NCBI GenBank assembly: GCA_033549065.1
Contig: JAWSUE010000009.1
Span: 66,841 to 130,840 of the forward strand
Direction: 5' to 3'
DNA length: 64,000 bases
DNA from: Bacillota bacterium
Lineage (GTDB): Bacteria; Bacillota; Dethiobacteria; DTU022
The notes beneath the pieces were generated by a model. That model saw only the letters and a program-made list of their open reading frames with translations, made no database searches and was not told the DNA's origin. Below, piece by piece: positions 1-64,000 of the stretch. The first letter of the stretch is position 1. Each line of letters opens with the position of its first letter. The position numbers and the translations under genes were made by a program.

Positions 1-365
1 GTGTCTGCAAGCATGGAAGGCCGGGTTAAACCTCCCCCCATTACTTCACCTTTACCAAGACGGACATATTTCGCCAGGCCAAGTTTGAAAGCCAGTCTGG
101 CCAAGGATGCTTCGCAAACCAGGTCTGCACGAAGCTTGGTGAGCTTCCCTTCGGGTAATTTCGGATGAGTAAAAAATAGATGATCGCTGATTACCAGTTC
201 CAGAACAGCATCTCCAAGAAATTCGAGCCGTTCATTGTGTACTCTCCTGTGTCCTCGTTCGTGTGCAAAAGAGCTGTGAGTCAGAGCCTGTTCATATAAT
301 CTGATATCATCTACACCCCACCCCAGGTTTTCGATTAATTGCTGCACTTTATCAGACCAAGGCAT
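1..365 (-). CDS. rnc: Ribonuclease III, N-terminal part (runs off the window)
   Basis: Double-strand-specific endoribonuclease that processes rRNA precursors and other duplex RNAs in the cytoplasm. I translated the first 121 codons directly from the minus strand, starting at the ATG at 363-365. The product shows the RNase III signature NERLEFLGDAVLELVISD, which carries the catalytic Glu and Asp, preceded by QALTHSSFAHE, and reaches the conserved GKGEVMGGGLTRPSML stretch where the window ends. The C-terminal end of the nuclease domain and the dsRNA-binding domain lie outside. It follows fabF by 23 bases, the usual Firmicutes order acpP-fabF-rnc, so it is probably co-transcribed with the lipid genes. 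Confidence 0.93.
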   Translation of the reverse strand, partial: MPWSDKVQQLIENLGWGVDDIRLYEQALTHSSFAHERGHRRVHNERLEFLGDAVLELVISDHLFFTHPKLPEGKLTKLRADLVCEASLARLAFKLGLAKYVRLGKGEVMGGGLTRPSMLAD

Positions 366-388
366 GACTGGCTCCCTTCCCGTTTAAA

Positions 389-1627
389 TCATTGTTGATA
401 ACGCTTGACTGCTAATGTTGCATTAGTTCCACCAAAGCCGAAAGAATTTGAAATGGCCAGATCAACTTTACTTTTTCTGGCTTCGTTTGGCACATAATCA
501 AGGTCGCATTCTGGATCGGGAAATTCGTAATTAATTGTTGGATGGATGATCTGGTTTTTCATGATCAGCAGGGTAGCTATTAGCTCTATACCGCCGGCAG
601 CGCCAAGCAGATGACCGGTCATTGACTTGGTTGAACTGATAGCCAGCTTATAGGCGTGTTCACCAAAAACTTTCTTGATAGCCATCGTTTCAATCTTATC
701 GTTAAACTCGGTCGAGGTGCCGTGAGCATTAATATAATCTACTTCTGAAGGCTCTGCAGCTGCCGATTTCAATGCTCGCTGCATACATAAAAATGCACCC
801 CTACCATCCGGATCAGGGGCAGTCATATGATAAGCATCACCTGACATGCCGTAACCGACTATCTCTCCGTATATTTCAGCTCCTCTTGCCAGAGCATGAT
901 CCAGGGTTTCAATAACAACTACACCGGCTCCTTCGCCCATAACAAAACCATCCCTTTTAAGATCAAAGGGGCGGGAAGCTTTTTCAGGTTCTTCATTTCG
1001 TGTGGAGAGGGCCCGGGCTGCAGAAAACCCGGAAAATGCCAGATGGCTAATCGCTGCTTCTGCTCCTCCTGCCAGCATTATTTCGGCATCGCCTCGCTTA
1101 ACAATATGCCAGGCGTCACCGACTGCATGGGTTGAAGTTGCACAAGCAGTAACAACCGTTGAATTGGGTCCACGAAGACCCAACATAATTGATATAAAAC
1201 CCGAAGCCATATTGGCTATCAGGTCGGGTACCAGGTAAGGGCTGACCCTGCGGGGCCCTTTCTGATCAAGTATCCTTAACTGTTCCTCTATCGTCTGGAT
1301 ACCGCCGATGCCGGAGCCGACCAGTACGCCAATTTCATCTTTATTTAAATCCAAAAGGTCTAAACCGGCATCTTTCCAGGCATTTAAAGCAGCTGCGACA
1401 CCAAGCTGGGTAAAACGATCTACCTTTTTGGTATCACGTTTTTCCATGTATACAGTAGGGTCAAAGTTCTTGATTTCACCGGCAATTCGGCAGGGGTACA
1501 GGCTTACATCGAAGCTTTCCACTGCAGAAATCCCACTTTTTGCATTAGCAAGATTGTCCCAGAATATTTCTTTGTCGGAACCAATCGGTGAAATAACTCC
1601 AACCCCGGTAATTACAACTCTGCGCAC
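389..1627 (-). CDS. fabF: 3-oxoacyl-ACP synthase II (KAS II)
   Basis: Condensing enzyme of type II fatty acid synthesis: it adds two carbons from malonyl-ACP to a growing acyl-ACP and controls chain length and temperature response. The 412-residue product has family length. The thiolase-fold triad is visible: Cys162 in TACATSTHA, His302 in [11 protein letters not shown] and His339 in [13 protein letters not shown]. The start is GTG, with a GAGGTG-type Shine-Dalgarno a few bases upstream. It lies 17 bases after acpP and 23 bases before rnc in one minus-strand operon. KAS II is preferred over KAS I because of the Cys-His-His triad and the acpP neighbour. Confidence 0.96.
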
Positions 1628-1644
1628 GACTTCACCTCAAAAGC

Positions 1645-1872
1645 TTATACTTTCGATTCGATATATTTAACAATATCACCGATGGTCTTTATATTCTCAA
1701 TTTCCTGATCGGAGATTTCCATATCGAATTCTTCTTCCAAAGCCATAACTAATTCTACAATATCCAATGAGTCCGCATCGATATCTTCAAAAGTTGTTTC
1801 CATCGAAAGTTTATCAGCAGCAACTTCAAGCTGATCGGCAACAATATCTTTCACTTTTGCTTCTACGCTCAC
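1645..1872 (-). CDS. acpP: Acyl carrier protein
   Basis: Carries acyl intermediates on a 4'-phosphopantetheine arm for the Fab enzymes. I chose the GTG at 1870-1872 as start: it follows GGAGG at normal spacing and gives a 75-residue protein, the usual ACP length. An upstream in-frame start would add 18 residues unlike any ACP. The prosthetic group attaches at Ser35 in [10 protein letters not shown]. The protein is very acidic, as expected. It sits between fabG and fabF. Confidence 0.96.
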
Positions 1873-1922
1873 CGAAACACCTCCTCTCACTGTTACTAAT
1901 TTATCATAGAGACAGTAAGATG

Positions 1923-2666
1923 TCACATTGACAAATTGCCGTCTACTGCAATAACCTGTCCTGTTACATAAGCGGCAGAAGATGCAAGAAAGAGAATAAC
2001 ATCGGCTACATCTTCAGGCTTTCCAAACCGCCCCAGGGCAATTCTCGATAAAATCTGTTCTTTAACCTGTTCACCGAGAACCTCTGTCATTTCTGTTTCG
2101 ATAAATCCCGGAGCTACTGCATTAACGGTTATCTGACGGGAGCCGAGCTCCTTTGCTATTGTTTTGGTCAGGGCAATTACTCCACCTTTCGATGCCGCAT
2201 AATTGGCCTGTCCGCTGTTACCGTGTATACCTGCTACCGAAGCTACATTAATAATTCTACCTCCGCTTTTCTGTTTAAGCATAGGTTTTACAACAGCCCG
2301 GCAGCAATTAAAAACTCCGGTCAGGTTAGTTTCGATCACTTCCTGCCAATCTTCGTCTTTCATCCGGACTAAAAGATTATCACGGGTAATTCCGGCATTA
2401 TTAATTAGTATATCAATTCTCTTAAAATGATCAATAGCACTCTGGATCAAGGCCTCACACTGTCCATAATCGGCAACATCCGCTTTGCAGATTACTGCAC
2501 TTCCACCAAAATCATCAATTTGTTTTTTTACCTCATTCGCTCTATTTTCGCTCCGTGAATAATTAATGACAACGGAAGCCCCTGCCCTGGCCAGGGCGAT
2601 GGCTGTTGCCTTTCCGATACCACTGGAGGCACCGGTGACAACCGCAACTTTTCCAACCAAATTCAT
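1923..2666 (-). CDS. fabG: 3-oxoacyl-ACP reductase
   Basis: NADPH-dependent short-chain dehydrogenase that reduces 3-oxoacyl-ACP to 3-hydroxyacyl-ACP, the first reduction of the elongation cycle. The ATG at 2664-2666 was chosen because GAGGTG lies just upstream and the protein then begins [18 protein letters not shown], giving the family length of 247. An upstream in-frame ATG would add ten unrelated residues. The cofactor loop TGASSGIG is at 11-18, NNAG at 89-92, and the catalytic set is Ser143, Tyr156 and Lys160 (YAASK). It lies between fabD and acpP. Confidence 0.95.
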
Positions 2667-2708
2667 AAAACTCACCTCTTCAAATCCAGATTCCAAGCCT
2701 TCAAAAAC

Positions 2709-3659
2709 TCAATAAGTTAATAAGCTAGTTCGCAGAGTACTTTCTTTGCTGACAGCCTCCACTGTTTCAACCGAATATGTGTTGAGATGGGGAGCGATTC
2801 TTTTCATCAGCCTGCTAAGGGAGCTGCCGGGGCCGACGCAGATAAAATTATTAATCCCGAAGTCGATCATTTTTCGGACTGATTGTTCCCACAGAATCGG
2901 ACTGCTGACCTGCCTGATAAGATTTTCTTTGATCCGGCCCGGATCTTCCTCAAATCCGGCAGTTATGTTAAAAACAACCGGAACAGCAGGTTCATTTATT
3001 TTTATTCTGTCAATTTCAGCAGATAATTTTGATTCAACCGGTTCAAGAAGTTTACAGTGAAAAGGAGCGCTCACTTTCAGTTCTGATAGCTTCTTTGCCC
3101 CTGTTTCACGGGCTATTTCAGCTGCATAATCTACTGCTTCAACAGTTCCGGATATAACAATCTGTCCCGGACAGTTATAGTTTGCAGCCGTGACCAGCCC
3201 TTTTGAGCTTGCTTCACAGCAAATTTTTTCTACTTCATTATGGGAAAGCCCCATAAGGGCCATCATTTTACCCTGCCCGACGGGAACAGCTTCCTGCATG
3301 AACAGCCCCCGTTTCTGAACAAGGGGCAGTGCCTCTTCAAACAACATTGCTTCAGCAGCTACGAGCGCGCTGTATTCGCCCAAACTCAGACCAGCCATGC
3401 CTTCTGCCTTATAACCAAGTTTTTGAAGCACTCGATAAATAGCGGTGCTTACAGTCAGGATTGCCGGCTGTGTATACTCTGTCAGCTGCAGTTTTTCTTC
3501 AGGTCCGTTAAATATTATATCTATAAATCCGGCACCGAATACCTTTCCGGCTGTATCGAATATTTCCTTTGCTTCAGGATAGCTTTCATAAAAATCGCAG
3601 CCCATTCCGGGAAACTGTGCTCCCTGTCCGGGAAAAAGAAATCCTATTTTATCAGTCAT
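2709..3659 (-). CDS. fabD: Malonyl-CoA:ACP transacylase
   Basis: Transfers malonyl from CoA to ACP, supplying the extender unit for fatty acid elongation. The 316-residue protein starts with the typical FLFPGQGAQFPGMG. The nucleophile is Ser92 in GLSLGEYSAL, the partner His201 is in APFHCKLL, and VGPGSSLSRLMKR near the C terminus is also family-typical. It follows fabH (26-base gap) and precedes fabG. Confidence 0.95.
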   Translation of the reverse strand: MTDKIGFLFPGQGAQFPGMGCDFYESYPEAKEIFDTAGKVFGAGFIDIIFNGPEEKLQLTEYTQPAILTVSTAIYRVLQKLGYKAEGMAGLSLGEYSALVAAEAMLFEEALPLVQKRGLFMQEAVPVGQGKMMALMGLSHNEVEKICCEASSKGLVTAANYNCPGQIVISGTVEAVDYAAEIARETGAKKLSELKVSAPFHCKLLEPVESKLSAEIDRIKINEPAVPVVFNITAGFEEDPGRIKENLIRQVSSPILWEQSVRKMIDFGINNFICVGPGSSLSRLMKRIAPHLNTYSVETVEAVSKESTLRTSLLTY

Positions 3660-3685
3660 TAAAAAACTCTCCCTGGTTGTTTATT

Positions 3686-4675
3686 TTACCACTTCAACAG
3701 AATACCGCCCCAGGTTAATCCTGCTCCGAAAGCAACCATAGCTATCAGATCTCCTTCTTTTAACCTCCCGGAAATTACCTCCTCATGCATCGCAATCGGA
3801 ATAGTTGCTGATGACATATTTCCATAGAGATCGATGTTTACCGGTACCTTCTCCCTGGGCAGCTTCAATCGCTTGCGGATATGTTCGATAATTCTAAGGT
3901 TTGCCTGATGCAGAAAAAGATAATCCAATGCATCGGGCTGTAAATTCTCCTGCTCAAAGAGTTCCATCAAGACATCCTCAACAGCCCTTGTGGCAAACTT
4001 GAAAACTTCATTACCGTTCATTTTTATCGTATGTAAATTACTTTCTACAGTCTCCCGGCTGGCCGGCAAAGCGCTGCCCCCGGCAGGAACGATTAATAGA
4101 TCGGCACCTCTTCCATCTGCTTTGAGCGAAATATTCAGGATTCCCCGATCTTCTTCCGACGCCTGTAAAACAACAGCTCCGGCACCATCGCCAAAAAGCA
4201 CACAGGTGCTGCGGTCATCCCAGTTTGTTACACGGGTTAAAACTTCCACTCCGATTACAAGTGCATTTTTATAAACTTCATTGCGAATAAACTGCTGGGC
4301 AACAGCAAGGGCGTATACAAAACCTGTACATCCGGCGGATATATCCATCGCGGCCGCCTGATATGCCTGCAGCCTGTCCTGAAGCATGCAGGAGCTTGAC
4401 GGTGTAGGATAGTCGGGCGTCACCGTGGCAACCAGAATTAAATCGATCTCTTCTGCTGTGAGACAAGCATTTTTCAGAGCTTCTTTTGCAGCTTTTTCCG
4501 AAAGATCCACACTGGATAAACCCTCTTCCAGCTTTCTTCTCTCCCTGATTCCCGTTCTCGATACAATCCATTCATCACTTGTATCAACTATTTTTTCCAG
4601 GTCAGCATTGGTAATTACCTGTTCCGGCAACGCTGCTCCGGTTCCTGTGATTATAGCATTTTTATTTCTCTTCAC
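3686..4675 (-). CDS. fabH: 3-oxoacyl-ACP synthase III (KAS III)
   Basis: Initiates fatty acid synthesis by condensing acetyl-CoA or a branched acyl-CoA with malonyl-ACP. The catalytic triad is visible: Cys in DISAGCTGFVYA (116), His in FLHQANLRII (256) and Asn in YGNMSSATIP (286). Three in-frame starts exist: TTG at 4693, GTG at 4684 and GTG at 4675. I take 4675 because it gives the usual 329-residue length and sits after a GGTG element, but this start is not certain. The 5' end overlaps the plsX stop by 14 bases, suggesting translational coupling. Confidence 0.94.
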   Translation of the reverse strand: MKRNKNAIITGTGAALPEQVITNADLEKIVDTSDEWIVSRTGIRERRKLEEGLSSVDLSEKAAKEALKNACLTAEEIDLILVATVTPDYPTPSSSCMLQDRLQAYQAAAMDISAGCTGFVYALAVAQQFIRNEVYKNALVIGVEVLTRVTNWDDRSTCVLFGDGAGAVVLQASEEDRGILNISLKADGRGADLLIVPAGGSALPASRETVESNLHTIKMNGNEVFKFATRAVEDVLMELFEQENLQPDALDYLFLHQANLRIIEHIRKRLKLPREKVPVNIDLYGNMSSATIPIAMHEEVISGRLKEGDLIAMVAFGAGLTWGGILLKW

Positions 4676-5702
4676 ACTGATCACCAATCCCAACCTGTGT
4701 CGATAATTCTTCCAATGCAGCCTGAAGCTGTTTGGTTACATTTTTTTTGACAAAGGGATATGCCTGCTTGATCAGCGCCTGTTCTATGGATCTTGCCCTG
4801 GCCGAACCGTGACATTTTATGCATAACCCTTTAACTCCCATAAGTGGCGCTCCACCATAACCGGAATCATCTATTTTGTTGCGCAGCCTCAGAAAAACCG
4901 GTTTGAGCAAAAACGCACCAATCTTAGATCGTAAATTCTTAGGTATTTCCTGCTTGAAAAAGCCCAGAATTGCCCGGGATAGCCCTTCTGAAGTCTTCAA
5001 AAAAATATTTCCGACAAAACCATCACAAATCACTACATCTGCATCACTGAAAAATACATCTGTCCCTTCTATGTTCCCGTAAAAATTTGGTAGATATTCA
5101 TTAAATAATGCGTAGGCTTTTCTGACCTGGTTATTTCCCTTGTTCGCTTCCGTTCCAACATTAAAAAGGGCAACTTTTGGTTCCTGACAATTGAGGATCT
5201 GCTGGGCGTAAATACGCCCCATAAAGGCATATTGTAAAAGTTGTTCAGGACGGGCATCCATATTGGCGCCCACATCGAGAAAGAGAATCGGTGTATCGCT
5301 GAAACTGGGCATGGCTGTAAGCAGCGCCGGCCTGCTTATGCCTTTCAAACGTCCCAAAAAAAGTAGGCCGCCCGCCATAAGGGCTCCGGTATTTCCTGCG
5401 CTTAGCACCGCATCTGCTTCACTCGATCTTACCAACTGCAAAGCCTTAACCATTGAAGATTCACGTTTTTTACGTATTGACAGACCCGGATCGTCATTAC
5501 CGTTAATAACTTCTTCAGCATGTAGTATTTCTACCCGATTTTTCTGATATTCAAATTTAGTCAGGGTTTTTTCGATTATCTCTTTGTGCCCTACGAGGAT
5601 TATTTCAAGATCTTCCAGTATGGAAAGAGCCTTTACAGTGCCGGCAACAATCTCATCGGGGGCATGATCTCCACCCATTGCATCTACTGCTACTTTTACC
5701 AT
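4662..5702 (-). CDS. plsX: Phosphate acyltransferase PlsX
   Basis: Converts acyl-ACP to acyl-phosphate, the donor for PlsY in phosphatidic acid synthesis, linking fatty acid and phospholipid synthesis at the inner face of the membrane. The 346-residue protein begins MVKVAVDAMGGDHAPDEIV, the family signature, and carries LSAGNTGALMAGGLLFLGR and DSGYGGAPLMGVKGLCIKCHG. It is the first lipid gene after rpmF and overlaps fabH. A strong hairpin separates it from rpmF, so read-through from the upstream promoter may be partial. FapR, the usual regulator of this cluster, is not in the window. Confidence 0.95.
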   Translation of the reverse strand: MVKVAVDAMGGDHAPDEIVAGTVKALSILEDLEIILVGHKEIIEKTLTKFEYQKNRVEILHAEEVINGNDDPGLSIRKKRESSMVKALQLVRSSEADAVLSAGNTGALMAGGLLFLGRLKGISRPALLTAMPSFSDTPILFLDVGANMDARPEQLLQYAFMGRIYAQQILNCQEPKVALFNVGTEANKGNNQVRKAYALFNEYLPNFYGNIEGTDVFFSDADVVICDGFVGNIFLKTSEGLSRAILGFFKQEIPKNLRSKIGAFLLKPVFLRLRNKIDDSGYGGAPLMGVKGLCIKCHGSARARSIEQALIKQAYPFVKKNVTKQLQAALEELSTQVGIGDQCEEK

Positions 5703-5752
5703 ATATTGTTCACTTCCCCTGCATTTCTATCAGGATTCACATTTATATATAG

Positions 5753-5793
5753 ATACAGTACGCCCCTTTTTGATCAAAAGGGGCGTACTGTAT
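5753..5793 (-). terminator. Strong palindromic hairpin between rpmF and plsX
   Basis: An 18-bp perfect inverted repeat (arms 5753-5770 and 5776-5793) with a TGATC loop and GCCCC/GGGGC core. Each arm carries an internal T4/A4 run next to the loop. It lies just after the rpmF stop. No long U-tract follows on either strand, so it may act as an attenuator, an RNA-processing site or an mRNA stabiliser rather than a simple terminator. The dyad does not resemble a FapR operator. Confidence 0.6.
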
Positions 5794-5801
5794 AAGCCAG
5801 G

Positions 5802-5978
5802 TTACTTAACCTTTACAGCTTCCCGGCCTTTATAATGTCCACAATTCAAACATACCCGGTGTGTCGGTTTAAGTTCGCCACAGTTGGGACAGGGAATTAA
5901 TCTGGGCACAACCAGTTTATCCTGAGCTCTTCTCATGTTCTTTTTCGATTTTGAAGTTCTTCGCTTGGGGACAGCCAT
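5802..5978 (-). CDS. rpmF: 50S ribosomal protein L32
   Basis: Small zinc-ribbon protein of the large ribosomal subunit. The 58-codon gene was read directly from the minus strand: it begins [14 protein letters not shown] and carries two Cys pairs (CPNC and CLNC), the zinc-binding form of L32. An AAGGAGGAG-type Shine-Dalgarno precedes the ATG. It lies 21 bases after the yceD-like gene and before plsX, the order common to many bacteria. Confidence 0.96.
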
Positions 5979-5999
5979 TCTGACTCCTCCTTCTTTAGC

Positions 6000-6530
6000 T
6001 CAGCTGCCTGAACTCAATTCCTTTAATTTTAGCAGCCTGACGTCAATTGAATTATCATTATCACTACACTGGCAGGTTGTCCGGTTTCGATCTACCCCAC
6101 AACCGGGACAAATCCCTTTGCAATCAATTCTGCATAGCGGGTTGTATTCCTGAGCCAGAATTATCATTTGCCGGATATATTCATCAAGATATAGATAATC
6201 TCCGCTTACAGTTAACTGGTTGGCAGCCTGTTCGGCCTGGTCATCAATAGATTTATCAATTGCCGAACCTTTAATAATTGTAAAAGCCTCGGAAAAATCT
6301 GTTTTAAAAGCATAGTCAAAGGGTTCGAGACATCTCGAACAATTAGTCTTCGTTGATACTTCCATGCTGCCGCTGATTAAAATCTTTTCTCCACTGCAGA
6401 CAGCACTGGCCTTGAGCAGGAGGCTGCCGCCTTCTGATAAATCCTTGAAACGGCGTGATAAATCCTCCCTAAAAAGGTAATCGACAGCTTCCCCATTTTT
6501 TGACTTGACCTCAGGCAAATAAATGTGCAT
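6000..6530 (-). CDS. YceD/DUF177 family protein, zinc-ribbon-like
   Basis: A 176-residue member of the YceD (DUF177) family, almost always upstream of rpmF. In some organisms the family is linked to 23S rRNA maturation; the biochemical role is not established. Two Cys groups are visible: CSRC in the middle, and the C-terminal CRIDCKGICPGCG followed by TCQC, which could hold a metal. It is the first gene after a consensus promoter at 6558-6586 and probably leads the yceD-rpmF-plsX-fab transcript. Confidence 0.88.
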   Translation of the reverse strand: MHIYLPEVKSKNGEAVDYLFREDLSRRFKDLSEGGSLLLKASAVCSGEKILISGSMEVSTKTNCSRCLEPFDYAFKTDFSEAFTIIKGSAIDKSIDDQAEQAANQLTVSGDYLYLDEYIRQMIILAQEYNPLCRIDCKGICPGCGVDRNRTTCQCSDNDNSIDVRLLKLKELSSGS

Positions 6531-6557
6531 GTCTCACACCTCAAAAAAACTAAAGTT

Positions 6558-6586
6558 ATTATATAGACCAGGCTTATCTTTGTCAA
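6558..6586 (-). promoter_or_regulatory. SigA-type promoter for the yceD-rpmF-lipid operon
   Basis: On the minus strand, TTGACA (6581-6586) and TATAAT (6558-6563) are separated by exactly 17 bases: a perfect consensus pair. The -10 box lies 27 bases from the ATG of the yceD-like gene. Confidence 0.88.
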
Positions 6587-6644
6587 CAAAGATAAACAGA
6601 TAAACATCTTTTGCTTCTTCTAGGAAATGATGCAGCCGAAGAGG

Positions 6645-7064
6645 TTAAAAGGTTACACTATCGACATCTTCGTGTTCATTGGGTCCTGTCGTCTCGGAGA
6701 AAATAATCATAATCTGGTTGGGCAAACAGACGATGCTCTCATAAGAATGCTCTATCCAACCGGTGTGGGAACAAATACCTTTGGGGCAGATATCTTTATC
6801 CATCGGGAGCATTCTAACTCTTCCATCTTCAATTTCGATCAGACCAACATTTTGGTTGTTTTCACCAAAATTCAGGGTATAGGTAAAAGAGTCACCCGGG
6901 GCAAGCGATAGCTCTGCCACCTTGTTATTTTCAACATAGATTGCCGCATACTTTCGCTCGGCAGCGCTGACATTCTGGAGGTTAAACCAGAATCCAGCCA
7001 GGCCGGTTATCAATATAACGCCGATAATAAAATAGTCAGCAATTTTTATTTTCATCTTAATCAT
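6645..7064 (-). CDS. NusG domain II-containing secreted or membrane-anchored protein
   Basis: A 139-residue protein with one N-terminal hydrophobic segment (about residues 8-25) and a C-terminal NusG-II-like beta domain. The diagnostic stretch is DICPKGICSHTGWI followed by SIVCLPNQIMI, with two conserved Cys pairs likely exposed outside the membrane. The family is widespread in Clostridia and often sits near electron-transfer genes; its function is unknown. The start ATG at 7062-7064 is preferred because AGGTG lies six bases upstream; a GTG three codons earlier would overlap that site. It stands alone between the ADP-forming acyl-CoA synthetase and yceD. Confidence 0.8.
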   Translation of the reverse strand: MIKMKIKIADYFIIGVILITGLAGFWFNLQNVSAAERKYAAIYVENNKVAELSLAPGDSFTYTLNFGENNQNVGLIEIEDGRVRMLPMDKDICPKGICSHTGWIEHSYESIVCLPNQIMIIFSETTGPNEHEDVDSVTF

Positions 7065-7113
7065 ATTTTTCACCTAAAAATGATTATACCACATTACGTA
7101 AACTTATTGGAAG

Positions 7114-9288
7114 TCAATTTTTCAGCACCAGGAGGGCATCAGCAACAACGACTCCAGATCCTTTTTCATACACCATCAGCGGATTGATATCCATTTCCGC
7201 GATTTCATCCTCCAGATCAACAGCCAAACGGGAAACGGTAACCAGTACTGAAACAATAGCATCCAGGTCAGCTTCTGCCCTGCCTCTCGTTCCATATAAG
7301 ATGGCACTGCCTTTTAATTCATTAATCATTTCTCTCGCATCTTTTTCACTTAACGGGGCTAAACGCGTGGAAACATCTTTCAGAACTTCTACAAAGACAC
7401 CACCGAGACCGAGCAGGACAGCCGGACCGAAAACCGGATCATTTTTTATGCCGACGATCATCTCCTGCCCAGGATTAAGCATTTCCTGAACAAGAATTCC
7501 CTCAATGGAAGCATCAGGATTATGTTTTCGTGCATTTTCCATTACCCGGTTATAGTTGCTGACCAGTTCTTCCTCGTTGCTAATATTTAATACCACACAA
7601 CCGATATCACTTTTATGGAGTATCTGTGGTGATATAACCTTCAATACAAGTGGATAACCGATCGATTTTGCAGCTTTAACAGCTTCTTGCGGGTCAGCGG
7701 CCAGTATTTCCCTTGTAACCGGAATATCATAAGCCTTGAGGATTTTTTTGGCCTGCCACTCAGCAATCGATTGGCTGTGATGCGATAAATTATCTCCGAT
7801 AATCTTTTTTGCCTTTGCTTTACTAATAGTTGTTTCAGTCGCAGGAAATATCATAGTTTCTTCAGTTTTTCTGACCCAGTCAGCCAGGGCACTGATGGCC
7901 CATAGACCGCTCGGGATATGCTCTATAACCGGTATACCGGCCATGACAAGGCTGTTTTTGGCCTCCAGTGCATAATCCTGCCCGGTTGGCCAGGTAAATA
8001 CAACCAGCGGTTTGTCAATTTCATTGTAGACTTCAATTATCTTCTTCCCCGCTTCAGGATCGGGCATTTCAAGATTATAAAAGAAACCGCCGACATCAAC
8101 GCCTGGATCCTGCATAACCAGACGTAAAGCTTTCTGGAATAACCCGGTGTCGATAAAAAGCTGTGAGGTCAAATCCACCGGGTTGACCACAGAACCAAAA
8201 GAAGGGAAAAATTCACGGAGCTTAAGTTGTGTTTCACCCGATAACCTGACCACTTCAAGGCCATATTCGGGACACTTGTCCGCCACTACAACCCCTCCGC
8301 CACCTGAAATGGTAATTACAGCCATTCTTTTTCCGGCTGGCATGCGGCCGGAAGCTTTCAGGGCAATCAGGGCATTCATCTGTTCAACATCTTCAGCCCT
8401 CGGAACTCCGTACTGCCTGAAAACTCCTTCATAGATAAGGTCCTCTCCGACTAATGCTCCTGTGTGAGATGCGGCTGCTGCAGCACCGGTGGGCGTCTTG
8501 CCGACTTTCAACATCGTTACCATTTTTTTCCTTTCAAGTGCTTTTCGGCAGGCTTCGACGAAAAGCTTTCCATCTCCCTGGAGCCCTTCCAGGTAACCGG
8601 CAATTATGGATACTTCATCGCGATCTACAAGGTAATTTAATATCTCAGCGAACGATACATCAGCTTCATTGCCCGTGCTGACAAAATAATTGAAACCGAT
8701 CGATAACTGGACAATCATTTGGTATATTATGCCCCCCAGCCCACCACTCTGGGTAATAAAGGACAGCATTTCCGGGTGAATTAAATCATTACGCTCCTGG
8801 TTGTAAAAGAAGCTGGCCATATTGCCGTTATAATAATTTAATATACCCAGGCAATTCGGCCCCAGGATACGCATTCCACTTCTTTTGGCAAGTTTTCGCA
8901 TCTCAGTTTGCTGCTCCCGACCTTCACTGCCGATTTCAGCAAATCCGGATGTAAATACTATGGCAGCCTTTACTTTTTTTTCAGCACACTCTTCCAAAAC
9001 TTCCATTGTCCGGACGGCTGGAACTCCGATGATCGCCAAATCTACAGGTTCTTTTATCTTCCTTACAGACGGGTAGCATTTTAAACCGCCAACCCGATCA
9101 TATTTGGGATTTACCGGATAAACATCCCCGAGGTAGCCGAACATACTTAACAGATAGAGAGGAATTCCGTTAGGTTTCAGCGGATTTTGACTGGCTCCAA
9201 GAACTGCGATTGACTCTGGATAAAAGAATGCTTCCAGATCGCTTGGACTATCTATTCCCAATTTCTGCAGCTGTTGCTTACCCAACAA
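7114..9288 (-). CDS. ADP-forming acyl-CoA (acetate-CoA) synthetase, fused alpha-beta form
   Basis: Interconverts an acyl-CoA plus ADP and phosphate with the acid, CoA and ATP, so it can make ATP by substrate-level phosphorylation during fermentation. The 724 residues read as a CoA-binding Rossmann domain (about 20-130), a succinyl-CoA-ligase-like domain (about 160-310) with the phosphohistidine motif SHTGALVGED, a second ligase-like domain, and an ATP-grasp domain (about 500-724) with GYPLVLKVISPQILHKSD. No GNAT domain is present, which argues against a Pat-type lysine acetyltransferase. The start is TTG after GGAGG; two adjacent TTG codons are possible. Substrate cannot be told from sequence; acetate or branched acids are most likely. 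Confidence 0.85.
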   Translation of the reverse strand: MLGKQQLQKLGIDSPSDLEAFFYPESIAVLGASQNPLKPNGIPLYLLSMFGYLGDVYPVNPKYDRVGGLKCYPSVRKIKEPVDLAIIGVPAVRTMEVLEECAEKKVKAAIVFTSGFAEIGSEGREQQTEMRKLAKRSGMRILGPNCLGILNYYNGNMASFFYNQERNDLIHPEMLSFITQSGGLGGIIYQMIVQLSIGFNYFVSTGNEADVSFAEILNYLVDRDEVSIIAGYLEGLQGDGKLFVEACRKALERKKMVTMLKVGKTPTGAAAAASHTGALVGEDLIYEGVFRQYGVPRAEDVEQMNALIALKASGRMPAGKRMAVITISGGGGVVVADKCPEYGLEVVRLSGETQLKLREFFPSFGSVVNPVDLTSQLFIDTGLFQKALRLVMQDPGVDVGGFFYNLEMPDPEAGKKIIEVYNEIDKPLVVFTWPTGQDYALEAKNSLVMAGIPVIEHIPSGLWAISALADWVRKTEETMIFPATETTISKAKAKKIIGDNLSHHSQSIAEWQAKKILKAYDIPVTREILAADPQEAVKAAKSIGYPLVLKVISPQILHKSDIGCVVLNISNEEELVSNYNRVMENARKHNPDASIEGILVQEMLNPGQEMIVGIKNDPVFGPAVLLGLGGVFVEVLKDVSTRLAPLSEKDAREMINELKGSAILYGTRGRAEADLDAIVSVLVTVSRLAVDLEDEIAEMDINPLMVYEKGSGVVVADALLVLKN

Positions 9289-9494
9289 TAATTCCTCCTT
9301 CGCATAGTCGGCTGAAATATCTAAATCTATTTTTACCTATCAATATTTTACATGATCAATTACTAAATGGGTATACTTTTTTAAGATACATTAATAACAA
9401 TGGCTGCTTCTGTTATAAGATCTCCTTTGATCTCTTATGTTATAATTGAATAGATTGTTATGGTGCTTATAAAGTCGAGGAGGTTTCAGAATAA

Positions 9495-12338
9495 TTGGCA
9501 GAAAAAAAGGTTCCGATTGAACAAAAAAATATTAAAACAAAAAATAAAAAAACAAGTAAAAGACGCAGTATATTAAAAATTACGCTGCTGGTTTTACTAT
9601 TACTTTTTCTGGCTGGCGGGGCCGTAACCGCTAAGATTGTATCCGATTATGTGAATGAAGCTCCACCTTTTGATCCTTCAAAGCTGGAAACAGTTGAAAC
9701 ATCTTATCTCTATGACAGCAATGGCGAAGAAGTAACCGCTTTGCATGAAGAACAGAACAGGATTGCAGTTAGCCTGGATGAGATCCCGATGCACGTCCAG
9801 AACGCCTTTATCGCCATTGAAGATGAACGTTTTGACAAACACTTCGGTTTCGATATTATCGGCAGTATAAGGGCAGCTTACACCAATTTACGGGCCGGCG
9901 GCATTGTTCAGGGTGCGAGTACAATTTCACAACAGCTGGCACAAAATGCCTTCCTTACTACTGAAACAAGTTATAAAAGAAAGATCCAGGAAATCTGGCT
10001 TTCCATTCAGCTGGAAAGAAATTTTACCAAGGATGAGATTCTTGAACTTTACCTGAACAGGGTCTATTTCGGTAACGGCGCTTACGGAGTTGAAGCAGCC
10101 GCTCAAACCTATTTTGGTAAGAGTATAAATGAGCTTAACCTGGCAGAAGGTGCAATGATTGCCGGAGCAGTCCGCTCGCCAAATTTTTATAATCCAATTG
10201 ACAATGAACCTGAAGCAATCGGTAGAATGAGGTTAGTCCTCTCAAACATGCTCAGGTTGGAGATGATATCAGAAGCTGAATATGAACAGGCGATAAATCG
10301 TCAGATGATCTATTCAGAACCACCAAGCCTAGATTATCCTTACCCCCATTATGTGGATTACGTCGTACACCATGAGTTGATCAGGATTCTGAGCGCTATC
10401 CCTGAAATCGGATCCCGCTCGGAAGCCTACAGGGCAATTTATACAGGTGGGCTAAGGGTCTATACTGCTCTCGATCCTGAAATGCAGTTACATGTTGAAG
10501 ATGTTCTCTCCAGGGAAGATCTTTATCCGTCAACAGCATATTACGATATGCCCCTGGTAAGAGAAGCAGTCGCTGAAATACCCGCCAATCGCGACTTAAC
10601 ACGGGCACAGCTTCAGGAACTGGTTATAGAAGAAGGCGGCGTCGCCCAACCACAGGGTGCGATAGTACTGGCTGACCCGACCAACGGCAAGCTGCTTGCA
10701 CTCGGCGGTGGCCGGGATTATCTGAAAAACGTAAACGAAGTACTCAGGTTCAATACCCTCCGCCAACCGGGGTCGGCAATTAAGCCAATTATCACCTATG
10801 CCCCGGCTTTCGAGGAAGGTGTTCTCGCCGGCGCTGGTTCAACATTGGATGATTCGCCTTATATCAACCCACGGGGCAACTGGTTCCCTGAAAACTTCGA
10901 TTTCCGTTTCAGGGGAATGATTACTGCCAGGCAAGCACTCTACTTTTCTTATAATATACCGGCCATACGCGCTTTTGAGGCGCTGGGCCCCCGGGTTGGC
11001 GCCGGTTATGCCCAACGTATGGGCATTTCTACTCTCCACCCCGATGAGGTGGATAATTTAAGCTTGACACTGGGCGGCCTGACCTACGGGGTCAGCGCCA
11101 TTGATATGGCCCAGGCATACAGTGTTCTGGCTAACAACGGAGTAAAGATTGATCTTCATGCAGTGGAGAAAATTGTCGACCGGGAGGGTAATATTCTTTA
11201 TGAATATATCTCTGATCCCAGGCAAATTATCAGCCCGCAATCCGCTTTTCTTGTCAGTGATATTCTTCAGGATTTTGTGACCAAGTACCTTGGGCGGGCG
11301 CTTCAGATTGACCGCCCTGTGGCAGCTAAGACAGGGACGACAGAAAACTGGAAAGATGTATACCTGGTTGCCTATACTCCAAATATCGTAGCCTCATTCT
11401 GGATGGGCTATGATGAACCGAAAATGGGCAGCATCCAGCAGGGGTGGCGCTATTCAACAGCATTTTTACGTGAAGTTTTTTTAGAAGTTTTTGAAGATCT
11501 CGAGGTTACAGAATTTGAGAGACCAGATGGTATAGTATCGGTATCTGTCTGCAATAAATCAGGTTTGCGCCCAAACGAGTGGTGTCAGGCTGTTGGAACT
11601 GTTATATCTGACTACTTCATTGAGGGCCAGGTTCCGGTTGGCACATGCGATATGCATCTAGGCGGCTTCTATAACCGTCCTCCCTACATAATCACCGATG
11701 ACCGCTGGTCTTCGAGAGGAGGCCTGGGAAGAGGACCTGAAGATGCTCTTGAAATGCAACCGGGAAGTCCTTTTGGAGATATGGGCGAACAACCGGGTTC
11801 AACAACCACTGAATTTTCATTCTTCAGAGCTTATGTCGTTGCAGACGGAGTTACCTTACAGTGGCAGTATAACGGGCCGGAAGTAAGGGCTTTCGAACTA
11901 CGCAGAAGTGCACACGGCCTGTCTGACGATGGATTTGCCGTTGAACTGGATAGCAATACCCGGCAATATTCAGATACAGCAACCGAAGCAAATACTTTTT
12001 ATACCTACACAGTTGCCGCAATCATGCCTGACGGCTCCGTATCCGATCCTGCCACAGTTACAGTTAGCACCATGGTTGAACCCGCTGGTGGAATATTACC
12101 CCAACAACCTACAGAGGGTTCATTGGTTATTGTCCCCGATGTAGTTGGTTCATTCCAGGCAATTGCTGAAATGCGGTTATCGAGAGCTGGACTCAGGGTA
12201 GGCATGGTTAGTGAACAGTTCAGCGACTCGGTTCCGAGGGGTCATGTTATGCGGCAGGTTCCCGAGGCTGGTTCTACCCTGGTCAGGGGTAGTGAAGTAG
12301 GTTTGATAATTTCGAGGGGTGTCGAATCAAGGCAATAA
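9495..12338 (+). CDS. Class A penicillin-binding protein (transglycosylase/transpeptidase) with FN3 and PASTA tail
   Basis: Bifunctional peptidoglycan synthase at the outer membrane face. Order: Lys-rich cytoplasmic N terminus; one membrane helix (about 25-50); GT51 glycosyltransferase with IEDERFDKHFGFD and QGASTISQQLAQN; transpeptidase with SxxK at about 426 (RQPGSAIKP), SYN at about 484 and KTGTT at about 612. A fibronectin-III-like domain (about 765-850) and one PASTA domain follow (about 875-945, VIVPDVVGSFQAIAEMRLSR). At 947 residues it is longer than plain PBP1A. Start is TTG preceded by GAGGAGG. It is monocistronic and divergent from the synthetase; a TATAAT lies at 9441-9446 without a clear -35. 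Confidence 0.93.
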   Translation: MAEKKVPIEQKNIKTKNKKTSKRRSILKITLLVLLLLFLAGGAVTAKIVSDYVNEAPPFDPSKLETVETSYLYDSNGEEVTALHEEQNRIAVSLDEIPMHVQNAFIAIEDERFDKHFGFDIIGSIRAAYTNLRAGGIVQGASTISQQLAQNAFLTTETSYKRKIQEIWLSIQLERNFTKDEILELYLNRVYFGNGAYGVEAAAQTYFGKSINELNLAEGAMIAGAVRSPNFYNPIDNEPEAIGRMRLVLSNMLRLEMISEAEYEQAINRQMIYSEPPSLDYPYPHYVDYVVHHELIRILSAIPEIGSRSEAYRAIYTGGLRVYTALDPEMQLHVEDVLSREDLYPSTAYYDMPLVREAVAEIPANRDLTRAQLQELVIEEGGVAQPQGAIVLADPTNGKLLALGGGRDYLKNVNEVLRFNTLRQPGSAIKPIITYAPAFEEGVLAGAGSTLDDSPYINPRGNWFPENFDFRFRGMITARQALYFSYNIPAIRAFEALGPRVGAGYAQRMGISTLHPDEVDNLSLTLGGLTYGVSAIDMAQAYSVLANNGVKIDLHAVEKIVDREGNILYEYISDPRQIISPQSAFLVSDILQDFVTKYLGRALQIDRPVAAKTGTTENWKDVYLVAYTPNIVASFWMGYDEPKMGSIQQGWRYSTAFLREVFLEVFEDLEVTEFERPDGIVSVSVCNKSGLRPNEWCQAVGTVISDYFIEGQVPVGTCDMHLGGFYNRPPYIITDDRWSSRGGLGRGPEDALEMQPGSPFGDMGEQPGSTTTEFSFFRAYVVADGVTLQWQYNGPEVRAFELRRSAHGLSDDGFAVELDSNTRQYSDTATEANTFYTYTVAAIMPDGSVSDPATVTVSTMVEPAGGILPQQPTEGSLVIVPDVVGSFQAIAEMRLSRAGLRVGMVSEQFSDSVPRGHVMRQVPEAGSTLVRGSEVGLIISRGVESRQ

Positions 12339-12343
12339 ATATG

Positions 12344-12625
12344 TTAAAAAGGCTTGCTCCAGTAATATTGATTATTCTTTCTCCGACATAGGCACTTCTC
12401 TTCCGGCAGGGATAGAAGAATACGGGAGATGCGTGTTGACGGCTGCTGCAGAGAGGTGCAGCTGACCCCAAAGAGCATCTCCCCTTCCTTTTCCAGCTCT
12501 CTCCATTGAGCGGGATATTCTATTCTGAATTCTTCCACTACCTGAGTAGTCGTTTTGCTTATTCCGGGCTCCAGAAGTTTAATGACCAACTGTTCCAGAA
12601 TTTTATCATCTTTAATTATGATCAC
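12344..12625 (-). CDS. Hypothetical protein downstream of mutS2
   Basis: A 93-residue ORF starting six bases after the mutS2 stop. I do not recognise the family. The N-terminal half looks like a helical segment (QLVIKLLEPGISKTTTQVVEEF); the C-terminal half is basic, with CLCRRKNNQYYW. The start is GTG with only a weak AACAGG upstream, so translation may depend on coupling to mutS2. Composition looks protein-like and no overlapping real gene competes. It ends five bases from the convergent PBP stop. Confidence 0.5.
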   Translation of the reverse strand: MIIIKDDKILEQLVIKLLEPGISKTTTQVVEEFRIEYPAQWRELEKEGEMLFGVSCTSLQQPSTRISRILLSLPEEKCLCRRKNNQYYWSKPF

Positions 12626-12631
12626 CTGTTT

Positions 12632-15013
12632 CTAACTTTTAATTTCAACTACGGTTACTCCTTCACCGCCTTCAGCCGAACTGCCTCCGCGAAATCGGGA
12701 AACAAGTTTGTGGGTTTTCAGGTAATCACGAAGACCCGTTTTCAATTTACCGGTCCCTTTTCCATGGATCAGTTCAACCCGGTTTAAACCAGCCCAGAGA
12801 GCATTGTCGATTAATTTATCCACAAGAGGAATTGATTCCTCAAGGGTTAAACCCCTGATATCAATTGAACTGCCGGTAACTTCTTCTTTACGGACGCTGT
12901 AACCTCCACCGGATGAGACACTTCTTTCTTTGCTCTTCTTGCTTACCTGATTTTTCACTGTTTTAAATTCGGTCAGGGGAAGGTTTACTCTGAGCACGCC
13001 AACTTGGACAAGAGCCTCCTGTTCGGTAAAAGAAATAATCTCCCCCTTTTGCCTGAGGCTCTGGATATAAACCTCCATCCCCACTAACAGTTCCGCAGGA
13101 TCTGGAGAGTCGCCTAGATCATCCTCATCAACCTGATTCATTTCCTGGCGCAGTTTAATAATATCCTGACGCAATCGTTCTGCGCCGGCTAATGATTGAC
13201 TTCCACCTTCTGTCTTCAGGATTCGAATCTCTTTAATCATATCATCAACTGTGGTTTTTGTTTTTCTGACCAGCTGCCGTGCTTCCTCGCGGGCTTCCTT
13301 GAGGATATCATCACGCCTGGACTTGATCAGAGATTGCTCTCTTTCCAGATCCTGTATTAAGAGTTCAGCCCGGCTTCTATCCAGTGCAGCCTGCTCACTG
13401 TCGCGTGAATAGCGCTGCTGGTCTTCAACAAGCTGCGCAATAACTGATTCAACCTGATCATGCGCCCTGTGTAGAAAACTTTTTGCCTTCTCCAGGATCT
13501 GTTCTGATAATCCCAGTCGACGGGCAATGTGAAAAGCATTGCTCTGACCCGGAATGCCCTGTAAGAGCCTGTATGTGGGTTCCAAAGTCTCCAGGTCAAA
13601 CTCCATCGCTGCATTCTGCATTCTTTTCTGCATCTGGGCAAACAGCTTAAGTTCATTAATATGAGTTGTGGCAACCGTTAAAGCACCTTTCCCGGTCAAC
13701 TCCTCCAGAATGGCCATCGCCAAAGCCGAACCCTCCGAAGGATCGGTTCCCGCTCCGAGTTCATCAAAGAGAACCAGGGTGCCGCTCTCCGCCGTATCAA
13801 CGATTTCAATAATATTTTTCATGTGCCCTGAAAAGGTGCTGAGTGACTGAACAATGCTCTGCTCATCACCGATATCAGCCCGGATTTTCCTGAATACCGG
13901 CAATCCTGTTTCTTTTTCTGCCGGCAGATGCAATCCGCACTGGGTCATGACGGCCAGCAGCCCAATGGTTTTCAGGGCAACAGTTTTTCCTCCGGTATTC
14001 GGACCGGTTATAACCAGGGTTCTGACATCCTCTTCAAGTTCAAGGTTTAAGGGTACTCTTTCGCCTGTCAACAGCGGGTGTATCCCATTTTTGATCGCAA
14101 CCCGAAAACCATCTCTAATCAAAACCGGTTCACTGCCGCCCATTTTGAAGCTTAAACGGCCACGGGCAGTAATTATATCGAGAGAGGTATAAAGCTCTCT
14201 GTTGCTGATGAGTAGCTCTTTTTCACCTGATATTTTTAATGATAGATCTATTAATATACGTTCAATTTCTTTTTCTTCTTCCTTGTGAAGGGCTACCAGT
14301 TCATTCTGCATCCTGACAACCGGAAGCGGCTCGATAAAGAGAGTTGCCCCACTTGCCGATTGATCATGAACTACTCCGTCGACCTGCTGGCGGTATTCCT
14401 GCTTTACCGGTATTACAAACCGGTTGCTGCGAATTGTAACCAGAGATTCCTGGAGGTAGCGCCTGTAAAGGGGGCTTCTGATATACTCATCGAGCTTATC
14501 ACGGATTTTAAACTGAAGAGCATGAGTTTTTCTCCTGATCGATGAAAGGGCAGATGATGCGCTGTCGAGAATATTTCCATCCTGATCAAGTGATTTGACC
14601 AGTTCGCGGTATAACTGCTCACAGGCCTTGAATCTTTTGGCAAGCTCAGCCATCCTGGGATAGAGCAGGGAATTATCAATATCCTTAAAAAAATGCTGCC
14701 AGCGATGTACCGCCTTCATAAAGGTAGAAATAACTGCCAGTTCGGCACCTGTTAATATGGATCCTTTATCTGCTCTGGATATTAGGGGAAGGATATCTTC
14801 AACCGTGGAAGGGGTAAATGCATTTTTAACACTGAGCAGTTTTGCCTCACTTGATTCTTTCTGTAAATTTTCAATAACTTTATAATCCGCATTTGGCGAT
14901 AGGTTAAGCATGCATTCCCGGCCCATCGGGCTTGCCGTATAATCTGCAAGCTGTCTGCGGATCTCATCAAACTCCAAGATCTTAATTTCACGTTCGGTAA
15001 TCAGATCAGCCAA
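12632..15013 (-). CDS. mutS2: Endonuclease MutS2
   Basis: DNA-structure-acting ATPase of the MutS family with a C-terminal Smr domain. It is reported to suppress homologous recombination and, in Bacillus, to act on collided ribosomes. The 793-residue product has the Walker A motif ITGPNTGGKTVALKTIG (about 340), Walker B LVLFDELGAGTDPSEGSAL, a long coiled-coil (about 510-640) and an Smr domain at 720-793 with IDIRGLTLEES and ELIHGKGTGKL. It has no N-terminal mismatch-recognition domain, as expected. Start is TTG after GAGGAG, overlapping the end of mpg by eight bases. Confidence 0.95.
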   Translation of the reverse strand: MADLITEREIKILEFDEIRRQLADYTASPMGRECMLNLSPNADYKVIENLQKESSEAKLLSVKNAFTPSTVEDILPLISRADKGSILTGAELAVISTFMKAVHRWQHFFKDIDNSLLYPRMAELAKRFKACEQLYRELVKSLDQDGNILDSASSALSSIRRKTHALQFKIRDKLDEYIRSPLYRRYLQESLVTIRSNRFVIPVKQEYRQQVDGVVHDQSASGATLFIEPLPVVRMQNELVALHKEEEKEIERILIDLSLKISGEKELLISNRELYTSLDIITARGRLSFKMGGSEPVLIRDGFRVAIKNGIHPLLTGERVPLNLELEEDVRTLVITGPNTGGKTVALKTIGLLAVMTQCGLHLPAEKETGLPVFRKIRADIGDEQSIVQSLSTFSGHMKNIIEIVDTAESGTLVLFDELGAGTDPSEGSALAMAILEELTGKGALTVATTHINELKLFAQMQKRMQNAAMEFDLETLEPTYRLLQGIPGQSNAFHIARRLGLSEQILEKAKSFLHRAHDQVESVIAQLVEDQQRYSRDSEQAALDRSRAELLIQDLEREQSLIKSRRDDILKEAREEARQLVRKTKTTVDDMIKEIRILKTEGGSQSLAGAERLRQDIIKLRQEMNQVDEDDLGDSPDPAELLVGMEVYIQSLRQKGEIISFTEQEALVQVGVLRVNLPLTEFKTVKNQVSKKSKERSVSSGGGYSVRKEEVTGSSIDIRGLTLEESIPLVDKLIDNALWAGLNRVELIHGKGTGKLKTGLRDYLKTHKLVSRFRGGSSAEGGEGVTVVEIKS

Positions 15014-15599
15014 GGTTTTCTCTCCTCGATAAATACTTATTACCCCGGATTACAAATCGCAATAATTTATCCTGTGCAGATGAAATGCCAATTCGTGGCG
15101 TTTCAATAATAGGTCCGAAGTTTTCAGGCGGCTCGATCCATTTGATATAGAGCGGTTTCCTGCTTAAATCGTGGCCATTAAATGACTTATCTATGCCAAA
15201 TGCCCGGCACAATTTCCCGGGGCCGTTGGTCAATTCAGTTTTCCGACATGAAGAATAACGATTTTTATACATAAGATCTAACCCTTCCAGGGGTTCCAAT
15301 GCTCTGATCAATACCGCCTCTCCGGTTCCTTCCGGTCCGGTTACCACGTTAAGACAGTAGTGATTACCATATATAAAATAGACATAAGCTCGCCCTGGCG
15401 GTCCGAACATCATGGCATTGCGTTTAGTCAAACCCTTTGCAGCATGACTGGCCGGATCATACCTGCTTAAATAAGCCTCCGTCTCAACGATAATACCGGA
15501 CATTATACTTTCCCCGGTTTCATGACAGAGCTGTTGTCCGAGTAAAATCCTGGCTGTATCAACTGTAGATAATCTGGAAATATCGATATTTTCCTGCAT
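15006..15599 (-). CDS. mpg: DNA-3-methyladenine glycosylase (AAG/MPG family)
   Basis: Monofunctional base-excision enzyme that removes alkylated or deaminated purines. The 197-residue protein shows GIIVETEAYLSRYDPASHA (the catalytic Glu region), the intercalating-Tyr region RAYVYFIYGNHYCLNVV, and NGPGKLCRAFGI, all typical of the AAG fold. It overlaps mutS2 by eight bases, making a small DNA-maintenance pair. The Shine-Dalgarno (AGGAG) is unusually far from the ATG, so the start is only fairly sure. Confidence 0.92.
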   Translation of the reverse strand: MQENIDISRLSTVDTARILLGQQLCHETGESIMSGIIVETEAYLSRYDPASHAAKGLTKRNAMMFGPPGRAYVYFIYGNHYCLNVVTGPEGTGEAVLIRALEPLEGLDLMYKNRYSSCRKTELTNGPGKLCRAFGIDKSFNGHDLSRKPLYIKWIEPPENFGPIIETPRIGISSAQDKLLRFVIRGNKYLSRRENLG

Positions 15600-15716
15600 A
15601 AGAAATTAAAATAACTCCTGGTATGTTTTAGATCAAGACAAAAAAAGATTTCAACCGGCTTTTTAGCAACCTGTCTATTATTCAATAACAGTTTCGCCGA
15701 ATGAAACCCCTTTATA

Positions 15717-16301
15717 TTAGGTATTTAGACTTAAATAGAAATCCACTACCAATTCTTTAATTTCATGCGCAAGTGGCGATATATAATGGTTGGCAATAAA
15801 TACTACTTCAGAATTATCGAGTGCATCCATAAAAAACTGTATGGGAATAAACGATAATGCGGCTATAATTATGTAAACAAAGGCCAACCCGATTGCAATA
15901 CCAACCAGCCCTCCTCCGATCCGGTTAAAAAAACCGATTACCGGAACCCGGTTAACCCATCTGAAGCCTCCTGAAAAAAGGCGGAACACAAGGCTTAAGA
16001 GCAAAAATAACAGAAGAAAGGCAATTATTCCGGCCACCAGCTGCGGCACTCTCTCCAGGGCAACTTCAAGTCCTAAGGTCTGGATTAACTCGTGATGAGG
16101 AATTATATCTTCCGGGTTTATGTAAACTGCAAGTTTATCGCTAAATAAACGGCTGCCCCATAATGAGAGTAAAATCACAACCAGGAAACCGATAATATCA
16201 AAGAGCACTTTAACCAGGCCGCGTAATAATCCGTTAACCAGGTGTAAAGCAAGGATGATCAGGAGAAATATATCAAGCCAGTTAATCAAGATCTTCACCA
16301 C
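15717..16301 (-). CDS. CvpA family membrane protein
   Basis: A 194-residue protein with about four hydrophobic segments (near 8-30, 40-58, 95-118 and 140-165) and the CvpA pattern WLDIFLLIILALHLVNGLLRGL at the N terminus, followed by GFFNRIGGGLVGIAIGL. CvpA proteins are membrane proteins linked to colicin V production in E. coli and to cell-envelope processes elsewhere; the true role is unknown. GTG at 16299-16301 is preferred (GAGG six bases upstream). It overlaps zapA by 20 bases, the common Firmicutes arrangement. Confidence 0.82.
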   Translation of the reverse strand: MVKILINWLDIFLLIILALHLVNGLLRGLVKVLFDIIGFLVVILLSLWGSRLFSDKLAVYINPEDIIPHHELIQTLGLEVALERVPQLVAGIIAFLLLFLLLSLVFRLFSGGFRWVNRVPVIGFFNRIGGGLVGIAIGLAFVYIIIAALSFIPIQFFMDALDNSEVVFIANHYISPLAHEIKELVVDFYLSLNT

Positions 16302-16551
16302 TCTTAGCCTCTTCACTGATCAGATGATTCTTCTCTTCCTTGAGTCTGAGCAGTTCGTCTGCAAGGTTCAAGGCTGCCAATATTGCTACTTTATGCCTGT
16401 TCATCTGCATGTTTTTTTCGGCAATACTGCGCATCAACCGATCCACATAGCTACTTACCCGTTGAATCTCTTCTATGGATGAAGTACTGCGAAGTATAAA
16501 TTCCTCACCCATAATACTGACCGTTACCCTGTTCTTTTCCTTTCCCTCCAT
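16282..16551 (-). CDS. zapA: Cell division protein ZapA
   Basis: Small protein that binds and bundles FtsZ filaments at the Z-ring. The 89 residues comprise an N-terminal beta part (RVTVSIMGEEFILR), a VSSYVDRLMRSIAEK helix and a C-terminal coiled coil (AALNLADELLRLKEEKNHL), matching ZapA. It lies 83 bases after pheT and overlaps the cvpA-like gene. The Shine-Dalgarno is weak, and the exact start could differ by a few codons. Confidence 0.85.
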   Translation of the reverse strand: MEGKEKNRVTVSIMGEEFILRSTSSIEEIQRVSSYVDRLMRSIAEKNMQMNRHKVAILAALNLADELLRLKEEKNHLISEEAKSGEDLD

Positions 16552-16634
16552 CCCAAACCACCGCCACTCTTTCGATCAGATAAAGAGCATCATGGCAGGT
16601 AACTTCGAGATTATAACTCAGATATCCTGCCTCT

Positions 16635-19046
16635 TTAACCTCTCAGTTCCGCCCCGATTTTCTGTAGCGCCTTCTCGATCTTTTCCTGAGACCGGTTCAC
16701 TTCAAGATCAGTTAAAGTCCTCTCTTCACACCTGTAGCTGATTGAAAACGCCAGGCTTCTCTTCCCGGGCGGAATTTGCCTGCCCTCGTAAAGGTCAAAC
16801 AACCTGACACTGCTGATAAGTTCACCGCCGGCCTCCCGGATTACCTCTTCCAGTTGACGGGCAGGAATTTCCCGGGGAACAACGACCGCAATATCCCGGT
16901 TTGCAGAAGGATAACGCGGCAGCGGATCAAACCGTGGAACCAGGTTCGCTTTTTCGCATACATGCTCAAGATCAATCTCGGCAACCGTAACAGGCTGATC
17001 TAGATCCCAACTAACCGCAACATCAGGATGCAGCTGACCGATATAGCCAACCTTCAGACCATTTATCAAAATCCGGGCACTTCTTGTCGGATGGGTAAAA
17101 TGCATCGATTCCGGCTGATATTCGACATTGCTGATTTGCATTCGCTTAAATAGTGTATCCAGGATACCTTTAATCGTAAAAAAATCCGCATTTTTAGCCT
17201 CGGTGATCCAGTTATCCACGGGCACCTGTCCAGTTACGGCCAGAGCCAGCAGCTTTCTTTCTTCGGGCAGTTCGGCCAGGGGGAGAGTTTTCGGTATATA
17301 TATAGTTCCGATCTCAAACAACATTTGGTTTAATTCCCGAAAACTCAGGTTATGCTGGATAGTTTTGAGCAGTCCCGGTATCAGGGTGGTCCGCATAGCT
17401 GCCTGCTCCTCCGAAAAAGGATTCTGGACAGGAATAACCTGCATTCGCCAATCATCTTCGGGAAGCCTCAGTTTCAAAAGGTTGGAAGGGTTGATAAAAG
17501 AATAAGTTATACATTCGAAGTAACCTCCGGCAGTCATAACATCCCTGGTCAGGGTTAAAATCAATTCCTGCCTGGTTTCACGATTGTTGATCAGTTCACC
17601 CCGGGGTAAAGTGGTTGGTATATTGTCGTAACCGTATAATCTGGCAACCTCTTCAATAATGTCTTCTTCTATTTTCAGATCGGCCCTTCGCAGGGGAACA
17701 GTTATTTTCATTTTATCATTCTCTGTACCTTCAATTTTTAAACCCAGCTTCTTCAGTATTTTTACAAGATCGTTGTCCGGGATCGATGTACCAAGTACAT
17801 TATTGACTCTCCGTGGATCTACATAAATAATATCTTCGCTTAATTTCAGAATATTACAATCTATTATGCCCTTCATAACTTTTCCACCCGTCAGCTCACT
17901 AACCAGGAGAGCAGTCCTGTTTTGAGCCCATATTACAGCTTCCGGGTTAACACCCCGTTCAAAACGCTGTGAAGCCTCTGAAGGCAAATTAAAGCGCCGT
18001 GAAGTTCGCCTGTTGTTTACCGGATTAAACGAAGCGGCCTCGATAAGAATACTTCTGGTTGAAGAATTGATCTCTGTGTTCTCCCCACCCATCACTCCGG
18101 CCAGGCCAACAGGTTTAGTGCTATCTGCTATAACCAGCACATCCTCGTCCAATTTACGTTCAACTCCATCAAGAGTAACCAGCAGTTCACCTTTTCTAGC
18201 CCTCCTGACAATAATTTTCTTTTCATCTATTAGGTCCAAATCAAAGGCATGAAGCGGTTGGCCTGTCTCCCACATCACGTAATTGGTTATATCAACCACA
18301 TTACTGATCGGCCTTATACCTGACTTTAACAACCTGAGCTGCATCCACAGGGGAGAGCGCCCGATAGTAATTTCGCTGATCACACGTGCTGTATAACGGG
18401 GACAGAGATCGGTATCTTCGATAACTATCTCTACCTCTTCCGCTGCTTCTTCTGCAGTTTCCGGTGTTACCATTGGAGGGATATTGATATTCTGTCCGGT
18501 CAGGGCTGCCACTTCATGGGCTACTCCAAGGAGGCTAAAACAATCTGCCCGGTTAGGAGTCAACTCCAGGCAGAGTATTTTATCGTCAAATTCCAGAACT
18601 TTCTCTACTAAATCTCCTAACCTGGCATCACCATCGAGAATCAGAATTTCGTCCTCCGAGCCCAGTTCCAGACCCAATTCATGGGCTGAACAAAGCATTC
18701 CAGAAGATATTACACCATAAATTTTTGTTTCATCAATCAATCGGTTGCCCGGAAGTTGGGATCCCGGCTTGGCGACAACCACTTTATCGCCAACTTTCAT
18801 ATTTTTCGCGCCACAAACTATATGCAGGACCTCATTTCCGATATCGGTTTCCACCAGGGTCAGATTACTCTTGCCCGGATGTGGCTCCAACCCCTTAACT
18901 TCACCGACGACGACATCAGGCAGGGGAGGACCGAAGGATTCAACCGCACCAACTTCTATGCCGGCCAGGGTAAATCTTTCTGCCAGTTCTTCAGCGCCAA
19001 TGCCGGGTTCGATGTAATCTTTTAACCAGTTATATGAAACTCGCAT
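16635..19046 (-). CDS. pheT: Phenylalanyl-tRNA synthetase beta subunit
   Basis: Large subunit of the (alpha-beta)2 synthetase that charges tRNA-Phe; it carries the editing site and contacts the tRNA. The 803 residues show the EMAP-like tRNA-binding domain (about 40-150, LTLVETDIGNEVLHIVCGA), B3/B4 editing domain (ARVISEITIGRSPLWMQ), B5 domain and a C-terminal FDX-ACB domain (FDPLPRYPSANRDIAVVV). ATG start follows GGAGG. It is co-transcribed with pheS (35-base gap) under T-box control. Confidence 0.97.
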   Translation of the reverse strand: MRVSYNWLKDYIEPGIGAEELAERFTLAGIEVGAVESFGPPLPDVVVGEVKGLEPHPGKSNLTLVETDIGNEVLHIVCGAKNMKVGDKVVVAKPGSQLPGNRLIDETKIYGVISSGMLCSAHELGLELGSEDEILILDGDARLGDLVEKVLEFDDKILCLELTPNRADCFSLLGVAHEVAALTGQNINIPPMVTPETAEEAAEEVEIVIEDTDLCPRYTARVISEITIGRSPLWMQLRLLKSGIRPISNVVDITNYVMWETGQPLHAFDLDLIDEKKIIVRRARKGELLVTLDGVERKLDEDVLVIADSTKPVGLAGVMGGENTEINSSTRSILIEAASFNPVNNRRTSRRFNLPSEASQRFERGVNPEAVIWAQNRTALLVSELTGGKVMKGIIDCNILKLSEDIIYVDPRRVNNVLGTSIPDNDLVKILKKLGLKIEGTENDKMKITVPLRRADLKIEEDIIEEVARLYGYDNIPTTLPRGELINNRETRQELILTLTRDVMTAGGYFECITYSFINPSNLLKLRLPEDDWRMQVIPVQNPFSEEQAAMRTTLIPGLLKTIQHNLSFRELNQMLFEIGTIYIPKTLPLAELPEERKLLALAVTGQVPVDNWITEAKNADFFTIKGILDTLFKRMQISNVEYQPESMHFTHPTRSARILINGLKVGYIGQLHPDVAVSWDLDQPVTVAEIDLEHVCEKANLVPRFDPLPRYPSANRDIAVVVPREIPARQLEEVIREAGGELISSVRLFDLYEGRQIPPGKRSLAFSISYRCEERTLTDLEVNRSQEKIEKALQKIGAELRG

Positions 19047-19081
19047 CTATAAATCCTCCATTCCGGATAGTTAATTCATTA

Positions 19082-20107
19082 TCAGGCAAACTGCCTTAAA
19101 AATCTTAAATCGTTGGTAAAAAAGAGCCTGAGATCTCCTATGCCGTACTTAAGCATGGCAATCCGTTCAACTCCCATTCCAAATGCAAAACCGGTTACTT
19201 CCTGGTGGTTATAACCGGATACAGAGAGCACATTGGGGTGAACCATACCCGCACCAAGAATTTCCAGCCAGCCAGTATCACTGCAGACCCGACAACCCTC
19301 ACCTTCACACATAACGCAGAGTATATCAACCTCCGCACTCGGTTCCGTAAAGGGGAAAAAACTCGGACGCAGCCTGATTTTCTGTTTCGGTCCGAACATC
19401 TCTCGCACAAATAACAGGAGAGTACCTTTCAGATCTGCAAATGTAATGTCCTTATCAACTGCCAACCCTTCAACCTGATGAAACATTGGTGAGTGCGTGG
19501 CATCGTCATCTCTGCGGAATACTTTACCCGGTGCTATTATTTTAACCGGGAGCTGTGGTGCCTGCTTTTCCATCGCCCTGATCTGTACGGGAGATGTATG
19601 AGTGCGTAAAAGCAAGTCAGTGGTAATGTAAAATGAATCCTGCATATCACGGGCGGGATGATCTGCCGGAAAATTTAGCGATTCATAATTATAATAATCA
19701 CTTTCAATGTCCGGCCCGTAGGCCACCTGGAATCCAAGACCGAGAAAAATCTCTTTTATCTCATCTAAAATCAGGGTCAGGGGATGTCTCTGAGCTATAG
19801 AAACCGGTAATCCGGGAAGAGTAACATCGATTCTTTCACTTTCCCATAGGTCACCCTTCTGTGCATCCTTAAGTACCTGTTCCCTGAGTTCAATTGCAAA
19901 TTCCAGATCTTTCCTTAATTCATTTGCTTTTTGACCAATAACCGGTCTCTCCTCAGGAGGAATACTGCCCAGGCTGCGCAGTAACAAGGTTAGTCTGCCT
20001 TTTTTACCCAGCAGACGAACCCTGATCTCCCTGAGCTCCTCCAGGGTTTTTGCTTTCTTGATCATTTCTTTTGATTCATCTTCGAGTATTTGCATGTCGT
20101 GCTGCAT
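19082..20107 (-). CDS. pheS: Phenylalanyl-tRNA synthetase alpha subunit
   Basis: Catalytic subunit that activates phenylalanine. The 341 residues have the N-terminal coiled coil and a class II core with motif 2 ([21 protein letters not shown]) and motif 3 ([18 protein letters not shown]). The start ATG at 20105-20107 follows GGAGGTG at six bases. A T-box leader and a strong promoter lie directly upstream. Confidence 0.97.
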
Positions 20108-20123
20108 CTATCACACCTCCAAA

Positions 20124-20378
20124 ATAAAAAAACCCTTCGACGAGGGACGAAAGGGGTTTTTCCGCGGTACCACCCAATTTAGCCGCTTAGCGGCTCACTT
20201 AATTACCATAACGGGTTCACCGTCTCTGCTTAATCAGTAAAATTCCCTTTCAGCAGGATACTCCGGAGTGAATTTCAGTTGAAGACGCCGGGCCGGCTTG
20301 CAGTCACGACCGAACCTCCCTGAACAGCGTTGACACAACCTACTTATCTCCATCATCATTTTTTTATATCCAATTTAT
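20124..20378 (-). promoter_or_regulatory. T-box riboswitch leader of pheST
   Basis: On the minus strand the conserved antiterminator sequence GGGTGGTACCGCGG is at 20162-20175. A terminator hairpin follows (arms around AACCCCTTTCG and CGAAGGGTT, then a T7 run) at about 20124-20160. Upstream lies stem I with an AGTA element. T-boxes sense uncharged tRNA; here the ligand should be tRNA-Phe. UUC triplets occur in the expected part of stem I, but I could not fix the specifier with certainty. Confidence 0.93.
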
Positions 20379-20384
20379 AAAGGA

Positions 20385-20413
20385 ATTATAGCATTTAAAA
20401 CTACACTCTTCAA
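20385..20413 (-). promoter_or_regulatory. Promoter of the pheST T-box transcript
   Basis: Minus strand TTGAAG (20408-20413), 17-base spacer, TATAAT (20385-20390). It overlaps the end of the upstream gene region and sits just before the T-box leader. Confidence 0.8.
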
Positions 20414-20418
20414 GGTAA

Positions 20419-21219
20419 TCAGGCGGAACGCTGGCGTACCGCCTCAAACAAAAGTAGAGAAGCCGCTACTGCAGCATTTAAAGACTCGATTTTTTCGCTT
20501 AATGGAATCCTGACAGTTATATCAGCTTCATTAATCATCTGGCGATTTATCCCGGAAGCTTCATTGCCGATTATTATGGCTGACGGTTTACTGAAATCAG
20601 CTTCCCAGTATAATTTACCGGAATGTGCAGAAGTGGCTATAAGCTGTATTCCCTCATTTTTGATTTTATGGACCAGTTCATTTATTAATTTTACCTGCTT
20701 CATGTATATTTTAAACAAAGCTCCGGCCGAAGAACGCATGACTTTCGGGCCGTAGGGATCCACAGTCCCCGTAGAATAATAGAGGTAATCCACTCCTGCT
20801 CCGGCTGAGCTTCGGATTATCGTCCCCATGTTGCCCGGATCCTGAATTCTGTCCAGAATTAAGATCAGTTTATTAGGACTATCGCCTTTCAGTAAATGAT
20901 CACTGTTTGTTAAAGCGGCAATCGCTGCTACTTCCCGGGGTGATTCAGTATCTGTTATTAATTTAAAAAGTTTCGCGCTTGCGATAACCAGTTTTACCGA
21001 TGATGGTAAATCATCAAACCAGTTTTGATTCTCTGTAAGGTACTCATCGGTAGTCAATACTACCTGTAAAGGGATCCCCGCATTTCTTGCTTCTCTTACC
21101 AGGTTAGGTCCTTCCAGAGCTATTCGTCCGGTTTCATGCCTGAACTTTTTGCTTTTCTGCAGCCGCATAAAATCTTTAATAAGCGTATTCTGTGGACTTT
21201 CAATACGCAGGAGATCCAT
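20419..21219 (-). CDS. TrmH/SpoU family RNA 2'-O-methyltransferase
   Basis: SAM-dependent ribose methyltransferase acting on rRNA or tRNA. The 266 residues hold an N-terminal RNA-binding domain (EGPNLVREA) and a C-terminal SPOUT knot with motif 1 (QDPGNMGTIIRSSAGAGVD), motif 2 (AIIIGNEASGINRQ) and motif 3 (IPLSEKIESLNAAVAASLLLFE). It directly follows the TrkA gene with no gap and precedes the pheST promoter, a common Clostridia order. The target nucleotide cannot be told; it is close to the RlmB/YsgA type. Confidence 0.9.
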   Translation of the reverse strand: MDLLRIESPQNTLIKDFMRLQKSKKFRHETGRIALEGPNLVREARNAGIPLQVVLTTDEYLTENQNWFDDLPSSVKLVIASAKLFKLITDTESPREVAAIAALTNSDHLLKGDSPNKLILILDRIQDPGNMGTIIRSSAGAGVDYLYYSTGTVDPYGPKVMRSSAGALFKIYMKQVKLINELVHKIKNEGIQLIATSAHSGKLYWEADFSKPSAIIIGNEASGINRQMINEADITVRIPLSEKIESLNAAVAASLLLFEAVRQRSA

Positions 21220-21876
21220 CTATATCCACTCCAACTTCTTAAGCGCTTTGTTATCACCAACCGCGACAATAATATCTTCTTCTTTTATAACATCTTCGGC
21301 AACAGGAAAAATATTGGTCTGCTCCCCGTTTGTCCTGCGCAGGGCAATTATACTGATTCCGTAGTGAGCTCTAAAATCAATTTCTTTCAGCGACCTGCCG
21401 ATCATTTCTTCCGGTGCAGTGACTTCCACCACGCTGTATTCATCTGAAAGTTCGATCATATCGATGATGGTAGGGGATATTAAGCTGTGGGCCAGTTTCG
21501 AACCCATATCCCTTTCAGGATGGATAACCCTGTTGATTCCGATCTTGTTGAGGACTTTTCCATGAAGATCGGTTTGTGCCTTGGCAACAGTATATTTTGC
21601 ACCCATCTCAACCATTAGAAGGGCGCACATGATACTGGCCTGGATATCATAACCGATAGCGAGAATAACCGCATCGAAATTATTGATCCCCAGGGCGCGC
21701 AGGCTGGATTCAGACGCTGCATCCGTTACAGCCGCATCGGTAACCTCGCTGCTGATCTCCTGGATCAGCTTTTCATTTTTATCAACAACCATCACATCAT
21801 GTCCAAGCTCATACAAGGTCTTTGCAACACTTGATCCAAAACGACCTGCCCCTATTACTAAAAACTGTTTAGCCAT
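21220..21876 (-). CDS. TrkA/KtrA family potassium channel regulatory protein
   Basis: Cytoplasmic RCK-domain subunit that gates a KtrB/TrkH-type potassium transporter in response to nucleotide. The 218 residues contain the Rossmann RCK_N domain (VIGAGRFGSSVAKTL, then VVDKNE) and an RCK_C domain at about 135-218 (EEMIGRSLKEIDFRAHYGI). The ATG at 21874-21876 follows GGAGG at normal spacing; an upstream in-frame start would add nine poor residues. No membrane partner is nearby, so the channel gene must lie elsewhere. Confidence 0.88.
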   Translation of the reverse strand: MAKQFLVIGAGRFGSSVAKTLYELGHDVMVVDKNEKLIQEISSEVTDAAVTDAASESSLRALGINNFDAVILAIGYDIQASIMCALLMVEMGAKYTVAKAQTDLHGKVLNKIGINRVIHPERDMGSKLAHSLISPTIIDMIELSDEYSVVEVTAPEEMIGRSLKEIDFRAHYGISIIALRRTNGEQTNIFPVAEDVIKEEDIIVAVGDNKALKKLEWI

Positions 21877-21910
21877 TAATACACCTCCCGATGTATCAAG
21901 CACATCAATA

Positions 21911-21944
21911 GATAAAAATAAGGGCCAAGAAATTACTCTGGCCC
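21911..21944 (-). terminator. Terminator after rplT
   Basis: On the minus strand GGGCCA and TGGCCC arms (21939-21944 and 21922-21927) flank an 11-base loop and are followed by TTATTTTTAT. It lies between the rplT stop and the trkA-like start and ends the infC-rpmI-rplT transcript. Confidence 0.75.
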
Positions 21945-21969
21945 TGTTATTAATATTGTATTCGACAAT

Positions 21970-22323
21970 TTAAGCATTTTCTTTAGCCACTTCAACCAGC
22001 CTGGTAAAAGCAGGCTTATCATTTACAGCCAGGTCGGCTAACACCTTGCGATTGATCTGTACATCAGCTTTTTTCAATCCATTTATGAAGCGGCTGTATG
22101 ACATACCGTCAGCCCTGGCTGCAGCATTGATCCTGGCAATCCACAATTTACGAAAATCACGTTTACGCTGTCTCCGGTCACGGTAGGCATATGAAAGTGA
22201 CTTCATAACCTGCTGGTTGGCAACTCTGAACAGCTTGCTCTTGGCGCCATAGTATCCTTTGGCGAGTTTTAATATTTTTTTACGCCTTTTGCGGGCGACT
22301 GAACCTCTCTTTATGCGAGGCAT
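21970..22323 (-). CDS. rplT: 50S ribosomal protein L20
   Basis: Early-assembly protein of the large subunit and, in many bacteria, the translational or transcriptional repressor of its own operon through the leader. The 117 residues are basic, begin [20 protein letters not shown] and carry [20 protein letters not shown], the L20 signature. It ends the infC-rpmI-rplT operon. Confidence 0.97.
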
Positions 22324-22404
22324 TTTGGATCATCCTCCTACTTATATTCTGACAAATTAATAAAAAAACTTATTGTAAAACCGATTAGTACTCACTCGAA
22401 AAGT

Positions 22405-22596
22405 TTATGGAATAAGCAGTTTTACCCGTTTTGTATCTGCCGGTTTTACTAAAGTTGATTTTCTCAGTCTTCTGATCCGCTTACTGCTTTTTTTCCCGGT
22501 CAGGTGGCTGGCAAAAGCACGGTAGCGTTTAATTTTTCCGCTACCGGTTTTTTTAAAACGTTTTGCCGCACCGCGGTGCGTTTTCATTTTAGGCAT
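22405..22596 (-). CDS. rpmI: 50S ribosomal protein L35
   Basis: Small basic protein of the large subunit. The 63 residues begin [20 protein letters not shown], which is diagnostic. It lies between infC and rplT, as in nearly all bacteria. Confidence 0.97.
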
Positions 22597-22617
22597 TATT
22601 ACAACAACCTTCCTCTA

Positions 22618-23127
22618 CTATGATTTGGGCGTTAAAATCATGATCATATTACGCCCTTCCTGTTTGGCAGGCTTCTCAACCTGACCGTATTCCTCCAGGT
22701 CTTTGGCCATCTTTTGGCAAAGTTTTTGGGCAATTTCCGGATGAGTTATTTCACGACCTCTGAACATGACTGTAACTTTAATCTTGTCTCCGTTTTCAAG
22801 AAATTTTTGACCTCTTTTAACCTTTACATCAAAATCATGTTTATCAATATTGGGCCTCAATTTAATTTCTTTGATAGTAGTTACTTTCTGCTTCTTTCGT
22901 GCTTCCCGATCCTTTTTACTCTGTTCATACTTGAACTTACCGTAATCCATCAGACGGCATACAGGTGGTCGGGCGCTCGGAGCTACATTAACCAGATCCA
23001 CTTTCTTTTCCCGGGCCATAGCCAGAGCTTCTTCCGTTTTCATAACACCCAGCTGGGTACCATCAGCATCGATAACCAGCACTTCCCTGGCATTGATTTG
23101 TTCATTCACGAACAAACTCTTACTAAT
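22618..23127 (-). CDS. infC: Translation initiation factor IF-3, ATT start codon
   Basis: Binds the 30S subunit, blocks early 50S joining and checks start codons and initiator tRNA. I place the start at the ATT at 23125-23127: GGAGGTG lies seven bases upstream, and the product then begins MSKSLFVNEQINAREV with 169 residues, matching IF-3. The first in-frame NTG would be a TTG four codons later, without a Shine-Dalgarno. A rare ATT start on infC is the known basis of IF-3 autoregulation in other bacteria. It carries SARPPVCRLMDYGKFKYEQSK and IKLRPNIDKHDFDVK, both family-typical. Confidence 0.93.
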   Translation of the reverse strand: MSKSLFVNEQINAREVLVIDADGTQLGVMKTEEALAMAREKKVDLVNVAPSARPPVCRLMDYGKFKYEQSKKDREARKKQKVTTIKEIKLRPNIDKHDFDVKVKRGQKFLENGDKIKVTVMFRGREITHPEIAQKLCQKMAKDLEEYGQVEKPAKQEGRNMIMILTPKS

Positions 23128-23135
23128 ATCGTTTC

Positions 23136-23274
23136 ACCTCCAAAAATAATTAAAAAGAGCAGGCGTATGCCACCTGCTCTTAATATCCCTTTTCTTCTGG
23201 ATAAACCCTGGTAGCAACTTTTTCGCCTCAGGGTGAGAAGCGGTGGCTTCTACTTAAACCATTACTCATAACAC
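23136..23274 (-). promoter_or_regulatory. Structured leader of infC-rpmI-rplT (L20-type attenuator)
   Basis: About 140 transcribed bases separate the promoter from the infC Shine-Dalgarno. The leader contains a GAAGCCACCGCTTC hairpin region and ends with an intrinsic terminator: arms AGAGCAGG and CCTGCTCT (23173-23180 and 23156-23163) followed by TTTTTAATTATTTT. Firmicutes commonly place an L20-binding autoregulatory leader here. The assignment rests on position and attenuator architecture, not on a covariance search. Confidence 0.65.
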
Positions 23275-23280
23275 CTTTAA

Positions 23281-23309
23281 AATATATCAGAATTCAGACA
23301 TCCGGTCAA
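23281..23309 (-). promoter_or_regulatory. Promoter of the infC operon
   Basis: Minus strand TTGACC (23304-23309), 17-base spacer, TATATT (23281-23286), placed in the gap after thrS. Confidence 0.78.
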
Positions 23310-23336
23310 ATGTTTTTCTTTTGTTAAAGCCTTTTT

Positions 23337-25247
23337 TTACTCATTTTTTTTCAGATCAACAGCTTCTTTTAATGCATTTATAAAATCTGCCAGATTCCCT
23401 GCTCCCAAATCGCCCTTTTCGCGATGGCGGATCGCTACCTGTCCGCTCTCAACCTCCCTGTCACCGACAATCAGCATGTAGGGGATTTTTTTCACCTGGG
23501 CTTCCCTGATTTTATAACCGACCTTCTCATTGCGCTGATCCAGGGTAACCCTGAATCCTTCTTTCTTCAGTTCATCATATACCGCTTGAGCATATTGATG
23601 GCTGCGGTCGGTAACGGGAATGACTGCAGTCTGGACAGGTGCAAGCCATACCGGAAAAGCTCCCCCGTAATGTTCGATCAACAGAGCCATCAATCTTTCC
23701 ATTGAGCCGTATATAACCCGGTGTATTACTGCCGGACGATGTTTATCTCCATCCTCACCGATATAGGTCAAATCGAATTTTTCAGGCATCTGGAAATCAA
23801 GCTGAATTGTACCGCACTGCCAGCTTCTTCCCAGGCAGTCTTCCAGATGGAAATCTATCTTCGGCCCGTAAAAAGCACCGTCACCTTCATTAACCCTGTA
23901 GTTTATCTCTCTTTCCATGAGGACATGTTCCAGTATTCCGGTTGCTTTATCCCACATTTCCAGTGACCCCATGGCTTTTTCAGGCCTGGTGCTCAGCTCA
24001 ACCCGGTAGTCAAATCCAAAAACCTTATAGAAACGGTCCATCAGCTCGATAACGCCGGCTACTTCTGATTCAACCTGTTCGGGAAGCATAAAAATATGCG
24101 CATCATCCTGGGTAAATGAACGTACCCGCATTAAACCGTGTAGTGTTCCCGATAATTCATGGCGGTGAACAATACCCATTTCGCCTATACGGCGTGGAAG
24201 ATCCCTGTAACTATGCATCTTTGAACGGTAAATCAGTATTGCGCCGGGACAATTCATCGGTTTAACAGCAAAATCCAGATCGTCGATTTTTGTAAAGTAC
24301 ATGTTTTCTCTAAAATGATCCCAGTGTCCCGATTGTTCCCATAAACTTCTGGCTAGTATAAGCGGGGTTTTGATCTCTTCGTAATCTGCCAGGCGGTGTT
24401 CCCTACGCCAGAAATCGGTTAGCTCCTGCCAGATCACCATGCCGTTATTATGAAGGAAGGGGAACCCGGGACCTTCATCGTGCAAGCTGAAGAGTTCAAG
24501 TTCTTTACCCAGTTTACGGTGGTCTCGCTTCCTTGCCTCTTCAAGCATATTGAGGTAATGCTCAAGGCGTTCCTTACTGGGGAAAGCTGTTCCGTATATT
24601 CTCTGGAGCATGGTATTTTTTTCATCACCGCGCCAGTAGGCCCCGGCAAGACCGGTCAGCTTAAATGCTTTAACCATTCCTGTATGGCTCAAGTGAGGGC
24701 CGGCACAAAGATCGATAAAATCATCCTGTTCATAACAGCTGATTACCACATCATCAGGTAGGTCATTGATTAACTCAACCTTATAATGCTCTCCCTTTTC
24801 CCGGAATAGCTTCAGTGCTTCTTCCCTGCTCAACTCTTTCCGGCGGATCGGCTTCCTCTCTTTAATTATTTTTTTCATCTCTTTTTCGATCTTTTCAAGA
24901 TCGTCAGATGAAATCGGTTCTTCAAATTCAAAATCATAATAGAAACCATTTTCTATGGCCGGGCCAATACCCATCTTGGCAGTTGGGTAGAGTCTTTTTA
25001 CAGCGTGAGCCATTACATGGCTGGCACTATGACGGTAAATACTGGCTCCCTGGGGGGAATCAAAATTGACAAAGTCAACAGTGCTGTTTCCTGTTAGCGG
25101 TTGATGCAGATCGCATTCTTTCCCGTTCACCAGCACTGCAATCAAATCATTATTTTCAGCAGTTTTCTCTTTATAAAGATCCAGGCAGGTTGTACCTTCA
25201 GGATAAAGGGCTTCTTTTCCGTTTTGCATTTTTATTTTTATATCCAA
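23337..25247 (-). CDS. thrS: Threonyl-tRNA synthetase
   Basis: Charges tRNA-Thr and edits mischarged Ser. The 636 residues are full length: TGS domain (about 1-62), editing domain with RHSASHVMAHAV and IDLCAGPHLSHTG, class II core with KPMNCPGAILIY, motif 2 (GIVHRHELSGTLHGLMRVR), the zinc-binding Cys/His set, and an anticodon domain ending VGDREVESGQVAIRHR. The likely start is TTG at 25247 after GGAGG; an ATG six codons in is possible. It has its own promoter. I found no T-box motif in its short leader. Confidence 0.96.
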   Translation of the reverse strand: MDIKIKMQNGKEALYPEGTTCLDLYKEKTAENNDLIAVLVNGKECDLHQPLTGNSTVDFVNFDSPQGASIYRHSASHVMAHAVKRLYPTAKMGIGPAIENGFYYDFEFEEPISSDDLEKIEKEMKKIIKERKPIRRKELSREEALKLFREKGEHYKVELINDLPDDVVISCYEQDDFIDLCAGPHLSHTGMVKAFKLTGLAGAYWRGDEKNTMLQRIYGTAFPSKERLEHYLNMLEEARKRDHRKLGKELELFSLHDEGPGFPFLHNNGMVIWQELTDFWRREHRLADYEEIKTPLILARSLWEQSGHWDHFRENMYFTKIDDLDFAVKPMNCPGAILIYRSKMHSYRDLPRRIGEMGIVHRHELSGTLHGLMRVRSFTQDDAHIFMLPEQVESEVAGVIELMDRFYKVFGFDYRVELSTRPEKAMGSLEMWDKATGILEHVLMEREINYRVNEGDGAFYGPKIDFHLEDCLGRSWQCGTIQLDFQMPEKFDLTYIGEDGDKHRPAVIHRVIYGSMERLMALLIEHYGGAFPVWLAPVQTAVIPVTDRSHQYAQAVYDELKKEGFRVTLDQRNEKVGYKIREAQVKKIPYMLIVGDREVESGQVAIRHREKGDLGAGNLADFINALKEAVDLKKNE

Positions 25248-25310
25248 GAGTATTTGCCTCCTTATAGCAGCAATGTTTATCCAGTTTTTATGATCAAGTC
25301 GTATAGAAGT

Positions 25311-25339
25311 ATGATAGAACTTGCCCCTTGCCCTGTCAA
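25311..25339 (-). promoter_or_regulatory. Promoter of thrS
   Basis: Minus strand TTGACA (25334-25339), 17-base spacer, TATCAT (25311-25316). The leader to the start codon is about 60 bases. Confidence 0.8.
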
Positions 25340-25379
25340 GGGAAAAGGCGTAATAACCTTTTCATATAACCTTGAAAAA

Positions 25380-26312
25380 CTATCCTTTCAGGTTTATTAC
25401 ACCGGGAATCAGTTCAACAGAAGCCGGTGCCCTACCCGGCTGCTCACCGTCGAGATTAAGCAGCGCTTTCCCGCTGGATGTAATCTCGATATTCTTACCG
25501 CGCAGACTCATTATTCTGGGATGGCTCAGGTGTTTGCCGCGGTATACCCTGGGGAGATTAATCAATAAGTTCATCTTGCTTAGATTACGTAAAATTATAA
25601 TATCAAAAAGGCCGTCATCCATTTCTGCCCCTGGAGCGACGAACATACCGCCCCCAAAATAACAACCATTTCCCACAACCACTATAGTAATCGGTTCATT
25701 ACAGACCTCTTTACCATCAACAACAATCTTCATTTTTTGGTTCTTGTAGAGAAAAAGGCTGACCACGGTTCCCCAGAGGAACGATATAAATCCACCCAGA
25801 GCTTTACTGGTACGGTTAACCCTGGCAACGGTATCACCATCCAGGCCCAATCCGGCGACATTTATAAAGTATCTTTCCTCATCATAGCCCTGGTTATTTA
25901 TATATTGAACCCTGCCGGCATCAACCGGTCTCACCGGACTATCAATTATATGCCTGATCGCTTCTCCGGCATCTTTGGGAATACCTACCGTTCTGCTCAG
26001 ATCCCGGCCTGTCCCGGTTGATACAAAACTAAAGGCTCTAGTTTCTCTAATCGCATCGTCAATTCCATCTGTAAAAAAACCATTGATCACTTCATTCGCT
26101 GTTCCATCACCGCCAACAGAAATTATCAGGTTGTATCCTTCATGCAGATAACGGGCCGTAATTTCAGTGGCATGCCCAGGTGCTTCAGTCAGGGAATATA
26201 CAAATGACAGCCCTTCATTTTCAAAAGCGGCTGCCATCTCCGGCCATTTTTGACCGGTCTTTCCATTTGCTGAAGCCGGGTTTACAACCACGGCAGCTTT
26301 TATTTCCTGCAC
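25380..26312 (-). CDS. Diacylglycerol kinase family lipid kinase (YegS/DgkB-like)
   Basis: ATP-dependent kinase that phosphorylates a diacylglycerol-like lipid at the membrane. The 310 residues begin with VVVNPASANGKTGQKWPEM and carry the catalytic-domain motif ISVGGDGTANEVINGF and GTGRDLSRTVGIP, then the C-terminal beta-sandwich with FGGGMFVAPGAEMDDGLFD. GTG at 26310-26312 is preferred because GAGGGGTGG precedes it; an upstream ATG (26348) has no Shine-Dalgarno. An extended -10 (TGATATAAT) lies upstream near 26430. Substrate preference cannot be read from sequence. Confidence 0.88.
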   Translation of the reverse strand: MQEIKAAVVVNPASANGKTGQKWPEMAAAFENEGLSFVYSLTEAPGHATEITARYLHEGYNLIISVGGDGTANEVINGFFTDGIDDAIRETRAFSFVSTGTGRDLSRTVGIPKDAGEAIRHIIDSPVRPVDAGRVQYINNQGYDEERYFINVAGLGLDGDTVARVNRTSKALGGFISFLWGTVVSLFLYKNQKMKIVVDGKEVCNEPITIVVVGNGCYFGGGMFVAPGAEMDDGLFDIIILRNLSKMNLLINLPRVYRGKHLSHPRIMSLRGKNIEITSSGKALLNLDGEQPGRAPASVELIPGVINLKG

Positions 26313-26430
26313 CTTATCCACCCCTCGCCTGGTTTTCCAAAACTTCATATATATCTGATCAATCCAAACTAAATAACCATAGCAGTTTCAGCCGATCCTT
26401 AGATGAGTATGCTATTTCATGAATTATATC

Positions 26431-26470
26431 ATAAAAAAATGCCCGGATATCTTTAACATCCGGACATTTT
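26431..26470. terminator. Bidirectional terminator-like hairpin
   Basis: GCCCGGAT and ATCCGGAC arms flank a short loop, with A/T runs on both outer sides, so T-tracts follow the stem on either strand. It separates the lipid kinase from the decayed DUF21 region. Confidence 0.65.
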
Positions 26471-26479
26471 TGATAAATT

Positions 26480-26640
26480 ATTCCAGCTCCGGCTCCAGGC
26501 GGTATTTCGCTACCATCTAAGCAATTCTGTACACTACTGTCGGTAGCCTTAGCATTTTGGTGCCTCTTTCTTGGGTATTTCTACCCATCTAAATGGAGAG
26601 GGAAAGTAGCTGTCTACACTTTTCCTCAAACTATGAAATT
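26480..26640 (-). other. Gene-free stretch with strong dyads, possibly structured RNA or decayed coding DNA
   Basis: No credible ORF. On the minus strand GGGTAGAAATACCC and GGTAGCGAAATACC are compact hairpins, and CTAAG/CTTAG and GCTACC/GGTAGC arms cross each other as in a pseudoknot. The element lies downstream of the broken DUF21 gene and just before a terminator. It does not match any riboswitch consensus I could recall with confidence. Confidence 0.35.
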
Positions 26641-26648
26641 TCAATTAT

Positions 26649-27003
26649 TTATAACCGGGGATATTTGATTTCTTCAAAAGGAACAGCTTCATTTTGCACG
26701 ATGCCCCGTAGAAGCCTTCCGAGGATATCAGATTGAGAAAAGGAAAGCCGCAACACCTACCAATAAAGAACCTGAAAGCAGGGCAAGGAGAACATTTACA
26801 GCCACATTACCCCAAAGAATTGTAACCAGTGAGAAGTTGGAGTCTTCTCTAAGAGCAAGAACCCGAAGTGCATGCTTGTCATTCTTACCAACTTCCAGTT
26901 CTAGACGCAGTTTGCTTATGCTAAAAAAAGCCAGGTTTGAGCCTGAAAACATTGCTGATTGAGACAGGCACAGACCAATTCCAATCCAGGTAAAAAGAGC
27001 CAT
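26649..27003 (-). pseudogene. DUF21 (CNNM/CorC-like) membrane protein, internally deleted
   Basis: The ATG at 27001-27003 (GGAGGG upstream) opens about 91 codons that match the N terminus of DUF21 membrane proteins: MALFTWIGIGLCLSQSAMFSG, then SKLRLELEVGKNDKHALRVL and NVAVNVLLALLSGS. The frame stops at 26728. One base out of frame the DNA continues DILGRLLRGIVQNEAVPFEE to a stop at 26649, which resembles the C-terminal end of the same family. A central part of roughly 200 residues is therefore missing, and the gene is dead or makes only a short membrane fragment. Identification of the C-terminal piece is from memory of the family and less sure. Confidence 0.65.
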
Positions 27004-27127
27004 AATCAACCCTCCGCATTAATTCTGAGCGCAAATGGTGCACCGAATATTAAAGATATCTATTCCAAAGCTTTATAAAAATTCTACTGCTGCATGATTA
27101 TCTCCTTTACTTGGGTACCAACATCAC

Positions 27128-27182
27128 TGCTATGCTATAATTAAAACATCAAGCAAATTCGTCATTATTAAATTGCATAGCA
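27128..27182 (+). promoter_or_regulatory. Extended -10 promoter with flanking inverted repeat, ATPase/TOPRIM operon
   Basis: TGCTATAAT at 27133-27141 is an extended -10 box; the -35 is weak. The arms TGCTATGC (27128-27135) and GCATAGCA (27175-27182) form an 8-bp inverted repeat that brackets the start of transcription and ends just before the Shine-Dalgarno. This could be an operator or a leader stem. Confidence 0.5.
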
Positions 27183-27202
27183 ACTGAACGGAGGTGTGGC
27201 CA

Positions 27203-28396
27203 GTGAAAATAAAAAAAATACATATAGCTGGTTACCGATCATTAAAGGACATAACCTGGGTTCCTGGTGATCTGAATATGATCATCGGCCCTAACGGAAC
27301 AGGTAAATCAAACCTGTTACGTTTTTTTGAACTACTGGTCGCCGCATCAAAAGGACGCCTCGCGAAGCACATTCAGAAGTCCGGTGGAATCAAGCCTATA
27401 CTATGGGACGGCAAAGTGGATTCATTCAGTTTTCGTTTGGAAACATCTTCTCCAGCTGTTAGCACTGTTCACTGGGAAGATTGTCTGACCTATGAAGCGC
27501 TTATCAGACAAATAGGCTATGGCAGTGATTACCAGGTAGAAAACGAACTGTTAAAAAGATGTGATCAGCCTGACGCTTCAGGGGATGACCAGTCTTTAAT
27601 ATTATTTCAGCGACATAAACAGCAGGCCACAGTATACAACACCAGGGGAAATGAGATGATCGCTCCGGATGATGCAGTACAGACAGATGAACTGCTGCTG
27701 GCAACAGCGGCGAATCCATTCTCGGACTGTAAACAGATTAATGCTTTTCAGAAAGGGTTAAGTTCATGGATCATCTACCACGATTTACAGGTTCACCAGG
27801 AATCATCAATCCGGCAACCTGCGATATCTCGTTATGAAACAAATGTATCTGCCGACGGGCAGAATTTAATCTCCGTTCTTCACACCCTTTATACAAGCAA
27901 CAGAGACTTTAAAAATAATATCGATACGGCCATGCAGGCTGCTTTCAGCAGCGAATATGAAGAGTTGGTTTTCCCACCTGCCGCCGATCAGCGTATTCAA
28001 CTAAGAATCAGATGGAAATCGCTCGAACAGGAGCAGAGTGCAGCCGACCTTTCAGACGGCACCCTTTACTTTTTACTCCTGATGGCAATTTTGAACAACC
28101 CCCGACCACCTGCTCTCATAGCCATTGATGAACCGGAAACCGGCCTGCACCCTTCAATGCTGCCGGTGATTGCGGAGCATGCTTTAGAAGCTTCATATAA
28201 AACCCAGGTTATTTTTACAACCCACTCATCTCAATTATTGGATGCTTTTCATGACACTAAACCTGTAACCACGGTTGCCCGATGGCAAAACGGTGAAACT
28301 ATTTTCAAAGTATTGGATGGTGAAGAGCTTAATTATTGGCTGCGAACTTATACGCTTGGTTCGCTCTTTACCTCCGGAGAGCTGGAGGATATGTAG
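27203..28396 (+). CDS. AAA family ATPase (AAA_21/RecF-like), partner of a TOPRIM protein
   Basis: ABC-type P-loop ATPase of 397 residues: Walker A GPNGTGKSN at 29-37, a signature-like LSDGTLYFLLLMAIL, Walker B LIAIDEPETGLHPSML (about 302-317) and H-loop TTHSSQLLDAF. Such RecF/OLD-like ATPases pair with nucleases in many defence or DNA-repair modules. GTG at 27203 is preferred (GGAGG eight bases upstream). Its stop overlaps the start of the next gene by one base, so the two are coupled. A role in phage defence is inference from architecture. Confidence 0.85.
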   Translation: MKIKKIHIAGYRSLKDITWVPGDLNMIIGPNGTGKSNLLRFFELLVAASKGRLAKHIQKSGGIKPILWDGKVDSFSFRLETSSPAVSTVHWEDCLTYEALIRQIGYGSDYQVENELLKRCDQPDASGDDQSLILFQRHKQQATVYNTRGNEMIAPDDAVQTDELLLATAANPFSDCKQINAFQKGLSSWIIYHDLQVHQESSIRQPAISRYETNVSADGQNLISVLHTLYTSNRDFKNNIDTAMQAAFSSEYEELVFPPAADQRIQLRIRWKSLEQEQSAADLSDGTLYFLLLMAILNNPRPPALIAIDEPETGLHPSMLPVIAEHALEASYKTQVIFTTHSSQLLDAFHDTKPVTTVARWQNGETIFKVLDGEELNYWLRTYTLGSLFTSGELEDM

Positions 28397-29022
28397 TGTA
28401 TTTTATTATCTTTGTCGAAGGCTCTACTGAAGATAAAATTCTTCCGGATTTCCTGACAAAATGGTTAAATACTAAACTGCCTGAAAAAGTTAGTGTTAGA
28501 ACTGTTAACTTTAAAGGATATGCTAATCTGTACAAAGATGTTGCCCAGAAAGCCATCATGCATCTTAACAGTCCGCAAAGCGATGAAATCATTGCTATAA
28601 TCGGTTTACTCGATCTACATGGGCCGAATTTTTATCCGGAAGAATTACATACGGTTGATGAAAAATACTTGTGGGCGAAGCAGCACCTGGAAGAACAGGT
28701 CGGGTCACCACGATTCAGGCAACATTTCGCCGTTCATGAACTTGAAGCCTGGCTCTTAAGTGACTCTTCACTATTCCCCGTTGAGATATCTTTAGCGTTG
28801 GATGAAGCCTCAGCAAATCCAGAAAAAGTAAATTTTAATCGGCCTCCGTCCAAATTGCTCCATGACCTTTACCTGGGAAACCTCAATCGAACCTATAAAA
28901 AAGTAACCGAAGGCAATAAACTTTTTACCTCTTTAGACCCTGAAAAGGTCCGCGAAAAGTGTCCTTATTTCAAGGTTTTTACCGATGATCTGCTTGAACT
29001 TGCCTTAAGGTCTCAGCGTTGA
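28396..29022 (+). CDS. DUF4276 family protein (TOPRIM-like)
   Basis: A 208-residue protein starting at the GTG at 28396, with GGAGG seven bases upstream inside the preceding gene. It carries the DUF4276 marks: FIIFVEGSTEDKILPDFL (TOPRIM acidic start), GLLDLHGPNFYPE and FAVHELEAWLLSDSSLFP. DUF4276 proteins are predicted TOPRIM-fold nucleases found next to AAA_21 ATPases. The layout resembles a split OLD nuclease and some abortive-infection pairs. It is the second and last gene of this plus-strand operon, which converges on the ars operon. Confidence 0.82.
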   Translation: MYFIIFVEGSTEDKILPDFLTKWLNTKLPEKVSVRTVNFKGYANLYKDVAQKAIMHLNSPQSDEIIAIIGLLDLHGPNFYPEELHTVDEKYLWAKQHLEEQVGSPRFRQHFAVHELEAWLLSDSSLFPVEISLALDEASANPEKVNFNRPPSKLLHDLYLGNLNRTYKKVTEGNKLFTSLDPEKVREKCPYFKVFTDDLLELALRSQR

Positions 29023-29062
29023 TAATCTCCATCGTAAAAGAAGGGATGATATAGGCTAAGAC

Positions 29063-29488
29063 TTATTCCGTAATCAACTCCGCTATATATTCTTTTATCT
29101 GATCCCGTATTTTCCTGAATTCATTCAAGACAACATCCTCTGCTCCCGTCGCTCGGGCCGGATCATCAAGAGACCAGTGCCTATTTTCCACTTTTACCGG
29201 TACAACCGGGCAGTTTTCACGGGCGTCGCCGCATAAAGTAATTAAAATATCGGCTTTATCCAGTAATTCCCGGCTGATTGGGTCAGAAGTCTGGCTGCTA
29301 ATATCAATTCCCACTTCAGCCATGACTTTAACTGCATGAGGGTTAACTCCCACCGGGGCAATTCCGGCACTGAATACATCATATTTGCCTTTACCCAATG
29401 TCTTGAGAAAACCTTCAGCCATCTGGCTCCGTGCCGAATTTCCTGTGCAAAGAAAGAGCACACTCTTTTTGCTTTCTCTGTCAGGCAT
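29063..29488 (-). CDS. arsC: Arsenate reductase, thioredoxin-coupled (ArsC)
   Basis: Reduces arsenate to arsenite for export. The 141-residue protein is of the low-molecular-weight phosphatase type: CTGNSARSQMAEG with nucleophile Cys14, and the further redox cysteines at 86 and 93 in LITLCGDARENCPV, followed by WSLDDPARATG. This three-Cys pattern uses thioredoxin. It ends the arsR-acr3-arsC operon. ATG at 29488 is used; a GTG one codon earlier is possible. Confidence 0.95.
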   Translation of the reverse strand: MPDRESKKSVLFLCTGNSARSQMAEGFLKTLGKGKYDVFSAGIAPVGVNPHAVKVMAEVGIDISSQTSDPISRELLDKADILITLCGDARENCPVVPVKVENRHWSLDDPARATGAEDVVLNEFRKIRDQIKEYIAELITE

Positions 29489-29508
29489 CACACCACCCCC
29501 ATTAATTA

Positions 29509-30570
29509 TCAGGATATTTTTTTCATCGCAGGGAACCAGTTGCGGCTCCGCAGGCAGATCCGGACCAGCCAGAGCATAACCGGTACTTCAATCAATACCC
29601 CGACAACGGTTGATAGTGCTGCACCTGATGTGAGACCAAAAATTGTCACCGCAGTTGCAATGGCCACTTCAAAATGGTTGCTGGCTCCAATCATTGCTGC
29701 CGGTGCTGCTTCTTCGTAGGTTAATCCAATGAATTTAGCAATAATATAACCGATCAGGAAGATAACCAGAGTTTGGATAATTAACGGGATAGCGATCATA
29801 CCGACTACCAGTGGATCATCCAAAATTACACCACCCTGAAGCATGAATAAGAAAATCAGGGTAGCCAGTAAGGCAATAATTGAAATGGTTCCCATGTTTT
29901 TTAGGAACACTTTTTCGTACCAATCAATTCCACGGGTTTTAATCAACCTGATCCGGCTAGTGTAGCCGGCTACCAGGGAAACACCAACGTAGAGCATAAC
30001 ACTCAGGAATATTGTCATAAAGGGCACAGACATTTCAGCCACACCAAGGAGGAAATTACCGAGGGGAGCATACAGAACCAGCATGGTTAGTGAGTTAAGC
30101 GCTACCAGAACAAGGGTCAAACCCATGAAACCGCGGGCGAGGTAACTCCAGACCAACACCATAGCCGTGCAGGGTGCAATACCCAGCAAGATCATTCCGG
30201 CAATATATTCCCCGGCTATCTCATAACCGATAAAGGGCGCCCAGATAACCCTCATAAAGAGCCAGGCGAAAAAAAACATCGTAAATGGTTTAATACCCCA
30301 GTTAATGATCAGGGTGAGCAATACAGCTTTGGGCGCTTTAACCGCATTGACAACCTCACTGAAATCAATCTGGACCATGATCGGATACATCATGGCAAAG
30401 AGAAATATTGCGACCGGAATATTCACCTGGGCGATGGAAAGAGAATTTAAGAACTGCGCTACCCCGGGGAAAGCCGCTCCAAGACCAATTCCGGTAAGTA
30501 TGCATAAAGCAACCCAGACCGTCAGGTATTTGTGAAAAAATCCAAGTTCATACTCTTTTTGTGCAGTCAT
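29509..30570 (-). CDS. acr3: Arsenite efflux transporter ACR3
   Basis: Membrane antiporter that exports arsenite. The 353-residue protein has about ten hydrophobic helices and the family stretches FAMMYPIMVQIDFSEV, GIAPCTAMVLVWSYLARG (with the essential Cys) and AAPAAMIGASNHFEVAIA. ATG at 30568-30570 is chosen with GAGGAG upstream. It lies between arsR and arsC. Confidence 0.94.
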   Translation of the reverse strand: MTAQKEYELGFFHKYLTVWVALCILTGIGLGAAFPGVAQFLNSLSIAQVNIPVAIFLFAMMYPIMVQIDFSEVVNAVKAPKAVLLTLIINWGIKPFTMFFFAWLFMRVIWAPFIGYEIAGEYIAGMILLGIAPCTAMVLVWSYLARGFMGLTLVLVALNSLTMLVLYAPLGNFLLGVAEMSVPFMTIFLSVMLYVGVSLVAGYTSRIRLIKTRGIDWYEKVFLKNMGTISIIALLATLIFLFMLQGGVILDDPLVVGMIAIPLIIQTLVIFLIGYIIAKFIGLTYEEAAPAAMIGASNHFEVAIATAVTIFGLTSGAALSTVVGVLIEVPVMLWLVRICLRSRNWFPAMKKIS

Positions 30571-30614
30571 GCAGGTAATCACTCCTCAATAATTAATATA
30601 ATAATTGCCTTTAG

Positions 30615-30938
30615 CTACTTCGGACATTCAACTTTCGGCTCTTCCTTTACTTCATATTCATATTGCTCAACGGGCTTCATAATCAACTCTTTTAGAGATT
30701 CAAATTGCTTATTAAACCCTTCCTTGTTGATCGAGTAAAAAGTCCACTTGCCATCACGCCTGTCATTGACCAGCCCGGCCTGTTTAAGAATTTTTACATG
30801 GTGGGATACTGCAGACTGGGAAAGGTTCAGCTGATCCATAAGCTCACAGATACACATCTCCTCCCGAAAAAGCATCAAAATGATTTTTACCCTGGTCTCC
30901 TCACCCATTGCCCTGAAATAATCAATAAGCTTTTTCAT
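30615..30938 (-). CDS. arsR: ArsR family metalloregulator of the ars operon
   Basis: Winged-helix repressor that releases DNA on binding arsenite or antimonite. The 107 residues show the DNA-reading helix LNLSQSAVSHHVKILKQAGLV and the thiol pair EEMCICELMD at the start of the DNA-binding helix, the usual As(III) site; another Cys lies near the C terminus. It is the first gene of arsR-acr3-arsC and likely controls the promoter at 31007-31035 through the overlapping dyad. Confidence 0.92.
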   Translation of the reverse strand: MKKLIDYFRAMGEETRVKIILMLFREEMCICELMDQLNLSQSAVSHHVKILKQAGLVNDRRDGKWTFYSINKEGFNKQFESLKELIMKPVEQYEYEVKEEPKVECPK

Positions 30939-30970
30939 CGCATCTCAACCCTCTATTATGCTAAAATAAT

Positions 30971-31035
30971 TAATAACTACGCATCTAAATATTTAAATAC
31001 GTAGTTATTATATAAAATATTTTACTCTATTTCAA
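30971..31035 (-). promoter_or_regulatory. ars promoter and ArsR operator
   Basis: Minus strand TTGAAA (31030-31035), 17-base spacer, TATAAT (31007-31012). A perfect 11-bp inverted repeat (TAATAACTACG at 30971-30981 and CGTAGTTATTA at 31000-31010) begins inside the -10 box and runs into the transcribed leader, well placed for repression by ArsR. Confidence 0.8.
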
Positions 31036-31044
31036 GAAAATAAT

Positions 31045-31293
31045 TCAGCCGGATGAAGTGATTTCAAATAAAAACATGGGGATTTTCATTGTTGACCAGG
31101 CTCCCAGAAAGACTAATATATTGCTGAACCTGACACCCTTTTGGATCATGATTGCAGCCAATGGAAAAGCTGCATAAAGCGGTCCGGCTGCAGCTGCTCC
31201 CAGCAAAACACTTAAAACCACACCGGTAATTCCCGACTCCTCACCCATAAAGCGCATGAATTGTTCCCGCGGCACCCATACGTCCAGTAAGCC
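31045..31293 (-). pseudogene. Fragment of a second permease, truncated at both ends
   Basis: In a frame different from the preceding permease, this DNA encodes GLLDVWVPREQFMRFMGEES, then GAAAAGPLYAAFPLAAIMIQ and FLGAWSTMKIPMFLFEI, which is the core of the short half-size permeases that normally follow as a separate gene. The N-terminal helices and about 40 C-terminal residues are missing, and no start with a Shine-Dalgarno precedes it. A deletion has joined it to the tail of the permease at 31212-31769. Confidence 0.7.
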
Positions 31294-31769
31294 ATTATCA
31301 CTGCTGCTACAAATGAAAACACATATGCAAAACCGTTTCGCAACAATGTCTCTTTCCAACCAAAATATTTTACTTCAAGAGGAGCAGTAACTGTCCCTAC
31401 CATCATCAGGGTTGAAACAAACACTGCTATCTGCATGATTCCGGCACCGCCTGAGAGCAGAGAGGCCGCCATTGGAAAGGCTACAAAAGCCGGTATCAGG
31501 GTAATCGCTCCGATTACAGAAGTGACCATCATACCCCAGATACCGGTATTTTGACCCAATACAGCGGTTATTACGTTTGGTGACAGCACAGTCAGCACCA
31601 ATCCGATCAATGTCAGTACTCCGGCCAGGGCAGGGAATATATTTATAAAAGCTTTCCAGGCTTTCATCAGGGCTATTTTTGTCTTTTTCCTGTCCCGGAC
31701 AAACGAGTAGATCAAAAATGTTACGGCCAGGATGTAAAGGATGACTTCAAACAATCTTTTCATCTCCAA
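31212..31769 (-). CDS. Half-size permease with aberrant C-terminal tail
   Basis: The first 162 residues look like a complete small permease with about four to five helices: IFPALAGVLTLIGLVLTVLS, GAITLIPAFVAFPMAASLLS and MVGTVTAPLEVKYFGWKETL. The last 23 residues are out-of-frame translation of the following permease fragment, starting at about 31284, where a deletion junction is inferred. The gene may still be functional because the junction falls at the natural end of the family. It follows the large permease by seven bases. The start is poorly defined (TTG 31769 or ATG 31763). Confidence 0.65.
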   Translation of the reverse strand: MEMKRLFEVILYILAVTFLIYSFVRDRKKTKIALMKAWKAFINIFPALAGVLTLIGLVLTVLSPNVITAVLGQNTGIWGMMVTSVIGAITLIPAFVAFPMAASLLSGGAGIMQIAVFVSTLMMVGTVTAPLEVKYFGWKETLLRNGFAYVFSFVAAVIMAYWTYGCRGNNSCALWVRSRELPVWF

Positions 31770-31776
31770 ACTTGAA

Positions 31777-32946
31777 TTAAATGCTGCCGAAGATCATGCC
31801 CGATATCGTTGCCATGATTACTACCAGGGTTACGAAGGCAACAGTTTTTTGCGTTCCCAGAACAGAACGGATAACCAACATGTTAGGCAAACTCAAAGCC
31901 GGTCCAGCCAACAGCAAAGCAAGCGCCGGGCCCTTGCCCATCCCTGCGCCGAGCAAGCCCTGTAGAATAGGGATTTCTGTCAGGGTGGCAAAATACATAA
32001 AAGCACCTACCACGGAAGCAACCAAATTTGCTCTCAGGCTGTTACCGCCGACCAGTACTTCAATATAGAGGACGGGAATCAAACCTGCATCGGTCCCCGG
32101 ACGCCCCATCAACAGGCCGGCAACCAAAACACCGGCAAAAAGCAGCGGCAAAATCTGTTTGGCAAAATCCCAGGTTGTGTTAACCCAGTCTTTTCGTTCT
32201 TCCTGCTTAAACCATTTAACTAGTATAAAACCGAGAGCAATCAATAGAACTATAACAGCCGGCCATTTTATGGTGAATATAGCATTATACAGACCTACTG
32301 GTTCCGATGGCTGTCCCCAGGTGGCAAAGATGAGAATCAAAACCAAAGTTAAGAAAAACAGGATATTCTGGAACGGTCTGCGTGTTTCACTCATATCCTC
32401 ATCCATGCCGGCCATACTTGATGCCAACCTTTCCTTATCTTCTTTTCTATAAAGAATAGCCATAATCAACCCGATAATTACCGCAAAAACTACAGCTCCG
32501 ATCGCCCTGGCTAAACCAAGCTCCCATCCGAGAACCCGGGCTGTCAAAACAATGGCCAGGACATTGATAGCCGGTCCGGAATAGAGGAAGGCCACTGCTG
32601 GACCGAGACCGGCGCCCCGACGATAAATCCCGCTGAAAAGGGGAAGCACGGTACAGGAGCAAACAGCAAGAATAACACCGGAAACAGAGGCAACCGAGTA
32701 AGCAACAATCCGGCTGGCTTCACTGCCAAAATACTTGATCACCGCACCCTGGGAAATAAAATTTGCTATCGCCCCGGCAATGAAGAAGGCAGGAATCAGG
32801 CAGAATAATACATGCTCACGAGCATATTCCTGCAGCAGGTGAAATGCTTCAATGATCGCGCCGCCGACAAGGGGACTTTCAAATGGTATGAAATATGCCG
32901 CAAGGAAAACGGCAATAACCAACAAAAGTTTTTGGTACTCTTTCAT
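31777..32946 (-). CDS. Permease, UPF0718/YraQ family
   Basis: A 389-residue membrane protein with about ten helices in two repeats. The conserved family motif is LAVCSCTVLPLFSGIYRRGAG, with GPAINVLAIVLT in the first half and GPALSLPNMLVIRSVLG in the second. Members of this family next to thioredoxins and ArsR regulators include ArsP-type exporters of organic arsenicals, but other metalloid or sulfur substrates are possible. It is part of the second ArsR-headed operon (35744 down to 31045). Confidence 0.8.
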   Translation of the reverse strand: MKEYQKLLLVIAVFLAAYFIPFESPLVGGAIIEAFHLLQEYAREHVLFCLIPAFFIAGAIANFISQGAVIKYFGSEASRIVAYSVASVSGVILAVCSCTVLPLFSGIYRRGAGLGPAVAFLYSGPAINVLAIVLTARVLGWELGLARAIGAVVFAVIIGLIMAILYRKEDKERLASSMAGMDEDMSETRRPFQNILFFLTLVLILIFATWGQPSEPVGLYNAIFTIKWPAVIVLLIALGFILVKWFKQEERKDWVNTTWDFAKQILPLLFAGVLVAGLLMGRPGTDAGLIPVLYIEVLVGGNSLRANLVASVVGAFMYFATLTEIPILQGLLGAGMGKGPALALLLAGPALSLPNMLVIRSVLGTQKTVAFVTLVVIMATISGMIFGSI

Positions 32947-33001
32947 TACTATTTCATCTCCGCAAAAATTACAGCTGCAAATTCATTATCAAATAGTGTT
33001 A

Positions 33002-33241
33002 TTAGAGTTCCTGCATAATGAATTCTTTCATCTCATCCAGCTTCAGAACTTTCCCTGCTGATTTAACTTTGTCGTTGATGACCAGTGCAGGAGTCATCAT
33101 CACATCATACTCCATGATCTCATTCATTTTTGTTACCTTCTGCACATCAGCTGCAACATTTAATTCTGCCAGAGCATTTATTGTTTCTCTTTCCAGAGCC
33201 TGACATTTACTGCATCCTGTCCCCAATATTTTAATAATCAT
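33002..33241 (-). CDS. Small thioredoxin-like protein (redox-active disulfide type)
   Basis: A 79-residue glutaredoxin/thioredoxin-fold protein with the active-site pair GTGCSKC (Cys10 and Cys13), the cis-Pro region MMTPALVINDKVKSAG and an amphipathic C-terminal helix. Such small proteins regularly accompany UPF0718 permeases. ATG at 33239-33241 follows GGGAG. It probably supplies reducing power for handling a thiol- or metalloid-containing substrate. Confidence 0.85.
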   Translation of the reverse strand: MIIKILGTGCSKCQALERETINALAELNVAADVQKVTKMNEIMEYDVMMTPALVINDKVKSAGKVLKLDEMKEFIMQEL

Positions 33242-33277
33242 TATCAATCGCTCCCTTCATTATTTAACCATTATTAC

Positions 33278-33493
33278 TTATCTCATTGGACCCTGCATTT
33301 TCTTACTTCTGAAATCCTGATCCTGCAATATTAAATGCTGCTGTGGACTTAATGCATCTCCATCCTCATACATTTTCTTGATAAAATACATGCAGTCAGT
33401 TTCAGGTTTATTTAAGTTGATATTCTTTTTAAACCGAAAGCAAAAACCTTCTCTGTCTTCCATTTTAAGCAGGCCGCAGTGTAAACAATTCAA
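33278..33493 (-). CDS. Small cysteine-containing protein, unknown function
   Basis: A protein of about 71 residues with NCLHCGLLK at the N terminus, a third Cys at GFCFRF and a fourth in ETDCMYFIKKMYED; the four cysteines could bind metal or an Fe-S cluster. I do not recognise the family. A TTG start at 33493 has GGGAG nine bases upstream; an ATG at 33502 touches the same element and is less likely. It lies inside the second ArsR operon between the Fe-S protein and the thioredoxin. Confidence 0.62.
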   Translation of the reverse strand: MNCLHCGLLKMEDREGFCFRFKKNINLNKPETDCMYFIKKMYEDGDALSPQQHLILQDQDFRSKKMQGPMR

Positions 33494-33510
33494 TAATCTC
33501 ATCTCCCTAT

Positions 33511-34059
33511 TTATGTTCGCATATGAGAAATATCGTGCCCTAAAGCTTCCACAAGCTTCAGCAAAACTTCGCGCTGTTCCTGATTATCATCAGTAAACAA
33601 TGGTCTGCATCGCTCAAGACTCTGCTGACCAACAAATAGTAGAGCTGCAAAGGCAAGGCATGATTTTTCACCACACTCTTTACAGTTTGTACGCGGTAAC
33701 CATGTGAAAAGCTGCAGCGGATGTGGCCTCTGCCTGGTTTCATAAAGCGGCTCAATTTCATCCCTTCGCTCAGCTGTATTGTTAATCAGATCCTTAAGCC
33801 AGGCCAACACCTGCCGGGCATCAGTATCGTTAAAAGCTTTAATCAGTATAAGATTATTTGGCTCAAGAGTGATCATCCGAAACTCAAGGAACATAGTTAA
33901 ATTTGGGGCATAAGCATTGTAATTGGCGTTTTTTACCACCCTGTGCAGGTACGGCATTACCTCGGTTATGTCATCAGACAACCTTGCTTTAACCCGAATC
34001 TTTCCGGCTTCGGCAAAACAGGGTGAAATATGATATATATCAATATGATTCAGAAACAT
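33511..34059 (-). CDS. Fe-S cluster domain protein of the ArsR2 operon
   Basis: A 182-residue soluble protein. Its C-terminal part holds a four-cysteine [4Fe-4S] domain of the kind seen in AcsC/CODH-gamma and other redox proteins: LPRTNCKECGEKSCLAFA followed at the expected distance by SLERCRPL. The N-terminal 110 residues have no family I recognise. ATG at 34057-34059 follows GGAAG and lies two bases after the preceding stop, so translation is coupled. It likely passes electrons to, or senses, the substrate handled by this operon. Confidence 0.75.
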   Translation of the reverse strand: MFLNHIDIYHISPCFAEAGKIRVKARLSDDITEVMPYLHRVVKNANYNAYAPNLTMFLEFRMITLEPNNLILIKAFNDTDARQVLAWLKDLINNTAERRDEIEPLYETRQRPHPLQLFTWLPRTNCKECGEKSCLAFAALLFVGQQSLERCRPLFTDDNQEQREVLLKLVEALGHDISHMRT

Positions 34060-34061
34060 AT

Positions 34062-34238
34062 TTATAACTTCCATGTTTTCATGATTTCCCTGGCTATACA
34101 GGGAACCTGCTTATGTAATTTGGGAGCTATTCTTTTCAATACAAAGTAGAGGGCTTCTTCGGGATCTTTATCCATACAGATGCTCTGCAGCATAACCTGA
34201 TCTTGATCATCAAGCACAACAAACACCTTTTTATCCAC
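34062..34238 (-). CDS. Small hypothetical protein of the ArsR2 operon
   Basis: A 58-residue protein, MDKKVFVVLDDQDQVMLQSI onward, with two Cys (SICMD and VPCIARE). No family recognised. GTG at 34236-34238 has GAGGGAG six bases upstream, a strong site. It is packed between the cysteine desulfurase and the Fe-S protein, with two-base coupling to the latter. Confidence 0.6.
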   Translation of the reverse strand: MDKKVFVVLDDQDQVMLQSICMDKDPEEALYFVLKRIAPKLHKQVPCIAREIMKTWKL

Positions 34239-34259
34239 CTTTAACTCCCTCCTCATTAC

Positions 34260-35405
34260 TCAAGCTAATGATATTTCTTTCAGAGCTACTATCAGATGAT
34301 CAATTTCTTCAAAACTATTAAATATACCGAAACTGATCCTGACAGTTCCTCCATCAACAGTCCCGATCGAGCGGTGGGCCTGCGGGGCACAATGCAGGCC
34401 GGAGCGGGCCATTATGTCATACACTTCATCCAGGACATAGGTCACCTCTTCCGGCGCAATATCACTGAAATTAAAAGAAATAACAGCTGTTCGATCATCT
34501 GCTGCATCCGGTCCGTAAATAATTAAACCCGGTAAATCATTCAACTGCTTCAGGGCATACCTGGTTAATTCAAGATCATGGGATCTGATCTTTTCTAGAT
34601 CGTGATCAAGGATATATTTTACGCCGGCTCCCAAACCGGCTATACCGGCTGCATTCAATGTTCCCGCTTCAAAACGGTCGGGCAAATGATCAGGTTGATG
34701 CTCGAGCAAAGAATCACCACCGGTCCCTCCCTCTTTGAGAGGTTTGAGATCAATCCCAGGTGCAATATAAAGACCGCCTGTTCCGGTCGGGCCAAGTAAA
34801 CATTTATGACCGGTAAAAGCGAGCAGGCTTATTTTAAGTTCCTCAACATCAATCGGAAATGAACCGGCTGTCTGAGCAGCATCCACCAATAGCGGAATAT
34901 TATGGTTCGCACAAATTCTGCCTACTTCTTTAACCGGCATCAGGGTTCCGGTCACATTGGATGCGTGGTTGACAGCAATCAACCGGGTGTTGTCTCGAAT
35001 TAAATTCTCAACCAATCCGGGATCAAATGCACGGCCATCAGGACAATCCAGAACTGATATTTCAACGCCTCTTTCATGCTCCAGAACTTTCAGCGGCCGC
35101 CAGAGTGCATTATGTTCCATATGGGTGGTTATGACATGGTCGCAAGGTTTCAGGAATCCTTTAAGCACAAGATTAATCGATTCTGTTACATTGGAGGTAA
35201 AGATAATACGGGTAACATCGCTAATACTAAAGAGCCTGCCAAGAGCAGTTCTGGTGCTGAAAAGAACCTCTTCCGCCCTTCTGGCCATGCTGTATGTGCC
35301 TCTTCCCGGACTGGACCCGATATCACGCATATAATCAGCTATAGCCTGATATACAGATTCCGGTTTCGGATAAGATGTAGCAGCATTATCAAAATATACC
35401 GGCAT
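34260..35405 (-). CDS. Cysteine desulfurase family protein (class V aminotransferase)
   Basis: PLP enzyme that would release sulfur (or selenium) from cysteine (or selenocysteine) as an enzyme-bound persulfide. The 381 residues contain VYFDNAATSYPKPESV, VDAAQTAGSFPID, the PLP Lys201 in FTGHKCLLGPTGTGG, and the likely active Cys (about 337) in SGLHCAPQAHRSIGT. It resembles the stand-alone SufS/Csd-like group often found in Clostridia outside the isc and suf operons. It is second in the ArsR2 operon, and its sulfur may serve the Fe-S and thiol proteins downstream. Confidence 0.87.
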   Translation of the reverse strand: MPVYFDNAATSYPKPESVYQAIADYMRDIGSSPGRGTYSMARRAEEVLFSTRTALGRLFSISDVTRIIFTSNVTESINLVLKGFLKPCDHVITTHMEHNALWRPLKVLEHERGVEISVLDCPDGRAFDPGLVENLIRDNTRLIAVNHASNVTGTLMPVKEVGRICANHNIPLLVDAAQTAGSFPIDVEELKISLLAFTGHKCLLGPTGTGGLYIAPGIDLKPLKEGGTGGDSLLEHQPDHLPDRFEAGTLNAAGIAGLGAGVKYILDHDLEKIRSHDLELTRYALKQLNDLPGLIIYGPDAADDRTAVISFNFSDIAPEEVTYVLDEVYDIMARSGLHCAPQAHRSIGTVDGGTVRISFGIFNSFEEIDHLIVALKEISLA

Positions 35406-35432
35406 CTGAACTTACCCCCAAAAATCTTTTTC

Positions 35433-35744
35433 TTATCGAACAAGTTCCGCTTTTTCATGCCAAATCTGCCTGATCACTTCGGATAGAAGATCAATTACTT
35501 CATATATCCGTGTATCAGAAAGCGCGTAAATAACTTTTAGACCTTCTTTACGCGAATGGACCAAACCTTCTCGTTTTAAAATTGATAGATGACGCGAAAC
35601 CACAGATTGTTCGAGGCTTAACGCAGGAAATATTTCGCATACGCATTTCTCTCCTGGCCGCAGCAGTTCAAGTATTTGCAGTCTTGTAGGGTGGGCAAGC
35701 GCTTTAAAAAATTCAGTCTGAATTTCATATTGATTCTTCGGCAT
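35433..35744 (-). CDS. ArsR family regulator of the desulfurase-permease operon
   Basis: A 103-residue winged-helix regulator: FFKALAHPTRLQILELL, the potential metal site EKCVCEIFPALS, and the recognition helix LEQSVVSRHLSILKREGLV. ATG at 35742-35744 has GGGGGG six bases upstream; an upstream in-frame start would add seven residues. It is only distantly similar to the arsR at 30615-30938. It heads the operon running to 31045 and probably represses it. Confidence 0.88.
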   Translation of the reverse strand: MPKNQYEIQTEFFKALAHPTRLQILELLRPGEKCVCEIFPALSLEQSVVSRHLSILKREGLVHSRKEGLKVIYALSDTRIYEVIDLLSEVIRQIWHEKAELVR

Positions 35745-35775
35745 ATTTATCCCCCCGGGCATCAATAAATATTAA

Positions 35776-35842
35776 AAATAAGCTTCTTATTTCTTATATG
35801 TCTATATATACATATAGTAACAGTTACTCTCCAAAATAACAA
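35776..35842 (-). promoter_or_regulatory. Promoter and dyads of the ArsR2 operon
   Basis: Minus strand TTGTTA (35837-35842), 17-base spacer, TACTAT (35814-35819). Two perfect 7-bp inverted repeats follow: TATATGT/ACATATA (35795-35801 and 35810-35816), touching the -10 box, and AAATAAG/CTTATTT (35776-35782 and 35786-35792). Either could be the operator. Confidence 0.55.
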
Positions 35843-35889
35843 GCATTTACGTTTATCCATTGTTTAGGTCAGGCCCGTTTAGAATATTA

Positions 35890-35930
35890 ATTAAAAAACA
35901 AAGAAGCGTAAAGCAGATGCTTTGCGCTTC
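35890..35930 (-). terminator. Terminator after the DUF2207 gene
   Basis: GAAGCGCAAAGC and GCTTTACGCTTC arms (35903-35930, one wobble pair) with a four-base loop, followed on the minus strand by TTTGTTTTTTAATT. Confidence 0.75.
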
Positions 35931-35962
35931 AATATAATTCTTTATTATTCCACATTATTGGT

Positions 35963-37792
35963 TCAGCGGGCGCCGCCCCCGCCACCACCGCCGCCTCCGC
36001 CGCCGCCTCCGGAAAAACCTCCGCCACCACCGGAACCTGACGAAGTGGAAGACTGAAAAGCAGTCTTAAAAGACTGTTCCATTGATGTTGTCAGGCTGTT
36101 GAAACGGGTAGGATTTGAGGCCAGCATCCCGTAAGCGGGCCAGATCATAGGTGTGTCAGTTTTCAACTCCGGATAAACAAGATGGAGCTGTTCCATGACC
36201 TGCTTGGCTACACCCAAAACGATGGCGTAAACAAGATAATGCTCCCAAATAATAAGAGATGGTATGGTTGAACGGTCAAGCTGAGAGAAGTGCAGTAAAA
36301 ATCTCTTGAAAGCTTTCCACTTTGCATTCTGATCGGCACCATACGGCGTAAGCCGTTTAGTCAGACCGAAAGCAACAGCAATAAACGGCCCGGTAAAAAC
36401 AGCAATCCCACCGGTCACATACATACCCAAAAAAAGCATGGGGATTCCAATCAGAGTGAAAATGACACCGGCAAGTATACCTTTCCATGATACACCTCTG
36501 AAAAATTTATGCTCTTCGGCTTCCTTCTTGATTATTTCTATCCACTTCTTATAGAACGCAGCCGTACTCACACGCTGCTTTCGGCCGTAGCTTTCAATCT
36601 CTTTTAAAGTAGTCCCGGCGTTATTGTAACTACTGACCTGTCCGAAAATGAAGCTGTGCAAATGCTGTTCGTGGCCGCTGAGCTTATCTTTTCCTTCGGT
36701 AGGTATAATCCTGTAATCTGTAAACTTGCGTTTAAGAATCAGTCCACTTTCTCCCTGATATTCTTCCAGTTTGAGGTGACCTCTGCGGGCCAGATCCATA
36801 ACGGTTGCCGTAAAATCTTCAGGAGCCGTTCGACCCATACGTACCAGGTATCCCGCTTCAGCGGGGCTGTATTCATCAGGGAGTTCGCGGTAGTAATCTC
36901 CCCTGTACATTTCCGGATCCCTTTTCGATTTTACTGCAGTTATGATATAGGAAATGAGAAGCCCGATGAATATCAAGGGGCCGGCTAAAAAATCAAGCCG
37001 TGAAACTGTTCTTTTAAGGTTGGCTTCACGAGCCCATCTCTCCTCATCGGCCAACATTCCGGGCAGACCGTTTCTACCTGTGAAGTTTGACGAATTTGCA
37101 ACAAGATCGATGGGAAAAGCAACCCTGGCCTCCAAAAAAGTGTTAGCCGGTAAACTGGCCACATCCCATATAATGGTAGTCGGGCTGACTATAGTTACAT
37201 TTCCCTGCAGGGGACCGTGTCCCCAGGCTCTTATATCATCTTGATCCGCACCATCGGGCAGATTTAGGGTTACACGAGCATAATCGGTGCGCTCTCCCCA
37301 TTCACTGCCGATAAACTGCCAGTACAGTTCGGCAACATCCTGGTGGATCTGAACTGCATTATCGACCATATAACTGATCGTGAAAGTACGGTCCTCGTTT
37401 GAAGCTGAATAACTCCAGTCTATATATACTTGGTCCGGCTTATATTCCACATAGAAAATTCCCGGAATATCAATTGTTCCTACCGGCATTTCCTGGTATG
37501 GTTCACCATTCTCACTGACCAGAACGTCCCTGATTATCGCATTGTGCTTCAGGTATATATATGACCAGGCGCCGCGGTAAGTACCACTGAACCGGAAGGT
37601 TCTCTCTTCGACAACCCGCATCGTTCCGTCAGGGTTTATTTCAGCTTCGATAATTACCGATGGGAAATAAAAAGAGCGGCCATCCTGTGCACCTGCTGAA
37701 GCCGGAACAAGTATAATAACCGCTGCGATGATCAATACAATGGCAATCAGACGATAAATCATAACTAATGAACTAGATTGATCCTTTTTCAT
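35963..37792 (-). CDS. DUF2207 membrane protein with glycine-rich tail
   Basis: A 609-residue envelope protein: signal or anchor helix (about 10-35), an extracytoplasmic beta-rich DUF2207 domain (about 40-245, with GTYRGAWSYIYLKH), a helix near 265-285, a cytoplasmic portion, a helical pair around 430-470 (GILAGVIFTLIGIPMLFLG), and an extreme C-terminal run of Gly broken by Ser and Phe (last 25 residues). It is paired with lemA as in many bacteria. Function is unknown. Confidence 0.87.
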   Translation of the reverse strand: MKKDQSSSLVMIYRLIAIVLIIAAVIILVPASAGAQDGRSFYFPSVIIEAEINPDGTMRVVEERTFRFSGTYRGAWSYIYLKHNAIIRDVLVSENGEPYQEMPVGTIDIPGIFYVEYKPDQVYIDWSYSASNEDRTFTISYMVDNAVQIHQDVAELYWQFIGSEWGERTDYARVTLNLPDGADQDDIRAWGHGPLQGNVTIVSPTTIIWDVASLPANTFLEARVAFPIDLVANSSNFTGRNGLPGMLADEERWAREANLKRTVSRLDFLAGPLIFIGLLISYIITAVKSKRDPEMYRGDYYRELPDEYSPAEAGYLVRMGRTAPEDFTATVMDLARRGHLKLEEYQGESGLILKRKFTDYRIIPTEGKDKLSGHEQHLHSFIFGQVSSYNNAGTTLKEIESYGRKQRVSTAAFYKKWIEIIKKEAEEHKFFRGVSWKGILAGVIFTLIGIPMLFLGMYVTGGIAVFTGPFIAVAFGLTKRLTPYGADQNAKWKAFKRFLLHFSQLDRSTIPSLIIWEHYLVYAIVLGVAKQVMEQLHLVYPELKTDTPMIWPAYGMLASNPTRFNSLTTSMEQSFKTAFQSSTSSGSGGGGGFSGGGGGGGGGGGGGAR

Positions 37793-37804
37793 CTGTTAAC
37801 GCCT

Positions 37805-38356
37805 CTAGAATTCAACTTTTACAGCTTCACGGGCTGCGGCTTCTTCATCCAGGTTGAAGTACTCTTCTTTATGGAACCCAAACATACCGGCAATCAACAC
37901 TGTCGGGAATTTCTGGATTGTTGTGTTATAGCTCATTACAGTATCATTGTAAAACTGCCTGGAAAAGGCAATCTTACCTTCTGTATTGGCCAACTCTTCC
38001 TGCAACTGGCGGAAGTTGGCATCTGCCTTTAATTCGGGATAATTTTCTGCCACGGCAAAGAGTGTTTTCAAAGCTCCTGACAGCATATTCTCTGCACCGG
38101 CCTGTTCATTAACATTTTTTGCCTGTATAGCCATATTTCGGGCTTCGGTGACTTTCTCAAATGTCTCTCTTTCATGAGTGGCATATCCCTTTACGGTATT
38201 AACCAGGTTTGGTATCAGGTCATAGCGCCTCTTCAGCTGAACCTCAATTTGCGCCCAGGCATTTTTAATTCTCTGGCGCAGGGTAACCAGCCTGTTATAA
38301 GTTCCAACGAAAAACAGTACAAGTAGAACAATTATTGCCAGTATAGCCCAACCCAT
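37805..38356 (-). CDS. lemA: LemA family protein
   Basis: Membrane-anchored helical protein of 183 residues with an N-terminal helix (GWAILAIIVLLVLFFVGTYN) and the family core LVTLRQRIKNAWAQIEVQLKRRYDLIPNLV. ATG at 38354-38356 has AGGGAG upstream; a GTG three codons earlier overlaps that site. It lies 12 bases before the DUF2207 gene, a conserved pairing of unknown role. Confidence 0.93.
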   Translation of the reverse strand: MGWAILAIIVLLVLFFVGTYNRLVTLRQRIKNAWAQIEVQLKRRYDLIPNLVNTVKGYATHERETFEKVTEARNMAIQAKNVNEQAGAENMLSGALKTLFAVAENYPELKADANFRQLQEELANTEGKIAFSRQFYNDTVMSYNTTIQKFPTVLIAGMFGFHKEEYFNLDEEAAAREAVKVEF

Positions 38357-38482
38357 ATTCGTCACTCCCTTTATAAATTAATTTATTTTTTTGCTAAATA
38401 CTGATATGAGAATGCTAATTCGCATCATACCCTTAATTATCCTGCACTTTAAAGGACTGTCCATCAAATATAAAGATCCCGG

Positions 38483-39451
38483 CTATAGCTGAAGTTCGAC
38501 GACATCACCGTCTTCCAGAATATAATCACGGGCAACTGCCTGACCGTCAAATTTGGATGAACCCCATACCAAAGCGCTCTTAAGTTTTTTCGGAAAATCC
38601 TTATGAACCTGTTCGGCAAAATCAATAACGTTGCTGCCTTTTCTTAAAATGAATGGTCTGTCCATATCTGCCGGCTTGCCAACAGGTTTTCCGTAAACAC
38701 GAATGATATTTAATATTTCATAAAGCTTTTCCTTTAAATCTTCCAGGCCCAATCCGTTATTCGAGATTCTAAAATAATCGATTCCGGGCATTAGTTCCTG
38801 CAGCACTTCCAGGTTTTCAGCTGCATCGGGATGATCAAACTTATTGGCCACTACTATAAAAGGCACCGGTGCGATAATTACTCCTTCTTCTGAAAGGTCG
38901 ATCACTTCTCTGTCCTGCAATATCTGCATCAGCCCTTCCATTTGTTCCAGGCATTCTGCAGTGGAAAGATCAATAACAATCATCAGGGCATCTGCTTCTT
39001 TGAAGGTCCCGATCAAACCTGAAGGAATATTGTCTACAGAAAGCGGTGGTGTATCAACTAGTTGAATAAATGTATCTTTGTAAGGCATCATTCCTGTAAC
39101 CGGCAGGGAGGTTGAAAAGGGGTATTCGGCAATCTTTACTTTTGCCCGGGAAAGGAGTCCCACAATAGATGATTTACCGCTATTCGGGTATCCGGCAAGT
39201 ACAACCTGCCCGGCTCCCTGTTTCTCAACACCGAATGGATTAAAACCGCTCTTTGTCTGCTTCTTCTTTTTGCCTTCTTCTTTCAGACGGGCGATTTTCT
39301 TTTTTATATCACCCTGCAGCCTCTCGGTGCCTTTATGCTTGGGAATTACAGCGAGCATCTCCTGTAGAGCTTCAACCTTTGCCTCAGAAGATGTGGCTCT
39401 ACGAAACTTATCTTCAGCAGCATAATACTGGGGAGTAAGATTGGCAGGCAA
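38483..39451 (-). CDS. DRG/OBG-like GTPase with TGS domain
   Basis: A 322-residue GTPase. An N-terminal helical region with a Lys-rich stretch (KKKIARLKEEGKKKKQTK) precedes the G domain: G1 AGYPNSGKSSI, G3 VDTPPL, G4 NKFD. A C-terminal TGS domain (about 240-322) ends YILEDGDVVELQL. It resembles the bacterial relatives of eukaryotic/archaeal DRG proteins, probably ribosome-associated. TTG at 39451 is preferred: GAGGAG lies eight bases upstream and the protein begins MPANLTPQYYAAED; a GTG at 39460 overlaps the Shine-Dalgarno. Confidence 0.85.
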   Translation of the reverse strand: MPANLTPQYYAAEDKFRRATSSEAKVEALQEMLAVIPKHKGTERLQGDIKKKIARLKEEGKKKKQTKSGFNPFGVEKQGAGQVVLAGYPNSGKSSIVGLLSRAKVKIAEYPFSTSLPVTGMMPYKDTFIQLVDTPPLSVDNIPSGLIGTFKEADALMIVIDLSTAECLEQMEGLMQILQDREVIDLSEEGVIIAPVPFIVVANKFDHPDAAENLEVLQELMPGIDYFRISNNGLGLEDLKEKLYEILNIIRVYGKPVGKPADMDRPFILRKGSNVIDFAEQVHKDFPKKLKSALVWGSSKFDGQAVARDYILEDGDVVELQL

Positions 39452-39531
39452 TAGAGACACTCCTCGTCAGAACTTCAAATCAATAATAGCATATAAATCA
39501 ATATATTTACAGGTTTGGATGCCCTGTTTTC

Positions 39532-39561
39532 TTGACACCGGTGCAGAGGAGATGCTAAAAT
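39532..39561 (+). promoter_or_regulatory. Promoter of tRNA-Val
   Basis: TTGACA (39532-39537), 18-base spacer, TAAAAT (39556-39561), 26 bases before the mature tRNA 5' end. Confidence 0.7.
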
Positions 39562-39587
39562 AATTTTGCACTTAGCATCATTTACCT

Positions 39588-39662
39588 GCGCCTGTAGCTC
39601 AGGGGGAGAGCGCCTGCTTGACACGCAGGAGGCCACTGGTTCAAATCCATTCAGGCGCACCA
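39588..39662 (+). tRNA. tRNA-Val (anticodon GAC)
   Basis: 75 bases including encoded CCA. Acceptor arms GCGCCTG and CAGGCGC pair with discriminator A; D arm GCTC/GAGC; anticodon stem CCTGC/GCAGG with loop TTGACAC giving anticodon GAC; T loop TTCAAAT with a T stem containing one mismatch. It stands alone with its own promoter and terminator. Confidence 0.96.
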
Positions 39663-39663
39663 T

Positions 39664-39699
39664 AAATAAACCGGGAATATATTCCCGGTTTATTTCTTT
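39664..39699 (+). terminator. Terminator of tRNA-Val
   Basis: Perfect 16-bp palindromic arms (AAATAAACCGGGAATA and its complement, 39664-39679 and 39680-39695) followed by CTTTATT. Confidence 0.75.
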
Positions 39700-39701
39700 A
39701 T

Positions 39702-39769
39702 TGTCAGGGGGACGGGGTTGTTGACAACTTTTTTTAATTATTGTTGTCAACAACCCCGTCCCCCTGACA
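39702..39769. repeat. Perfect 27-bp-arm palindromic repeat
   Basis: Arms at 39702-39728 and 39743-39769 are exact reverse complements, each carrying TCAGGGGGACGGGGTTGTTG, separated by a 14-base AT loop. It lies between the tRNA terminator and the stop of the PrpD-like gene. The G-rich core resembles dispersed REP/MITE-like palindromes of anaerobic Firmicutes; only one copy is seen here. Confidence 0.85.
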
Positions 39770-39780
39770 TTATTTATGAT

Positions 39781-41124
39781 TTAGATATGCCACATGTCAG
39801 CGATATTATCAAATGTGTCAACTTTCATTATCTGCTCCAGCCAGGCTTCAATTTTACTGGGAGGCAGCAGAAGGGAGCAGAGTCTGCGAAATTTTGTATG
39901 CAGATCATCAAGGGAAAGCTTGTTTTCCGGATCACCCTTCGGAAAGTCGGTCTGTTCATGTATCACTGTTCCGTTACACAGTATGACATTCAACTTGGCC
40001 GCCCACTTATCAGGATAATGAGCATCAAGCAGGGGATCGATTTCAACTGTGCAGTGGCTCATCAGTTCTTCAAGAACAGGATCATTTATCCGCTCGTCTG
40101 TGAAATCTTCTATACCGACATGGCCATAAACCAATGCAGTGGAAACGCAGAACGGGAGGCTGAATTTTGCCTCATAAATAGTTTCCGGGAATGGTTCACC
40201 AACGAGGTCCCTGGCCACAGAATAAGTTTGGATTCTTAAAATTTCAATATCTTCCGGTTTTATGCCTTTTTCACGCAGCCTCAGACCAAGGTCAATTCCG
40301 GCATGGGTATGGCGGGTCGAGGCATATAAACGGAAACTGATATCCATAATTTTAAATTCTTCATTCAATCCTTCAATGATCTTCTCGATTTTGGCTGTTG
40401 GAGCAAAAACACGAAGGAAACCTTTTTCTCCGGATAGGATTGTCTTGGTTGATGTATATCCTCCGGCTGCTAGCATGGCCGAAAAGAGGCCATTCTGGGC
40501 AGCCTTACTGGCATGCAAGGGTTTGCTCATCATCCCTTCCGGGCTGTAATGCAGCTCCATCAAACCGGCCGCCTGGGTACCGGCATGCCCCAGTGCATTG
40601 ATTAGCTGTTCCTCGTCCAAACCCATTACCTTGCCGGCCGCTATAGCCGCGGCAAATGTGCCGCATGTTCCGGTGGTATGCCAGAAGTTATAGTGAGTCG
40701 GTGTCATCGCTTCAGCAATGCGGATACCTACTTCATAGCCAACAACAATCGCTGTTAGCAGATCCTTTCCCGATGCCCCATATTTTTCAGCCGCAGCAAG
40801 GGCAGCCGGTATGATCGGAGACCCGGGTCGTAAGATTGATGTCCGATGCAGATCATCCAGTTCCAGACCGTGTGCATATAAACCGTTACCCAGGGCGGCG
40901 TTCAAGGCCGGCACTTTCTCTTTTCTGCCAATTAAAACAGCCTGCGGAGATCCCCCGGCCTCTTCTATTATTTCTGTCACTACATGCCCGGGAAGTGCTG
41001 TAGCGCCTGCACAGGCTACACCTACCAGGTCCAGCAGGCATATTCTGGCCTGGTGCAGGACTTCCTTGGGCAGAGTGTCATAAGTTGCTTCCTTGGCAAA
41101 TTTTGCCAATACTTTTTCGATCAT
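39781..41124 (-). CDS. MmgE/PrpD family protein
   Basis: A 447-residue member of the MmgE/PrpD family, which includes 2-methylcitrate dehydratase and cis-aconitate decarboxylase-like enzymes. Seen motifs: LLDLVGVACAGATALPG, HGLELDDLH, NFWHTTGTCGTFAAAIAAGK, and HTHAGIDLGL in the second domain. No methylcitrate-cycle gene (prpB, prpC) is nearby, so the substrate is open. It has a GAGG site before ATG and stands alone, ending 11 bases from the palindromic repeat and about 90 bases downstream of the antiporter cluster. Confidence 0.85.
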   Translation of the reverse strand: MIEKVLAKFAKEATYDTLPKEVLHQARICLLDLVGVACAGATALPGHVVTEIIEEAGGSPQAVLIGRKEKVPALNAALGNGLYAHGLELDDLHRTSILRPGSPIIPAALAAAEKYGASGKDLLTAIVVGYEVGIRIAEAMTPTHYNFWHTTGTCGTFAAAIAAGKVMGLDEEQLINALGHAGTQAAGLMELHYSPEGMMSKPLHASKAAQNGLFSAMLAAGGYTSTKTILSGEKGFLRVFAPTAKIEKIIEGLNEEFKIMDISFRLYASTRHTHAGIDLGLRLREKGIKPEDIEILRIQTYSVARDLVGEPFPETIYEAKFSLPFCVSTALVYGHVGIEDFTDERINDPVLEELMSHCTVEIDPLLDAHYPDKWAAKLNVILCNGTVIHEQTDFPKGDPENKLSLDDLHTKFRRLCSLLLPPSKIEAWLEQIMKVDTFDNIADMWHI

Positions 41125-41215
41125 TTGAATCTACCTCTTTTCTTTTCTGAAGCCGACTGTAGCCGACAAAAGTATCCTTTATTTTAAATAGCCTTTCCTT
41201 CCTAATATTACACTG

Positions 41216-43396
41216 CTACCTGAATAGCTGCAACGACATAATAATAATTAATACCATAAAAAAGATAACCAGGTAGTACTCAAAATTTGCAGTGTTGACA
41301 AGCATAAATAATTTACCCTTTGGTTTGTAATCCATTTTGAATGTAAAGAAAAAGATCGATAGAACTATCTCTTTCGATTTATGGAAAAAGGCCCTTATCA
41401 GATGAAGCCATGTATCATAAATAAACAATAATACCATTGTTACCTGAGATAAGAGTGACCTGAAAAATGGTCCATTCTTCTCCAGGGATCCTATTGCATA
41501 GCTCCACTTTTTAAGCGGGCCGAGACTTCCTACAATTAAACCTTCTGCCGCATCTTCCAGTAATCTTCCACCAATACAGTAATATGTCAACAACCTTGGA
41601 CTGTTAACATAAAAACTGTCAACTCCGGTTTCCAGTATACGGCCACACCCGGTATAAATTAACATCAATCCACTAACTATAGGTCTGTATATCGACTGCT
41701 CGATACTTAGCCAGTCCGGAAAGCGAAATGTAAAAAGTTTAAACTTGTTACCCAAGATAAATATTACGGCAGCCATAGCGATTACAACAGCCATACCCTG
41801 CAGATCATGGATATCCCAGAAATTAACTTTAAGCAGGTAGTTGAATGAATATTCATCGAATGGAAAAGCCCCTACTAGAGGTCCAACCAGTTTTTTCAGA
41901 ACATAAAAGGGATTTAAACCAATAAAAAGAATCACTGCACCGATTATAATAAAAACAGCTCTTTCATTCCAGGGTTCCTTACCCCGGGCAACAAGATTTT
42001 CAGGTTTCCGGCCCAGAAAAATAGAACTGAAGAGTCGGGCGATATAGCAGGTCGTCATTGCTCCGGTAAGCATAAATATTTTTTCTGCCCAGTAGAGAGA
42101 ATAATTATGGTGATGTTCAAAGGCTTCCACTATTGCATGATGCAGAAGGACTTTACTTGTATAGCCATTTAACCCTGGTATACCGGCAATACCCATCGCT
42201 GCCAGCAAGAATACAACAGAGGTTACCGGGAAATCCTTCCACAATCCCCCAAGACGGTTAATTTCAATTTCTCCTGTCCGGAAATAGACTGCCCCGACCA
42301 TCATAAACATACCGGCCTTGAAGAAGGCATGATTAACAATATGGAGAGTAAATCCTCCAAAAGCCATCGGTCCTTCGTAGGCCAAATAAGCACATGCCCC
42401 GATACCCATCAGGATATAACCCATCTGGCTAACGCTGCTGTAGGCGAGAATTCGCTTCGCATTGCTCTGAAAAAGCGCCATGAAGGCCGCAGAAAACATG
42501 GTCAAGATGCCGAACCAGATTAGAATAAACCCAAAGCTTTCAGTATAATACCACAGGCTGGAACCATGTCCATCAACGGGTGTATAAAGGACTGTTACTA
42601 CCCTGATTATCCCGTACGCTCCGGTTTTGATCATGATCCCTGAGAGCAGGGCGCTCGCCGGAGAAGGCGCTACCGGGTGAGCTTTTGGCAGCCAGATGTG
42701 CAGGGGGACCATCCCGGCCTTTATGCCGAATCCAATGATTAACAATACGGCAATCAAAGTTCTTGCAGGTAAAACAATCAGTGAATCGAGCATGGGATTA
42801 AGCATCATTGTGCCGGTAAACCAGTAGATCATTATGGCCGCAGTCAGGATAGAGAGGCCACCTGCAACCCCGAGAAACAAGTATAGGCGTCCGGCTTTGA
42901 GAGCTTCTTCACTCTGGTTATGTATAACCAGCAGGTAAGAAGCGATGGACATTAATTCGAAGAATAAAAAAAGGCTGAAGAGATCCGCTGTTAGAAAAAC
43001 TCCCAGGCAGCCACCCAGGGTTAGCAGATAAAATGCATAATAACGGGTTCTTCTACCCTCGTGAGTCATGTAAGAAATCGAAAATACAGATGCCAAAAAC
43101 CAGATAAGGGCAGATAATAAATTGAATACAGACCCTAACCGATCAACCCTGAACTGCAGAGAAAAATCACCCAGGCCAATCGGAACCCTGAATGTAACCA
43201 CTTCCTGCCAGCTGTAATAAAAAAGTGCCGCAGAAAGAAGAAAAACCAGCGCAGTTATCGCCAGCATGAGATAATCCCGATATTTCTCGGAGTAGCGACT
43301 CACGTACGTTGTTGCTGCCGCTCCAAGAATCGGAATTAATACAATTGCCAGTGGGAGACTGCTGGTTATTGTGTTTTCATTTACAACTCCGCTCAT
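41216..43396 (-). CDS. NuoL-type antiporter subunit, long form (copy 2)
   Basis: A 726-residue membrane protein of the proton-conducting membrane transporter (NuoL/MrpA/HyfB) family, about 14 core helices plus a long C-terminal extension. Channel residues are intact: Glu in LFFFELMSIASYLLV, Lys in GFGIKAGMVPLHIWLP and Lys in NGYTSKVLLHHAIVEAFEH. The extension (about 560-726) ends with DYKPKGKLFMLVNTANFEYY and a last helix. That layout is shared with the products at 48096-50249 and 56142-58139 and is unusual for NuoL. It is the last gene of the five-gene minus operon. Confidence 0.88.
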   Translation of the reverse strand: MSGVVNENTITSSLPLAIVLIPILGAAATTYVSRYSEKYRDYLMLAITALVFLLSAALFYYSWQEVVTFRVPIGLGDFSLQFRVDRLGSVFNLLSALIWFLASVFSISYMTHEGRRTRYYAFYLLTLGGCLGVFLTADLFSLFLFFELMSIASYLLVIHNQSEEALKAGRLYLFLGVAGGLSILTAAIMIYWFTGTMMLNPMLDSLIVLPARTLIAVLLIIGFGIKAGMVPLHIWLPKAHPVAPSPASALLSGIMIKTGAYGIIRVVTVLYTPVDGHGSSLWYYTESFGFILIWFGILTMFSAAFMALFQSNAKRILAYSSVSQMGYILMGIGACAYLAYEGPMAFGGFTLHIVNHAFFKAGMFMMVGAVYFRTGEIEINRLGGLWKDFPVTSVVFLLAAMGIAGIPGLNGYTSKVLLHHAIVEAFEHHHNYSLYWAEKIFMLTGAMTTCYIARLFSSIFLGRKPENLVARGKEPWNERAVFIIIGAVILFIGLNPFYVLKKLVGPLVGAFPFDEYSFNYLLKVNFWDIHDLQGMAVVIAMAAVIFILGNKFKLFTFRFPDWLSIEQSIYRPIVSGLMLIYTGCGRILETGVDSFYVNSPRLLTYYCIGGRLLEDAAEGLIVGSLGPLKKWSYAIGSLEKNGPFFRSLLSQVTMVLLFIYDTWLHLIRAFFHKSKEIVLSIFFFTFKMDYKPKGKLFMLVNTANFEYYLVIFFMVLIIIMSLQLFR

Positions 43397-43471
43397 CTGA
43401 TTTATACTCCTTTGGGATCAGGCGGATCGTCTAACCAGCTGTGAAGAATATATTATTTGATAGAAGACCTA

Positions 43472-45022
43472 TTACATGCTAAACAAAGATTTCGCAGCAG
43501 CAAGCGCCAGATCCCATGGCCAGTTGAAAGGCATCAGGGCAAAAGCTACACAGCCAACAGCCAGTAATCCCATCGGTACAAGCATATGCCAGGGAGCTTC
43601 CTGCCAGCGTATCCCGTTTTTAATAAGAGAACCGCTATCAGATTTAAGGTGCCCGGAATCATCTTCCTCTCCATGACTGTCGCCATGATGACCGCTCTTT
43701 TCACCCGGGAAGAAAGCGGTTATGACGATCGGAAAGTAATATGCCGCGTTAAGCAGGCTGCTGATAATTAATATCGCTACAAATATTGGCTGTCCGGCTT
43801 CAAGTGATGCTATTGAAAGCTGCCATTTACTGATAAAACCATTAAATGGCGGAATCCCGACCATGGTTACGGAAGCAATGGTAAAGAAGGTCATGGTCAG
43901 CGGCATCTTCAAACCGATTCCTTTCATCTGGCTGATATTCCTTATTCCGGTCTGGACAATAATTGCTCCGGCACACAGGAAGAGCAGGCCTTTCATGAAA
44001 GCATGGGTGAATAGGTGATATAGACCTCCGGCCATTCCTGATTCATTTAACAGGAAAATACCCATGGCTATGTAACCGATCTGGGCAATACTCGAATAGG
44101 CCAGCCGCCTTTTTAAATCATCCTGTAGCAAGGCCATAGCAGAACCCAACAGGATCGTGATCCCTGCAAAGACAAGCATAACCGTATCCCAGTTAACACT
44201 GGCAATGAATTCAGGATTATAGATGTTAAATACTACCCGGATCATTCCGTAAATACCGGTTTTAAGCATGATTCCGGAGAGAGCTGCACTAACCGGGGAA
44301 GGCGCTGCCGGATGAGCATCCGGCAACCAGACATGAACAGGAAACATACCTGCTTTTAAGCCGAAACCAATCATAAACCCGACAAATGCAGCAGTGGCAA
44401 GAGGTGAAGCTTCAGTAATTAAACCCGGTCTCGTAAAAGTTACCGTGCCGGTTAAATAAAAAGTTATTAAAAGACCGAAAAAGACTGAAAGCCCGCCGCC
44501 AACCGTCATATACAAATATTTGGCGCCGGCAAACATGGTAACCGGTGTTTCTTCATGGGCGATCAAAACATATGTTGTTAAAGCCATGAATTCAAAGAAT
44601 AAAAACAAACCTAATAAGTCTCCGGCAAAGATTGTACCCATGCACCCACCTTCTGCCATCAGGAAAAATGCATAGTAGCGTTCTTTTTTATGCTCATGTG
44701 ACATGTAGCCGGGAGAAAAGCAGGCAGCCATAAACCAGACGAAGGAGAAAAAGATCCCCAGAAATATTGTCACCGGATCGACTTTAAATGAGATTGAAAG
44801 TGGAAATGAGAAGTACTGGAATATGCCGAGCAATATGTTACCATTTTTTATTGCCGGATACATACTGAGAACGAGAACAAAAAATAAGCCGGTAACACCA
44901 ATACAAATATATTCTTTATAGGGATAAAGCTTGTTTGGAAATAAAAACAAGGCTATCCCCGCTATAATTGGAACAAAGATGATGATTGCCGGTAAAAATG
45001 TATGGACAACTTCATATTCCAA
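43472..45022 (-). CDS. NuoM/MrpD-type antiporter subunit
   Basis: A 516-residue multi-helix subunit. Channel residues: Glu in LFLFFEFMALTTYVLI, Lys in GFGLKAGMFPVHVWLPDAHP and Lys in NGFISKWQLSIASLEAGQ. A His/Asp-rich cytoplasmic loop (SGHHGDSHGEEDDSGH) lies between the last helices and could bind metal or sense pH; the other subunits lack it. Start is TTG after GGGGGTGA. It is close to the 45091-46566 product, suggesting tandem duplication. Confidence 0.88.
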   Translation of the reverse strand: MEYEVVHTFLPAIIIFVPIIAGIALFLFPNKLYPYKEYICIGVTGLFFVLVLSMYPAIKNGNILLGIFQYFSFPLSISFKVDPVTIFLGIFFSFVWFMAACFSPGYMSHEHKKERYYAFFLMAEGGCMGTIFAGDLLGLFLFFEFMALTTYVLIAHEETPVTMFAGAKYLYMTVGGGLSVFFGLLITFYLTGTVTFTRPGLITEASPLATAAFVGFMIGFGLKAGMFPVHVWLPDAHPAAPSPVSAALSGIMLKTGIYGMIRVVFNIYNPEFIASVNWDTVMLVFAGITILLGSAMALLQDDLKRRLAYSSIAQIGYIAMGIFLLNESGMAGGLYHLFTHAFMKGLLFLCAGAIIVQTGIRNISQMKGIGLKMPLTMTFFTIASVTMVGIPPFNGFISKWQLSIASLEAGQPIFVAILIISSLLNAAYYFPIVITAFFPGEKSGHHGDSHGEEDDSGHLKSDSGSLIKNGIRWQEAPWHMLVPMGLLAVGCVAFALMPFNWPWDLALAAAKSLFSM

Positions 45023-45090
45023 TTTAACTCACCCCCGTAAATCATAAACTGCCTGAAACATAAACAAATCCAATGTTTTCTATCTTAAAC

Positions 45091-46566
45091 TTAAAAATAG
45101 ATTTGGGCAATTGACCTGGCCAGTTCCAGCGGCCAGTTGTATGGAGCCAGGGTAAAAACAGCCGCTCCCAAAGCTAAAACTATAACCGGTATAATACGCA
45201 GTGGCTGCAGACGGAGTCTCTGCCTTTCAATATTCTTTAGCTCCCGGCAGCCCAGAAAAGCATTAATCGAAATTGGAAAGTAATACGCTGCATTTAAAAA
45301 ACTGCTGATCAGCAGCAATATAATTACGAATGGTAGGCCTGCCTGCAGTGCCCCATAACCTATATGCCATTTGCTGACAAATACGTTAAAGGGCGGGATA
45401 CCAACAGCACTAACTGACGCGATGGTAAAGGCAAACATGGTAACCGGCATCTGCAGGCCCACACCCCTGAGCTCGCTGATCTTCGTTTTACCCGTATTCA
45501 CATAGATAACCCCGGCACACAAAAACATACATCCTTTCATAAATGCATGAGCCATAATGTGATAAAGCGCCCCGACGAAGGCAAACTCGGTCAACAGGGA
45601 CAACCCCAATAATATATAGCCGACCTGGGCAACACCGGAATAGGCTAACCGACGGTTAAAATCATCCTGGGCAAAAGCGCAGATGGAACCGTAAAGCATA
45701 CTGACCAGGGCAAGAACCAGGATGATTTTATTCCAACCGACATCCTGAATAAATGAAATCCCGTAAATATCATGGAATACCCGTATTAAACCCAACACCC
45801 CGGTTTTCAGCATCATGGCAGAAGAAATAGCCGCCGCCGGAGTCGGGGCATTGGCATAAGCATCCGGTATCCAGAAATGGAAGGGAACCATTGCCGCTTT
45901 TATCCCGAAGCTGATCATGAATCCGATAAATGCGACAAGTAACAAGGGAGTCGCTGAAGAAACCAGCCCCCCGGAACCGAAAGCCAGGGTCCCAGTTGAA
46001 TTATATACAATGACAACCGCCCAGAATAAAGCTACACCGGCAATGATGGTCATAAAGAAAAATTTCAGGCCTGCCGCCTGGGCTTCGGGAGTTGACTTGT
46101 AAGAAACCATGGGGAAAAACATGAGTGACATAAATTCAAAAAAGATAAAGAAAGTGAACATATTGCCGCTCAAGGCCACTCCGAAACAGCCACCAATTGC
46201 CAGCAGGAAAAAGTAGAAAAATTTCTTTCCTTCTTCCTTATTGCGATAATAACCAAGAGTATAGACAGTAAGAATTATGCTGAACAGACCGAAAATCAGA
46301 CCGATGTAGACAGACAGCAGATCAACCCGGAATTCCATACCCTGCGGGGGAAGTATATTAAGATGCAGGTAATAATAGTTACCGGCCGCAATTGAGGGGT
46401 AAATATATGCTAAGAGCAGGAAAGGAACCAGAGTCCCACCGATAATAGATAAATTTCGCCAGTCCGGCCGGTAGCGATCAGCCAGCATTGCTCCCAGACT
46501 GCCAAGGATCGGAGATAAGACTATCAGGATCGGGACAATTGAACTTACCAACTCAGTTTGCGACAA
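45091..46566 (-). CDS. NuoM/MrpD-type antiporter subunit
   Basis: A 491-residue subunit with Glu in FIFFEFMSLMFFPMV, Lys in SFGIKAAMVPFHFWIPDAYA and Lys in NVFVSKWHIGYGALQAG; ISELRGVGLQMPVTMFAFT is typical. Start is TTG after GGAGGG. It is the third gene of the five-gene run and a paralogue of its downstream neighbour. The family moves protons (or Na+/H+) within larger complexes. Confidence 0.88.
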   Translation of the reverse strand: MSQTELVSSIVPILIVLSPILGSLGAMLADRYRPDWRNLSIIGGTLVPFLLLAYIYPSIAAGNYYYLHLNILPPQGMEFRVDLLSVYIGLIFGLFSIILTVYTLGYYRNKEEGKKFFYFFLLAIGGCFGVALSGNMFTFFIFFEFMSLMFFPMVSYKSTPEAQAAGLKFFFMTIIAGVALFWAVVIVYNSTGTLAFGSGGLVSSATPLLLVAFIGFMISFGIKAAMVPFHFWIPDAYANAPTPAAAISSAMMLKTGVLGLIRVFHDIYGISFIQDVGWNKIILVLALVSMLYGSICAFAQDDFNRRLAYSGVAQVGYILLGLSLLTEFAFVGALYHIMAHAFMKGCMFLCAGVIYVNTGKTKISELRGVGLQMPVTMFAFTIASVSAVGIPPFNVFVSKWHIGYGALQAGLPFVIILLLISSFLNAAYYFPISINAFLGCRELKNIERQRLRLQPLRIIPVIVLALGAAVFTLAPYNWPLELARSIAQIYF

Positions 46567-46588
46567 CTACTTTCCCTCCTTCTTGAAA

Positions 46589-48061
46589 CTATAAAATAGC
46601 TTCGATTACTGCTTCAATAAAAGGTATTGTTGTATAATTCGCAAATAAGCCGAAAATAATGGCAAAAACGGCAAGCGTCAATGTGGGTACCAACATGGTC
46701 AGAGGCGCTTCATAACCCGGCTGTTTTTCAAAATTTCCTTCCTTAAAGAAAGCATTAACGATAATTGGCAGATAATATATTGCATTCAACAATGTACTGC
46801 CCAGAATTACATAGGCATAAACCGGAACTCCTGCCTCAAGGCTACCCGTTAATATATAATACTTGCTGATATAACCGCAGATAGGCATCACACCCATTAG
46901 CCCGAGAGCACCGACAGCAAAGGCAAGCATGGTCAGGGGCATCTGTCTTCCAACCCCGTTTAATTCATTTAAATTTTTCTTTCCGGTTACGGTAATAATC
47001 ATCCCGGCGCAGAAGAAGAGAGTGATTTTTAGGACTGCGTGGTTGATGATGTGGATCAATCCACCAATAATACTTACAGGATGAAGAATTAAAACACCCA
47101 GGGTAATATAACCCAACTGCCCGATTGTTGAATAAGCTAATCTCAATTTTAATACAGTTTGTTTTATCGCCATAAAAGAACCGACAATAATAGTAAAGCA
47201 TACTACGATAGCCAGCAGGTGAGTTACATTCAGTTCAATCAACAGGTCACGGCCATAAAGGGAGAGAAAAACCCGTGCAATCCCAAATACCCCGGCTTTC
47301 ACGATAGCTACAGCATGAAGCAGGGCGCTTACCGGTGTAGGTGCCACCATTGCTCCCGGCAACCATGAATGCAGAGGCATTAATGCAGCCTTCGTGCCAA
47401 AACCGGCAATAAGTAATACAAAAATAATTTTGAGCAGTGTAGTTTTTTCATCAGCTACACCGCCTAAAATTCCCCCGGGCATGAAATCCAGGGTCCCCAC
47501 CAGATCGTGAATCATAAATATAGATAGAAAGACCAGCGCTCCACCGCCAAGGCTGTAACTGATATATTTGATACCGGCGCTTACCGATTCCTTTGTTCCG
47601 GCATGGACAACCAGGGGGTATGTACATATGGCCAGGTATTCATAAAAGATATAGAGGGTAAATAGATTGCCGGCAAAAGCCACACCCATGGCGGCACTGC
47701 AGGAAAGAATAAAAAATACAAAGTAATTTCGTTGTTCATGTTCATGAGCCATATAACCAATAGAGTAAACAGTGGCGAAAACCCAGAGGGTGGAGGATAC
47801 TACTGCAAAAACCATGCCCAAAAGGTCTATCCTGAACAGGATGCCCAATCCGTCAAGAAAATCGATCATCCTGTATTCAATTAGCTGTCCCGATAAAACG
47901 GCAGGCAGCATAGATGCAACAGCAATAAAAACCATGCCGACCGAAATCAATGCAACCAGGTGACGGGCATTTGCTTTTTCTTCATCGAGGATACGGATAA
48001 TAATTGCCCCGATAATGGGTACTATGATGGCAATGATCGGCTGAGGAAAACCCAGGTTCAA
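46589..48061 (-). CDS. NuoN/MrpD-type antiporter subunit (paralogue of the 54648-56138 product)
   Basis: A 490-residue subunit. TTG at 48059-48061 is preferred because GGAGG lies seven bases upstream and the protein begins MNLGFPQPIIAIIVPIIG; an upstream in-frame start would overlap the preceding gene by 74 bases. Channel residues: Glu in IFYEYLAICTYPLVVH, Lys in GFGTKAALMPLHSWLP and Lys in CGYISKYYILTGSLEAG. It shares PTPVSALLHAVAIVKAGVFG and a FFKEGNF C-terminal stretch with the plus-strand copy, pointing to duplication of a module. Confidence 0.88.
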   Translation of the reverse strand: MNLGFPQPIIAIIVPIIGAIIIRILDEEKANARHLVALISVGMVFIAVASMLPAVLSGQLIEYRMIDFLDGLGILFRIDLLGMVFAVVSSTLWVFATVYSIGYMAHEHEQRNYFVFFILSCSAAMGVAFAGNLFTLYIFYEYLAICTYPLVVHAGTKESVSAGIKYISYSLGGGALVFLSIFMIHDLVGTLDFMPGGILGGVADEKTTLLKIIFVLLIAGFGTKAALMPLHSWLPGAMVAPTPVSALLHAVAIVKAGVFGIARVFLSLYGRDLLIELNVTHLLAIVVCFTIIVGSFMAIKQTVLKLRLAYSTIGQLGYITLGVLILHPVSIIGGLIHIINHAVLKITLFFCAGMIITVTGKKNLNELNGVGRQMPLTMLAFAVGALGLMGVMPICGYISKYYILTGSLEAGVPVYAYVILGSTLLNAIYYLPIIVNAFFKEGNFEKQPGYEAPLTMLVPTLTLAVFAIIFGLFANYTTIPFIEAVIEAIL

Positions 48062-48095
48062 AATTATCGCCTCCGCAATGGTTAATATCCGTTCC

Positions 48096-50249
48096 TTACA
48101 GAATAAACAACAAACTGGTGGCAAGTATAGCGCCGACAACAACCAATATAATGTAAAGATCAAAGTCAATATTCGAAATGTTTACAGTCTGGAACCGCTT
48201 ATCACCACGTGTGCTGTAATCAAATTTAAATAGCAGCATAAAGACTCTTTTCAGGTTCTTTCCAATTACAGCAAATATTCTTCTGATATTGCCGGCCCAT
48301 AAATCATAAATTTTATTCCACAGAAATGCGCTGTAACGGACTGCTTGCAGCCCAACCTTACGAGCTATTTTATCGTCAAGATAATCTGCTCCGGTTGAAA
48401 CTCTCACCAATACTCCCGGTGCCCCGTGAAAACCAAAGTTAACATTATCATCAATATATTTACCGGCTCTTGTAAACGCTTCGCCCAATAATTTAGTTGC
48501 CGGCTGGTATAAAGATCTTTCCACACTTAGATATTCCGGCAGTTTAAGGCTAAATAGTTCCTTCTTCTTGAAGGCCAGATAAAAAGCAGCTCCCAATCCC
48601 AACCCTATGACTATACCAAACAGATCCGGCCAGGTCCAGACACCGGTTTTAGCCAGGTAATTCAGGTAATAGTCCGAATAGGTAAAACCGCCGGCCATGG
48701 GAACAATAACTTTTTTTATGATTAGCGGTGAAAATAAGCCTAAAAAGACTATTGCAGCAATATAGGCCAAACCGACGAATCTTTCAACTATATTTTCCTT
48801 CAACTTAATTCCTGACAACTTACCTTTTAGTTGATCGGATTCTTTACCGAGAAAAATTGAAATAAAAAGTTTACCGATATAACATACTGTCAAACCACTG
48901 GTAAGCATAAAGAGCTTTTCAGCCAGCCATAGATCCCAAAGATGATGGTGCTCAAATGCCTCGACAATTGCATGATGCAGCAGTGTCTTACTCACGTACC
49001 CGTTAAAACCGGGTATACCCATTATTCCGGCCGCACAAACAGCAAAAGCGGCAAAGGTTACAGGAAAGTGTTTCCATAGACCTCCCAGGTGATCAAGCCT
49101 TTTCTCATGCAACCGGGTATAGATAATGCCAAAAAGTATAAACATGCCTGACTTGAAGAAGGCATGGTTAATAATATGGTAAGAAAAACCTCCAAAGCCC
49201 ATAGGCCCGTCATACCCGAGATAACCTGCTGCACCGATCCCCATCAGTATATAACCCATCTGACTGATACTGCTGTAAGCCAGAAGGGTTTTTGCATTGT
49301 TCTGAAGCACAGCCATCAGGGCGGCCAGAAGCATGGTCAAAATGCCCATCCAGACGATCACATGCCCCAGATTCTCGGAGAAATGCCATAATCCGCTCTC
49401 GGCCAGTTCTCTGGTCGGTGTAAATAACATCGTTACAACCCTGATGATTCCATAAGCACCTGTTTTGATCATGATTCCTGACAGCAGGGCGCTTGCCGGA
49501 GAAGGAGCTACCGGATGAGCCTGGGGAAGCCATATATGTAGGGGCACCATACCTGCTTTTACTCCAAAGCCGATAATCATTAACAGGGCAATCAAGGGGA
49601 GAACTTCAGCAGCCGGCGCCAACTGCTCCATCAATGGTGATATGGTTACCGAACCGGCATAAGTGTTGAGCAGGATGATACCGGATAATAAAGAAAGTCC
49701 GCCGATTACTCCCAGGTAAAGATAATTTTTCCCCGCTGCCATTGCTTCGCTATCCTGGTTATGGACAACAAGTGCATAAGCTGCAAGGGTCATTAGTTCG
49801 AAGAAAAGAAATAAACTCAGATAATCTCCGCTAAGAAACACTCCCAGGCATCCGCCGAGCGACAAGATTAAAAACGTGTAATAGCGTGTCTGGCGAATTT
49901 CCTGTTTCATATAGGGAACAGAAGAAAGTGTGGCTAAAAACCAGATAAGTGCGGTAAAAAGAGCGAATACACTTCCGGTTAGATCAACCCTCAAATTCAT
50001 ACTGATACCGGCCAGTGAAGGTAGCCGGTATAAGATACTGTACCCCTGAAGGCTCAACAAAAAGAGCTCAACGGTTAAATACAAAGTTAATCCGGTAACA
50101 AGTACTGCCAAAATATTACGGGCACGATACAGTTTCAGTCCGGTGAAACCAATTAGAAATGAACCAAGGATCGGTATAAGTAAAATCATCAGGGGCAGTG
50201 TGCTGACAATTATCATTTCTCTGATCTCTATTACGAAGATATCTGCCAT
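48096..50249 (-). CDS. NuoL-type antiporter subunit, long form (copy 1)
   Basis: A 717-residue subunit, first gene of the minus operon. Channel residues: Glu in LFFELMTLAAYALVVH, Lys in GFGVKAGMVPLHIWLPQAHP and Lys in NGYVSKTLLHHAIVEAFEHH. The C-terminal 160 residues form a long arm with amphipathic segments (LPEYLSVERSLYQPATK) and end DYSTRGDKRFQTVNISNIDFD plus a final helix, the signature shared by the three long copies. ATG at 50249 has GGAAGG nine bases upstream. Confidence 0.88.
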   Translation of the reverse strand: MADIFVIEIREMIIVSTLPLMILLIPILGSFLIGFTGLKLYRARNILAVLVTGLTLYLTVELFLLSLQGYSILYRLPSLAGISMNLRVDLTGSVFALFTALIWFLATLSSVPYMKQEIRQTRYYTFLILSLGGCLGVFLSGDYLSLFLFFELMTLAAYALVVHNQDSEAMAAGKNYLYLGVIGGLSLLSGIILLNTYAGSVTISPLMEQLAPAAEVLPLIALLMIIGFGVKAGMVPLHIWLPQAHPVAPSPASALLSGIMIKTGAYGIIRVVTMLFTPTRELAESGLWHFSENLGHVIVWMGILTMLLAALMAVLQNNAKTLLAYSSISQMGYILMGIGAAGYLGYDGPMGFGGFSYHIINHAFFKSGMFILFGIIYTRLHEKRLDHLGGLWKHFPVTFAAFAVCAAGIMGIPGFNGYVSKTLLHHAIVEAFEHHHLWDLWLAEKLFMLTSGLTVCYIGKLFISIFLGKESDQLKGKLSGIKLKENIVERFVGLAYIAAIVFLGLFSPLIIKKVIVPMAGGFTYSDYYLNYLAKTGVWTWPDLFGIVIGLGLGAAFYLAFKKKELFSLKLPEYLSVERSLYQPATKLLGEAFTRAGKYIDDNVNFGFHGAPGVLVRVSTGADYLDDKIARKVGLQAVRYSAFLWNKIYDLWAGNIRRIFAVIGKNLKRVFMLLFKFDYSTRGDKRFQTVNISNIDFDLYIILVVVGAILATSLLFIL

Positions 50250-50543
50250 TAATTAATCCCTTCCGGTAAGTAACACAATCACGCAATTTATTCTCTTTAA
50301 TATTGCAATATCCTTCTTTAGAAAGGACAATTAATATAATAATTGAGGGTATACAATTAAATAAAAACAACTTGACAGAAAAGCGAAAATGATAAAGAAT
50401 AAAGTAGTGAGTTCAGCAGAGAGGGGAATTTTTTTTGCAATTTTTTGTGAATTTTTTAACTTACTGAATTTTCTAATTGTCTTTTCTTTGAATTTAAATA
50501 ACAGGTTGGTTTATAATAAGGTTCAGGAAGGGGGAGAGAAAAG
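50250..50543 (+). promoter_or_regulatory. Divergent intergenic region of the two antiporter operons, with plus-strand promoter
   Basis: A 294-base AT-rich gap between the divergent operons. For the plus operon, TTGAAT (50488-50493), 18-base spacer and TATAAT (50512-50517) lie 26 bases before mnhB. No convincing promoter for the minus operon could be fixed. Long T-runs lie at 50430-50460. No gene is seen. Confidence 0.65.
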
Positions 50544-50939
50544 ATGCACGATTATGTGACTAGAGTTGTTTTTCGCTACATGCTTCTTTTCGTTCTTCTG
50601 TATGGTCTTTATGTTATCATGCATGGTCATCTTTCACCCGGAGGCGGTTTTTCCGGTGGGATGATAGTCGGTTTGGGATTTCTCCTTTACATCCTGATCT
50701 TTGGCCAACTCTGGGATAAAAGCTTCCGCCAGATGATTATCGACCTGGCAATAATTTTTGTCGGTTTCGGCGGCATTCTTGAAATTTCAAAATTCCTGAT
50801 TCCACATGAACATGGACCGATCGGTGTTCCGGGAACTTTATTCAGCGTTGGAATAATTTCTGTTGCAAATTTCGGTATCGGTATCCTCGTTACCAGCACT
50901 ATCTTAGCCATTTATTACATGATCAGCGAGGAGGCCTAA
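50544..50939 (+). CDS. mnhB: MnhB/MrpB-like subunit
   Basis: A 131-residue protein with four helices and the MnhB pattern HGHLSPGGGFSGGMIVGLGF, where the Gly-rich turn is diagnostic. In Mrp antiporters, MBH and MBS the equivalent subunit helps form the sodium path. It opens the ten-gene plus-strand operon; GGGGGAGAG precedes the ATG. Three bases separate it from the MnhC gene. Confidence 0.92.
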   Translation: MHDYVTRVVFRYMLLFVLLYGLYVIMHGHLSPGGGFSGGMIVGLGFLLYILIFGQLWDKSFRQMIIDLAIIFVGFGGILEISKFLIPHEHGPIGVPGTLFSVGIISVANFGIGILVTSTILAIYYMISEEA

Positions 50940-50942
50940 CCG

Positions 50943-51302
50943 GTGAATTTCGAACTGCTTATCGTTAACTTCCCTTACTTTGTTACCATCATTCTCTTTT
51001 CAATGGGCACCTTGATTGTTTTAACTCAGCATAACCTGATAAAGAAAGTAATTGGAATTAATATAATTCAAACTGCAATCTTCTTATTTTTTATAGTTGT
51101 CGGTAATATACATGGCGGAGTCCCCCCCATCTATGATCCCCAGCTTACAGATGTTATCTATATTAACCCGCTTCCTTCATGTTTGATGCTGACAGGTATT
51201 GTCGTTAGTTTCAGCGTTACCGCTTTTGCCCTGGCATTAATTGTCAAGCTCTATATTTATTACGGTACAATCAGCGCTCCAAACTTCATGAAAATGAAAT
51301 AG
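50943..51302 (+). CDS. mnhC: MnhC/MrpC (NuoK-like) subunit
   Basis: A 119-residue three-helix protein of the NuoK/MnhC family: GTLIVLTQHNLIKKVIGINI, FVVVGN-like region and DPLPxxLxLTGIVxxF-type stretch (INPLPSCLMLTGIVVSFSVT). GTG start. In complex I and Mrp it lies between the B and D subunits and carries membrane acidic residues for ion transfer. Confidence 0.92.
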   Translation: MNFELLIVNFPYFVTIILFSMGTLIVLTQHNLIKKVIGINIIQTAIFLFFIVVGNIHGGVPPIYDPQLTDVIYINPLPSCLMLTGIVVSFSVTAFALALIVKLYIYYGTISAPNFMKMK

Positions 51303-51316
51303 AGGTGAACACACTT

Positions 51317-52816
51317 ATGGACCCCTTTTCGAAACTACCCTTTCTCTGCGTCATCGGTACTTTGATCGCCTCTTTTTGTATGCCCGTTCTGGCGAGATGG
51401 AAAAGAGAATTCTGTGCTCCTCTGGCAACAGTTGTAACCGGCGCTGTTTTTTCTACCACTCTGGTAATCGGCTACCATATCAGGCAGGGTAACGTTATAC
51501 ATTATGCCGTATCCGGCTGGCAGCCCCCATGGGGCATCGAAATAGTTGTTGATTCTCTCTCCAGTATGATGCTTATGCTGCTCTCGGGATTGGCATTCGC
51601 AATACTTATCTACAGTTTCGCTGCTATCAAGCATGAATTGGAAAGTATGGTAACAGGATGGTACTATACGGCTTATATGCTCTGCCTGGCAGGGATGATG
51701 GGCCTGGTTATTACAAATGATATCTTTAATATGTATGTCTTTATAGAGGTTACAGGCTTGAGCGCCTGTGCCCTGGTTGCCAGTAAAGGCACCAGACTTT
51801 CTACAGAAGCTGCACTGAAGTACCTGCTTCTGGCAACAATCGGTTCGGGCTTTATCCTCTTCGGAATAGGTTTTATTTATATGATAACCGGTAACCTGAA
51901 CCTGACTTTTATCGCACAGGAACTTGCTCTGGTGAAGGATTCATACCCATTCCTGATCTGGACTGCACTCAGCTTCTTTGTCGTTGGCTTCGGAGTTAAA
52001 TCGGCGCTCTTTCCCCTCCACCTCTGGCTGCCTGATGCGCATTCTTCCGCTGCCTCTCCTTCAAGTGCAGTTTTATCCAGCCTGGTTGTGAAGGTCTATA
52101 TAATTGCTTTCCTGAAGATTTTATTTATCGCTTTCGGCCTGGAAATATTCCACGAAACTTTTATCCGGCATCTAATCCTGGTTTTAGCGATTATTGCCAT
52201 GCTTGCCGGTTCATTTTTTGCCTTTGTGCAGATCGAAACTAAAAGACGGCTTGCCTATTCTACCGTGGCCCAGATTGGTTATGTTTTCCTCGGTATAGGC
52301 CTGGGAACTCCCTGGGGTATGGCTGCCGGAATGCTTCATATTGTTGTCCACGCCTTTATGAAGACCTGTCTCTTCCTTTGTACAGGTGCAGTGTATTACC
52401 AGACCGGCCGCAAGCAGGTTAACCAGTTTTCAGGGCTGGGTTACAGTATGCCGATCACGATGGGAGCTTTCACTGTCGCTGCCTTCTCAATGGTCGGTAT
52501 TCCGCTTTTCGGCGGTTTTATCAGCAAATACGGACTTGCCCTGGGCAGTCTCGAAGCAGATTTACCGCTGGTAATTGTTGTAATAATTTTAAGCGGTTTG
52601 TTAAATGCAACATACTATTTCCCGATCATCGGTCAGGCATATTTTTCAATGGACGGGCATGATGATCATGACACAGCAAAAGTATTTAAGCGAGACCAGG
52701 TTCCATTGAGTATGTTGGTGCCGATTGTTCTTGTAGCCCTGGGTATCATTTATCTCGGAATTTTCCCGGGTGGTACACTTGATTTTATTAACCAGACTAT
52801 TACGCGTCTGCTCTAA
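51317..52816 (+). CDS. mnhD: MnhD/MrpD antiporter subunit
   Basis: A 499-residue antiporter subunit. Channel residues: Glu in MYVFIEVTGLSACALV, Lys in GFGVKSALFPLHLWLPDAHS and Lys in GGFISKYGLALGSLEAD. Its position after MnhC and the DAHSSAASPSSAVLSSLVVK stretch mark it as the true MrpD orthologue among the eight paralogues. The ATG at 51317 follows GAGG; a GTG at 51305 overlaps that site. Confidence 0.92.
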   Translation: MDPFSKLPFLCVIGTLIASFCMPVLARWKREFCAPLATVVTGAVFSTTLVIGYHIRQGNVIHYAVSGWQPPWGIEIVVDSLSSMMLMLLSGLAFAILIYSFAAIKHELESMVTGWYYTAYMLCLAGMMGLVITNDIFNMYVFIEVTGLSACALVASKGTRLSTEAALKYLLLATIGSGFILFGIGFIYMITGNLNLTFIAQELALVKDSYPFLIWTALSFFVVGFGVKSALFPLHLWLPDAHSSAASPSSAVLSSLVVKVYIIAFLKILFIAFGLEIFHETFIRHLILVLAIIAMLAGSFFAFVQIETKRRLAYSTVAQIGYVFLGIGLGTPWGMAAGMLHIVVHAFMKTCLFLCTGAVYYQTGRKQVNQFSGLGYSMPITMGAFTVAAFSMVGIPLFGGFISKYGLALGSLEADLPLVIVVIILSGLLNATYYFPIIGQAYFSMDGHDDHDTAKVFKRDQVPLSMLVPIVLVALGIIYLGIFPGGTLDFINQTITRLL

Positions 52817-52848
52817 ATTTAGATAAATATCGTCGGGAGGTGAACGCA

Positions 52849-53361
52849 GTGATTGAACGGATAAAAAGTGATCTATTGGGATCTCTCTTCATATTCTCAC
52901 TGCTGATGGTTTTCTGGCTTCTCATCTCAGCAAGCGTAAGCTGGCAGCATATCCTGGTCGGAGTCATATTCAGCGGTGCCCTGGCTGTTTTCTGGAGCAA
53001 TCTCCACATACCGGGAGAATATAAAACAAGTTTTACAATCAAACAGTTCTATCTGCTGATAGTTTACTTCATTAAACTCGGCATTGATATTGTGCTGGCA
53101 AACATCAACGTGGCCATGATCGTGTTGAACCCCCGACTCCCAATATCACCGGGCATCGTGATCATGCGTTGTGATCTTGAAAGAAGCCTGGTCAGAGTTT
53201 TATATGTTAATTCTATCACCCTGACTCCGGGAACAATCACCGTTGAGCTTGAAGATAACCTTTTGATCGTCCATGCCTTAACGGAAGAAGTTGCTCATGG
53301 GTTGGAAGAATGGCCCTTGTATCAGAGACTGATGGAACTGGAGGGTGAGTATAGAAAATGA
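52849..53361 (+). CDS. mnhE: MnhE/MrpE subunit
   Basis: A 170-residue protein with N-terminal helices and a cytoplasmic domain typical of MnhE: ASVSWQHILVGVIFSGALAV, IVLNPRLPISPGIV and NSITLTPGTITVEL. GTG at 52849 has GGGAGG eight bases upstream. Its stop overlaps the mnhF start (ATGA), showing coupling. Confidence 0.93.
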   Translation: MIERIKSDLLGSLFIFSLLMVFWLLISASVSWQHILVGVIFSGALAVFWSNLHIPGEYKTSFTIKQFYLLIVYFIKLGIDIVLANINVAMIVLNPRLPISPGIVIMRCDLERSLVRVLYVNSITLTPGTITVELEDNLLIVHALTEEVAHGLEEWPLYQRLMELEGEYRK

Positions 53362-53624
53362 TTACTTCCATTCTATATGGAGTTGTTGTAGTTTTATTGA
53401 TTATATCTTTGCTGGCTATAGCCCGCGCATACAGCGGCCCAACAGCGCTGGACAGAATCGTTGCCATGAATATGATTACTACCAACGTCGTTCTCATCAT
53501 CTTGATCTTTTCGTTCATCGATAAAAGTTATTATTACATAGACGTAGCCTTTGTTTTTGTATTGGGGGTTTTTATCGGAACCCTCTGTATACTGAAGCTA
53601 CTGCGTGAAGGACATATTATTTAA
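53358..53624 (+). CDS. mnhF: MnhF/MrpF subunit
   Basis: An 88-residue three-helix protein with ARAYSGPTALDRIVAMNMIT, the MnhF signature, and a conserved membrane Asp (IDVAFVFVLGVFIGTLCILK). It overlaps mnhE by four bases. Confidence 0.93.
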   Translation: MITSILYGVVVVLLIISLLAIARAYSGPTALDRIVAMNMITTNVVLIILIFSFIDKSYYYIDVAFVFVLGVFIGTLCILKLLREGHII

Positions 53625-53661
53625 TCACAGGTTTTATCTGCCTGGGATTGGAGTGATTCGA

Positions 53662-54057
53662 ATGACCCTTTTACAATATATAGCCTTATTTTTTATTTTT
53701 GGTGGTCTCTTCTTTTTAATAGTCGGCGTGGTCGGATTGATCCGCCTGCCCGATGTATTTACCCGCATGCATGCCATGGGTAAGTGCGACACCCTGGGGA
53801 CCGGGATGATCCTGATCGGTTTAATGCTCTTTATCAGCGATATTACCAACGTTACCAAGCTGATCTTAATTTTGATCATGATCGCCACTATCAACCCGGT
53901 GATCACTCACCTTATCGCTAAAACAGCGTATAACAGGGGTACACCGATGGCTGAAGGCAGTTTTCTGATAAATGACTACGTAGCAGCGCAGCGCCGCAGA
54001 AGAAGACATCAGCTTGATGAAATGATGAGTAATGAGAAAGGGGGAGAAAGCATCTGA
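53662..54057 (+). CDS. mnhG: MnhG/MrpG subunit
   Basis: A 131-residue protein: GLIRLPDVFTRMHAMGKCDTLG is diagnostic of MnhG, followed by two helices and a basic, charged C-terminal tail (QRRRRRH) longer than usual. The ATG at 53662 has TGGAG upstream; an earlier in-frame start at 53605 would overlap mnhF and add 19 poor residues. The stop overlaps the next start by one base. Confidence 0.92.
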   Translation: MTLLQYIALFFIFGGLFFLIVGVVGLIRLPDVFTRMHAMGKCDTLGTGMILIGLMLFISDITNVTKLILILIMIATINPVITHLIAKTAYNRGTPMAEGSFLINDYVAAQRRRRRHQLDEMMSNEKGGESI

Positions 54058-54296
54058 TGATTGACGTTCTTATGGTCTTGTTACTGCTGGTATTAATCGT
54101 TACCGCATTTTCAATTTTTGTTTTTAACGATCTCCTCTACATCGTTATTATCTTTGGCGCATACAGTATGGTCATGTCGTTGATCTGGCAGCAGCTGAAC
54201 TCTCCCGACCTTGCTATCACCGAAGCTGCTGTTGGTATCGGTATGACAGTATTAATGGTTACCGTTGTAACCAAAGTGGGGAGGCGCCCTGAATGA
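54057..54296 (+). CDS. MbhD-like subunit (DUF4040, MrpA C-terminal domain)
   Basis: A 79-residue three-helix protein equal to the DUF4040 part of MrpA, found as a separate MbhD/MbsD subunit in membrane-bound hydrogenases: NDLLYIVIIFGAYSMVMSLI and NSPDLAITEAAVGIGMTVLM. The membrane Glu of LAITEAAVG is thought to take part in proton transfer. It overlaps both neighbours by one and four bases. Confidence 0.9.
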   Translation: MIDVLMVLLLLVLIVTAFSIFVFNDLLYIVIIFGAYSMVMSLIWQQLNSPDLAITEAAVGIGMTVLMVTVVTKVGRRPE

Positions 54297-54613
54297 TCGG
54301 CAAGATAATTTTTTATACGATGACTGTCATCCTGGTTGGTATGATATCTTTCATGCTGATGCTTGCAGTTACAGAGATGCCTGTCTACGGAAATATCGAC
54401 AATCCTTCCAATAATTATGTTTATGAGCGTTATGTTTATAAAGGTGTCGAAGAAAGCGGCGGCACCAATATGGTTGCCAATATTCTTCTCGACTACAGGG
54501 GCTACGATACCCTGTTGGAATCTACGGTTCTGTTCTCAGGGGTTATAGCAATTATGTTGGTATGGGGTACCAGCACAGCCAACCATAAAGAGAAAGAGGA
54601 CAAAAACCACTAA
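54293..54613 (+). CDS. MbhE-like subunit (MrpA C-terminal end)
   Basis: A 106-residue protein with two helices and the conserved linker TNMVANILLDYRGYDTLLES, which in MrpA connects the DUF4040 domain to the MnhB-like end. As a separate gene it matches MbhE. Together with the preceding gene it replaces the C-terminal third of MrpA. Confidence 0.87.
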   Translation: MIGKIIFYTMTVILVGMISFMLMLAVTEMPVYGNIDNPSNNYVYERYVYKGVEESGGTNMVANILLDYRGYDTLLESTVLFSGVIAIMLVWGTSTANHKEKEDKNH

Positions 54614-54647
54614 TTTATCTAACCTGTCGGGAGAGGACGAATCCAAG

Positions 54648-56138
54648 ATGGACTATACGGAATATATATTGTACCTGCCTCTTTTCATGATTGTCTTTCC
54701 AATATTGGGAGCACTAATTACCGGATTGGCTAAAGAAAATAATGATCGTCTCCGGAATCCTCTGGCCGTAATCGTCAGCCTGATCAGCGCAGTTGCAATG
54801 GTAATTATCCTCTTCCACTATTATTACAATGGAAGTTGGGAATTACTCTTACATCAAATAACCCCCGGATTGGAAATAAAGCTTCGGGTCGATCCTTTAG
54901 CCGCTCTTTTTGGCGGTACTGCTGGAATACTCTGGTTTTTCTCGGTTGTTTACTCCACAGGGTATATGGCCCATGAACATAACCGGCGGCGTTACTTCAT
55001 TTTTTACCTTCTTTCCCTGGGTATGACCATGGGTATTGCCCTATCGGCAAACCTGCTTACTCTGTATATCTTTTACGAGTTTTTAACTATTTTCACCTAC
55101 CCGCTCGTTGTTCATGAAGGAAATGATGAGGCCAAAAAAGCCGGTATCAAGTATATCATTTACAGCTTTGTCGGAGCCGGACTAATATTAATCGGATTGA
55201 TTATCACCTATGGAAACATGGGAACCCTCGAGTTCGTCAGAGGTGGTATTGTCAATGTTTCCTCAGGATCCCTGCTGTTATGGAGATTGACTTTTGTCTC
55301 TTTTATTCTGGGATTCGGAGTTAAAGCGGCAGTGATGCCTCTCCACGCCTGGCTGCCTGCTGCAATGGCTGCACCCACCCCGGTCAGCGCTCTTCTCCAT
55401 GCCGTCGCTGTTGTCAAATCGGGTGTATTCGGCATACTGAGGGTAATGTACTCTATATTCGGGATCACTGCTTTAATTGGCCTGCAAATGGGTTATTTTG
55501 TGGCCGGTCTGGTTTCCGTGACAATTCTTGTTGCCTCCATTATAGCCATGCAGCAGGATGTTCTTAAGCGTCGGCTCGCCTTTTCAACTATCAGCCAGCT
55601 CGGCTATATAACTCTCGGCGCAGGTCTTTTTAGCTCAATCGGGCTGGCTGGAGGGCTACTGCACATCATCAATCATGCACTGCTCAAAATAACTCTCTTT
55701 TTCTGTGCCGGGGCAATTATCACCGTTACAGGCAAAAAGAAAATCAGCGAACTTAACGGTCTTGGAAAGCAGATGCCGCTTACCATGATCGCATTTGCCA
55801 TAGCCAGTATAGGAATGATCGGAATTCCTCCGGTAAACGGGTTTATCTCCAAATGGTACCTGATCCAGGGTAGCCTGGAAAGCGGAGCCTGGATTTTTAT
55901 AGTAGTTTTAATCGGAAGCGCTCTTTTGAATGCCGCTTATTTCCTGCCCATTGTCATAAACGCTTTCTTTAAAGAGGGGGATTTCAAGGCGGTTAAAGGA
56001 CCTGAAGCACCACTTACCATGCTAATTCCAATATTAGTACTGGTAGCCGGATGCCTTATAGTCGGGACTAACCTGCAGCTGACAGTGCCATTTTTCAACG
56101 ATATCGCAAACTACCTGTTCTACGCAGGAGGTAATTAA
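54648..56138 (+). CDS. NuoN/MrpD-type antiporter subunit (paralogue of the 46589-48061 product)
   Basis: A 496-residue subunit with Glu in IFYEFLTIFTYPLVVH, Lys in GFGVKAAVMPLHAWLP and Lys in NGFISKWYLIQGSLESG. PTPVSALLHAVAVVKSGVFG and the FFKEGDF region are nearly shared with the minus-strand copy. It is ninth in the plus operon, after the MbhE-like gene, a place where a standard Mrp operon has already ended. Confidence 0.9.
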   Translation: MDYTEYILYLPLFMIVFPILGALITGLAKENNDRLRNPLAVIVSLISAVAMVIILFHYYYNGSWELLLHQITPGLEIKLRVDPLAALFGGTAGILWFFSVVYSTGYMAHEHNRRRYFIFYLLSLGMTMGIALSANLLTLYIFYEFLTIFTYPLVVHEGNDEAKKAGIKYIIYSFVGAGLILIGLIITYGNMGTLEFVRGGIVNVSSGSLLLWRLTFVSFILGFGVKAAVMPLHAWLPAAMAAPTPVSALLHAVAVVKSGVFGILRVMYSIFGITALIGLQMGYFVAGLVSVTILVASIIAMQQDVLKRRLAFSTISQLGYITLGAGLFSSIGLAGGLLHIINHALLKITLFFCAGAIITVTGKKKISELNGLGKQMPLTMIAFAIASIGMIGIPPVNGFISKWYLIQGSLESGAWIFIVVLIGSALLNAAYFLPIVINAFFKEGDFKAVKGPEAPLTMLIPILVLVAGCLIVGTNLQLTVPFFNDIANYLFYAGGN

Positions 56139-56141
56139 ACC

Positions 56142-58139
56142 ATGCCCCAGGAAACAATTTCATACTTACCATTGATTGCCGTACTTGTTCCTCTCTTCTC
56201 TTTTGTAATGATTACCTGTGCCAAACAGGTTGCCTGGTGGCGCAACAGTTGGTCTTTAATCGGATCAGCTGGAACACTGGTCGCAGTTGTCATGATGTAT
56301 CCCGATATATCAAAAGGCATTACACTTGTCCTGGACTTAGAGATGATTGTAACCCCCCTCGGTCTTACTTTCAGGGTTGACGGCCTCGGTTTCCTGATCG
56401 CCCTTCTTGCCTCATTTATCTGGTTGATGGCTACTGTGTTCGCCCTGGAATATATGAACCATGAGCATGACCAGGGACGATTCTTCATATTTTTCATGCT
56501 TACGCTTGCAGGAACAGTTGGCGTGCCCCTGGCTGGAGATCTATTAACGCTTTTGCTGTTCTTCGAATTAATGTCGCTGGCTTCATATGTTTTGGTTATT
56601 CATACCCAGACCCGGGAAGCATTCAGCGCCGGCCATATCTATCTTTATCTTGGCATTTTCGGCGGAATGTGTCTGCTTACCGGAATCGGACTTATTTATT
56701 TTAACACCGGTACTTTGTCCATAACCCAGCTGCCCGGTTTGGTAGAAGGTATTAATAACTATCTATTATTAGCCGGACTGCTGCTGATTATCGGGTTCGG
56801 GATCAAGGCTGGTATGGTGCCCCTGCATATCTGGCTTCCACTGGCTCACCCGGTAGCACCGGCACCTGCCAGCGCACTCCTTTCGGGGATCATGATCAAA
56901 ACGGGTGCATACGGGATAATCAGAACTTTAACCATGCTTTACACTCCGGATGCAAACCTCCTCTCGATGGAAAATCTGGCAGCCGGTGTAGAGAGCCTCT
57001 GGTCAGTTGTATCTGATGCAGGATTTGTGATCATCTGGCTGGGAATTATAACCATGTTTTTTGGAGCATGCATTGCTCTCCTCCAGAACAACATTAAAAA
57101 AATGTTAGCCTGCAGCAGTATCAGCCAAATTGGTTATATCATAATGGGTATAGGCGTTGCCGCCTATTTGGGATATGAAGGGGCAATGGGACTTGGAGGT
57201 TCTGCCTATCATATTATTAACCATGCCTTCTTTAAATCCACTCTCTTCCTTGCTGCCGGAGCAATTGTTTATATGACCGGTGAACTGGATATGAATAAAC
57301 TTGGCGGATTAAGATATAGGATGCCCTTCACCTCTGTAGTGGTACTGATTGCATCGCTCGGTATAGTGGGTATGCCCCTTTTTAACGGTTATGCCAGTAA
57401 AACCCTGCTGCACCACGCAATTGTCGAGGCTTACGAACATCACCATGTCTACTCGCTTTTTATCGCTGAAAAAATATTCACCCTGACCAGCGCGGGAACA
57501 GTCTGTTACTTCCTCAAGTTTCTTTACTTCACATTCTGGAGACCTGCTCCTGACAGCCTGCCTGAAGTGAGTAAAGAACCCCTTTTGATGAAGGTCGGGA
57601 TGGGGACCTTAGCTGCAAGTATGCTCTTTATCGGTTTTTCACCAAACCTGATCCTTAACAAATTAGTTGTTCCATCATTGAGCACCTTTACTCTTGATTC
57701 TTACCTGGTTAGTTACCTGGCCAAGAGCAACTTCTGGAAGTTTGAAGATCTCGGAGCCGTAGCCATTGCCCTGGTACTGGGTGCAGGCTTTTTCTATATA
57801 GCTCAGAAGACGAATGTATATCGCCTTCGTGTTCCTTACTGGCTCGGGCTAGAATTTCTTGGTAGCCTGGTTGGCAAGTTAGCAATAATCTTCTGGATCA
57901 TAATTACCCTACCCTTCGTAGCCATTCAGAACATCTTAAACAGGCTGTTTGAAATACTTTACCGTAGAATATTTACATTCCTTCAATCGGTAGATTACCG
58001 GCCAGGTCAAAAGGCAATCTTCAGGTCGATCAATATAAGCAACATCGATTTCGATATGATGCTCGTGATCGTTTCCTTCAGTGTAATTTTAATCGTTGTA
58101 TTTTATCTGCGCTTTGGGCTGAAGATATTTAATTTATAA
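56142..58139 (+). CDS. NuoL-type antiporter subunit, long form (copy 3)
   Basis: A 665-residue subunit with Glu in LFFELMSLASYVLVIH, Lys in GFGIKAGMVPLHIWLPLAHP and Lys in NGYASKTLLHHAIVEAYEHH. A C-terminal arm ends DYRPGQKAIFRSINISNIDFD and a last helix, as in the two minus-strand long copies. It closes the plus operon, three bases after the previous gene, and is followed by a terminator. Confidence 0.9.
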   Translation: MPQETISYLPLIAVLVPLFSFVMITCAKQVAWWRNSWSLIGSAGTLVAVVMMYPDISKGITLVLDLEMIVTPLGLTFRVDGLGFLIALLASFIWLMATVFALEYMNHEHDQGRFFIFFMLTLAGTVGVPLAGDLLTLLLFFELMSLASYVLVIHTQTREAFSAGHIYLYLGIFGGMCLLTGIGLIYFNTGTLSITQLPGLVEGINNYLLLAGLLLIIGFGIKAGMVPLHIWLPLAHPVAPAPASALLSGIMIKTGAYGIIRTLTMLYTPDANLLSMENLAAGVESLWSVVSDAGFVIIWLGIITMFFGACIALLQNNIKKMLACSSISQIGYIIMGIGVAAYLGYEGAMGLGGSAYHIINHAFFKSTLFLAAGAIVYMTGELDMNKLGGLRYRMPFTSVVVLIASLGIVGMPLFNGYASKTLLHHAIVEAYEHHHVYSLFIAEKIFTLTSAGTVCYFLKFLYFTFWRPAPDSLPEVSKEPLLMKVGMGTLAASMLFIGFSPNLILNKLVVPSLSTFTLDSYLVSYLAKSNFWKFEDLGAVAIALVLGAGFFYIAQKTNVYRLRVPYWLGLEFLGSLVGKLAIIFWIIITLPFVAIQNILNRLFEILYRRIFTFLQSVDYRPGQKAIFRSINISNIDFDMMLVIVSFSVILIVVFYLRFGLKIFNL

Positions 58140-58170
58140 ACAAAAAGGATTTGCATCTACTAAACATTAA

Positions 58171-58205
58171 GCGGGAGCAACCTAAACAGTTGCTCCCGCT
58201 TTTTC
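58171..58205 (+). terminator. Terminator of the plus-strand antiporter operon
   Basis: GCGGGAGCAAC and GTTGCTCCCGC arms (58171-58181 and 58189-58199), 7-base loop, followed by TTTTTC on the plus strand. Confidence 0.88.
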
Positions 58206-58245
58206 ACTTATAATGCTTCGTATTGATATATTGATTACGTCTTGC

Positions 58246-59223
58246 TTACTTCTTCTCTGCCATCGGAACAGCGACAACTTTAATTTTACCAAACTGCGAA
58301 CGGGCAGTGTAATGTTCAATCATGGGTACAAAAGCATTCATGATCAGGATGGAATAAGCAACCCCTTCCGTAATCATAAAGCCAACCCTGAAAAGTACTA
58401 TTAAAGCGCCGATAGCAATTCCGTAGATGATCTTACCATTATCGGTCATTGGACTGGTAACCCAATCAGTAGCCATGAAGAATGCACCGATTATTATACC
58501 ACCCGTTACCAGGTGTAAAAGCGGATTTTCTCCAACAATCAGATTTAAAATAATCATGGTTCCCAATATTGATACAGGGATCCTCCAGCCAATATGTTTT
58601 TTATAAAACAGGTATGCCGCACCGATAAGCAGGGCAAACGGCGATACCTCCGAAAGCGCTCCGGCAGGAAAGGCAAAAAAGAGCTGGCTTATCGGCGGCA
58701 TTTCCAGACCTGCCCTCATCATTGCCAATGGAGTGGCCTGTGTAATTGTATCCAGCGGCCCGAGGTGTATGGCCAGCGGTTGAAACCACTGGTTTATATA
58801 GGCATAAGCGGGGGCCAGAATAATTAATGCCACACGGCCAAATAATGCAGGGTTAAAACGGTTCCAACCCAGACCACCAGCCAGTTCCTTAGCTATACCG
58901 ACAGCAATAAATGTTGCCAGAGCAGCCTTATACCATGGAGTGGTTGCCTGGAACAAGAGGGCAACAAATAAGCCGGTCAGCAAAGCGCTCCAGTCGTGTA
59001 GAGCGGGTTTCCTGTGCATTAACTTCTTAAAAAGAAGTTCAGTCAAAACTGCAGTTACCAGACATACCGCGATAGTCAGTGCGGCATAATACTGGAAGAA
59101 ATATATGGATACCAGCGTGACCGGCATTAGAGCGATGAAAACATCACGCATAGCATATGTAACTGTTTCGTAACTCTTAATGTGAGGAGATGGTGTTACA
59201 ACAAACTTCTGGGCATCACTCAC
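58246..59223 (-). CDS. rnfD: RnfD-like membrane flavoprotein subunit
   Basis: A 325-residue NqrB/RnfD-family protein with about ten helices, which in Rnf and Nqr carries covalent FMN and takes part in sodium or proton movement. The FMN-linking Thr is present at about residue 164 in DTITQATPLAMM, and GLGWNRFNPALFGRVAL and HLVTGGIIIGAFFMATDWVT are family-typical. GTG start after GGAGG. It is the last gene of the fdh-rnf operon; no rnfG, E, A or B follows, because the neighbour is the convergent antiporter operon. Confidence 0.92.
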   Translation of the reverse strand: MSDAQKFVVTPSPHIKSYETVTYAMRDVFIALMPVTLVSIYFFQYYAALTIAVCLVTAVLTELLFKKLMHRKPALHDWSALLTGLFVALLFQATTPWYKAALATFIAVGIAKELAGGLGWNRFNPALFGRVALIILAPAYAYINQWFQPLAIHLGPLDTITQATPLAMMRAGLEMPPISQLFFAFPAGALSEVSPFALLIGAAYLFYKKHIGWRIPVSILGTMIILNLIVGENPLLHLVTGGIIIGAFFMATDWVTSPMTDNGKIIYGIAIGALIVLFRVGFMITEGVAYSILIMNAFVPMIEHYTARSQFGKIKVVAVPMAEKK

Positions 59224-59256
59224 TACTAAAATACCTCCTTTTCCCCATAAATTTAA

Positions 59257-60573
59257 TTACCGCTTGTTCCTCATCTGAATGATCAGCGGTTTTGTGCGCT
59301 GAACCAGCTGGGTGATTGGTCTCTTCGACGGACATACATAGGCGCATATGCCGCATTCAATACAATCCATTGTGTTCCAAAACTCAGCCTCTTCAATCAT
59401 GCCCGCTTCACAGTAAATGCTGATCTGATTCGGATAGAGCAACATGGGGCAATGCTCAACACATTTACAGCAGCGAACACAATCGGAATACTCCATATCT
59501 TCGAGTGCCATATCCGGAGGTAGCACAACTACACCTGTTGTTCCTTTAACTACCGGAACATCAAGATTTTCCTGTGCTCTTCCCGTCATAGGACCACCAA
59601 CAACAACCTTTGCCGGTTCGGCAACTATCCCCCCACACTCTTCAATTAAATGCCTGAGAGGAGTACCTATTTTCACCAACAGGTTCTGAGGATCTTTAAT
59701 ATTCTGACCTGTTACCGCAACCACTCTCTCTATGAGTGGTTTGTTAAACTTAACCGCCTCATAAATGGCAACGCAGGTCCCAACATTCTGGATAATACAG
59801 CCCACATCAAAGGGTAGCCCACCGGAAGGAATTTCCCGGTCAAGCGCTGCTTTAACCAGGTGCTTTTCCGAACCCTGAGGGTACTTAGTCGGCATTCTTA
59901 ACAAAACAATCCCTGGATCATCATTCTCCTGACGAACAGCCTCTATTGCATCATCCTTGTTATCTTCGATGCAGATAAAAGCCTGCTCAACACCGAGCAT
60001 TTTCATGAGCAGCTTAACGCCCTGAAGCAGTTCCTTTGCTTTTTCAAGCATGATCCGATGATCACAGGTTAAATATGGCTCACATTCACAGCCGTTAACA
60101 ATCAAAGTGTCCACTTTTTTATCCGGCGGTGGGCTCAGTTTAACCGCTGTCGGAAAAGCTGCACCACCCATTCCTACAATACCGGCTTCTTTCACTGCAT
60201 TAATTATATCTTCTTTAGTGACTTTTTCTAGATCGTTATCGGCGAGTTTAAGTTCATCCTGTTCCTTATCGACAGCGATTACAATACTATCAATCATCTG
60301 CCCGGTGACAAATGGCCTGGGTTCAATAGCTGTAACTGTACCGGAAAGGCTGGCGTGGACTGGAGCACTGACAAACTTATCGGTTGCCCCGATTTTCTGT
60401 CCTGCCTTAACTTTATCACCAACTTTTACCAAAGGCTCATTTGGAGCGCCTGTATGCTGTAAAAGAGGAATGATTATCTCTTCAGGCAGAGATGCTTTTT
60501 TAATCTCTTTATGCTCTGTAAAGCTTTTATAGTGGGGTATATGAATCCCACCAAAAAACTGTTTTACTTCCAC
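59257..60573 (-). CDS. rnfC: RnfC-like electron-transfer subunit
   Basis: A 438-residue soluble subunit with an N-terminal barrel-sandwich part (PNEPLVKVGDKVKAGQKIG), a NuoF-like flavin/NAD fold (GMGGAAFPTAVKLSPP, NGCECEPYLTCD), an SLBB region, and two [4Fe-4S] motifs (CVRCCKCVEHCP and CIECGICAYVCPSKRP). In Rnf it is the NADH:ferredoxin face of the complex. GTG start after GGGAGG. It lies directly between the formate dehydrogenase ferredoxin subunit and rnfD, so it may take electrons from formate rather than, or as well as, NADH or ferredoxin. Confidence 0.93.
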   Translation of the reverse strand: MEVKQFFGGIHIPHYKSFTEHKEIKKASLPEEIIIPLLQHTGAPNEPLVKVGDKVKAGQKIGATDKFVSAPVHASLSGTVTAIEPRPFVTGQMIDSIVIAVDKEQDELKLADNDLEKVTKEDIINAVKEAGIVGMGGAAFPTAVKLSPPPDKKVDTLIVNGCECEPYLTCDHRIMLEKAKELLQGVKLLMKMLGVEQAFICIEDNKDDAIEAVRQENDDPGIVLLRMPTKYPQGSEKHLVKAALDREIPSGGLPFDVGCIIQNVGTCVAIYEAVKFNKPLIERVVAVTGQNIKDPQNLLVKIGTPLRHLIEECGGIVAEPAKVVVGGPMTGRAQENLDVPVVKGTTGVVVLPPDMALEDMEYSDCVRCCKCVEHCPMLLYPNQISIYCEAGMIEEAEFWNTMDCIECGICAYVCPSKRPITQLVQRTKPLIIQMRNKR

Positions 60574-60591
60574 TTGATTTCACCTCCCGGT

Positions 60592-61377
60592 TTATTTTGA
60601 TTTAGCTTTAGCTTCCTCAACGCGCTTGCTCTGTGAACGGTTGGTCCATAAGCCCAGGGCAACAGCAATAACGACGAATACGCGCAATGGAGCATAGATT
60701 GTATTCCAAAAACGGGTCTGCAGTGGCACCTGTGGATCTGCCGGAAAACCATATTTTTCAGGTTTATCAGCCAGGACATAAAGCATCCCTGTACCGCCAA
60801 CTTCATCTAAGCCATACAAAGTAGCATTAACTTTGCCTGCTGCCTTTAAATGCTCAACCCTTGCCCTTCCATTCGAAATCAGTTCACGACTGTCACCGAA
60901 TGTAATTGAGCCGGTTGGGCAGGCATTGGCGCATGCCGGTTTTAATCCGCTCTGAAGCCGGTCATGACAGAAAGTACACTTTCGAGCCTTATTGGCCAGG
61001 CGATCAAACCCTATTACATGGAAAGGGCAGGCGGCAACACAGTAGTTGCAACCAATACACTTAACTTCATCCACCTTAACGGTATCATATTCAGTGCGGT
61101 AGATTGCCCCTGCCGGACAGGCCATCATGCAGGCAGCATCGCTGCAGTGCATGCAGCCCTGCTTTACCATCAACCAGTCCATCCCACCATTTTCACCATC
61201 ATGTTCGCGGTACATAATTCGCATCCAAGTAATAGATGAAAGGCCAGGTGGATTTTCATATGTGCCGGTAAAGGTTGTATCCTCGGCGGGATTCTGGTTC
61301 CATTGTTTACATGCAACCTGGCACCCGCGACATCCTATACATTTGGAGGCATCGATTAAACAAATTGGTTTAGCCAT
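60592..61377 (-). CDS. Formate dehydrogenase iron-sulfur subunit (FdnH-like)
   Basis: A 261-residue four-cluster ferredoxin subunit: CIGCRGCQVACKQWN, CMHCSDAACMMACP, CIGCNYCVAACPFH and CTFCHDRLQSGLKPACANACP. Near the C terminus one hydrophobic helix (about 228-245, APLRVFVVIAVALGLW) and a basic tail resemble the FdnH anchor. In FdnGHI this subunit hands electrons to a cytochrome b; no such gene follows. Instead rnfC starts 18 bases later. It lies immediately after the catalytic subunit. Confidence 0.93.
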   Translation of the reverse strand: MAKPICLIDASKCIGCRGCQVACKQWNQNPAEDTTFTGTYENPPGLSSITWMRIMYREHDGENGGMDWLMVKQGCMHCSDAACMMACPAGAIYRTEYDTVKVDEVKCIGCNYCVAACPFHVIGFDRLANKARKCTFCHDRLQSGLKPACANACPTGSITFGDSRELISNGRARVEHLKAAGKVNATLYGLDEVGGTGMLYVLADKPEKYGFPADPQVPLQTRFWNTIYAPLRVFVVIAVALGLWTNRSQSKRVEEAKAKSK

Positions 61378-64000
61378 TTAAACTGCCCTCCTTACGTTGC
61401 AGAGGAATGCCTTATATTCGGGGATTGTTGTATTAGGATCTCCGACCGATGGGCTCAGGTCATTGGTTACCGCACCTGTGCTCATCCCTTTGAAGCCCCA
61501 GTGCCATGGCATTCCGACAACATGCTTTTTCACGCCGTTGATCATCATCGGTTTGAAACGCTTGGTTACACAGGCTTTTGCTTCAATACTATCCTGTTCG
61601 CCATTTTTAAAGAGCCTCTTACTTTCTATTTGCACTTTATCCCCGTTGCTGACACCAAGTTCCTCTGCCAGTTCTTCACTAATTTCAATAAAAAGTTCCG
61701 GCATCAATTCGTTCAGCCAGGGGAGGTTTCGGGTTACAATACCCGTCTGGTAATGTTCAACAATCCGGTAAGTAGTCATAATGAAGGGATACCTTTCCCT
61801 CTCTTCATCTGTTTCCACGGTATGGTCTTCGTAGAACCTCTGACTGGCCGGATTATAGGTAGCTCTGGGATATAGCAGGTTAGCTACCGGGCTGTCAGCA
61901 GGCTCAAAGTGAGCCGGGAAGGGCCCGTCACGCAGAGCATTTACGCTATACAATCTTCCAACACCTTCGGGCAGCATGATAAATGGATTTTCTGTCGACT
62001 GCTCGAATGTATAGCTTCCGGGTATGTCAGGGACATCGTTACCGACCCATTTCTGCTGGGTTTCATCCCACCAAATTACAGGCTTATCGGGATTCCAGGG
62101 TTTACCTTCAAGGTCACATGATGCCCGGTTATAAATGATCCTGCGGTTAAGCGGCCAGGCAAAAGCCCAGTCCTTATTGAAGCCCAACCCTTCCCGTTCT
62201 TTAATCCTCTTCTTGGTGGCGGGATTCTCCAGGTTATTATAGTATCCGCTGTAGAGCCAGTTGCCGCAGGCTGTGGAACCATCGGCCTGTAGACCGACAA
62301 AGTTGGTAACGAGAGAACCATCGGCAACACGATAGCCGTTCAGCTCCTTGCAGACTTTTACAATATCAATTTCACCATCAGGGCCATCGTAATCCCAGGC
62401 AATATTGGTTACCGCCTCAGATACTGTTCCTCCTTCAGACTGGTAAAGCGCCTGGACCCGTTTGAACAGTTCGTTTACGATCCAGAGATCAGCTTTAGCT
62501 ACTCCTGGGGGTTCCTGGGCTTTCCATGCCCACTGGATCCAGCGTCCACTGTTAGCCTTGCTGCCTTCTCTTTCATATCCTGAAGCAGCGGGGAGAATAA
62601 AGACCTCGGTGTCAATTTCTGCCGGATTCATACCGGGAGCCTGCCAGAAAGAAGCAGTTTCATTTTCAAACATATCGACCGAGAGCAACCACTTCAGGTT
62701 CTTCTGGTAACTGCGTTTTGCACTGGCCGATGGACCGGAAACAGCCGGGTTATCTGCCCAGCAGATCATACCTTCAACTTTTCCTTCACCCATATCCCTG
62801 TACTGGGCAATATGTGAATGATCCAGACCGTCCAGTTTGGGGAACCACTGATAACCAAAATCGTTGGCTGGGGTAGCCTTGTTACCGTAGAAAGCTTTCA
62901 ACAGGCTGACCATGTATTTCGGTCTGTTGGTCCACCAACCGGCAGGAGGAGTTGTTGCATTATAAGCCTCGAGGGTAGGTGTCGAAGCCTGCTGAGGTGT
63001 AGGCATATATCCCGGAATAATGTGATAAAGCATGGCCATGTCGGTTGATCCCTGAACATTTGATTGACCACGCTGGGCATTAACCCCACCGCCGCATATT
63101 CCCATGTTACCGAGTAAGAGCTGAACAACAGCTATTGCTCTGACATTCTGGGCTCCGTGTGTAAACTGAGTGATACCCATGGCATACATGATATTACCGG
63201 CTTTACCGGCCTGGCCGGTACTGCTGTATAACTCGTAAGACTGCCTTAGAACCTCAGGGTCAGCTCCGGTAATTTTGCTGATATTTTCCAGGGTATATTT
63301 GCTGTAGTGCTTTTTCATCAACTGCAGAACACAGTTGGGATCCTCAAATGTGGGGTCTTTAAGGACATTACCTTCCTCGTCACGCTGGTACATCCAGGTT
63401 GCCTGGTTATAACTTGTAGCCTTACGAACCTGATCATCAAAGGCACCCGAGAATAAACCGGTTTCTTCATCAAAAGAATATTCTGCGTTGACCAGGTAGG
63501 AAGCATTAGTATAGTTTTCAACATATTCCTTGTGGTACAGTTCGTTTTCGAGGATATAATGCATCAAACCGCCAAGGTAAGCAATGTTTGTTCCCGGGCG
63601 AATTTGAACATGAAGATCTGCAACAGCAGCGGTCCTTGAAACCCTTGGATCAACAACAAGTAGTTTTGCACCTTTTGTGTCACGGGCTTTTTGAATCCAT
63701 TTCATTGAGATGGGGTGATTTTCAGCGGTGTTGCCACCGATATTCATAAAGACATCGCTGTGCTGATAATCGTTCCAGTGATTGGTCATTGCCCCTCTTC
63801 CGAATGTGGCGCCAAGACCGGCGACCGTAGAAGAGTGTCAGAGACGGGCGCAGTGATCAATATTGATCATACCCAAAGCCCTTCCCATCTTGTGAAACAG
63901 GTAGTTTTCTTCATCTGTGCAGAAAGCGCTGCCGAGCCAGGAAATAGCTTCGGTGCGGTTAACCGTTACCCTCTGCCCTCCGACATCAACCGATTCTACA
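61378..64000 (-). CDS. Formate dehydrogenase catalytic subunit, FdnG type, selenocysteine-containing (N terminus beyond window)
   Basis: Molybdenum or tungsten bis-pterin enzyme that oxidises formate to CO2. Read with the in-frame TGA at 63838-63840 as selenocysteine, the frame stays open to the window edge: DHCARL[12 protein letters not shown], then [17 protein letters not shown] and [14 protein letters not shown], close to E. coli FdnG. The visible part has 874 residues; a full FdnG is about 1015, so roughly 140 N-terminal residues (first cluster, possible Tat signal) lie outside. The C-terminal molybdopterin-dinucleotide-binding domain ends near 61378. An ATG 17 codons after the TGA is internal, not a start. 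Confidence 0.95.
63793..63840 (-). promoter_or_regulatory. SECIS element for selenocysteine insertion
   Basis: Directly after the UGA the mRNA can fold into a lower stem CUCUUC/GAAGAG and an upper stem GCC/GGC closing the apical loop GGUCUU (63814-63819). A GGUCU loop at this distance is the known bacterial SelB-binding pattern. Coding sense continues through the element. Confidence 0.85.

Follow-up and report, generated by a model that had tools for sequence, protein, structure and literature searches.

A formate dehydrogenase operon carrying a separate RnfC-RnfD subfamily, proposed to connect external formate with NAD(H) without quinones

A formate dehydrogenase encoded beside RnfC and RnfD has been described in the syntrophic acetate oxidiser unFirm_1, in whose metaproteome both RnfC and the adjacent formate dehydrogenase were detected (Frank et al. 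2016, PMC5080403). Its authors took the arrangement, in a genome that was incomplete, for a truncated Rnf and put forward no subfamily, topology or mechanism. In the Rnf structure from C. tetanomorphum, helix V of RnfD touches the terminal helix of RnfA/E, and Ser284 touches N5 of the FMN (PMC9588780). Vitt 2022 proposed that Na+ passes through RnfD, a role also put forward for NqrB, and Kumar 2025 contests this; both argue from complexes other than the one considered here. In the literature that we searched, the bare gene arrangement appears to have been noted only by Frank 2016, and the subfamily, modularity and mechanism discussed below appear undescribed; searches for Geothermincolia with Rnf, or for Rnf-like proteins with formate dehydrogenase, found nothing, and those for RnfC and RnfD pairing found only unrelated papers.

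The locus analysed here lies in a 64,000-nucleotide stretch of DNA from a Dethiobacteria genome (Bacillota), which we call the window. Its operon has the order fdhE-fdhA-fdhB-rnfC-rnfD, in which fdhA encodes a selenocysteine-containing protein with a Tat signal, and includes no rnfG, E, A or B. The run of dehydrogenase genes into rnfC and rnfD without the other four rnf genes, the gaps of 18 bp between fdhB and rnfC and 33 bp between rnfC and rnfD, and the convergent orientation of the downstream genes had all been read from the letters in an original prediction and agree with the coordinates (Table 1); the downstream genes are mrp genes. The fdhA gene is truncated by the window edge; on the full contig it starts at window-equivalent position 64452, its signal is SRRSFLK, and fdhE lies directly upstream, 9 bp apart.

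Table 1. Positions of the operon's features and of the neighbouring genes in the window
Feature	Positions	Strand	Description
mrp genes	51305..58139	+	multisubunit Na+/H+ antiporter; convergent with rnfD
rnfD2	58246..59223	-	10-TM flavoprotein; PF03116 E 1.8e-94
rnfD2 residues (residue counts)			FMN-Thr164; riboflavin-site Asn124/Asp253; subfamily marker Glu113
rnfC2	59257..60573	-	NuoF-like FMN/NAD domain and two [4Fe-4S] motifs
rnfC2 residues			subfamily markers Thr330, Cys170
fdhB	60592..61377	-	FdnH-like four-cluster ferredoxin subunit; 1kqf_B (E. coli FdnH) E 8e-62
fdhA	61378..64000	-	FDH-N-type catalytic subunit; Tat signal; TIGR01553 E 6e-282
SECIS-like hairpin	63790..63837	-	directly 3' of TGA; RNA fold -15.4 kcal/mol, z -1.8
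Selenocysteine codon	63838..63840	-	in-frame TGA; context [14 protein letters not shown]

The cofactor sites attributed to the two Rnf-type proteins are present. RnfC has the expected flavin fold and two clusters, with matches to RnfC_N (E 3e-38), Complex1_51K (E 4e-52) and 4Fe-4S domains and both CxxCxxCxxxC motifs, and it aligns to C. tetanomorphum RnfC (7zc6_C) at E 1e-132 and 446 bits. The FMN-linking Thr of RnfD lies within DTITQAT(164)P; T164, N124 and D253 correspond to T156, N123 and D249 of A. woodii RnfD, and the predicted fold of the protein best matches that same A. woodii subunit (9eri_D, TM 0.81). FdhB has a C-terminal membrane tail at about residues 223-241 by hydropathy, through which the 1kqf_B alignment runs, and it scores 231 where the FDH-beta equivalog model sets its cut-off at 335. 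In 26 of 28 loci the fdhA frame carries the TGA at [17 protein letters not shown], the other two having Cys, and the genome encodes a tRNA-Sec (72 bits). Since the SECIS hairpin is non-significant by itself (z -1.8 and -1.1), the selenocysteine assignment is based on the conserved TGA and the tRNA-Sec. The Tat motif of FdhA is found in 25 of 28 loci.

As judged from its sequences, the RnfC/RnfD pair of the window is a separate subfamily, which we term RnfCD2. RnfD2 forms one clade apart from canonical RnfD (bootstrap 99/SH-aLRT 96), RnfC2 likewise groups apart from canonical RnfC, and a tree joining the window's RnfD with the native RnfD of the same genome was rejected (p-AU 2.6e-47). Glu113 is present in 77 of 77 RnfD2 proteins and in 0 of 28 canonical ones, whereas Ser136-Trp137 on helix V, fixed in 28/28 canonical RnfD, is lost in 77/77. 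Residues expected to hold the flavins and to dock RnfC are largely retained: the riboflavin residues Asn124 and Asp253 and Pro13 of the RnfC-docking arm in all 77 proteins, and Thr164 in 75, with Ser in the other two. The Ser/Thr/Cys at FMN N5 has become Ala in 72/77. RnfC2 has an invariant extra Cys170, adjoining the ECEP segment in its FMN domain. Of 30 loci compared later, the eight with Glu113 (five of them new) were all without RnfE/A, which accompanied 21 of the 22 others, the last being at a contig end.

The fdhAB-rnfCD arrangement, whose conservation elsewhere had been suggested as a check, recurs in dozens of genomes, some with proteins only about 45-60% identical, and given this recurrence the linkage is more than chance. 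Among 79 RnfD2 rows, 50 have fdhA, 9 fdhB only, 9 a PhsA-like Mo enzyme and 2 a [NiFe] hydrogenase, while 8 are at contig ends and 1 has RnfG; RnfE or RnfA adjoins RnfD2 in none of the 79, compared with 26/26 canonical loci. Apart from the single RnfG case, an FdhB-like subunit is absent only where the contig ends within the operon. The pair spans Bacillota, Dehalococcoidia and Actinomycetota, where its partners are a membrane-tailed 4x[4Fe-4S] subunit together with a formate dehydrogenase, a [NiFe] hydrogenase or a PhsA-like molybdoenzyme. In genome G190 (locus L202) an RnfC2 forms a fusion protein with an [FeFe] hydrogenase (HydA-RnfC). Two loci (L062 and L205) encode the RnfC-RnfD-FdhB trio without a nearby catalytic gene, which counts against the explanation by one complex. 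An apparent RnfD-RnfC fusion (L125) proved to be an artefact, as a stop codon separates the two frames.

Elsewhere in the window's genome are a complete rnfCDGEAB and a complete nqrABCDEF, which together account for all four Rnf-Nqr domain genes, so that none of these is spare to provide an RnfA/E pair for the RnfCD2 operon. An RnfD-like fragment on another contig (C8) was considered as a fourth working gene and rejected as a decayed C-terminal piece. The place of cytochrome b had been described as taken by RnfC and RnfD; in keeping with this, the operon has no FdnI, and no FdnI-type cytochrome b (PF01292) or NrfD was found in the genome. MqnA was likewise not found in the genome, which does encode two UbiA-family prenyltransferases; the cell may use a quinone, as implied by the complete Nqr, and this is a point against the explanation given next.

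We consider it probable that FdhA, FdhB, RnfC and RnfD form a membrane complex that reversibly couples formate outside to NAD(H) inside as an electrogenic half-loop, free of quinones and cytochromes. FdhA would be exported by Tat, and its electrons would pass the four clusters of the membrane-tailed FdhB, which would occupy the position that RnfG has in Rnf and feed the FMN bound covalently to RnfD close to the outer face. From there they would move to the RnfD riboflavin, then through RnfC by its two clusters and its FMN, and finally to NAD+. This path would be the return limb of Rnf's U-shape, freed from the RnfB-A/E-G limb that serves ferredoxin intake and Na+ gating. As electrons would cross the membrane alone, the complex would be an electrogenic redox half-loop: formate oxidation would charge the membrane, and in reverse the membrane potential would push NADH electrons outward to make formate, which would suit syntrophic NADH disposal. 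We infer complex formation, direction and NAD as the partner, the NAD site of RnfC2 being predicted from family similarity. Conservation, clade structure and the kept cofactor residues give good sequence-level support to the originally proposed flow from formate to RnfC and RnfD.

Three other explanations deserve consideration. The pair could be displaced or duplicated subunits of an ordinary Rnf that work with RnfGEAB encoded elsewhere, the dehydrogenase linkage being incidental; an rnfCDGEAB is indeed present in the same genome, and general models still call the pair RnfC/RnfD. However, a complete rnf lacking its own C and D, the case named originally as contradicting the prediction, was not what we found, as the set (on contig C10) carries both. 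The p-AU test and the trees, the loss of the canonical-fixed residues on the RnfA/E-contacting helix and the repetition of the FdhB-type linkage across phyla further argue against displacement, which is thus largely refuted and very improbable. Slightly less so, though still improbable, is that RnfC2 serves ferredoxin or another low-potential carrier instead of NAD(H), in a formate:ferredoxin or hydrogenase-linked wire. The [FeFe] hydrogenase fusion suggests that the inner end is exchangeable, and the invariant Cys170 could also fit; but the window's RnfC2 keeps a full NuoF-like FMN domain and is very similar to C. tetanomorphum RnfC, which reduces NAD, and RnfB, the ferredoxin-docking subunit, is missing.

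The strongest of the three, although unlikely, is that FdhAB-RnfCD is itself a Na+ pump, in which the FMN-to-riboflavin step drives Na+ through RnfD besides moving charge. Glu192, Asp253 and Phe249 of the suggested path are retained, Mrp antiporters adjoin the operon, and many RnfD2 hosts are, judging partly by site codes, soda-lake bacteria. RnfD/NqrB has been proposed as a Na+ channel (PMC9588780; NqrB section of PMC12174285). Against this, no Na+ path was seen in A. woodii RnfD, changing the proposed residues left growth normal, and the pump was assigned to RnfA/E (PMC11889175), which the operon lacks; moreover, the step from formate to NAD+ offers only about 0.1 V, which leaves little to drive further pumping. 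The original suggestion of coupling to ion movement is not borne out in the sense of ion pumping, which probably does not occur because RnfA/E, the proposed Na+ gate, is absent; from the layout of the parts, the coupling to be expected is the charge that the electrons themselves carry across. Of the suggested antiporter link, what stands is that the mrp genes are kept in 10 loci of one subclade; the link itself is one of adjacency, and these genes are a conserved neighbour in the window's subclade, outside the complex.

If the half-loop reading is correct, this is a respiratory complex in which metalloenzymes of the periplasm exchange electrons directly with NAD(H) in the cytoplasm and neither quinones nor cytochromes take part, a possible answer to how some syntrophs or acetogens could convert NADH to extracellular formate or H2. 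We lean slightly towards a broader view, in which RnfC-RnfD with a membrane-tailed four-cluster subunit would be a general quinone-free conduit and a third type of anchor beside cytochrome b and NrfD/PsrC, connecting formate, H2 or sulfur-compound chemistry outside with NAD(H) or [FeFe] hydrogenase inside and letting the membrane potential by itself drive electron transport in reverse. An RnfD, homologous to NqrB, that occurs without RnfA/E would also be a natural test of the disputed question of whether this protein is a sodium pump or an electron carrier only.

The unFirm_1 locus (PMC5080403) shares the two-gene linkage, a likeness drawn from the described gene arrangement and not from sequence. 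With Rnf (A. woodii 9eri, C. tetanomorphum 7zc6) the operon shares the RnfC and RnfD folds, covalent-FMN Thr, riboflavin-site residues, FMN/NAD module and two clusters, and its proposed route between the outer face and NAD+ corresponds to the return limb of Rnf; it differs in having no RnfG, E, A or B, in its separate clade, and in having RnfD Glu113 and RnfC Thr330 and lacking Ser136-Trp137, and its electrons would come from an exported metalloenzyme, whereas those of Rnf come from ferredoxin. In Na+-NQR, NqrB is the RnfD homologue, and Vibrio NqrB also aligns a Glu at the Glu113 position; however, NqrA has no cofactors and NqrB reduces quinone, whereas the operon keeps an RnfC with FMN and clusters. 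FDH-N (FdnGHI, 1kqf) has the same Tat-exported selenocysteine FdnG, membrane-tailed FdnH and redox half-loop logic, with its FdnI cytochrome b and menaquinone proposed to be replaced here by RnfD and by RnfC with NAD.

The original prediction described a formate dehydrogenase (FDH) operon ending in rnfC and rnfD only, and the gene coordinates agree with its claimed gaps of 18 bp (fdhB-rnfC) and 33 bp (rnfC-rnfD). The genes said to converge on rnfD are indeed there, and are mrp antiporter genes; the flavin domain and two clusters attributed to RnfC, and the FMN-linking threonine attributed to RnfD, are likewise present. Upstream of fdhA, on contig C9 beyond the window, lies fdhE, with 9 bp between the two. 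The fdhA frame is broken by a single TGA codon. The genome has a tRNA-Sec scoring over the Rfam cut-off, and 26 of 28 related loci carry TGA at the equivalent position, the remaining two having Cys. FdhA contains the Tat motif SRRSFLK and matches the FDH-N alpha model over its cut-off, FdhB can be aligned with E. coli FdnH right through the membrane tail, and the predicted fold of the window RnfD has A. woodii RnfD as its best PDB match.

Genes and in-frame TGA codon of the FDH-RnfCD operon, in window coordinates
Feature	Position	Strand	Remarks
fdhA	61378 to beyond 64000	-	start at window-equivalent 64452, from contig C9 past the window
fdhB	60592-61377	-	FdnH-like, including the tail
rnfC	59257-60573	-	FMN domain of NuoF type; two cluster motifs
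rnfD	58246-59223	-	ten hydrophobic segments; FMN threonine
TGA within fdhA	63838-63840	-	in frame; context of 14 residues (not shown)

An FDH-RnfC/RnfD linkage has been recorded once before, and was taken as a truncated Rnf (PMC5080403). The window pair would be simply displaced members of a normal Rnf if a complete rnf operon elsewhere lacked its own C and D genes. The genome (2.39 Mb, 97.8% complete) contains a complete rnfCDGEAB on contig C10, its own C and D included, so the window pair is extra. It also contains a complete nqrABCDEF on C9. Neither an FdnI-family cytochrome b nor NrfD was found in the genome. Acetyl-CoA synthase is present, which makes the Wood-Ljungdahl pathway likely in this host. 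The rnf genes on C10 run directly into a second set of mrp antiporter genes, and this Rnf-Mrp supercluster (locus L007, 7010-17999) recurs in genome G148 (L204, 5703-17001). Just upstream of nqrA there appear to be genes for two RnfG/NqrC-like proteins, of which one has an N-terminus resembling that of a lipoprotein (L006, 10359-11722, contig C9; by eye and similarity only). A decayed C-terminal RnfD-like fragment (L004, 1318-1881; contig C8, about 114070-114630) is flanked by xanthine dehydrogenase-like and CBS-domain genes.

The FdhAB-RnfCD arrangement is real and conserved in other genomes. Loci gathered around RnfD homologues in relatives and in named genomes gave 105 distinct RnfD rows, which divide cleanly into 26 from canonical (complete Rnf) operons, all with RnfE and/or RnfA beside RnfD, and 79 others, none with either. 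The partner in these 79 is FDH in 50, a molybdoenzyme in 9 (mostly with a TorD-like chaperone), a Tat-exported [NiFe] hydrogenase in 2 and an RnfG-like protein alone in 1; 9 have only an FdhB-like subunit, and contig ends account for 8. The molybdoenzymes are similar to the thiosulfate/polysulfide reductase PhsA, yet score under that family's cut-off. Loci without an FdhB-like subunit all break off within the operon, the RnfG case excepted. A C-terminal membrane tail after 'YGLPxxPxV' is common to the FdhB-like subunits, including those of PhsA-like systems, and 61 of 70 tails exceed the hydropathy threshold. Gene order varies (FdhAB-CD, CD-FdhAB, FdhA-FdhE-CD-FdhB), so the linked genes have been reshuffled and not passed down as one fixed block. 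Hosts, as named in records, include Syntrophomonadaceae, Halobacteroidaceae, Dehalococcoidia and Actinomycetota MAGs, Tindallia and the isolate Anoxynatronum buryatiense; at least 8 of 398 genomes sampled across the phylum carry the pair, by classification of top matches.

Several loci depart from the simple layout. The near-complete genome G148 combines a full rnf with two RnfCD sets, one with FDH and the other with an FeS subunit. A single 1007-residue protein of G190 (L202, 9992-13015) joins a group A [FeFe] hydrogenase to an RnfC that follows it; its gene lies with those for a window-type RnfD, an FeS subunit and a PhsA-like enzyme, so the inner end of the proposed wire can be exchanged too. 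L058 (1-9288) has two tandem fdh/rnfD units on one contig; downstream follow hypA and hypB, which serve hydrogenase maturation. In L066 (1-9898) and, upstream of fdhE, in L067, fdhE-fdhAB-rnfCD is immediately preceded by a PhsA-like molybdoenzyme set that includes a TorD-like chaperone of its own; thus two conduit-linked systems can adjoin. L065 (7019-10128) and L135 (Dethiobacter sp. CROMO) encode an RnfG-like protein, a window-type RnfC and a divergent RnfD that keeps Glu113, but neither FdhB nor RnfE, RnfA or RnfB, and may represent a form of the conduit that ends in a flavin.

The window-type proteins, here RnfC2 and RnfD2, form a separate subfamily. RnfD2 is one clade both in a large tree (SH-aLRT 97) and in a careful tree that also included A. 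woodii and C. tetanomorphum (bootstrap 99, SH-aLRT 96), and RnfC2 is likewise split from canonical RnfC (SH-aLRT 99). Forcing the window RnfD together with native ones was 272 log-likelihood units worse (p-AU 2.6e-47). Against a canonical set that is mostly Bacillota, Glu113 occurs in 77/77 RnfD2 but 0/28 canonical RnfD, and RnfC position 330 is fixed as Thr in RnfC2 and as Met in canonical RnfC. Among 30 loci of a later batch, all 8 with Glu113 (5 of them new) lacked nearby RnfE/A, which was found near 21 of the 22 others, the 22nd being a contig end.

In A. woodii RnfD, T156 carries the FMN in a pocket that opens to the outside, and N123 and D249 bind riboflavin close to the inner side (PMC11889175). 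RnfD2 keeps the equivalent T164 in 75 of 77 proteins (Ser in the other two), and N124 and D253 in all 77. Its N-terminal arm, which is buried in RnfC in C. tetanomorphum (PMC9588780), is also retained (Pro13 77/77, His14 75/77). Ser136-Trp137, at the end of the helix V that touches the RnfA/E terminal helix (PMC9588780), is invariant in canonical RnfD but missing from 77/77 RnfD2, and the position of the FMN-N5 contact Ser284, which is Ser, Thr or Cys in canonical RnfD, has Ala in 72/77. With contacts assigned from the wording of these two papers rather than from coordinates, the pattern is as expected if RnfD2 keeps RnfC and the flavins but makes no contact with RnfA/E and RnfG.

Related observations have been published. 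The metaproteome of the syntrophic acetate oxidiser unFirm_1 has RnfC and the adjoining FDH (PMC5080403), and the Rnf subunits described for 'Ca. Syntrophonatronum' are just RnfC, RnfD and two RnfG (PMC6295475). For 'Ca. Contubernalis' the published account gives an exported FDH whose beta subunit carries a tail, and a complete Rnf encoded at another place (PMC10608574). Searching by related terms turned up no mention of FDH-linked RnfC/RnfD in a 2025 Rnf/Nqr review. No description of the RnfCD2 subfamily or of its hydrogenase and molybdoenzyme partners was found in the open-access literature, against which alone novelty is therefore judged.

In Rnf, electrons pass from cytoplasm to periplasm via RnfA/E to RnfG, and return via RnfD and RnfC to NAD+ (PMC11889175, PMC9588780). 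The RnfC-RnfD pair corresponds exactly to this return limb, into which an exported FDH could feed electrons from outside by way of its membrane-tailed cluster protein, which would take the position of RnfG. Kumar et al. (PMC11889175) locate the Na+ gate in RnfA/E and give RnfD no role but electron transfer; Vitt et al. (PMC9588780) and work on Nqr place the Na+ path in RnfD/NqrB. As RnfA/E is absent, the view of Kumar et al. predicts a pure electron wire. Two electrons moving inward, with formate oxidised outside, would build membrane potential, and the reverse direction would consume it. With textbook potentials of about -0.43 V for formate and about -0.32 V for NAD, the reaction runs downhill by about 0.1 V, which is less than a typical membrane potential, and the complex should therefore be reversible. 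Low formate outside should favour formate made from NADH, which would suit syntrophic hosts such as unFirm_1.

As to the original interpretation, electron flow between formate and RnfC/RnfD stands, and ion movement is unproven; we infer both the direction of flow and the partner of the complex. By the defining features tested, the window system lies outside Rnf and outside FDH-N, and it is predicted to work like a recombination of the two.
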